Of a DNA stretch of 39,438 nucleotides, positions 1-39,438 are shown one piece after another. Both the position numbers and the translations under genes were made by a program. Source of the DNA: Steroidobacteraceae bacterium (lineage in GTDB: Bacteria; Pseudomonadota; Gammaproteobacteria; Steroidobacterales; Steroidobacteraceae); assembly GCA_019634915.1 (NCBI GenBank), contig JAHCAN010000027.1, positions 1-39,438 on the forward strand, read 5' to 3'. Numbering within the stretch: position 1 is the stretch's first letter; each line of letters opens with the position of its first letter. The notes beneath the pieces are model-generated. The model had not been told where the DNA came from, ran no database searches, and saw only the letters and a list, made by a program, of their open reading frames with translations.

Positions 1-1857
1 AATGGCCGCGGGCCGGACCTCGAGGAGCGCGTCACGCTCGCGCCCGACGGCACTTTCGCGAGTTTTCGCGCGATCGGCACGTCGACCTTCGGCTCGAAGA
101 TCGACGAGAGCTTCGCGCGCCGCGGGGATCGCGTCGTGTGGCGCTCGTCGGCGGATCGGGGCGAGCGGCGCATCGACGGCCGTGCGCAGTACCTGCCGGT
201 CGACGGCAGCTTCGAGGCCAGCGCGGTGCTGGCGCGCGCGCTGCTCGCCGCCGGCAAGCCCGTCACCGCGCTGCCGGGCGGGCAGCTGACGATCGAGCGG
301 CTCGCCTCGAGCCGCGTGACCCGCGGCGCCGAGACGCGCGCGGTGGCGCTGTACGCCGTGTACGGCGCGTCGATCCGGCCGGACTTCATCTGGCTCACCG
401 ACGATGCGCAGCAGAGCCTGTTCGCGTCGATCTATCCCGGCTACATGGTGTTCGCGCCGCGTGGCTGGGGCGAGGCCGCGGCGCCGCTCGAGGCGCTGCA
501 GGAAGAGGCCGAGGCAAAGCTGCTCGAGACGCTCGCGTCGCGGCTCGCGCACCACCTCGGCGACGAACTCGTGATCCGGGGCGCGCGCGTGTTCGACAGC
601 GAACGCGCGACGCTCTCGGAGCCGCAGGACGTGTACGTGCACGACGGGCGCATCGCGGCGCTCTATCCGGCCGGCTCGCGGGCGAGTTCGGTGATGCCGT
701 CGATCGACGCCGCCGGCCGCGTGCTGCTGCCGGGCCTGTTCGACATGCACACCCACAACGACGCCTGGGACGGCCTGCTGCATCTGGCCGGCGGCGTGAC
801 CACGGTGCGCGACATGGGCAACACCAACCGCACGCTCGCCGAGCTCGCCGCGCGGATCGCGGCGGGGCGCGCGCCCGGGCCGCGGATCATCGCGGCGGGT
901 TTCATCGAGGGCGACAGCCCGCACGCGGCGCGCGCCGACTTCGTCGTCGGCGACGTCGAGGCGGCGAAGGCGGCCGTCGACTGGTACGCGCAGCGCGGCT
1001 ATCCGCAGGTGAAGCTCTACAACTCGATACGGCCGGAGTGGATGGCGCCGATCGCCGCGTATGCGCACGAGCGCGGCCTGCGCGTCAGCGGCCACGTGCC
1101 GGCGTTCGCGCGCGCCGAGGACGCCGTGCGCGCGGGTTACGACGAGCTGCAGCACATCAACCAGATGATGCTCAACTTCCTCGTCACGCCGACCACCGAC
1201 ACGCGCACGCTCGAGCGCTTCTACCTGATCGGCGAGCGCGCCGCGGACATCGACCTCGACTCGGCGCCGGTGCAGCAGTTCCTCGCGCTGCTGAAAGAGC
1301 GCGGCACGACGCTCGATCCGACGCTCGCGACCTTCGAGTACATGTTCCAGCAGGCCGCCGGCCAGCCGAACCCGACCTTCGCCGCGGTCGTCGACCACGT
1401 GCCTGCCTCGCTCGCGCGCAGCTGGGGCACGAACACGATGGACATCCCGCCGGCGAAGGTCGCGCGCTATCACGCCGCCTACGAGAAGCTGCTCGGCTTC
1501 ATCGGCCGGGCCTGGCAGGCGGGCATCCCGATCCTCGCCGGCACCGACGACATCGGCGGCTTCACCTACCACCGCGAGCTCGAGCTCGAGGTGAAGGCGG
1601 GCATTCCGCCCGCCGAGGCGCTCGCGATCGCGACCCGCAACGGCGCGCGGACGCTCGGCGTGTTCGCCGACAGCGGCTCGATCGCGCGCGGCAAGCGCGC
1701 CGACCTGATCCTGGTCGACGGCGACCCGACGCGGAACATTTCCGACATTCGCCGGGTCAGTCTCGTCATGAAGGAGGGTGTCGTGTATTTCCCGGCCGAG
1801 ATCTACGAGGCGATCGGCGTGCGCCGCTTCGCCGACCCGCCGGCCGTGAGCCGCTAG
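1..1857 (+). CDS. Amidohydrolase-family metal-dependent hydrolase (5' truncated by window edge)
   Basis: The open frame is already running at base 1, so the true start lies upstream; the first in-frame start-like codon at 136 is internal. About 200 residues without a motif I recognise precede the amidohydrolase barrel. The barrel shows the HxH metal motif (DMHTHND, near 745-765), a VKLYNS stretch with a candidate carbamylated lysine (near 1010), two further metal histidines (SGHVPAF and ELQHINQ, near 1090-1160) and the AGTDDIG aspartate (near 1540). The C-terminal GKRADLILVDGDP is typical of the imidazolonepropionase/prolidase-like branch. The family cleaves amide or ester bonds at a mono- or binuclear metal centre; the substrate cannot be told from sequence. 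It ends 15 bases before the response regulator, so they may be co-transcribed. No signal peptide can be assessed because the N-terminus is missing. Confidence 0.85.
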   Translation, partial: NGRGPDLEERVTLAPDGTFASFRAIGTSTFGSKIDESFARRGDRVVWRSSADRGERRIDGRAQYLPVDGSFEASAVLARALLAAGKPVTALPGGQLTIERLASSRVTRGAETRAVALYAVYGASIRPDFIWLTDDAQQSLFASIYPGYMVFAPRGWGEAAAPLEALQEEAEAKLLETLASRLAHHLGDELVIRGARVFDSERATLSEPQDVYVHDGRIAALYPAGSRASSVMPSIDAAGRVLLPGLFDMHTHNDAWDGLLHLAGGVTTVRDMGNTNRTLAELAARIAAGRAPGPRIIAAGFIEGDSPHAARADFVVGDVEAAKAAVDWYAQRGYPQVKLYNSIRPEWMAPIAAYAHERGLRVSGHVPAFARAEDAVRAGYDELQHINQMMLNFLVTPTTDTRTLERFYLIGERAADIDLDSAPVQQFLALLKERGTTLDPTLATFEYMFQQAAGQPNPTFAAVVDHVPASLARSWGTNTMDIPPAKVARYHAAYEKLLGFIGRAWQAGIPILAGTDDIGGFTYHRELELEVKAGIPPAEALAIATRNGARTLGVFADSGSIARGKRADLILVDGDPTRNISDIRRVSLVMKEGVVYFPAEIYEAIGVRRFADPPAVSR

Positions 1858-1872
1858 CCACCCGGAGGGTCG

Positions 1873-2547
1873 ATGCGGCTGCTGCTCGTCGAGGACGACG
1901 TCGATGCCGCCGATTTCGTGCTGCGGGGCCTGCGCGAGGCGGGCTATGCGGTCGATCACGCCCGTGACGGGCGGGATGGCCTCTTCAAGGCGACCGAGGT
2001 GGCCTACGACCTCGTGATCGCCGACCGCATGCTGCCGTACGTCGATGGCCTGTCGCTGGTGTCGGTGCTGCGCTCGAACGGCAACACCGTGCCGGTGCTG
2101 ATCCTGAGCGCGCTCGGCTCGGTCGACGACCGGGTCACCGGGCTCAGGGCCGGCGGCGACGACTACCTCGCCAAGCCGTTCGCCTTCTCCGAGCTGCTCG
2201 CGCGGATCGAGGCGCGCCTGCGGCGCGGGCAGGCGGGCGCCGAAGTCACGCGCCTGCGGGTCGCGGATCTCGAGATGGACCTGCTCTCGCGCCAGGTGAC
2301 CCGCGACGGCCGCGCGCTCGAACTGACCGCCCGGGAATTCCAGCTGCTCGAGGTGCTGCTGCGCCGTGCCGGCCAGGTCGTCACGCGCACGATGCTGCTC
2401 GAGATGGTCTGGGACTTCGATTTCGACCCGCATACCAACGTCATCGACGTGCACGTGAGCCGCCTGCGGCGGACGGTGGACCGCGACTTCGACCGGCCAC
2501 TGATCCACACGGTGCGCGGCGCCGGCTACATGCTGCGCGCCGGCTGA
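1873..2547 (+). CDS. OmpR/PhoB-family response regulator
   Basis: The product is 224 residues, the usual length. The N-terminal receiver domain (about 1-115) has the acidic pair E7/D8/D9, the phospho-acceptor D51 (VIADRM), S79 at the Thr/Ser switch position, Y98 and the conserved K101 (LAKPF). Residues 125-222 form a winged-helix DNA-binding domain with the ELTAREFQLLEVL start and the NVIDVHVSRLRR recognition helix. The ATG at 1873 follows a good GGAGG at 1864-1868. The sensor kinase starts two bases after its stop codon, so the two form a two-component pair. The signal and target genes are not visible. Organisation resembles the QseB/TctD/PmrA type, but I do not assign a name. Confidence 0.95.
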   Translation: MRLLLVEDDVDAADFVLRGLREAGYAVDHARDGRDGLFKATEVAYDLVIADRMLPYVDGLSLVSVLRSNGNTVPVLILSALGSVDDRVTGLRAGGDDYLAKPFAFSELLARIEARLRRGQAGAEVTRLRVADLEMDLLSRQVTRDGRALELTAREFQLLEVLLRRAGQVVTRTMLLEMVWDFDFDPHTNVIDVHVSRLRRTVDRDFDRPLIHTVRGAGYMLRAG

Positions 2548-2549
2548 AC

Positions 2550-3953
2550 GTGCCGCACCCGATGGCGACCTGGCCGCGCCGGCTGCTGCCGCTGTCCGCG
2601 TCACGGCTCGCGCTGCTCTACGGGCTGCTGTTCGCGGCCGGCGTCGCGGTGCTCACCGCCTCCGTCTACCTGCTGACCGAGCGCGTGCTCGCGCGCGACG
2701 TCGACAACGTGATGGACGCCGAGTTCGACGGCCTGCGCGACGACTACGCGGCCGGCGGTCTCGCGGCGCTCGACGCGACGCTCGAGCGGCGGGCGGGCAG
2801 CTGGGGACGCAACGGCGCCGTCTACCTGCTCATCGACGCCGCGCACCGGCGTCTCGCCGGCAACCTGACGGCCTGGCCATTCAGCGGTGAGCCCGCGGGG
2901 CCGCGCGTCGAGTTCGCGATCGTTGCCCACGAGGTGCACGGGCCGGCGCTGCATCCGGTGCGCGCGCTGCTGCGGCCGCTCGACGCCGGCCATCAGCTGC
3001 TGATCGGCACCGACGTGACCGACCGCCAGCATTTCCTGCGCAGCCTGCGCCTCGCCGGAGCCTGGAGCGTCGCGCTCGCCGCGCTGCTCGCGGTGGCGCT
3101 CGCGTGGTTCGCCGAGCGGCACATGTCGGCGCGGGTCGGGGCGCTGGCCGCGAGCTGCCGGCGCGTGATGGAGGGTGACCTGGCGCGACGGCTCGCGACC
3201 GACGGCAGTGGCGACGGCTTCGACCGTCTCGCCACGGCCGTCAACCAGATGCTCGCGAGGATCGAGCACCAGACCCGTGCCGTGAAGACCACGTTCGACA
3301 GCGCCGCGCACGACCTGCGCGCGCCGCTGCACCGTGCGCGCATGCGCCTCGAGGCGCTGCTCGCCACGCAGGCCCCGGACGCCGCGCGCGCCGGCGTCGA
3401 CGCGGCGCTCGGCGACATCGACCGCGTGCAGCGCACGCTCGCGACGCTGCTGCAGATCGCCGAGGCGGAATCGGGTGTCGCCGGCGCGAACGGCGAGCCG
3501 CTCGATCTCGGCGCGCTCGTCGCCGATGTCGTCGCGCTCTACGAGCCGCTCGCGGCGGATCGCGCGCTCGCGATCGAAGCGCGGTGCGATGCCGCCTGGC
3601 TGCGCGGCACGCGCCAGCTGCTGGCGCAGCTCGTCTCGAACCTGATCGAGAATGGCATCAAGTACGTGCCGCGCGGCGGCACGCTGCGCGTGAGCACTGC
3701 GCTCGAGGGCGGGTGGGTGCGTCTCGAGGTCAGTGACGATGGGCCCGGCATCGCTGCCGGCTGCCGCGAGCGCGCGCTGGCTCCGTTCGGCCGGCTCGAG
3801 CGCGACGCGGCGGTGCCCGGGTCGGGACTCGGTCTCGCACTGGTCGCCGCGATCGCGCACCTGCACGGCGGGCAGGTCGAACTCGCCGACGCCGCGGCGG
3901 GCGGCCTCGCGGTGCGCTGCACGCTGCCGGCGGCAGCACCGCCGGCAGCGTGA
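2550..3953 (+). CDS. Membrane sensor histidine kinase, partner of the upstream regulator
   Basis: The product is 467 residues from GTG 2550, with an alternative ATG at 2562. Transmembrane helices lie near 18-42 and 168-188 and enclose a periplasmic sensor region of about 125 residues. A HAMP domain follows (about 189-241), then the dimerisation/phospho-acceptor helix with H254 (SAAHDLRAPL) and an HATPase domain with N box (N364, N368), G1 box (DDGPG, 396-400) and G2 box (GSGLGLA, 424-430). The H box reads HDLRAPL where HELRTPL is most common; this variant is frequent in QseC/PmrB-like kinases. It should autophosphorylate H254 and pass the phosphate to D51 of the preceding regulator. The input signal is unknown. 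Confidence 0.95.
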   Translation: MPHPMATWPRRLLPLSASRLALLYGLLFAAGVAVLTASVYLLTERVLARDVDNVMDAEFDGLRDDYAAGGLAALDATLERRAGSWGRNGAVYLLIDAAHRRLAGNLTAWPFSGEPAGPRVEFAIVAHEVHGPALHPVRALLRPLDAGHQLLIGTDVTDRQHFLRSLRLAGAWSVALAALLAVALAWFAERHMSARVGALAASCRRVMEGDLARRLATDGSGDGFDRLATAVNQMLARIEHQTRAVKTTFDSAAHDLRAPLHRARMRLEALLATQAPDAARAGVDAALGDIDRVQRTLATLLQIAEAESGVAGANGEPLDLGALVADVVALYEPLAADRALAIEARCDAAWLRGTRQLLAQLVSNLIENGIKYVPRGGTLRVSTALEGGWVRLEVSDDGPGIAAGCRERALAPFGRLERDAAVPGSGLGLALVAAIAHLHGGQVELADAAAGGLAVRCTLPAAAPPAA

Positions 3954-3966
3954 GCGGCTCCCGACG

Positions 3967-4191
3967 CTACCTGCTTTCCTCGCCGTTCCTGCACTTCCTG
4001 ATGAAGTCCTCGCGCGCCTTGCCGGCGAGCTTCTCGTGCGCGGCCTCCTTGGCGCAGTCCTTCGTCTGTCTGTGGGCGGCAGGCATTGCCGTGGGGGTTG
4101 CGGCCGTCGCGGGGGTCGACGGCGGCGTGGCGGCAAACACGGCACCGGTGCCGAGTAGCGTCAGGGCCATACCGAGGGGAAGCAGTCTCAT
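3967..4191 (-). CDS. Small secreted PsiF-repeat protein
   Basis: This 74-residue protein has an evident signal peptide (MRLLPLGMALTLLGTGAVFA, cleavage after A20) and a Thr/Pro/Ala-rich spacer. It then has one PsiF-type repeat, C46-x3-A-x-E-KL-x-G-x2-R-x2-F-x3-C67, which matches the PsiF family (phosphate-starvation-inducible, function unknown). The start at 4191 is chosen because GGAG lies 8 bases upstream; ATG 4197 and an upstream start at 4233 are less well placed. It is convergent with the sensor kinase, with only 13 bases between the stop codons. The mature protein of about 54 residues is expected in the periplasm, possibly with a C46-C67 disulfide. Confidence 0.8.
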   Translation of the reverse strand: MRLLPLGMALTLLGTGAVFAATPPSTPATAATPTAMPAAHRQTKDCAKEAAHEKLAGKAREDFIRKCRNGEESR

Positions 4192-4277
4192 GGGCATCAC
4201 TCCGTACTCTCTCAGGGGCTGCGGATGCAGCATGGAGCGGAGCTTACGGGCCGGGCCCTTGCCGGGCCGTTACGCGC

Positions 4278-5162
4278 TCATGACGGGATCGTAATGCGCA
4301 GCGAGAGATCGAGCGCACGCACGTGCTTGGTGATCGCGCCGATCGAGATGTAGTCGACACCGGTCGCGGCGATCGCGCAGATCGTCGCGAGCGACACGCT
4401 GCCGGAAGCTTCGAGCTTCGCCGGCCGACCGAGCGCGCGGTTGCGTTCGACCGCGGCGCGCAGGCCCGGCTCGTCGAACTCGTCGAGCATGATCACGTCG
4501 GGCTTCGCGGCGAGCGCTTCGTCGAGCTCCGCCGCCGTCTCGACCTCGACTTCGATCGGCACCCCGGGGGAGAGCCGGCGCGCCGCGGCGACGGCGGCCG
4601 TGATCGAGCCCGCCGCGGCGATGTGGTTTTCCTTGATCAGCACCATGTCGTGCAGGCCGAGCCGGTGGTTCTGCGCGCCGCCGCAGCGCACGGCGTATTT
4701 CTGCGCGAGCCGCAGGCCCGGCAGCGTCTTCCTGGTGTCGAGGATCGTGCAGCCGGTGCCCGCCACCGCGTCGACGTACTGGCGCGTGGCCGTGGCCGTG
4801 CCGGAGAGCATCTGCAGGAAATTGAGCGCGGTGCGCTCGCCGGTCAGCAGCGGACGCGCGCGGCCTTCGATGCGGCACAGGACCTGGTCGCGCGCGATGC
4901 GCTCGCCGTCTTCGGCCGTCCAGCTGACGCGCAGCCCGGCATCGAGCGCGCGGAATACCGCATCGAACCACGCGGTGCCGCACAGCACCGCGTCCTCGCG
5001 CGCGATGACCTCGGCGGTGACGCGCTCGCCTTCGGGCACGAGCACGGCGGTGACGTCGCCGCCGCCCACGTCTTCACGCAGGGCGGCGGCGACCTGGGCC
5101 TCGATGTCGCCGGGCAGGTTCCCGATCAGAACGGCAGTCCGTGCGTGGCGCCCGCCATGCAC
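4278..5162 (-). CDS. nadC: Nicotinate-nucleotide pyrophosphorylase (quinolinate phosphoribosyltransferase)
   Basis: NadC converts quinolinate and PRPP to nicotinate mononucleotide, CO2 and pyrophosphate in de novo NAD synthesis. The 294 residues include the signature stretch RKTLPGLR...KYAVRCGG followed by NHRLGLHDMVLIKENH, the IEVEVE barrel strand, DVIMLDEF and the C-terminal EASGSVS and DYISIGAITKH phosphate-binding segments. Length matches the family (280-300). The ATG at 5162 lies inside the 3' end of the upstream membrane-protein gene, a 37-base overlap; no better downstream start codon precedes the conserved N-terminal helix. No nadA or nadB is present in the window. Confidence 0.96.
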   Translation of the reverse strand: MHGGRHARTAVLIGNLPGDIEAQVAAALREDVGGGDVTAVLVPEGERVTAEVIAREDAVLCGTAWFDAVFRALDAGLRVSWTAEDGERIARDQVLCRIEGRARPLLTGERTALNFLQMLSGTATATRQYVDAVAGTGCTILDTRKTLPGLRLAQKYAVRCGGAQNHRLGLHDMVLIKENHIAAAGSITAAVAAARRLSPGVPIEVEVETAAELDEALAAKPDVIMLDEFDEPGLRAAVERNRALGRPAKLEASGSVSLATICAIAATGVDYISIGAITKHVRALDLSLRITIPS

Positions 5163-5728
5163 ATCAGCATCGGGATCGACAGGATGAAGTTCACGCGCGA
5201 GGCATTGCCGGCGACCACGCGGGCCGTGGCCTTCTCGGCGTCGCTTGCACCGACGATGCCGAGCACCTTCTTCTGGTTCGGCCAGATCAGCGCCCAGACG
5301 TTGAACAGCATGATCGTGCCGAGCCAGCCGCCGATGCCGATCACGAGCTGGTAGTAGTTGACCGGGTCGCCCGTCAGGCCGAGCGTGACCGCGCCGACGA
5401 GGTTGCCGCTGTCGCCCAGGTACCAGAGCCCGGTGAGCCAGGTAACGAGCGCGGACCAGCGGAACCAGAACAGCGCGCGCGGCGCGACATACTTCGAAAT
5501 GCCGGCGCCGCCCGGCCCGCCGGTGTCGCCCGCCGCAGCAGCGAGCGCGGGAGTCTGCACGGCGTTGAAGTAGTAGAGCAGGCCGATCCAGAACACGCCG
5601 GCGACGATGTGGATCCAGCGCGCGAGACCGAGGCGGTTGAAGACCGTGCCCCCGATCAGGACCGCGAGGATCACGGCCAGCACGATGCCGGTGATGAGCG
5701 CATAGCGATGATTGGTCAGGATCTTCAT
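5126..5728 (-). CDS. PuuD-like (urate oxidase N-terminal domain) integral membrane protein
   Basis: This 200-residue protein has about five membrane helices (near 9-29, 35-57, 85-105, 127-148, 179-198). The conserved ARWIHIVAGVFWIGLLYYFN stretch with H40 is typical of the Urate_ox_N/PuuD membrane domain. Characterised PuuD urate hydroxylases carry a C-terminal cytochrome c domain; no CxxCH is present here, so this is only the membrane part. Such short homologues are common in proteobacteria and their reaction is unproven, so I do not name it puuD. GGGGAG about 12 bases before ATG 5728 supports the start. It lies upstream of and overlaps nadC, and is divergent from the DUF1289 gene. Confidence 0.75.
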   Translation of the reverse strand: MKILTNHRYALITGIVLAVILAVLIGGTVFNRLGLARWIHIVAGVFWIGLLYYFNAVQTPALAAAAGDTGGPGGAGISKYVAPRALFWFRWSALVTWLTGLWYLGDSGNLVGAVTLGLTGDPVNYYQLVIGIGGWLGTIMLFNVWALIWPNQKKVLGIVGASDAEKATARVVAGNASRVNFILSIPMLMCMAGATHGLPF

Positions 5729-5782
5729 GTCACAGAATCTCCCCAGGTTATTGTTTTTTCGGCAATTTCACCCCAACAGCAT

Positions 5783-5811
5783 TTGAAGAATAGGCGAGCA
5801 GACCCCATAAT
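5783..5811 (+). promoter_or_regulatory. Sigma70-type promoter for the DUF1289-grxD pair
   Basis: TTGAAG (5783-5788) and CATAAT (5806-5811) are separated by exactly 17 bases in an AT-rich divergent spacer. The -10 matches consensus at 5 of 6 positions and the -35 at 4 of 6. Transcription would begin near 5818, about 20 bases before ATG 5839. Confidence 0.6.
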
Positions 5812-5838
5812 TCAACGTTGCCCGCGAGTCCGAGCCAG

Positions 5839-6033
5839 ATGGCCACCCCGCCCGATCATGCCGGCCCCACATCGCCGTGCATCAACGTCTGTACGATCGG
5901 TGCGGATGGCTGCTGTGTCGGCTGCCGGCGCACGCTCGCGGAGATCGCGGGCTGGTCGCGCATGAGCGCGGCCGAACAATGGGCCGTGATACGCGCGCTC
6001 GCCGCGCGAGAGGAATCGGATGGACGCAACTGA
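5839..6033 (+). CDS. DUF1289 small cysteine-rich protein
   Basis: This 64-residue protein has the DUF1289 signature: SPCINVC, then CCVGCRRTLAEIAGW and a basic/Trp C-terminal part. C14, C18, C25/C26 and C29 could bind a metal or Fe-S cluster, which is inference. The function of the family is unknown; it is often found beside genes of Fe-S or redox metabolism, as here. ATG 5839 is preferred to TTG 5818 because the conserved region begins soon after it and a promoter sits at the right distance. The 3' end overlaps grxD by 14 bases, implying translational coupling. Confidence 0.85.
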   Translation: MATPPDHAGPTSPCINVCTIGADGCCVGCRRTLAEIAGWSRMSAAEQWAVIRALAAREESDGRN

Positions 6034-6358
6034 ACGCATCAAGCAACACCTGGCTGCCCCCGTCGTGCTGTTCATGAAGGGCACGCCGGACTTCCCGCAA
6101 TGCGGCTTCTCGGCGCAGGTCGCCGCAGCGCTGCGCGCGGCGGGCGCGCGCTACGAAGCCGTCAACATTTTCGAGGACCCCGAGCTGCGCGATGAACTGA
6201 AGCGCTATTCGAACTGGCCGACCTATCCGCAGCTGTACGTCAACGGCGAACTGGTCGGTGGCTGCGACATCGTGCTCGAGATGTACCAGAGCGGCGAACT
6301 CGCCTCGTTGCTCGCGCAGGCCGGCGCCACACCGCCGCCCGGGCCTGCGGCGGCCTGA
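6020..6358 (+). CDS. grxD: Monothiol glutaredoxin (Grx4 family)
   Basis: The 112 residues show the Grx4-type CGFS active site with C28 (PQCGFSAQ), the VLFMKGTP glutathione-binding strand, WPTYPQLYVNGELVGGCDI (cis-Pro and GG loop) and a typical C-terminal helix. Monothiol glutaredoxins bind a glutathione-ligated [2Fe-2S] cluster between two subunits or with BolA and deliver clusters to acceptors. Length matches the family (105-115). It is translated from within the end of the DUF1289 gene. No bolA is present in the window. Confidence 0.97.
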   Translation: MDATERIKQHLAAPVVLFMKGTPDFPQCGFSAQVAAALRAAGARYEAVNIFEDPELRDELKRYSNWPTYPQLYVNGELVGGCDIVLEMYQSGELASLLAQAGATPPPGPAAA

Positions 6359-6386
6359 TCGGCCCGGTCGCCCGGACCCTCACGCG

Positions 6387-7079
6387 TCAGGCCGGATCGG
6401 CGCCCTCGGCATCGGCGTCGCTGACCGGAATCGCCGGCTCGATCCAGCCGAGCCGCCGCGCGCGCTCCTCGGCGCGCAGGTAGCTGTCGCGCGAGGCGTT
6501 CGCGATCTGGCAGAACAGCTCGGCGGTGCGTTCGGCGTCGTAACGCGCCGAATGCGCCGAGGCCGGATCCCAGTCGAGTTCCGCGACTACGGCCGCCTTG
6601 GCGAGCACGGTCTGGCCGAGCGCGACGCCGGCCAGCGTCGCGGTATCGAAGCACGAGAACGGGTGGAACGGATTGCGCCGCATGTCGGTGCGCGCGACCG
6701 CCGCGTTCAGGAAGCCGAGATCGAAGGCCGCATTGTGGCCGACCAGTACCGCGCGGCGGCAGTTCGTCGCGCGCACGCCGGCGCGCACCTCGCGGAAGAT
6801 CCTCTGCAGCGCGTCGCGTTCGGGGATTGCCGGCCGCAGCGGGTGGTACGGGTCGATGCCGGTGACCGCGAGCGCCGCGGGCTCGATGTTGGCGCCCGCG
6901 AACGGCTGCACGTGGAAACTGTGGCTCTCGCCGCGGCGCAGGCTGCCCGCCGGATCGATCTCGATCATCACCGCGGCGATTTCGAGCAGCGCGTCGGTCG
7001 CGGCATTGAAGCCGCCGGTCTCGACGTCGACGACCACGGGCAGGAAGCCGCGGAAGCGGTGCACCATCTGGATCGTCAT
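6387..7079 (-). CDS. rnt: Ribonuclease T
   Basis: This 230-residue DEDDh exonuclease has all catalytic residues visible: D18 and E20 ([10 protein letters not shown]), D120 ([12 protein letters not shown]), H176 and D181 ([12 protein letters not shown]). RNase T trims the 3' ends of tRNA, 5S and 23S rRNA and other stable RNAs as a homodimer. The start at 7079 gives the expected N-terminus ([20 protein letters not shown]) and overlaps the pyrC stop by 4 bases (ATGA), so the two are translationally coupled. The pyrC-rnt pair is a known pseudomonad-type arrangement. It is convergent with grxD, 28 bases apart. Confidence 0.96.
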
Positions 7080-8122
7080 TCGACACCTTGTCGTGCGAGC
7101 CGCCAGCCGAGCGTCTCGCCCGCGCGCCAGGGAACGATCGTCGCGTCGCCGAACGGGTAGTCCGCCGGCACCGTCCAGTCGGCCTTCTCGAGCGTGAGCG
7201 TGCCGGTGTTGCGCGGCAGGCCGTAGAAGTCGGCGCCGAAATGCGCGGCGAAGGCTTCGAGCCGCGGCAGCGCGCCGGCGGCCTCGAAGGCCTCGGCGTA
7301 CAGCTCGAGCGCCGCGTGCGCCGAATAGACGCCGGCACAGCCGCACGCGGTCTCCTTCGCATGCCGTGCGTGCGGCGCGCTGTCGGTGCCGAGGAAATAG
7401 CGTGGATTGCCGCTGATCGCTGCCTCGAGCAGCGCGCGCCGGTCCGGCTCGCGCTTCAGTACCGGCAGGCAGTACAGGTGCGGGCGGATGCCACCGGCGA
7501 ACAGCGCGTTGCGGTTCAGCAGCAGGTGCTGTGGCGTGATCGTCGCGGCGATCCCCTCGCGCGCGTCGCGCACGAATTCGGCCGCGGCCCGCGTCGTGAT
7601 GTGCTCGAACACGATCCGCAGGCGCGGCATGCGCGCGGCGAGCGGCGCGAGCACCGTGTCGATGAAGCGCGCCTCGCGGTCGAAGATGTCGACGTCGGGC
7701 GACGTGACTTCGCCGTGCACCTGCAGCGGCAGGCCGAGCTCGGCCATGCGCTCGAGCGTCGTATCGAGGTGGCGCAGGTCGGTGACGCCGGCCTGCGAAT
7801 GGGTGGTCGCGCCCGCGGGATAGAGCTTGCAGCCGTGCACGATGCCGCTCGCCTTCGCGCGCCCGATTTCCGCCGCTGTCGTGTGATCGGTCAGGTACAG
7901 CGTCATCAGCGGCTCGAAGCGCGCGCCCGGCGGCAGTGCCGCGACGATGCGGGCGCGGTAGTCCGCGGCGGCGGCCGTCGTCGTCACCGGCGGGACGAGA
8001 TTTGGCATCACGATCGCGCGCGCGAAGCGCGCGGCCGTGTGTGCCAGCACGGCCGCGAGCGCCGCGCCGTCGCGCAGGTGCAGATGCCAGTCGTCGGGCC
8101 GTGTGAGTGTCAGCTGGGTCAT
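7076..8122 (-). CDS. pyrC: Dihydroorotase, class II (homodimeric type)
   Basis: PyrC catalyses the reversible cyclisation of carbamoyl aspartate to dihydroorotate in pyrimidine synthesis. The 348 residues from ATG 8122 include the zinc ligands H13 and H15 ([10 protein letters not shown]), the carbamylated K99 ([11 protein letters not shown]), H136 (QVHGE), H174 (FEHITT) and the catalytic Asp in LGTDSAPH. This is the E. coli-like short class. An in-frame ATG at 8173 would add 17 non-conserved residues; 8122 is preferred because [15 protein letters not shown] is the usual N-terminus. No clear Shine-Dalgarno precedes either. Confidence 0.96.
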
Positions 8123-8333
8123 GCGCGGCAATGCGATTGCGATGTCATCGGTTGGCGGTGTGCTTGCGGGCAACGGGATTCCGCGCGGTTTGCATGGCGG
8201 CTGCCGGCTTGACCGTCACTGGCTAAAACCGGATCATGGCACGCGCTCCATGAGTGCATGAAGTATCGCGGCGCCGTGCAGTTTAACATACGCCGCCAGC
8301 AGCTCCTTGCTGCGCAATCGGGACCGCAACGCG
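8123..8333. promoter_or_regulatory. Divergent control region between pyrC and aceE
   Basis: This 211-base spacer is one of the two largest non-coding gaps in the window. It must hold promoters for the reverse pyrC-rnt unit and for the aceE-aceF-lpdA operon. A TTGACC (8209-8214) and an AT-richer TTTAACATA (8282-8290) are visible, but I find no pair with good 16-18 base spacing and no clear operator palindrome, so the promoter positions stay undetermined. Confidence 0.4.
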
Positions 8334-10997
<2,664 letters not shown>

Positions 10998-11010
10998 ACG
11001 GAGAGCGCGC

Positions 11011-12387
11011 ATGACGCAGCTGATCGAGATGCGCGTGCCCGACATGGGCGACTTCAAGGACGTCGCCGTGATCGACGTGCTCGTGAAGCCGGGCGACACG
11101 GTGGCGGTCGATACGCCGCTCGTCACGCTCGAGACCGACAAGGCGACGATGGACGTGCCGGCGACCGCGGCCGGCGTCGTCGAGACCGTGCACGCGAAGC
11201 AGGGCGGCACGATCAACCCTGGCGACCTGGTCGTGACCGTGCGCGCCGAAGCCGGCGCCACGGCGGCCGGCACGCCGGCCGCGGAGCCTGCACCGGCCGC
11301 GCAGTCCGCGCCGGCTGCATCGCCGCCGTCTGCGGCGCCCGCTGCGCCTGCGCCAGCCGCACCTGCGTCGGCTGCCGCGGTCGCGCCGCCCGCGCCCGCC
11401 GTTCCTGTCGCGCCGGTTCCGGCGGCCGCAGCGGCAGGCTCCGCTGTGCCGAGGCCGATCGACGAAGCCGGCTTCGCACGCGCGCACGCGAGTCCCTCGG
11501 TGCGCAAGTTCGCGCGCGAGCTGGGCGTCGATCTCGCGTCCGTGCGCGGCAGCGGGCTCAAGGGCCGCATCACGGCCGACGACGTCAAGGCTTGGGTCAA
11601 GCAGGCGATCGGTGGCGGCGCGCGCGGCGTTGCCGGGTCCGCCGCGCTGCCGGCCGTGCCGGTCGTCGACTTTGCGCAGTTCGGCGCGGTCGAGGTCAAG
11701 CCGCTCGGGCGCATCCAGAAGATCTCGAGCGCGCGCCTGCATGCCTCCTGGGTCAACCTGCCGCACGTCACGCAGTTCGACGAGGCCGACATCACCGACC
11801 TCGAGGCGGTGCGCGAATCGCTCAAGGCGAAGGCCGCGAAGGCCGGCGTCAAGCTGACGCCGCTCGCGTTCATCGTGCGCGCCTGCGTGCGCACGCTGCA
11901 GCAGTTCCCGCAGTTCAACGCCTCGCTCGATGCGACGCGCGAGAACCTCGTCTACAAGAAGTATTTCCACATCGGTTTCGCGGCCGACACGCCGAACGGC
12001 CTGCTCGTGCCGGTCGTGCGCGACGCCGATCGCAAGGACATCTACGAGATCGCGCGCGTGCTCGCCGAGCTCGCCGCGAAGGCGCGCGCCGGCAAGCTGC
12101 CGGCCGCCGACATGCAGGGCGGCAGCTTCACGATCTCGAGCCTCGGCGGCATCGGCGGCACCGCGTTCACGCCGATCATCAACGCGCCCGAGGTGGCGAT
12201 CCTCGGCGTGTCGCGTTCGGTGATGAAGCCGGTGTACCGCGACGGCGGCTTCGTGCCGCGGCTGCTGCTGCCGCTGTCGCTGTCCTACGACCACCGCGTG
12301 ATCGACGGCGCCGTCGCCGCGCGTTTCACGACTTTCCTTGCCGCACAGCTCGCCGATCCGCAGGGCCTCCTCGAGGCCGTACCGTGA
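11011..12387 (+). CDS. aceF: Dihydrolipoyl acetyltransferase, E2 of pyruvate dehydrogenase
   Basis: The E2 core transfers acetyl from lipoate to CoA. The 458 residues comprise one lipoyl domain (about 1-80, lipoylated K44 in ETDKATMDV), a long Ala/Pro linker (about 85-150), a peripheral subunit-binding domain (about 155-190, SPSVRKFARELG...GLKGRITADDV) and the catalytic domain ending with H428 and D432 in YDHRVIDGA. E. coli AceF has three lipoyl domains; here there is one, and a second resides on the E3 protein. A GGAGA lies upstream of ATG 11011. The stop overlaps the lpdA GTG start by 4 bases. Confidence 0.97.
   Translation: MTQLIEMRVPDMGDFKDVAVIDVLVKPGDTVAVDTPLVTLETDKATMDVPATAAGVVETVHAKQGGTINPGDLVVTVRAEAGATAAGTPAAEPAPAAQSAPAASPPSAAPAAPAPAAPASAAAVAPPAPAVPVAPVPAAAAAGSAVPRPIDEAGFARAHASPSVRKFARELGVDLASVRGSGLKGRITADDVKAWVKQAIGGGARGVAGSAALPAVPVVDFAQFGAVEVKPLGRIQKISSARLHASWVNLPHVTQFDEADITDLEAVRESLKAKAAKAGVKLTPLAFIVRACVRTLQQFPQFNASLDATRENLVYKKYFHIGFAADTPNGLLVPVVRDADRKDIYEIARVLAELAAKARAGKLPAADMQGGSFTISSLGGIGGTAFTPIINAPEVAILGVSRSVMKPVYRDGGFVPRLLLPLSLSYDHRVIDGAVAARFTTFLAAQLADPQGLLEAVP
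11123..11160 (+). repeat. 38-bp direct repeat, copy 1 (aceF lipoyl domain)
   Basis: Thirty-eight bases are identical to 12493-12530 and encode the lipoyl-lysine turn TLETDKATMDVP in the same codon phase. Codon-level identity over this length suggests either recent duplication or gene conversion between the aceF and lpdA lipoyl domains, on top of strong protein constraint. Confidence 0.85.
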
Positions 12388-14153
12388 GCGTGCACGAGGT
12401 ACGGGTTCCCGATCTCGGGGGCCACGAGGACGTACCGGTCATCGACGTGCTGGTCACCGCCGGCGAGCGGCTCGAGATCGACACGCCGCTGATCACGCTC
12501 GAGACCGACAAGGCGACGATGGACGTGCCGAGCCCGCTCGCCGGAACGCTGGTCGAGCTGACCGTGCGCAAGGGCGAGCGTGTCTCGAGCGGCTCGGTGA
12601 TCGCGCGCGTCGAGTCGGGCGAGCCGTCCGCGGCTTCGGCCGCCGCGCCGGCGCGTCGCGCCACCGACGCACTGGCCGCCGCGGCGGCACCGGCTGCCCG
12701 CGCGGCCCCGGCCGTCACCGATACGGCGGCCATCGCCGCCGATCGCAGCACGCAGCTGCTCGTGCTCGGCGCCGGGCCGGGCGGCTACACGGCGGCGTTT
12801 CGCGCCGCGGACCTCGGGCTCGAGGTGATGCTGGTCGAGCGCTGGCCGACGCTCGGCGGCGTGTGCCTGAACGTCGGCTGCATTCCGTCGAAGGCGCTGC
12901 TGCACGCGGCGAAGGTGATCGACGAGGCACGCGCGATGGGCGCGCACGGGATCGACTTCGGCGCGCCGCGGATCGACGCCGCGAAGCTGCGCGACTGGAA
13001 GGCCGGCGTCGTCAAGCGCCTGACCAACGGCCTGAACCTGCTCGCGAAGCAGCGCAAGGTCACGGTCGTGCGCGGCGAGGGCCGCTTCGTCGATCCGCAG
13101 ACGCTCGAGGTGACCCGCGGCGACGGCAAGAGCGAGCGCATCCGCTTCGCGCAGTGCATCGTCGCGGCGGGTTCGGAACCGACGCGGCTGCCATTTGCAC
13201 CGGCCGATCCGCGCATCATGGATTCAACCGGCGCGCTCCAGCTCGCCGACGTGCCGGCGCGGCTGCTGGTGATCGGCGGCGGCATCATCGGCCTCGAAAT
13301 GGCCTGCGTATACGAGGCCCTCGGTTCGAAGGTGAGCGTCGTCGAGCTGACCGCGCAGCTGATGCCCGGCGCCGATCCCGATCTGGTGCGCCCGCTCGAG
13401 AAGCGCCTGCGCGCACGCTACGGGCGCGTGCTGCCCGGCACGAAGGTCACCGCGATCGATGCCGGGACCGACGGTATTCGGGTCAGCTTCGAGGGTCGCG
13501 ATGCGCCGGCCAGCGAGACCTACGATCGCGTGCTCGTCGCGGTGGGCCGCGTGCCGAACGGCGCGCGGATCGGCGCCGAGGCGGCCGGTATCACGGTCGA
13601 CGGGCGCGGCTACATCCAGGTCGACCGCCAGCAGCGCACGAGCGTGCCGCACATCTTCGCGATCGGCGACATCACGGGCCAGCCGATGCTCGCGCACAAG
13701 GCGACGCACGAAGCGAAGATCGCCGCCGAGGTTGCCGCGGGGCACAAGCGCGCGTTCGATGCGCGGGTGATTCCGTCGGTTGCCTACACCGATCCGGAAG
13801 TGGCCTGGGTCGGCCTGACCGAGACCGAGGCGAAGGCGCGCGGCATCGCGGTGAAGAAGGGACTCTTTCCATGGCTCGCGAGCGGGCGTTCGCTGTCGCT
13901 CGGCCGTGATGACGGCTTCACCAAGCTCGTATTCGATCCGGCCACGCAACGCCTGCTCGGCGCCGGCATCGTCGGCCCGCATGCCGGTGAGCTGATCGCC
14001 GAGCTCGCGCTCGCGATCGAGATGGGCGCCGACGCGGCCGACATCGCGCTGACCGTCCACCCCCACCCGACACTGTCCGAGACCGTCGGCCTCGCAGCCG
14101 AGGCCTTCGAGGGCACGTTGACGGAACTCTACGTGCCGAAGAAGTCGCAGTAG
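12384..14153 (+). CDS. lpdA: Dihydrolipoyl dehydrogenase (E3) with N-terminal lipoyl domain
   Basis: E3 reoxidises dihydrolipoate with NAD+ through FAD and a redox disulfide. The 589 residues from GTG 12384 start with a lipoyl domain (about 1-78, K43 in ETDKATMDV) and an Ala-rich linker (about 80-120). The flavoprotein follows: FAD motif GAGPGGYTAA (129-138), the redox pair C161 and C166 (GGVCLNVGCIPSK), a second GGGIIGLE NAD-binding motif, the GDITGQPMLAHKA FAD site and the dimer-interface HPHPTLSE with the catalytic His. The GTGA overlap with aceF fixes the start. Lipoyl-E3 fusions occur in several proteobacteria and may supply the lipoyl arm lacking from the single-domain E2. Its last 25 bases overlap the convergent nth gene. 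Confidence 0.96.
   Translation: MSVHEVRVPDLGGHEDVPVIDVLVTAGERLEIDTPLITLETDKATMDVPSPLAGTLVELTVRKGERVSSGSVIARVESGEPSAASAAAPARRATDALAAAAAPAARAAPAVTDTAAIAADRSTQLLVLGAGPGGYTAAFRAADLGLEVMLVERWPTLGGVCLNVGCIPSKALLHAAKVIDEARAMGAHGIDFGAPRIDAAKLRDWKAGVVKRLTNGLNLLAKQRKVTVVRGEGRFVDPQTLEVTRGDGKSERIRFAQCIVAAGSEPTRLPFAPADPRIMDSTGALQLADVPARLLVIGGGIIGLEMACVYEALGSKVSVVELTAQLMPGADPDLVRPLEKRLRARYGRVLPGTKVTAIDAGTDGIRVSFEGRDAPASETYDRVLVAVGRVPNGARIGAEAAGITVDGRGYIQVDRQQRTSVPHIFAIGDITGQPMLAHKATHEAKIAAEVAAGHKRAFDARVIPSVAYTDPEVAWVGLTETEAKARGIAVKKGLFPWLASGRSLSLGRDDGFTKLVFDPATQRLLGAGIVGPHAGELIAELALAIEMGADAADIALTVHPHPTLSETVGLAAEAFEGTLTELYVPKKSQ
12493..12530 (+). repeat. 38-bp direct repeat, copy 2 (lpdA lipoyl domain)
   Basis: Identical to 11123-11160, offset by 1370 bases. 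Because both copies encode the same residues in the same codon phase, recombination between them would join the aceF start to lpdA in frame and delete the rest of aceF. Confidence 0.85.
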
Positions 14154-14842
14154 CGCGCGATCACGCAGTGCGCGCAGTCGGGTTTGCGTGCCTTGCACAC
14201 ATAGCGGCCGTGCAGGATCAGCCAGTGGTGGGCGTCGTGCGCGAACTCGGCCGGCGTCGTTCGCACCAGAATGTCCTCGACTGCACGCGGCGTGCTGCCG
14301 ACCGCGAGGCCGGTGCGGTTCGCGACGCGGAAGATGTGCGTGTCGACCGCGATCGTCGGCTCGCCGAACGCGACGTTCAGGATCACGTTCGCGGTCTTGC
14401 GACCGACTCCCGGCAGCGCCTCGAGCGCCGCGCGCTCGCGCGGCACCTCGCCGCCGTGCTTCTCGAGAAGGATGCGGCAGGCGCCGATCAGGTGCTTCGC
14501 CTTCGCGTTGTAGAGGCCGATCGTGCGGATGTAGCGCGACAGGCCCTCGACGCCGAGCGCGAGGATCGCGGCCGGCGTGTTCGCGACCGGAAACAGCTTG
14601 CGCGTCGCGAGGTTGACGCTGCGGTCGGTGGCCTGCGCCGACAGCACGACCGCGACCAGCAGCTCGAACGGCGTCGAATACTCGAGCTCGGAGCGGGGCT
14701 CGGGATTCGCGGCCCGCAGGCGCTCGAAGATCGCGCGCCGCCGCTGCGGCGTCATCGGTCGCCGCGGCGGGCTCTTCGACTGCGGCGGCGGGTTTTTCGA
14801 CCGGCGCGGCGAATGCGTCGGCCGGCGCGGCGCGGCGCTCAT
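14129..14842 (-). CDS. nth: Endonuclease III
   Basis: Nth is a bifunctional DNA glycosylase/AP lyase for oxidised pyrimidines. The 237 residues contain the helix-hairpin-helix [10 protein letters not shown] with catalytic K149, catalytic D167 (VDTHIFRV) and the [4Fe-4S] cluster ligands C216, C223, C226 and C232. The ATG at 14842 overlaps the rsxB stop (ATGA), which supports coupling; it gives a Pro/Arg/Lys-rich extension of 29 residues. Starting at ATG 14755 instead gives a canonical 208-residue enzyme, so the extension is the uncertain part. The stop lies inside the convergent lpdA. Confidence 0.95.
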
Positions 14843-15369
14843 CGCGCGAGCTGCTTGCGCGCCGCGAGCAGCGTCGCGCGCTCGGCGGCCCGCTGCGCGA
14901 GGCGTGCGTTGCGCGCGGCAAAGCGGGCGCGGTTCGCGTCGGCCGCCGGCGGCGCGCCCGCGGTGGCCGGGCGCGGGATCATCACGATGCAGTCGACCGG
15001 GCAGGGCGCGACGCACAGCTCGCAGCCGGTGCACAGCCCGGCGATCACCGTATGGGTCTGCCTCCCGGCACCGATGATCGCATCGACCGGGCAGGGCGGC
15101 AGGCAGCGCGCGCAGCCGATGCAGCGCGCCTCGTCGATGAACGCGACGCGCTCGGGCTGCTCGCTGCCGCAGTCCGGATCGAGCGGCAGCGGTTCGCGGC
15201 CGAGCAGCCGGGCGAGCGCCGTGATCGTGCGCGCGCCGCCGGGCGGGCAGCGGTTGATCTGCGCCTCGCCCGCCGCGATCGCCTCGGCATAAGGGTGGCA
15301 GCCATCGTAGCCGCAGCGCGTGCACTGCGTCTGGGGCAGCAGCGCGTCGATCTCGTCGGCCCGTGTCAC
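14839..15369 (-). CDS. RnfB/RsxB-type ferredoxin, orphan and without membrane anchor
   Basis: The 176 residues hold twelve cluster cysteines. C16, C19, C24 and C41 (CTRCGYDGC) form the Fe-S domain typical of RnfB; C83/C86/C89/C93 and C113/C116/C119/C123 form two ferredoxin-type [4Fe-4S] motifs. The usual N-terminal transmembrane helix of RnfB is absent, and no rnfA, C, D, G or E gene is nearby. A basic Ala/Arg helix of about 35 residues forms the tail. GTG 15369 overlaps the metG stop (GTGA), and the stop overlaps the nth start, so metG, this gene and nth appear translationally coupled. It probably carries electrons between unknown partners; a role in cluster supply or repair of Nth is conceivable but is only inference. 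Confidence 0.88.
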
Positions 15370-17366
15370 GTCACTTTCATGCCGGGCACGGCGCCGGAAT
15401 CGGGTGACAACAGGAAGAGGCCCTGCGAATCGTCGGCGCCGCTCGCGCAAAGCACCATGCCTTCCGACACGCCGAAGCGCATCTTGCGTGGTGCGAGGTT
15501 TGCGACCATCAGCACGAGCCGGCCCTGCAGCTGCTCCGGAGCGTAGGCGGCCCGGATCCCCGAGAACACGGTGCGGGTCTCGCCGCCGAGATCGAGTTCG
15601 AGGCGCAGCAGTTTGTCCGAGCCCTCGACGAGTGCGGCGCGCATGATCTTCGCGACGCGCAGGTCGAGTTTCGCGAAGTCCCTGATGTCGATCGTGCCCG
15701 CGGCCGGGCGGTCGGCCGGTCCCGCGGCCGCTCCGGCGGGTGCCTCCGGTGCGACCAGCGCCTCGACAGCCTTGCGATCGAGTCGGGTCGCGAGCGGCTG
15801 GAACGCGTTGATCGGCACGGCGAGCAGCGGCGACGCCACCGCATCCCAGCGATCGATCGGCACGCCGAGGAAGCGGCCGGCCTCGGCGGCGATGCGCGGC
15901 AGCACCGGCGCGAGCCAGGTCATCAGCACGCGGAAGAGGTTGATGCCCTGCGTCGCGATGCCGAGTACCTCGGCGGCGCGCGCAGGATCCTTCGCGAGCG
16001 TCCAGGGCTTGTGCTGGTCGACGTACTGGTTCGCGCGATCGGCGAACAGCATGATCTCGCGGATCGCGGCCGCGTAGTCGCGCGCCTCGTACAGCGCGGC
16101 GATGCCCGCGCGCGCACCGGCGAATTCCGCGTACAGCGCGGGCTGCGGCAGAGTGCCGGCGAGCCGCCCGCCGCCGCGCGCGACGAAGCCCGCGCAGCGG
16201 CTCGCGATGTTGACCAGCTTGCCGACGATGTCGGAGTTCACGCGCGCGACCAGGTCGTCGAGGTTGAGATCGATGTCGTCGAGATCCGGGCCGAGCTTCG
16301 CGGCGAAGTAGTAGCGCAGCGGTTCGGGCGGCAGGTGCTCGAGGTAGCGCCGCGCGGTGATGAAGGTGCCACGGGACTTCGACATCTTCTGGCCATTGAC
16401 GGTCAGGAAACCGTGCACGTACACGGCGGTCGGCTTGCGAAAGCCCGAACCCTGCAGCACGGCCGGCCAGAACAGCGTGTGGAAGTAGCTGATGTCCTTG
16501 CCGATGAAGTGGTAGAGCCCGGCGCGGCTGTCGGGCCGCATGTACTCGTCGAAGCTGCGGCCGGTGCGCTCGCACAGCGCGCGCAGGCTCGCGAGATAGC
16601 CGATCGGCGCATCGAACCACACGTAGAAGTACTTGCCCGGCTCGTCGGGGATCCCGAAGCCGAAATACGGTGCGTCGCGCGAGATGTCCCAGTCCTTCAG
16701 GCCCGCGTCGAACCACTCGTCGAGCTTGGCGCGCACGCCCGGCTGCAGCGCGTCGGTCGCGAGCCAGCCGCGCAGCATCTCCTCGAACGCACCGAGGCGG
16801 AAGAAGATGTGATCCGACTCGCGCCACACCGGCACGCTGCCCGAGATCGTCGACACCGGGTTCACGAGATCGGCGGGCGAGTAGGTCGCGCCGCAATGCT
16901 CGCAGGAATCGCCGTACTGCCCGGGCGTGCCGCAGCTCGGGCAGCCGCCCTTGACGTAGCGGTCGGGCAGGAACATGCCGGCCTGCTCGTCGTAGGCCTG
17001 CCGTACCGGGCGGCGCGTGATGTAGCCGGCGTCGCGCAGGCGTGCGTACATCGACGTGGCCAGCTCGCGGTTCTCGTCCGAGTGGGTGCTGTGGAACTGG
17101 TCGTGTTCGATCAGGAAGCCCGCGTAGTCGCGCGCGTGCTCGGCCGCGACGCGCTCGATCAGCGCCTCGGGAGTGACGCCCTCGCTCTGCGCGCGGATCA
17201 TGATCGGCGTGCCGTGCGCGTCCTCGGCGCAGACGTAGAGGCAGTCGTGGCCCAGCATCTTCTGCAGCCGGACCCAGATGTCGGTCTGCACCGCTTCGAT
17301 GATGTGGCCGAGGTGGAGCGGGCCGTTGGCGTACGGCAGGGCGCTCGTGACGAGGATCTTGCGCAT
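15366..17366 (-). CDS. metG: Methionyl-tRNA synthetase
   Basis: The enzyme charges tRNA-Met. The 666 residues include the HIGH-type motif HLGH (18-21), a zinc-binding knuckle (CPSCGTPG...CEHCGATY), the KMSKS motif at 327-331, the anticodon-binding helical domain and a C-terminal EMAPII-like tRNA-binding/dimerisation domain (from about [12 protein letters not shown] to the end). Length and the appended C-terminal domain match the E. coli type. The start at 17366 gives the canonical [15 protein letters not shown]; a -10-like element lies only a few bases upstream. It leads a coupled metG-rsxB-nth unit. Confidence 0.97.
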
Positions 17367-17375
17367 GCGGGGCGC

Positions 17376-17381
17376 AGTATA
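17376..17381 (-). promoter_or_regulatory. -10 element close to the metG start
   Basis: TATACT on the reverse strand matches TATAAT at 5 of 6 positions and lies 9 bases before the metG ATG. Transcription would begin only a few bases from the start codon, giving a nearly leaderless message. No convincing -35 is seen. Confidence 0.4.
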
Positions 17382-17449
17382 GCGGACACTGACGCGCGGA
17401 CTGCGGCCGGCGCACGGCGGGCTGCGGGGCAAACGGCCGGTTCCGGGGT

Positions 17450-18511
17450 CTAGCCCTGTTCCTTGACCGGCTCGAACTTCGCCTTGTTGATCGCCTTCTT
17501 GTAGGCCTCCCGGCCGCTGATCTGCCGCTCGCGCAGCAGTTGCTCGATCGCGCTGTCCATCGTGCGCATGCCGATCTGCCCGCCCGATTGCATCACGGTC
17601 TCGAGCTGGTCGAGCTTGCCCTGGCGGATCAGGTTCGACACGGCCGCCGTGTTGACCAGGATCTCGAGCGCGGCGACCCGGCCCTTCTTGTCCGCCCGCT
17701 GCAGCAGTTGTTGTGAAATCACGCCGCGCAGCGAGGTCGACAGCATCGTGCGCACGTGCGACTGCTTGTCGGACGGGAAGGCGTTGACCATGCGGTCGAC
17801 GGTCGGCGCCGCGCCGTTGGTGTGCAGCGTGCCCATCACGAGGATGCCCATCTCGGCGGCCGTGACCGCGATGCTCATCGTCTCGAGGTCGCGCAGCTCG
17901 CCGACCAGGATCACGTCGGGGTCCTCGCGCAGGGCCGAGTGCAGCGCGTCGGCGAAGCTCGCGCTGTGCGCGCCGATCTCGCGCTGGCTGATCAGGCAGC
18001 TCTTGCGCTCGTGCACGAATTCGATCGGGTCCTCGACCGTGAGGATGTGCCCCTTCGTGCGCCGGTTGATGTCGTCGATCATCGCGGCGAGCGTCGTCGA
18101 CTTGCCCGAACCGGTCTTGCCGGTGACGAGGATCAGGCCATTGTTCGCCCGGCACAGCTGGCGCACGGCCTGCGGCAGGTTCAGCTCATCGAGCGTCAGC
18201 GCCTTGGTCGGGATCGCACGGAACACGGCGCCGATACCGTTCAGGTGGCGCATCACGTTGACGCGAAAGCGTCCGCGGTCGGCCAGCGTGTAGGCGAAGT
18301 CGGCGCCGTCCTTCGACTCGAAACGCTCGAGCGCCTTGCGCGGCATGATCTCGTACAGCACTTCCTTGACCATCGCCGGATCGAGCCGGTCGGGCCGCAG
18401 CGGCGAGAGGTCGCCGTACAGGCGGATGCGCGGCGGGTCGCCGGCGAGGAAGTGCAGGTCGGAACCCTTGCGGTCGAGGATTTCGCCGAGATATTCGTCG
18501 ATGCGGGCCAT
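17450..18511 (-). CDS. PilT-family type IV pilus retraction ATPase (downstream copy)
   Basis: This 353-residue secretion-type ATPase has a PAS-like N-terminal domain (about 1-100), Walker [10 protein letters not shown] (131-139), the Asp box around EDPIEFVH (160-167), Walker B with [12 protein letters not shown] (197-208) and a His box [14 protein letters not shown] (227-240). The AIRNLIRE motif needed for PilT retraction appears in degenerate form as AVSNLIRQ. PilT hexamers depolymerise type IV pili at the inner-membrane platform. It lies 14 bases after a second PilT-like gene, like the pilT-pilU pairs of gammaproteobacteria, so it may act in the PilU role. I do not choose between the names. 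Confidence 0.93.
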
Positions 18512-18525
18512 GCCGGGTGGTCCGG

Positions 18526-19650
18526 TCAGCCTGCCGGCGCGGCCGGGCCCGCAGTGCCGGTGCCGGTCAGCTCGAGCTTCGGCAGCATGCTGGTGTCGGT
18601 CACGTATTTCTGGAACAGGCGCTTGTCGGACGCGTAGTTGTACGCGTCGTCGGGATCGATCTCCTTCGCCGCGAGCGCCGCGAGCAGTGCCTGATCGAGC
18701 AGCTGCATGCCCTGGTCGCGGCCCGTCTGCAGCTGGCTCGGCAGCTGGTGGGTCTGGTCGCTCTGGATCAGCTTGGCGATCGCCTTGGTCATCACCATGA
18801 CCTCGCAGATCGCCCGCCGGCCGCGGCCCTCGGCGCCCTTGACGAGCACCTGCGTGACGACGGCGAGCAGGCTCTGCGCGAGAAAGCTCTTGGTCTGTTC
18901 GCGCTCCTCGACCGGCAGTGCGTCGATCACGCGGTCGATCGTCTTGGTCGCGCTGGTCGTGTGCAGCGTGCCGAGCACCAGGTGGCCGGTTTCGGCCGCG
19001 GTCATCGCCATCGAGATCGTCTCGGCGTCGCGCAGCTCGCCGACCAGGATCACGTCGGGGTCCTCGCGCATCGCCGCGCGCACGCCCTCGGCGAAGCTCG
19101 GGATGTGGGTACCGAGTTCGCGCTGGATCACCTGGCTCTGCTTGCTCCGGTGCACGAACTCGATCGGGTCCTCGAGGCTGATGATGTTCAGCTTGCGGGT
19201 CGTGTTGAGCAGGTCGATCATCGCGGCGAGGGTGGTCGACTTGCCGGTGCCGGTCGAGCCGGTCACCAGGATCATGCCCTGGTGGTAGTCGCAGAGTTTC
19301 CTGACGATCGGCGGCAGCGCCAGCTTCTCGATCGTCGGGATGTCGGTCGGGATCGCGCGAAACGCCGCGCCGATGCCGGTGTCCTTGCGGTAGACGTTGA
19401 CGCGGAAGCGCCCGCCCTCGGTCGACACGTACGAGAAGTCGAGGTCGCGGCCCTGGGCGAACTGCTCGGCCTGCGAGCGGGTCAGGATCTCGGTGATGTA
19501 GCCCTCGAGCTCGGTGTCGCGCAGCTCGCGGAACTTGATCGGCATCAGGTCGCCGTGCATGCGCAGCATCGGCGGCACCCCCACCGCGAGGTGCAGGTCC
19601 GAGCAGCCCTGCTGCGTACCGAGTTTCAGGAAGGCGTCTATGCGCGCCAC
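18526..19650 (-). CDS. PilT-family type IV pilus retraction ATPase (upstream copy)
   Basis: From GTG 19650 the product is 374 residues and begins MARIDAFLK, aligning with MARIDEYLG of the downstream copy; a GTG at 19665 would add five residues. Walker A GSTGTGKST falls at 131-139, exactly as in the paralogue, followed by [20 protein letters not shown] and GTLHTTSATKTIDR. The AIRNLIRE-like segment is AIAKLIQS, followed by a THQLPSQLQTG stretch like that of classical PilT. It carries about 20 extra C-terminal residues rich in Thr/Gly/Ala/Pro. It sits between the HEAT kinase gene and the second ATPase on the same strand. A 108-base spacer (19651-19757) upstream may hold a promoter, but none is clear. 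Confidence 0.92.
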   Translation of the reverse strand: MARIDAFLKLGTQQGCSDLHLAVGVPPMLRMHGDLMPIKFRELRDTELEGYITEILTRSQAEQFAQGRDLDFSYVSTEGGRFRVNVYRKDTGIGAAFRAIPTDIPTIEKLALPPIVRKLCDYHQGMILVTGSTGTGKSTTLAAMIDLLNTTRKLNIISLEDPIEFVHRSKQSQVIQRELGTHIPSFAEGVRAAMREDPDVILVGELRDAETISMAMTAAETGHLVLGTLHTTSATKTIDRVIDALPVEEREQTKSFLAQSLLAVVTQVLVKGAEGRGRRAICEVMVMTKAIAKLIQSDQTHQLPSQLQTGRDQGMQLLDQALLAALAAKEIDPDDAYNYASDKRLFQKYVTDTSMLPKLELTGTGTAGPAAPAG

Positions 19651-19757
19651 GAAGCCCCGTCCCACTGGTCGTACCGGCCGTCTGAATAGCCCGAAAAGGC
19701 TGTCAGATCAACGGGTAACGCCAAAAAGTTTGACCGACTGCACGAAGTCTACAGAGG

Positions 19758-22205
<2,448 letters not shown>

Positions 22206-22334
22206 TCAGCGATGCCTTGGGCGACGTGTGTCCGCGTCCTGCCTGTCACGCATTGCCTCCCTCGCGCCTCGGATCGACCGCCCCGCCACCCGTCGATTAT
22301 GCCATACCGGACCATGCGAGCATCGTGCCAGCGG

Positions 22335-22363
22335 TCGGCACTGGCGGCAATTTTCGCTAGAAT
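22335..22363 (+). promoter_or_regulatory. Candidate promoter for mrp-dcd
   Basis: TCGGCA (22335-22340) and TAGAAT (22358-22363) are 17 bases apart, matching consensus at 4 of 6 and 5 of 6. They lie in the 195-base divergent spacer (22206-22400) between the HEAT kinase and mrp. The start would be near 22370, about 30 bases before ATG 22401. A reverse-strand CATAAT (22301-22296) may serve the kinase gene but lacks a matching -35. Confidence 0.55.
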
Positions 22364-22400
22364 CGCGGGGTACGTGCCGCCCGGCGCCCCGGACCCCGAG

Positions 22401-23495
22401 ATGCCCCGATACGATGACGCTGCCCTTGGCGCAGCGCTGGCCAGTTTCGTCGACCCCAGTGCGGACGAGACCCTCGAAGCGCTCGGCGCGGTCGAGCAGG
22501 CGACCGTCGACGACGGGCGCGCCCGCGTGCGCCTGCGGTTCGGCTTTCCGGTCGGCGGCTATGCTCACGAGCTGCAGCCGCTGCTCGCCGCGCATCTCGC
22601 CGCCCAGGGCATCGCGCTGCCGCTCGAACTCGAACTCGTCGCCGACATCGCCGCGCATGCCGTGCAACGCCAGCTGAAGCCGCTGGCGACCGTCCACAAC
22701 GTGATCGCGGTCGCCTCCGGCAAGGGCGGCGTCGGCAAGTCGACCGTCGCCGCGAACCTCGCGCTCGCGTGGGCGGCGCAGGGTGCGCGGGTCGGTATCC
22801 TCGATGCCGACATCTACGGCCCGAGCCAGCCGCTGATGCTCGGGCTCGCCGGCGAGCGTCCCGAGATCGGCGCCGGCAAGCGCATCCATGCGCTGTCCGC
22901 GCATGGCATCGTCGCGATGTCGATCGGCTTCCTGATCGACGCCGACCAGCCCATGGTCTGGCGCGGGCCGATGGTGACCCAGGCGCTGACCCAGCTGCTG
23001 AACGACACGCTGTGGGGCCAGCTCGATTACCTGGTCGTCGACATGCCGCCCGGCACCGGCGACATCCAGCTGACGCTCGCGCAGCGCGTGCCGGTGGCCG
23101 GCGCGATCATCGTCACGACGCCGCAGCACATTGCGGTGGCCGACGCGCGCAAGGGACTGCGGATGTTCGAGAAGGTGTCGGTGCCGGTGCTCGGCATCAT
23201 CGAGAACATGAGCCTGCACGTCTGTTCGAACTGCGGTCACGCGGAGCCGATCTTCGGCGCGGGCGGCGGCGACGAGATGGCGCGCGAATACGGCGTCGCG
23301 CTGCTCGGGCGCCTGCCGCTCGATGCGCGGATCCGCGAGGAGGCCGACGGCGGGCGGCCGAGCGTCGTCGCCGCGCCCGACTCGCCGCGCGCGGCGGCGT
23401 ATTTCACGATGGCGCGGCGCACCGCCGCCGCGCTCGCGCGCCGCACGCGCCATGTGAGCGGCGCATTCCCGGACATCATCGTCGAGGACACCTGA
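22401..23495 (+). CDS. apbC: Mrp/ApbC iron-sulfur cluster carrier ATPase
   Basis: The 364 residues contain an N-terminal MIP18/DUF59-like domain (about 10-90) and a P-loop NTPase domain. The deviant Walker A is [10 protein letters not shown], followed by LDADIYGPS, the [10 protein letters not shown] Walker B region and the cluster-binding CxxC in HVCSNCGH. ApbC/Mrp binds and transfers [4Fe-4S] clusters. ATG 22401 begins the typical N-terminus and is placed about 30 bases after a promoter; the frame is open further upstream but without conserved sequence. It is two bases upstream of dcd; mrp-dcd adjacency is known in pseudomonads. Confidence 0.95.
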
Positions 23496-23497
23496 AC

Positions 23498-25297
23498 GTG
23501 AGCATCAAGGCCGACAAGTGGATCCGCCGCATGGCCCGCGAGCACGGCATGATCGAGCCGTTCGAGCCCGGGCAGGTGCGCGCCGTCGACGGCCGCAGGA
23601 TCGTCTCCTACGGCACCTCGAGCTACGGCTACGACGTGCGCTGCTCGAACGAGTTCAAGGTGTTCACCAACATCAACTCGACGATCGTCGACCCGAAGGC
23701 CTTCGACGAGAAGAGCTTCGTCGACATGCAGTCCGACGTCTGCATCATCCCGCCGAATTCGTTCGCGCTCGCGCGCACCGTCGAATACTTCCGCATTCCG
23801 CGCAGCACGCTGGTGGTATGTCTCGGCAAGTGCGTCACGGGCGATACGCGCGTCGTGGACGCCGAGACCGGCGCATGGCTGCCCATTACGGAGATGCGAT
23901 GGGGACGGCAAACGCTGGGCCTCGACGGATGGTCGACGCGACCGGTACGCGTCAGTGAGCTGTTGTCGCAGGGTCGCAAGCCGGTATTCGAGCTGCGCAC
24001 CCGTGCGGGTCTCAGAATATGCGCCACCGCCAATCATCCGTTCAGGCAGCTGCGGGGCTGGACCTGCCTCGGCGATCTGAGGGCCGGTGACCGGATCGCG
24101 GTGGCGCGCCAGGTACCGGTATTCGGGCGAAACGCGCTGCCGGAATGGGAATCCGCGCTGCTCGGCCTGATGATCTCGGAAGGTCAGTGCCACACGCCCG
24201 GTCACAGCCCAGTGTTCACCAGCGAGGACCCGGCGCTGGTTGCGCTCTTGCGTCAGTCGGTCGCCGCGAGCGGATTCGGCGAAGTGACATGGAATGGGCA
24301 TCTCGGCTACCGCATCGTGAACCATGCCGGGCGCGGCGGCTTGCCCGTGAAGAATCGTGCATCTGCGTGGCTGGATTCGATGGGCTTGTGCGTCAAGGGT
24401 AGTGACAAGTTCGTTCCGGGTGCGGTCTTTACGTCGGACGAGGCATCGACCCGGAAGTTCCTGCAGGCGCTCTTCGCAGGCGACGGCGGCCTGTATCGCA
24501 CGGGTGAGAGCTATTTTCTCGAGTACTATTCCAAGTCGCGCCGACTCATAGAGGATGTGCGTCATCTGTTGCTGCGCTTCGGCATCTTCTCGCTGATGCG
24601 GCAGAAGACCACCGCCATCGGGACACAGGCGCATTCGCTGCAGATCACCGACCGCGAGCAGATCCTGAGATTCGCCGATCGGATCGGCTTCGTGCCCGGC
24701 TCGATCAAGCAGCAGCGACTCGATCGCGAGATCGTGCCGCCGCTGCGGGCATCGGGCGAGCGGTTGCGCAGCAATTTCGACACGTTGCCGCGGGAAGCCT
24801 GGCCGCTGCTGCTCGCTGCTGCACGCGGCGCGGGTACGAGCGCCAATCGGCTTGGCGTGCACGCACAGAACAATCAGTCCGTACCTCTCAAGGCGGCGCG
24901 TGCGGTCGCAGTGGGCGCCGGTGCGGATGATCTTCACTCACTGATCGATGGGCCGGTCTGGGACGTTGTCCAATCGATCACGCCTGCCGGCGAAGAAGAG
25001 GTGTTCGATATCTCCGTGCCAGGCACGCACTCGTTCGTGGCGAATGACATGTACGTTCATAATTCGACTTATGCACGTTGCGGCATCATCGTGAACGTAA
25101 CGCCCCTCGAGCCGGAATGGGAAGGGCACGTGACGCTCGAGTTCTCGAACACGACGCCGCTGCCCGCGAAGATCTACGCCAACGAGGGCGTCGCGCAGAT
25201 GCTGTTCTTCGAGTCGGACGAGGTCTGCGAGACGTCGTACAAGGATCGCGGCGGCAAGTACCAGGGCCAGCGCGGCGTCACGTTGCCGAAGACCTAG
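23498..25297 (+). CDS. dcd: dCTP deaminase precursor interrupted by an intein
   Basis: Dcd deaminates dCTP to dUTP, feeding dTTP synthesis. The unbroken 599-residue frame (GTG 23498) consists of an N-extein of 111 residues (23498-23830), an intein of 411 residues (23831-25063) and a C-extein of 77 residues (25064-25297). Joining the exteins restores GKSTYARCG and a 188-residue protein, the usual length of the pseudomonad/Burkholderia type. In the spliced enzyme S112, R116 and E137 align with the E. coli active-site S111, R115 and E138. No Dcd is expected to be active before splicing, because the insertion splits the active-site loop. It is the second gene of an mrp-dcd operon. There are no frameshifts or stops, so both extein and intein look functional. 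Confidence 0.97.
23831..25063 (+). mobile_element. Dcd intein with LAGLIDADG homing endonuclease
   Basis: This 411-residue protein intron runs from C1 to N411. Block A is CVTGDTRV (1-8), block B TANH (T66, N68, H69), block [16 protein letters not shown] (391-405) and block G YVHN before Ser+1, with penultimate H410. All class-1 splicing residues are therefore present. A DOD-type endonuclease lies between: motif 1 LLGLMISEG (110-118, Glu at the catalytic acid position), a KFVPGAVF segment (193-200), motif 2 LQALFAGDG (211-219, D218) and block [13 protein letters not shown] to LLLRFGI (232-252). Residues about 300-365 form an extra region of unknown role. Base composition is less GC-rich than the host and includes rare AGA and ATA codons (24009-24014). 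Splicing should be autocatalytic in the cytoplasm. Confidence 0.96.
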
Positions 25298-25298
25298 G

Positions 25299-25322
25299 GC
25301 GGCGCGGCTTCAGTCGCGCCGC
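25299..25322. terminator. Hairpin between convergent dcd and DUF3108 genes
   Basis: A perfect 8-bp stem, GCGGCGCG/CGCGCCGC, with an 8-base loop begins two bases after the dcd stop and covers the end of the convergent gene. There is no T tract, so efficiency as an intrinsic terminator is uncertain. Confidence 0.45.
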
Positions 25323-26032
25323 AGGCTGCGGATCGCCATCGCGAATTCGACTTTGCCGTCGCGGCGGCGCTCGGCGCGCACCGGCAGGTAGTCGAGCGAC
25401 GGCACCATCCAGATGCGGATCAGGCGGCTCGAGCCGTCGCGGCGGCTTTCATAGATCTCGGTGTCGAGCTCGCCGAGCGCCGTCGCGAGCTTCTGCGAGC
25501 CGGTGCGGACGAAGTCGTAGGCCTTCACCTCGTCCTTGTCGACCGTGTGGAAGCGCACCGGCGTGCCCCCGGTCGCGGCGGCGTGCATCTGCGCGAGCTG
25601 CACCGACATCGGATCCTGCGCATCGGCGGGCACCGGCAGGTCGACCGCCGCGTCCTCGGCGCGGCCGGTGACGCGCATCTGCGCCCAGTCGAAATCGAGC
25701 GAGACGTCGCGGTCGGTGGCCTCGCCGCCGTCGTCGGCGCGGTAGCGCAGCGGCTGCGGCGCGCCGTCGCGGTAGCGGAGCTCGGAGGACTGCGTCACCG
25801 CGTCGGGGATCGCGATGCGGAAGATGCCGCGCGCGACGTTGCGCGAGACATAGCTCCAGCTCTGCTCGCCGGTGCGGCGCAGCTCGAGCGTCGAAGTGCC
25901 GGCGTTCAGGCCCTTCCACTGCACCGCATAGGTCGCGTGGAACGGGCGGGGCGCCCAGTCGGCGGCACCGGCGGCGGCCGCGAAAGCGAGCGCCGTGCAC
26001 AGCGCTAATCGGCTAGCCAGCTTCGGTCGCAT
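25310..26032 (-). CDS. DUF3108 periplasmic protein
   Basis: The 240-residue protein has a signal peptide ([24 protein letters not shown], cleavage near residue 24). A beta-rich DUF3108 domain follows, with the typical FHATYAVQWKGLNAG start, TQSSELRYRDG and a late IWMVPSLDYLPVRAERR. The family is predicted to form a periplasmic or outer-membrane-associated barrel or lipocalin-like fold; its function is unknown. ATG 26032 overlaps the purN stop by 20 bases. The DUF3108-purN-purM order is conserved in many gammaproteobacteria. Confidence 0.85.
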   Translation of the reverse strand: MRPKLASRLALCTALAFAAAAGAADWAPRPFHATYAVQWKGLNAGTSTLELRRTGEQSWSYVSRNVARGIFRIAIPDAVTQSSELRYRDGAPQPLRYRADDGGEATDRDVSLDFDWAQMRVTGRAEDAAVDLPVPADAQDPMSVQLAQMHAAATGGTPVRFHTVDKDEVKAYDFVRTGSQKLATALGELDTEIYESRRDGSSRLIRIWMVPSLDYLPVRAERRRDGKVEFAMAIRSLRRD

Positions 26033-26687
26033 CGAAATCCTCCACGATCGGCGCGGCGAGCGGCCGCCCGTCGAGCCAGGCGCGCTCATCGCGCCAGGTG
26101 AGCCGCCCGGTCGCGATCCAGCCGATGGCCCGCGGGTAGAGGTTATGCTCGATCGCCTGAACGCGCGCTGAAAGGGCCTGCTCGTCCTCGCCGGCGCGCA
26201 CCGTGAGCCGGCCCTGCAGCACGACCGGGCCGCCGTCGAGTTCCTCGGTCACGTAATGCACCGAGCAGCCGTGCAGCCGCTCGCCGGCCTCGAGCACGCG
26301 CCGGTGCGTATGCAGCCCGCGGTAGGCCGGCAGCAGCGACGGGTGGATGTTGAGCATGCGGCCCGGGTAGCGCGCGACGAAACCGGCGCCGAGGATGCGC
26401 ATGAAGCCGGCAAGGATCACGAGTTCGGGCCGCAGCGCATCGAGCCGCGCGCCGAGCGCCGTCTCGAAGGCCGCGCGCGACGCGAAATCGCGCGCCGGCA
26501 GCGCGGACGCCTCGAGGCCGAGTCCGCGCGCCGCACCGAGTCCCGCAGCGTCCGCGCGATCGGCGATGACGCCGGTGACCTGGGCGTCGATCGCGCCGGC
26601 CGCGCAGGCGCGCGCGATCGCGAGCATGTTGCTGCCGCGGCCCGAGATCAGGATCGCGAGCCGCAGTGGCGCCGTGCGCCCGGTCAT
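26013..26687 (-). CDS. purN: Phosphoribosylglycinamide formyltransferase (GAR transformylase 1)
   Basis: PurN transfers formyl from 10-formyl-THF to GAR in purine synthesis. The 224 residues show [10 protein letters not shown] at the N-terminus and the catalytic trio N113, H115 ([14 protein letters not shown]) and D151 (TEELDGGPV). Length fits the family. ATG 26687 overlaps the purM stop by four bases (ATGA), so the two consecutive pathway enzymes are coupled in order purM then purN. Confidence 0.97.
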
Positions 26688-27721
26688 GCTTCGATCACGA
26701 CCCCGGCGCCGCCCTGGCGCACGGCGCCGATCACGGTCGCGACCTCGCCCTGCGCGCGCAGCAGCGCGAGCGCGGCCTCGGCGTCGTCCGCCGCGACGAT
26801 CACGACCATGCCGATGCCGCAGTTGAACGTGCGGTGCATCTCGGCGTCGCTCAGCCGGCCGGCGCGCTGCAGCCAGTCGAACAGCGGATCGCGATGCCAG
26901 GCGCGCCGCGAGAGCACGACCTCGAGGCCCTCCGGCAGCGTGCGCGGGATGTTGTCGGTCAGGCCGCCGCCGGTGATGTGCGCGAGACCGTGCACCGGCA
27001 GGCGGCGGGCGAGCGCGAGCAGGGAGCGCACGTAGATGCGCGTCGGCGCGAGCAGGCGGTCGTACAGCGGCCTGCCGTCGAGCTGTGTCTCCGGGCCGGC
27101 GCCCGCGACACCGAGGAGTTTCCTGATCAGCGAATAGCCGTTCGAATGCGCGCCCGAGGAGGCGAGTCCGATCACGGTATCGCCTGCGGCGACACGCGTG
27201 CCGTCGATGATGTCGGCCTTCTCGACGATGCCGACGCAGAAGCCCGCGAGGTCGTAGTCGTCGCCGGCATACATGCCCGGCATCTCCGCGGTTTCGCCGC
27301 CGACCAGCGCGGCGCCGGCCTGCACGCAGCCCTCGGCGATGCCGCGGATCACCGCGGCCGCGACGTCGACGTGCAGCTTGCCGGTCGCGTAGTAGTCGAG
27401 GAAGTAGAGCGGCTCGGCGCCCTGCACCGCGACGTCGTTCGCGCACATCGCGACGAGATCGATGCCGATCGTGTCGTGGCGGGCGGTCTCGATCGCGAGG
27501 CGCAGCTTCGTGCCGACCCCGTCGGTGCCCGAGACGAGCACCGGGCGCACGTAGCGATCGAGCGGCACCTCGACCAGCGCGCCGAAGCCGCCGATGCCGC
27601 CGAGCACCTCGCGGCGCTGCGTGCGGCGCACGAGCGGCTTGATGCGTTCGACGAGCGCATCGCCGGCGTCGATGTCGACGCCAGCGTCGCGGTAGGTAAT
27701 CGGCGGAGCGGGGGAGGGCAT
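26684..27721 (-). CDS. purM: Phosphoribosylformylglycinamidine cyclo-ligase (AIR synthetase)
   Basis: PurM forms AIR from FGAM with ATP. The 345 residues include [49 protein letters not shown] (quoted in part), [23 protein letters not shown] and [13 protein letters not shown], all PurM landmarks. ATG 27721 is chosen because PITYRDAGV follows quickly; upstream in-frame codons lie inside the divergent neighbour. A reverse -10 (TATTAT) ends seven bases before the ATG and no Shine-Dalgarno is visible, so the message may be leaderless. Confidence 0.97.
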
Positions 27722-27739
27722 GCCGCTATAATAGCCGAC
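27722..27739. promoter_or_regulatory. Bidirectional -10 core between purM and the DUF2066 gene
   Basis: This 18-base spacer contains a palindromic GCTATAATAGC. Forward it reads TATAAT (27727-27732), ending 7 bases before ATG 27740; in reverse it reads TATTAT (27733-27728), ending 6 bases before the purM ATG at 27721. Both starts would fall on or beside the initiation codon. No good -35 is seen in either direction. Confidence 0.6.
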
Positions 27740-28684
27740 ATGCACGCCGCCCTCCGATGCGCCGCCCTGCTCGTCCTGCTCGCCAGCCTGCCCGGCGCCG
27801 AGGCCGCGCGCGCGGTACGGGTCTACGACGTCACGGTACGCGAGGCGCCCGCGGCGGTGCCGGCGGCGGCGATGCGCGCGGCACTCGTCCGCGCGACCGG
27901 CGATCGCGGCGCGGGGTCCGATCCCGCCTTCGCGATGCTGGTCGGCGACGCCGCGGCCTACGTCCGCCTCAGCCGCCCGGCGGACGACGGCCGCACCGAA
28001 GTCTCGCTCGACGGTGACGCGATCGATGCCGCGATACTCGCGACCGGCAGGCCGCTGTGGCCGGCCGATCGCCCGCTGACACTGGTCGTGTTCGAGGTGC
28101 CGCCGGAGTCCGCGTCAGTCGATGGTGCGCGAGCCGCCATCGAAGCCGCGGCCAGCGAGCGCGGCCTGCCGGTCTCGATCGTGCCCGCGGCCACGCTGAA
28201 CCTCGGGCCGGCATCGCTGCCGGGCCGCGAGATGCTGCTGCCGGCCGTACAGCGGCTCGGCGCGGATGCGGTGCTGATCGGCCGCGGCGACGGCGGCGCG
28301 GCATCGGTGTGGCAGTGGACGCTTGCCTCGCCCGACGTCGCCGAGAGCTGGTCCGGCACGCCCGCCGCCGCGGTGCATGGTGCGGCCGATGCCTTCGTGC
28401 GCATGGCCGGCGCCTCGTCCGCCGGGACCGGCGACGGCGACGTGCTGGTCAGCGTCGGCGGCGTGCGCGAGCTGCGCGACTACGCCGGCGTGTCGCAGGC
28501 GCTCGCGCAGGTGGCCGGCGTGAAGCGCGTCGGGATCGAGGACGCGAGTGCCGATACCGCGGTCTTTCGCGTCACGCTGCGCGGCTCGGCCGAGACGCTC
28601 GCGGCGGCGCTCGCCGGACACGCGCGGCTGGTGCCGGCCGCGCGCGCGCAGCCCGGCGTGCTCGCGCTCGACTGGCTGCCCTGA
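27740..28684 (+). CDS. DUF2066 periplasmic protein
   Basis: The 314 residues begin with a signal peptide ([23 protein letters not shown], cleavage near 22-23). A DUF2066 region follows: [27 protein letters not shown], a middle part with [10 protein letters not shown] and W-rich strands, and a repeat of the same alpha/beta fold at the C-terminus. The role of the family is unknown. The gene order purM / DUF2066 / CDP-alcohol transferase / hda is typical of gammaproteobacteria. No Shine-Dalgarno precedes the ATG; a perfect TATAAT lies 7 bases upstream. Confidence 0.85.
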
Positions 28685-28694
28685 GCCGCGCGCC

Positions 28695-29246
28695 GTGCGG
28701 CATCTGCCGAACCTCATCTGCCTGCTGCGCATCGCGCTCACCTGGCCGATCATCGCGATGCTCGCGGCCGACCGCGCCGATCTCGCGCTCGCGCTGTTCA
28801 CGGTGGCCGCGATCAGCGACGGCCTCGACGGCTGGCTCGCGAAGCGCTTTGGCTGGAGTTCCCCGCTCGGCCGCTTCCTCGACCCGCTCGCCGACAAGAT
28901 CCTGCTGGTGTTCGTGTTCGTCTATGCGACCTGGATCGGGCTCGTGCCGATCTGGCTCACCGCGGCCGCGGTCGCGCGCGACGTGATGATCGGGCTCGGC
29001 GCGAGCATCTTCCGCGTCTGGTTCGGGCCGCTCGAGGGCCGCCCGACGGTGGTGAGCAAGATCAACACGCTGCTGCAGATCATCGTGCTCGTGCTCGCGA
29101 TGCTGCGCGCCGCGAGCGGCGTGCCGCCGTGGGAAGTCATCCTCGCGCTGTCCGTTGCCACGCTCGCGACGACACTGATTTCGGGCTGGGACTACGTCGG
29201 GCGCTTCGTGCGCCGCGCCTGGCGTCTCGCGGCGCCACCGGCCTGA
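28695..29246 (+). CDS. CDP-alcohol phosphatidyltransferase family membrane protein
   Basis: The 183 residues have about four or five membrane helices. The CDP-alcohol motif reads DGWLAKRFGWSSPLG, then DPLAD, fitting DGx2A(R/K)x8Gx3Dx3D with Lys in place of Arg. Such enzymes transfer a phosphatidyl group from CDP-diacylglycerol to an alcohol, as in phosphatidylglycerophosphate or cardiolipin synthesis; the acceptor cannot be fixed here, and it may not be the main PgsA. The GTG start at 28695 puts the conserved RHLPNLICLLRI at the N-terminus. It is one base upstream of hda. Confidence 0.88.
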   Translation: MRHLPNLICLLRIALTWPIIAMLAADRADLALALFTVAAISDGLDGWLAKRFGWSSPLGRFLDPLADKILLVFVFVYATWIGLVPIWLTAAAVARDVMIGLGASIFRVWFGPLEGRPTVVSKINTLLQIIVLVLAMLRAASGVPPWEVILALSVATLATTLISGWDYVGRFVRRAWRLAAPPA

Positions 29247-29247
29247 C

Positions 29248-29931
29248 ATGCAGCAGCTGCCGCTCGGCGTGCGCCTGCGCGATCGCGCGAGCTTCGCGAG
29301 CTTCGTGGCCGGCGCGAACGCGCTCGCGGTGCGCGAGGTCGGCGCGCTCGCGGCGGGCGGGCGCGGCGTCGTCTGGTTGCACGGCGCGGCGGGTGCGGGC
29401 AAGACCCATCTGCTGCAGGCCGCCTGCGCGCGCGTGGCCGAAGATGCGCGCGCCGGCTACCTGCCGCTGCGCGAGTTCGCGCGCGGCGATGCCGCGTTGC
29501 TCGACGGCTGGCACGGGCTCGATTGTGTGTGCGTCGACGACCTGCAGATGGTCGCCGGGCAGCGGCCCTGGGACGAGGCGCTCTTTCGCCTGCATCGCGA
29601 CATCGACGAGCGCGGCGCACGGTTGATCGTGGCCGCCTCGGCGCCGCCGGGCGCGCTGCCATGGGCGCTGCCGGACATTGCCTCGCGCTTCGCGGCGGCG
29701 GCGATCTTCGCGCTGCAGCCGCTCGACGAGGCCGGGCGCATGCAGGCGCTGCGGCTGCGCGCGCAGCTGCGCGGCGTCGACCTGCCCGACGAAACCGTGC
29801 GTTTCCTGCAGCGGCACTATCCGCGCGACATGCAGACGCTCTACCGGCTGCTCGATACGCTCGATGATGCCGCGCTCGCCGCGCAGCGGCGCCTCACCGT
29901 GCCGTTCGTGCGGGACGTGCTGGGCGGCTGA
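29248..29931 (+). CDS. hda: DnaA regulatory inactivator Hda
   Basis: Hda, bound to the DNA-loaded sliding clamp, stimulates DnaA-ATP hydrolysis after initiation. The 227-residue AAA+ protein begins with a clamp-binding motif (QQLPLGV, residues 2-7). Walker A is GAAGAGKTH (46-54), Walker B VCVDDLQ (D97, D98), with a Box VII-like DIASRF (R147). It lacks the DnaA N- and C-terminal domains, as expected. The start at 29248 is fixed by the clamp motif. The location after a CDP-alcohol transferase gene matches gammaproteobacterial order. Confidence 0.94.
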   Translation: MQQLPLGVRLRDRASFASFVAGANALAVREVGALAAGGRGVVWLHGAAGAGKTHLLQAACARVAEDARAGYLPLREFARGDAALLDGWHGLDCVCVDDLQMVAGQRPWDEALFRLHRDIDERGARLIVAASAPPGALPWALPDIASRFAAAAIFALQPLDEAGRMQALRLRAQLRGVDLPDETVRFLQRHYPRDMQTLYRLLDTLDDAALAAQRRLTVPFVRDVLGG

Positions 29932-29962
29932 GCCCCGGGGGCTCGCGCCCTGCCGCGATGCG

Positions 29963-29979
29963 GCGCCCGGAGCGGGCGC
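29963..29979. terminator. Hairpin between convergent hda and wrbA
   Basis: A perfect 7-bp stem GCGCCCG/CGGGCGC with a 3-base loop abuts the wrbA stop codon, 31 bases after the hda stop. A second inverted repeat (GAGCC/GGCTC) lies just upstream. No T run follows in either direction, so it is a candidate bidirectional terminator of moderate strength. Confidence 0.5.
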
Positions 29980-31547
<1,568 letters not shown>

Positions 31548-33219
31548 CGTCCGCCGCGAACTCCTCGTTCGCCGTGGCGCGGCGCTGGCGGTATTCGAGT
31601 CGCCCCGCCTCGAGCCCGCGATCGCCGATGACGATGCGGTGCGGGATGCCGAGCAGCTCGGCATCGGCGAACTTGGCACCCGGACGCGCGTCGCGGTCGT
31701 CGAGCAGCACCTCGAGGCCTGCGCTCGTGAATTCGTCGTAGAGGCGGTCGGCGGTTTCACGGACTCGTTGCGACTTCGCGATGTTGAGGGGTACCAGCAC
31801 CACCTGGAACGGTGCGATCGGCCCGGGCCAGATGATGCCATGCTCATCGTGATTCTGTTCAATGGCCGCCGCCACGACGCGCGTCACACCTATGCCGTAG
31901 CAGCCCATGTAGAGCGCCGTGGGCCGGCTCGCCTCGTCGAGCACCGTGCAGTTCATCGCCTCGCTGTACTTGCGCCCGAGCTGGAAGATGTGGCCCACCT
32001 CGATGCCGCGGGCGATGCCGAGCCTGCCCCGGCCCGACGGGCTCGGATCGCCGGCCACGACGTTGCGCAGGTCGGCGACCTGCGGCTCGGGCAGGTCGCG
32101 GCCCCAGTTCACGCCGGTCAGGTGGGTGTCGACAGCGTTCGCGCCGCAGACGAAGTCGGCGAGCAGTGCCGCGCTGCGGTCCGCGATCACCGGGCAGGCG
32201 AGGCCCACCGGCCCGACGAAGCCGGGCTCGGCGCCCGTGGCGGCCCGCACCGCCTCGGCGCTCGCCATGCGCAGCGGCGCGGCGACGCCCGGCAGCTTCT
32301 GCGCCTTGAGCGCGTTCAGTTCGTGGTCGCCGCGCAGCACGAGCGCGACGACACCGCCGCCCTCGGCCTCGACCAGCAGCGTCTTCGCGCAGCGCGCGGC
32401 CGGCACGCCGAGGAAGGCGCCCAGCGCGGCGATCGTGCGCACGTCCGGCGTTGCGACGCGCTCGAGCGTCGCGGCTGCCGCCGCGCGCGGCCCGGCCGGC
32501 GCGAGCGCCTCGGCCATCTCGAGATTGGCGGCATAGTCGTCGCCGTCGGAGAACGCGATCGCGTCCTCGCCCGATTCGGCCAGCACCTGGAATTCCTCCG
32601 AGGCACTGCCGCCGATCGCGCCGCTGTCGGCGCGCACGGCGCGGAACTCGAGTCCCATGCGCGTGAACATGCGCGTGTACGCGTCGCGCATCGCCGCATA
32701 GCCTGCCGCGAGCGAGGCCTCGTCGATGTGGAACGAGTAGGCGTCCTTCATGATGAATTCGCGGCCGCGCATCACGCCGAAACGCGGCCGGATCTCGTCG
32801 CGGAACTTGGTCTGGATCTGGTAGAAATTCACCGGCAGCTGGCGGTAGCTCTGCAGCTCGCGGCGCGCGAGGTCGGTGATCACTTCCTCGTGCGTCGGGC
32901 CGATCACGAAGGCGCGGTCGCCGCGGTCGGTGAAGCGCAGCAGCTCGGGGCCGTAGGCGCTCCAGCGCCCCGATTCCTGCCACAGCTCGGCCGGCTGCAC
33001 CGCCGGCATCAGCAGTTCGAAGGCGCCGGCCCGGTCCATTTCCTCGCGCACGATCGCCTCGACCTTGCGCAGGGTCCGCAGGCCGAACGGGGTCCACGTG
33101 TAGATGCCGGCCGCGAGGCGGCGGATCAGGCCGGCGCGCAGCATCAGCCGGTGGCTCGCGATTTCCGCCTCGGCGGGCGTTTCCTTCATCGTGTTGATCG
33201 GATATCGGGACCAGCGCAT

Positions 33220-33280
33220 CGGGGACCGGGCTCCTTGGGCCGTACGGCAGGGGGGCGGCGCATCTTATATGATGCGCGCC
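33220..33280. promoter_or_regulatory. Divergent proS/pssA promoter region with overlapping -10 elements
   Basis: The AT-rich core CATCTTATATGATG holds a reverse TATAAG (33269-33264, toward proS) and a forward TATGAT (33268-33273, ending 7 bases before pssA ATG 33281), each 5 of 6 to consensus and overlapping by two bases. Toward proS a leader with AAGGAG is present; toward pssA none is. Confidence 0.5.
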
Positions 33281-34036
33281 ATGTCCACACCGAGCCCCGA
33301 TCATGCGCCGCGCGGCCGCGGCGTGTATCTGCTGCCGAACGCGCTGACGACCGGCTGCCTGTTCTCGGGGTTCTACGCGGTGATCGCGGCGATCGACGGC
33401 AATTTCGACCGCGCCGGTCTCGCGGTCTTTGCCGCGATGCTGTTCGACGGCCTCGACGGCCGCGTCGCGCGCTGGACGCGCACCGAGAGCGCCTTCGGCA
33501 AGGAATACGACAGCCTCGCCGACATGGTCGCCTTCGGCCTCGCACCGGCGATCGTGATGTACCAGTGGGGCGTCGAGCGCATCGCCGAGTACGGGCGCGC
33601 CTGGGGCCGCTTCGGCTGGGTGGCGACCTTCTTCTTCGCGGTGGCGGCGGCGCTGCGGCTCGCGCGCTTCAACACGCGCGCGACGAGCCAGGACAAGCGC
33701 TATTTCGAGGGGCTGCCGAGCCCGTCCGCCGCCGCGGTGGTCGCCGCGTATGTGTGGTTCTCGAGCACCTGGCGCGGACCGGGCGGACTGACCGAGCTGA
33801 TCCTCGCGTTCTGCACCACCGTGCTCGCCGGCGCGCTGATGGTGTCGAGCTTCCCGTACATGAGCCTGAAGCAGGTCGACGTCGACAAGCGCGTGCGCTA
33901 CTACTACTTCATCGTCGTGCCGGTGTTCCTCGCGCTGATCGCGATCGATCCGCCGACGATGCTGCTCGCGATGTTCTCCACCTACGCGCTGTCCGCGCCG
34001 GTGCAATGGGTCGTGCGCCGCCTGCGCCGGCTGTGA
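33281..34036 (+). CDS. pssA: CDP-diacylglycerol-serine O-phosphatidyltransferase
   Basis: The 251-residue integral membrane enzyme makes phosphatidylserine, precursor of phosphatidylethanolamine. The CDP-alcohol motif is complete: DGLDGRVARWTRTESAFG, then EYDSLAD, with D56, D59, D77 and D81. The N-terminal LLPNALTTGCLFSGFYA and several hydrophobic helices match the Bacillus-type, membrane-bound PssA. ATGs at 33269 and 33272 are also in frame, but 33281 begins the conserved N-terminus. The stop overlaps the following GTG start by four bases. Confidence 0.93.
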   Translation: MSTPSPDHAPRGRGVYLLPNALTTGCLFSGFYAVIAAIDGNFDRAGLAVFAAMLFDGLDGRVARWTRTESAFGKEYDSLADMVAFGLAPAIVMYQWGVERIAEYGRAWGRFGWVATFFFAVAAALRLARFNTRATSQDKRYFEGLPSPSAAAVVAAYVWFSSTWRGPGGLTELILAFCTTVLAGALMVSSFPYMSLKQVDVDKRVRYYYFIVVPVFLALIAIDPPTMLLAMFSTYALSAPVQWVVRRLRRL

Positions 34037-34710
34037 CCGGCACCGACGCCCGGCGCCGCGCCCACTATCTCGCGGCGCTCGGCATCGATGCCTATGCGTC
34101 GCGGCGTGCGCCCGCCGGGCCGGCCGTCGCGGCTGATGAGCTTGCGGGCGAGTGGGCGACGCTGCGCGCGGCCGTTGCGGCCTGCACGAAGTGCCGGCTT
34201 TGCGAGACGCGCACCCAGACAGTGTTCGGTGTCGGCGATACGCGGGCGCGGTGGCTGGTGGTCGGCGAGGCGCCCGGCGCCGAGGAGGACAAGCGCGGCG
34301 AGCCCTTCGTCGGCCGCGCCGGACAGCTGCTGAACTCGATGCTGCGCGCCGTTGCGCTCTCGCGCGACACGGTGTTCATCGCCAACGTGCTGAAATGCCG
34401 CCCGCCGGGCAACCGCGATCCACGCCCTGACGAGGTTGCCGCCTGCCTGCCCTACCTCGAGCGCCAGGTCGCGCTGATCGAACCGGCGCTGATCCTAGCG
34501 GTCGGGCGGATCGCCGCGCAGAACCTGCTCGGCAGCAACGCGCCGCTCGCGCGCCTGCGTGGCCGCGTGCATCAGTTCGGCGTCTCCGGCACGCCGCTCG
34601 TCGTGACCTATCACCCCGCCTATCTGCTGCGCTCGCCCGGCGAGAAGCGCAAGGCGTGGGAAGACCTCAAGCTCGCCCGGAGCCTCGTCGATGGCCGTCG
34701 CCCGCACTGA
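34033..34710 (+). CDS. Family 4 (UDGa-type) uracil-DNA glycosylase
   Basis: The 225 residues have the iron-sulfur type of UDG. The cluster cysteines are from C51/C54/C57 (CTKCRLC) and C122/C138 ([18 protein letters not shown]), motif A is GEAPGAEED (79-87), and the late [10 protein letters not shown] carries the motif-B histidine. It removes uracil from DNA. GTG 34033 overlaps the pssA stop (GTGA). The 3' end overlaps rimI by 20 bases. In many gammaproteobacteria this gene, rimI and tsaB are neighbours; tsaB is not seen here. Confidence 0.93.
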
Positions 34711-35179
34711 GTTGCCGGTCCCCGCGGTCACGCTGCGGGCGATGACCGAGGCCGACGTCGATGCGGTCGTCGCGCTCGAGCACGACTCGTATCCGTTCCC
34801 GTGGAGCGAGGGCATCTTCCGCGACTGCCTGCGTGTCGGCTACGTGTGCCGCGTCGTCGAGCTCGACCATGAGCTGATCGGCTACGGCGTGATGAGCCAT
34901 GGCGCCGGCGAGGCGCACATTCTCAACTTGTGCGTGCGCGCGGCGATGCGCGAACGCGGCATCGGGCGCACGCTGCTGCGCCAGCTGCTCGACTCGGCGG
35001 TGGACGCCGGGATGGACGAGGCCTTCCTCGAAGTGCGGCCGTCGAATGTCGCGGCGATCCGGCTCTACCAGTCACTCGGTTTCGAGCCGGTCGGCGTGCG
35101 CCGCGGCTATTACCAGGCGGTCGGCGGGCGCGAGGACGCGACGGTGCTGCGGCTCGACCTGCGCTCGCTCTCCCGATGA
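34691..35179 (+). CDS. rimI: Ribosomal protein S18 alanine N-acetyltransferase
   Basis: The 162-residue GNAT protein has the N-terminal LRAMTEADVDAVVALEHDSYPFPWSEGIF typical of RimI (quoted in part), the acetyl-CoA loop RERGIGRTLL, EVRPSNVAAIRLYQSLGFE and the C-terminal GYY motif. RimI acetylates the N-terminal Ala of S18 and possibly other proteins. Translation starts at ATG 34691 inside the UDG gene. It is a common partner of UDG/tsaB genes. Confidence 0.93.
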   Translation: MAVARTELPVPAVTLRAMTEADVDAVVALEHDSYPFPWSEGIFRDCLRVGYVCRVVELDHELIGYGVMSHGAGEAHILNLCVRAAMRERGIGRTLLRQLLDSAVDAGMDEAFLEVRPSNVAAIRLYQSLGFEPVGVRRGYYQAVGGREDATVLRLDLRSLSR

Positions 35180-35188
35180 GGACCCTGC

Positions 35189-36022
35189 ATGCCTGAGTCA
35201 GACAGCTCCCTGGATCGCGCGGCACACGAGGCGCCGCGCCGCGACGCCACGCTCGCCCGCCTGTTCGATCTGACCGGACGGGTCGCGATCGTCACCGGCG
35301 GCTCGCGCGGCCTCGGCCTGCAGGTCGCGCACGCGCTCGGCGAATTCGGTGCATCGCTCGCGCTGGTCGCACGCAAGCAGGCTGATCTCGACACCGCGGT
35401 CCGGCAACTCGAGGCGGCGGGCTGCGCCGCCGCGGGTTTCGTTGCCGACCTGGGCGAGCCGGCGGCCTCAGGCGAGCTGGCCGCGCGCGTGATCGGGCAT
35501 TTCGGCCGGATCGACATCCTCGTGAACAATGCCGGCGCCGTGTGGGGCGCACCCGCGGAGGATTATCCGCTCGACGGCTGGCGCAAGGTCATCGACCTGA
35601 ACGTGACGGGACTGTTCCTGCTGACCCAGGCGGTCGCGCGTCGCGCGTTCCTGCCGCAGGGCAGGGGCGCGGTCGTCAATGTCGCATCCATCGAGGGCCT
35701 GCAGGGCCATCATCCCGATCGTCCGGGGACGATCGCGTACAACACCGCCAAGGGCGCGGTCATCAACATGACGCGCGCGCTCGCCGCCGAATGGGGGCCG
35801 CGCAACATCCGCGTCAATGCGCTCGCGCCGGGTTTCTTCCCGTCGAAGATGACGCAGGCGACGCTCGATGCGCACGGCGACGGGATCCTGCGCGAGACCC
35901 CGCTCGGCAAGCTCGGCGGCGACACCGATCTGATGGGTGCGGCGTTGCTGCTCGCCTCCGACGCCGGCGGCCACATCACCGGACAGGTACTCGTCGTCGA
36001 CGGCGGCGCGACGATCATCTGA
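35189..36022 (+). CDS. Short-chain dehydrogenase/reductase
   Basis: The 277 residues form a classical SDR: cofactor loop TGGSRGLG (36-43), NNAG, active-site serine in NVASIEG, the YxxxK pair in AYNTAKGA and the C-terminal ITGQVLVVDGG. A 25-residue N-terminal extension precedes the Rossmann fold. An arginine/lysine after the second strand (VARKQ) suggests NADP(H). The substrate is unknown; the sequence type resembles gluconate 5-dehydrogenase/3-oxoacyl reductase relatives. GAGGA upstream of ATG 35189 supports the start. It follows rimI by 9 bases and is convergent with the Lrp-family gene. Confidence 0.9.
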   Translation: MPESDSSLDRAAHEAPRRDATLARLFDLTGRVAIVTGGSRGLGLQVAHALGEFGASLALVARKQADLDTAVRQLEAAGCAAAGFVADLGEPAASGELAARVIGHFGRIDILVNNAGAVWGAPAEDYPLDGWRKVIDLNVTGLFLLTQAVARRAFLPQGRGAVVNVASIEGLQGHHPDRPGTIAYNTAKGAVINMTRALAAEWGPRNIRVNALAPGFFPSKMTQATLDAHGDGILRETPLGKLGGDTDLMGAALLLASDAGGHITGQVLVVDGGATII

Positions 36023-36071
36023 GACGGCAGACGGATTGCGGGGCGGCGCGTGGATCGCGCGGTGCGCGGCC

Positions 36072-36548
36072 TCAGCGCAGCGCGAGCGGCAGCTGGGTCG
36101 TTTCCTTGACGACCGTCATCGCGATCGACGAACTGAGCGACTGGATTCCCGGGATCTTCGAGAGCTGGTCGAGGAAGAACGCTTCGTAGGCCTTGATGTC
36201 GCGCGCGACGATGCGCAGCAGGAAATCCCAGTCCCCCATCAGCGTGTAGCACTCGAGCACTTCGGGATGGCGCCGGATCGCCTGGTCGAAGCGCACCAGG
36301 TTGTCGCGCCCGTGGGCAACGAGCTTCACGTGCGCGAACACCGTGACGCCGAGTCCCACTTTCTCGCGGTCGAGCAGTGCCACGCGCTGGCGGATCACGC
36401 CCTGTTCCTCGAGCCTGCGCACCCTGCGCCAGCAGGTCGTGACCGCGAGGCCCACGCGCTCGGCGAGCTCGGCGGCCGACAGGGCGCCGTTCTTCTGCAA
36501 CGCATCCAGCACTCGCAGGTCGGTGCGGTCGAGTCCCGACTGGGGCAT
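36072..36548 (-). CDS. Lrp/AsnC-family regulator, likely BkdR-like activator of the bkd operon
   Basis: The 158 residues have an N-terminal helix-turn-helix (about 8-60, LSAAELAERVGL then TTCWRRVRRLEEQGVI) and a C-terminal RAM/AsnC ligand-binding domain (about 70-150, with VLECYTLMGDWDFLLRI). It is divergent from the branched-chain 2-oxoacid dehydrogenase genes. In Pseudomonas putida the Lrp homologue BkdR occupies the same position and activates bkd in response to branched-chain amino acids; by analogy this is the local regulator (inference). It may also repress its own gene. Confidence 0.9.
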   Translation of the reverse strand: MPQSGLDRTDLRVLDALQKNGALSAAELAERVGLAVTTCWRRVRRLEEQGVIRQRVALLDREKVGLGVTVFAHVKLVAHGRDNLVRFDQAIRRHPEVLECYTLMGDWDFLLRIVARDIKAYEAFFLDQLSKIPGIQSLSSSIAMTVVKETTQLPLALR

Positions 36549-36671
36549 ATGTTCCGCTATTCATCCAAAAGTGGAATAATCGTTTTTTATTCTGGACATA
36601 TCTGATTCCCTTTGCAATGCGTCTGGCCCACTGTCGGTGCATAGTGGGCGATGGGGTCAAGGAGTCGCGAC
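36549..36671. promoter_or_regulatory. bkd control region with Lrp-type half-site array
   Basis: This is the most AT-rich stretch in the window. It contains TATTC (36558-36562), GAATAA (36574-36579) and TTATTC (36587-36592), so two inverted half-site pairs share the middle site with regular spacing; TCCA-N4-TGGA (36564-36575) overlaps them. A T6 tract lies at 36583-36588. The pattern fits wrapping by an Lrp-family octamer. AAGGAG (36659-36664) is the E1-alpha ribosome-binding site. Confidence 0.5.
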
Positions 36672-37913
36672 ATGGCGAATCGTCTGCGCACGAGACTGCA
36701 CGTTCCTCATCCGCCGGCCCGGCCGGGCGACCGGGCCGATTTCAGCTATCTGAAGCTGCAGCCCGCCGGCGCGCAGCCGCGTCCTGACGTGAAAGTGTCG
36801 CCGCAGGCCACGCTGCCGCTCGCGACCGGGCTCGTGCGCGTGCTCGACGACGAGCATCGTGCCGTCGGTCCCTGGGATCCGCGGCTCGACCCCGAAGTGC
36901 TGCAGATGGGCCTGCGCCACATGCTGCTCACCCGCGTATTCGACGAGCGCATGCAGCGCACGCAGCGCCAGGGCCGCATCTCCTTTTACATGCGCTGCCA
37001 CGGCGAGGAGGCCGTATCGGTCGCGGCCGCCATGGCGCTGCGCCCGGCCGACATGCTGTTCCCGTCGTATCGCAACCAGGGTTTCTACATGGTGCGCGGG
37101 CGGCCGCTGGTCGACCTGATGTGCCAGCTGCTCTCGAACACGCGCGACATGTGCAAGGGCCGCCAGCTGCCGGTGATGTACCACTGGCGGCAGGGCAACA
37201 TCTTCTCGATATCGGGCAATCTGACGACGCAGTTTCCGCAGGCGGTCGGCTGGGCGATGGCCGCCGCGATCAAGGGCGAGGACCACGTCGCGGCGACCTG
37301 GATCGGCGAGGGCGCGAGCGCCGAGGGTGATTTCCACGCCGGCATGGTGTTCGCCGAGGTCTACCAGGCGCCGGTGCTGCTGAACATCGTCAACAACCAG
37401 TGGGCGATCTCGACCTTCCAGGGCTTCGCGGGCGGCGAGCGGTCCACGTTCGCGGCGCGCGGTCCGGGTTACGGCGTCGCTGGCGTACGCGTCGACGGCA
37501 ACGACTTCCTGGCCGTGCACGCGGTGACCCAGTGGGCCGCCGAGCGCGCGCGCAAGGGCGGCGGCCCCACGCTGATCGAACACGTGACCTATCGGGCCTC
37601 CGCCCACTCGACCAGCGATGATCCGTCCCGCTACCGCCCGAAGGACGAGTACGAGCGCTGGCCGCTCGGCGATCCGGTCGAGCGCCTGAAACAGCACCTG
37701 ATCGCGCTCGGCGAGTGGTCGGAGGAGCGCCACGCGAAGCTCGTCAAGGAGCTCGACGAGCAGGTCGGCGCGTCATGGCGCGAAGCCACGAAGTTCGGCA
37801 CGCTGAACGAAGGGCCGCGGCTCGAGCCCGACCTGATGTTCGAGGATGTGTTCAAGGAGATGCCCGCGCATCTCGTGCGCCAGCGCGAGCAGCTGCGCAC
37901 GGAGCGGGGTTGA
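36672..37913 (+). CDS. bkdA1: Branched-chain 2-oxoacid dehydrogenase E1 alpha subunit
   Basis: The 413 residues carry the ThDP motif starting GEGASAEGDFHAG and ending near NNQWAIS, plus the conserved SFYMRCHGEEA and YRASAHSTSDDPSRYRP (phosphorylation-loop region in animal homologues). The length and the N-terminal extension of about 60 residues match Pseudomonas BkdA1. With E1 beta it decarboxylates the 2-oxo acids of Val, Leu and Ile. AAGGAG seven bases before ATG 36672 supports the start. It is first in bkdA1-bkdA2-bkdB and divergent from the Lrp-family gene. Confidence 0.95.
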   Translation: MANRLRTRLHVPHPPARPGDRADFSYLKLQPAGAQPRPDVKVSPQATLPLATGLVRVLDDEHRAVGPWDPRLDPEVLQMGLRHMLLTRVFDERMQRTQRQGRISFYMRCHGEEAVSVAAAMALRPADMLFPSYRNQGFYMVRGRPLVDLMCQLLSNTRDMCKGRQLPVMYHWRQGNIFSISGNLTTQFPQAVGWAMAAAIKGEDHVAATWIGEGASAEGDFHAGMVFAEVYQAPVLLNIVNNQWAISTFQGFAGGERSTFAARGPGYGVAGVRVDGNDFLAVHAVTQWAAERARKGGGPTLIEHVTYRASAHSTSDDPSRYRPKDEYERWPLGDPVERLKQHLIALGEWSEERHAKLVKELDEQVGASWREATKFGTLNEGPRLEPDLMFEDVFKEMPAHLVRQREQLRTERG

Positions 37914-37916
37914 GCC

Positions 37917-38933
37917 ATGGCCAGGATGAACATGATCCAGGCGCTCAATTCCGCGATGGACGTGATGCTCGGGCGCGATCCGGGCGTGGTCGTGCTCGGC
38001 GAGGACATCGGCTATTTCGGCGGCGTGTTCCGCACCACCGACGGTCTGCAGCGCAAATACGGCGAGCATCGCGTGCTCGATACGCCGATTTCCGAGCTCG
38101 GCATCGTCGCGAGCGCGATCGGCATGGCGGTCAACGGCCTGCGGCCGGTCGCGGAGATCCAGTTCGCCGACTACATCTATCCCGGTTACGACCAGATCGT
38201 CAGCGAGCTCGCGCGGCTGCGCTATCGCAGCGCCGGCGAGTTCTACGCGCCGGTGACGATCCGCACGCCCTGCGGCGGCGGCATCCGCGGCGGCCAGACC
38301 CATTCGCAGAGCCCGGAGGCGATCTTCGCGCACATCTGCGGCATCAAGGTCGTGATGCCGTCGAATCCCTACGATGCGAAGGGCCTGCTGATTGCGGCGA
38401 TCGAGGACGACGACCCGGTCATCTTTCTCGAGCCGAAGCGGCTCTACAACGGGCCGTTCGACGGCGATCCGGACAAGCCCGCGGTGCCCTGGAGCGCGCA
38501 TCCGGGCGGCGAAGTGCCCGACGGGCATTACACCGTGCCGATCAGCAAGGCGCAGGTCGTGCGCACCGGCAACGACGTGACGATCATCGCCTACGGCACG
38601 ATGGTGCACGTGGCCGAAGCGGCCGCCCGCTCGCTCGGCCTCGACGCCGAGGTCATCGACGTGCGCACGATCGTGCCCCTCGATGCGCAGACGCTGTGCG
38701 AATCGGTGCAGCGCACGGGCCGCTGCCTGATCGTGCACGAGGCGACACGCTTCGGTGGCTTCGGTGCCGAGATTTCCGCGACGATCCAGGAGCATTGCTT
38801 CTGGCAGCTGCAGGCGCCGATCGGTCGCGTGGCCGGCTGGGACACGCCGTATCCGCACGCCTTCGAATGGGAGTATTTTCCCGGCCAGAAGCGGGTGGCG
38901 ATGGCGCTCGAGGCCGTCATGTCGGCAAGCTGA
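37917..38933 (+). CDS. bkdA2: Branched-chain 2-oxoacid dehydrogenase E1 beta subunit
   Basis: The 338 residues include VLGEDIGYFGGVFRTTDGL, DTPISELGIVASAIGMA, EIQFADYIYPGYDQIVSE (the family region that shapes the active site), the C-terminal transketolase domain with VIDVRTIVPLD and HEATRFGGFGAEI. It pairs with E1 alpha as an alpha2beta2 heterotetramer. It starts three bases after the bkdA1 stop, so the two are coupled. Length is standard for the family. Confidence 0.96.
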   Translation: MARMNMIQALNSAMDVMLGRDPGVVVLGEDIGYFGGVFRTTDGLQRKYGEHRVLDTPISELGIVASAIGMAVNGLRPVAEIQFADYIYPGYDQIVSELARLRYRSAGEFYAPVTIRTPCGGGIRGGQTHSQSPEAIFAHICGIKVVMPSNPYDAKGLLIAAIEDDDPVIFLEPKRLYNGPFDGDPDKPAVPWSAHPGGEVPDGHYTVPISKAQVVRTGNDVTIIAYGTMVHVAEAAARSLGLDAEVIDVRTIVPLDAQTLCESVQRTGRCLIVHEATRFGGFGAEISATIQEHCFWQLQAPIGRVAGWDTPYPHAFEWEYFPGQKRVAMALEAVMSAS

Positions 38934-38948
38934 ACGCACGGGGGCAGG

Positions 38949-39438
38949 ATGGCGCAGTACATATTCAAGATGCCCGATCTCGGCGAAGGCACGGTTTCGG
39001 CCGAGGTGATGCAATGGCACGTCAAGGCCGGCGATGTCGTGCAGGAAGACCAGATCATCGCCGACGTCATGACCGAGAAAGCCGCGATCGAGATTCCGGC
39101 GCCGGTGTCGGGACGCGTCGTCAGGACACAGGGCGAGCCGGGCGAGATGATCGCGGTCGGGTCGGAGCTGATCGTGTTCGACACCGACACCGACACCGAC
39201 ACCGATGCCGATGCGGGTTCCGCGTCGGCGGGCGCGGCTCCGGTTGCGGCAGCGGATGCGACTGCCGGGCCGGCCGCTGCGGTCGCTTCGGCGCCCGCGG
39301 CGGACGCGCCTGCCTCCGGCCGCGTCATGGCCTCGCCGGCGACCCGGCGGCGCGCGAAGGAGGCGGGCATCGACCTGCAGACGATCCCGGGCACAGGCCC
39401 CGGCGGCCGAGTCACGCGCGAGGATTTCGAGGCCGCCG
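38949..39438 (+). CDS. bkdB: Branched-chain 2-oxoacid dehydrogenase E2, N-terminal part (cut by window end)
   Basis: The frame stays open from ATG 38949 to the window end (163 residues visible). It has a lipoyl domain (about 1-78) with K44 in VMTEKAAIEI, an Asp/Thr then Ala-rich linker (about 78-125), and the beginning of the subunit-binding domain (SPATRRRAKEAGIDL...GPGGRVTREDF). The catalytic domain lies beyond the window. The linker begins with a short tandem repeat. It is third in the bkd operon, 15 bases after bkdA2; lpdV may follow. Confidence 0.93.
   Translation, partial: MAQYIFKMPDLGEGTVSAEVMQWHVKAGDVVQEDQIIADVMTEKAAIEIPAPVSGRVVRTQGEPGEMIAVGSELIVFDTDTDTDTDADAGSASAGAAPVAAADATAGPAAAVASAPAADAPASGRVMASPATRRRAKEAGIDLQTIPGTGPGGRVTREDFEAA
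39180..39203 (+). repeat. Hexanucleotide tandem repeat in the bkdB linker
   Basis: Four perfect GACACC units, then GATGCC and GATGCG, encode an Asp-Thr/Asp-Ala run directly after the lipoyl domain. The unit length is a multiple of three, so slippage would change linker length without breaking the frame. Confidence 0.85.

Follow-up and report, generated by a model that had tools for sequence, protein, structure and literature searches.

Why does the dCTP deaminase gene (dcd) of a Steroidobacteraceae bacterium encode 599 amino acids? The gene lies in a 39,438-nucleotide stretch of DNA (the window; contig JAHCAN010000027.1 of assembly GCA_019634915.1), as a single frame with a GTG start at 23498-25297 on the forward strand. 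A first-pass annotation had proposed that this frame contains a 411-residue class 1 intein with a LAGLIDADG endonuclease, and that taking the intein out would leave an ordinary 188-residue Dcd. These proposals held up. We think it very likely that a full-length class 1 intein, probably still mobile, sits in the chromosomal dcd of this gammaproteobacterium, and that its insertion site (site a) forms an active-site hot spot together with a second site (site b).

The insert occupies residues 112-522 and splits Dcd after residue 111. It has the features of a class 1 intein: a Cys1 nucleophile (residue 112), a block B TxxH (T66-A-N68-H69, residues 177-180), a penultimate His and terminal Asn (H410-N411), and Ser at the +1 position (residues 521-523 are H-N/S). 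The Pfam models DCD (E = 2.1e-28), LAGLIDADG_3 (1.4e-16), and Intein_splicing (2.2e-15) all match above the gathering score, so the Hint-domain profile search that had been suggested as a check gave a clear result. From NCBIfam, intein_Cterm is above its cut-off (26 versus 15.6) and intein_Nterm is slightly below it (23.4 versus 24.5). The top NCBIfam match over the insert is the model for an intein-bearing DnaB (PRK07773, 212 bits, residues 112-524), which is below that model's whole-protein cut-off. An acidic residue is present in both LAGLIDADG motifs of the intein (LLGLMISEG, Glu117; LFAGDG, Asp218); Pfam's LAGLIDADG_3 spans only the second (residues 319-397). The predicted fold is confident (AlphaFold, 15 site-a inteins; pLDDT 85.7, pTM 0.86) and resembles solved inteins: in Foldseek, the best solved match is the endonuclease-bearing TliVMA intein (7qss, E = 6.3e-21), followed by its variant 7qsu and PI-PfuI (1dq3), and the splicing domains of DnaB and RecA rank lower. 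The profiles, the predicted fold, and the empty sites of congeners (below) all support the identification as an intein with a LAGLIDADG endonuclease.

The host protein is a dCTP deaminase, with a score of 141.6 for TIGR02274 (dCTP_deam; cut-off 92.8) and the conserved GKSTYAR motif. Once residues 112-522 are removed, 188 amino acids remain, and the two flanks match the stretches of 4dhk before and after its residue 115 (E = 7.8e-102); the available text of PMC6293099 gives 4dhk as Dcd from Burkholderia thailandensis. The +1 residue, Ser523, aligns with chain residue 111 of 2j4h, which we take to be Dcd from E. coli. The catalytic residues of the E. coli enzyme are Ser111, Arg115, and Glu138. 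Because the intein is inserted directly before the residue that aligns with Ser111, the precursor should be inactive until it is spliced. The features are listed in Table 1.

Table 1. Features of the dcd locus and the gene upstream (positions in the window).
Feature	Positions	Strand	Evidence
Mrp/ApbC-like P-loop ATPase, upstream (5' end not set)	22413..23495	+	Pfam ParA/NUBPL 1.3e-99
Dcd N-extein, residues 1-111	23498..23830	+	4dhk 4-115 match; Pfam DCD; GTG start
Class 1 intein of 411 aa at Dcd site a	23831..25063	+	Profiles, splicing blocks, empty in four congeners
N-terminal splicing half, intein residues 1-97 (approximate boundary)	23831..24121	+	NpuDnaB and Mtu RecA intein sequence matches; model strands
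LAGLIDADG endonuclease region, intein residues 98-372 (approximate boundary)	24122..24946	+	Pfam LAGLIDADG_3; both acidic residues
C-terminal splicing half, intein residues 373-411, ends VHN (approximate boundary)	24947..25063	+	TIGR01443 intein_Cterm
Dcd C-extein, residues 523-599	25064..25294	+	2j4h, query 523 = chain 111; 4dhk second stretch 523-599
STYAR, 5-residue segment between sites a and b (b empty here)	25064..25078	+	Site comparison

We propose the following mechanism. The 599-residue precursor would be translated, Cys1 would begin the N-S acyl shift, the catalytic Ser would act as the +1 nucleophile, and Asn411 would cyclize, which would release the 188-residue Dcd. The endonuclease would cut intein-free alleles of dcd across the codons for GK/STYAR, and repair would copy the intein into the cut allele. 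Sites a and b, which are 15 bp apart, would form a hot spot at the active site for inteins of different endonuclease types, either alone or together.

The first-pass annotation did not count dcd among the commonly reported hosts, but Dcd inteins had already been published, from haloarchaea (2014), a cyanophage (2018), and two bacteria. In the available text of PMC6293099 (2018), the Dcd intein of cyanophage vB_AphaS-CL131 (MG209611 gp069) is shown to excise itself in E. coli. Like the window's intein, it has a dCTP deaminase host and an endonuclease domain, but the endonuclease is of the HNH type and we place the CL131 intein (locus L203) at site b (STYAR/C), five residues downstream. The window's intein is not of the CL131 type, given its GK/STYAR position and its LAGLIDADG rather than HNH endonuclease, and the window's genome has no match to the site-b intein. 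From what is available of PMC4071816 (2014), the halobacterial dCTP deaminase intein allele 'dtd' also has a Dcd host in a cellular genome, but an archaeal one. PMC6293099 also cites MacGregor et al. 2013 for Dcd inteins in a Proteobacterium and a Chloroflexus, which share a bacterial Dcd host with ours. So Dcd is already known as an intein host, and the window's intein is a further Dcd intein. What the window adds is a LAGLIDADG intein at the active site of Dcd, at a different site from CL131's. By sequence, the closest splicing domains are those of DnaB inteins (PRK07773; NpuDnaB, 4o1r, E = 1e-18; Ssp DnaB, 1mi8), but these are in another host gene and at another site, and two DnaB inteins from the window's own family are 31% and 32% identical to the window's intein (loci L138 and L139).

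We searched for related insertions in 217 genomes from the window's family. An insertion at the identical codon boundary is present in 15 of these genomes (including the window's), and the Dcd context was verified in all 15, so the homologous insertions that the first-pass annotation had advised looking for do exist and chance is excluded. Where both exteins are in one frame (123 loci), the gap between them is 0 at 97 loci, so that Dcd is continuous there and the site is empty. Site b lies between the Arg and Cys of STYAR/CG, five residues (15 bp) downstream of site a, and is filled in 32 of the 217 genomes (all 32 confirmed in Dcd). Overall, 44 genomes have a Dcd intein at a, b, or both, and 173 have no match to either one (as judged by matches to the intein queries, with the dcd genes looked at in part). 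Of the 32 site-b inteins in this family, six have 375-376 residues and the others have 190-307 (about 239 in G182). Site-b inteins show traces of an HNH domain: HNH_3 is above its cut-off in CL131's intein, is below it in those of L085 and L007, and gives no match in the site-b intein of L116. Between the splicing domains of the site-a and site-b inteins, the similarity is remote (hhalign 91%, 87 columns).

Beyond the family, we searched wider groups. In a sample of 396 genomes drawn evenly from the order, 52 genomes had matches at E ≤ 1e-25, all within the window's family, and some of these were via other hosts such as DnaB. In 369 genomes from the class, we found site-b Dcd inteins in three other genomes from three other families, and no site-a Dcd intein outside the window's family at E ≤ 1e-45. 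Across 400 Chloroflexota (E ≤ 1e-40), only G442 has a site-a Dcd intein, and nine others have site b filled (in each of the nine, one frame holds both the intein and the Dcd N-extein), so the site-b type is the commoner Dcd intein in that sample. The start of a site-a intein is also present in L004 (Anaerolineae), where it is cut by the contig end. Two other candidates were rejected: G773 (Chloroflexota) matches residues 1-267 of the query, but the site is empty in the retrieved sequence, and L328 (from G1155) is 36% identical to the site-a intein but has no Dcd extein.

We did not place any viral or plasmid donor at site a in three scans of viral contigs and in tblastn against phages and plasmids. 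One of these searches gave 17 loci, which were examined for a Dcd extein, and none has one. Another gave 109 loci, of which 80 were kept (best segments 23-36% identical), and a further one gave unannotated phage hits. Separately, the viral contig IMGVR_UViG_3300044941_000264 (L210) contains a 317-residue site-b Dcd intein. It is possible that this is a phage carrier besides CL131.

The first-pass annotation took chromosomal inteins to be uncommon in gammaproteobacteria, but in the window's family inteins are not rare: the intein query finds matches in 68 of the 217 genomes (E ≤ 1e-6), a count that takes in Dcd and other genes and some matches over a short stretch only. Beyond Dcd, many DnaB-length frames in the family contain related LAGLIDADG inteins (L138 and L139 were checked), as does at least one error-prone DNA polymerase (L127 was checked).

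Is the intein mobile? Seven genomes from the window's genus are informative. Site a is filled in three of them, namely the window's (G000), G001, and G002, and is empty in the other four (G003-G006). Between G000 and G001, the synonymous divergence (dS) of the intein is 0.39, as compared to 0.31-0.50 for seven other tracts. The intein of G002 is far more divergent: its dS is 1.18 to G000 (bootstrap range 0.94-1.61), where the seven other tracts have 0.29-0.65, and 1.42 to G001 (1.10-2.05), where the other tracts of pairs involving G002 have 0.28-0.65. So, the G002 copy of the intein has diverged out of step with its host region. (The seven tracts are the HEAT/kinase gene, mrp with frames trimmed to the gene start, the two Dcd exteins, purM, and two genes that are, presumably, DUF3108-like and CDP-alcohol phosphotransferase-like.) The inteins of these three congeners also have a lower GC3 than their Dcd exteins (0.75-0.76 versus 0.87-0.95).

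The codon for the +1 Ser also distinguishes filled from empty alleles. It is TCG in all three filled congeners and AGY in all four empty ones (Fisher p = 0.029), and among 13 invariant Ser codons it is the only one to split between TCN in filled alleles and AGY in empty alleles; the codon for Ser103 is of the other class in one empty congener. Since two changes separate TCN from AGY, this split looks like either DNA that was carried along during homing or a target that the endonuclease requires; in the latter case, the endonuclease could accept TCN alleles only. Across loci, the +1 position has TCN at 15 of 16 filled sites and 45 of 92 empty sites, with kinship ignored. (Duplicate flanks were entered once. 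The 21 loci without the motif site were skipped: L126-L140, which are 15 loci in other genes; L004, because of the contig end; and L017, L024, L074, L161, and L162, which match Dcd but where the motif was missed.) We found no co-conversion tract beyond the +1 codon: for the 47-base bin that spans the insertion point, identity is 82% among filled alleles and 88% among empty ones.

It is unlikely that the intein can splice but no longer moves, with vertical inheritance in the genus and loss from four of the seven species. Such a history would fit the intein and Mrp trees, which both pair G000 with G001 (the latter tree with untrimmed Mrp frames), as well as the dS of that pair, which is within the range of the neighboring tracts, and the identity of flanking sequences, which is not raised among filled alleles. 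But it does not account for the high dS of the G002 copy or for the different class of +1 Ser codon in filled and empty alleles, and precise loss in four lineages would be costlier. Also, neither catalytic acidic residue has been lost from the window's intein, and the endonuclease region has a low omega (0.076-0.115), which supports the identification of the LAGLIDADG endonuclease as well.

Another idea is that the intein was recruited as a regulator, so that conditional splicing would gate Dcd activity and hence the balance of dCTP and dTTP. We doubt this, as the intein seems dispensable given the 173 family genomes without a match to either Dcd intein, even though the insertion is at the counterpart of the catalytic Ser, a single copy of Dcd was found, and mycobacterial DnaB inteins are reported to splice conditionally (PMC6195587). 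It is most improbable that the insert is decaying or unspliceable, which would leave an open frame and a dead enzyme: the class 1 blocks are all intact, the exteins are close to Dcd proteins with empty sites, and omega for the splicing domain is low. We prefer a spliced and probably still mobile intein, and the congeners suggest that it moves between species.

Across the family, movement seems to be less general. In the intein tree, genera g1, g7, and g23 each form one group and g10 and g18 do not; with single groups for three of the five genera, much of the spread looks to be vertical or within a genus. (Three of the six outgroup rows were checked, which gave DnaB for L138 and L139 and an error-prone DNA polymerase for L127.) One or both catalytic acidic residues are lost in five of the 15 site-a inteins, and a sixth (L124, from G164) retains the pair and is shortened by a deletion of 40 residues. 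From their sequences, then, the site-a inteins appear to be a mix of intact and decaying copies, and mobility is apparently not universal.

The surprising and unusual part is the stacked arrangement in relatives. In three family genomes both sites are filled (L115 from G106, L116 from G158, and L122 from G180), with only STYAR between the two inteins, and these five residues include those aligned with Ser111 and Arg115. With 15 genomes having a, 32 having b, and 3 having both out of 217, co-occurrence is about at chance level (Fisher p = 0.47, kinship ignored), and mutual exclusion of a and b is unsupported. A Thermoflexales MAG (Chloroflexota) has a triplet: L003:4001-7945 of JAUQXC010000528.1 is one 1315-residue frame with a 186-residue Dcd and inteins of 412 (a), 376 (b), and 341 (c) residues. 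Intein c is 12 residues after b and has Cys at +1. In this frame, the Pfam intein-splicing model matches in two places, and the matches of Hint models to c are below their cut-off. The site-a intein of L003 is outside the window family's group in the intein tree (97/96). In an AlphaFold model of a twin precursor, both inteins are mostly confident and nearly all of the Dcd parts have pLDDT under 50; we set aside an unfolded precursor as the reading of this, since a poor alignment could give the same result.

Among the open-access papers listed in our searches, none was seen to describe inteins with a spacing of five residues, or three inteins in one Dcd. Two homing inteins in one gene, each affecting the homing of the other, are described for haloarchaeal MCM-a and MCM-d in the available text of PMC10643990; unlike these, sites a and b of Dcd flank a single five-residue catalytic motif. 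With sites a, b, and c within 17 residues of the mature enzyme and with differing endonuclease types, we are inclined to view the catalytic loop of Dcd as a stacked homing hot spot. If so, the stacked genes must release STYAR with correct junctions at both ends, an intein in one site should interrupt the DNA target of its neighbor, and the twins and the triplet would be natural tests of ordered splicing of multiple inteins and of homing interference within a small enzyme. The stacked relatives make it testable if adjacent inteins splice independently across a pentapeptide middle extein, and if one intein immunizes the gene against the other.

We also considered how much the host depends on splicing. 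In the first-pass annotation, the dUTP supply for dTTP would depend on it, a claim that we put more cautiously. A single Dcd match turned up in each of G000 (79% complete) and G002 (100% complete), and Dut is present in all five genomes tested. In E. coli, dcd mutants are viable, and Dcd could be bypassed by way of dUDP from ribonucleotide reductase. An active Dcd probably requires splicing, but growth may not.

The GTG start of dcd is 2 bases past the stop of the Mrp/ApbC-like gene, and this spacing suggests that the two genes are co-transcribed. ARAGORN calls a 102-base tRNA-Glu(CTC) within the Mrp/ApbC-like frame (22761-22862 in the window), which is probably a false positive. Further upstream, on the reverse strand (19758-22205), is a gene for an 815-residue protein with HEAT repeats and a protein kinase domain; it adjoins a gene that we take to encode a PilT-like ATPase.
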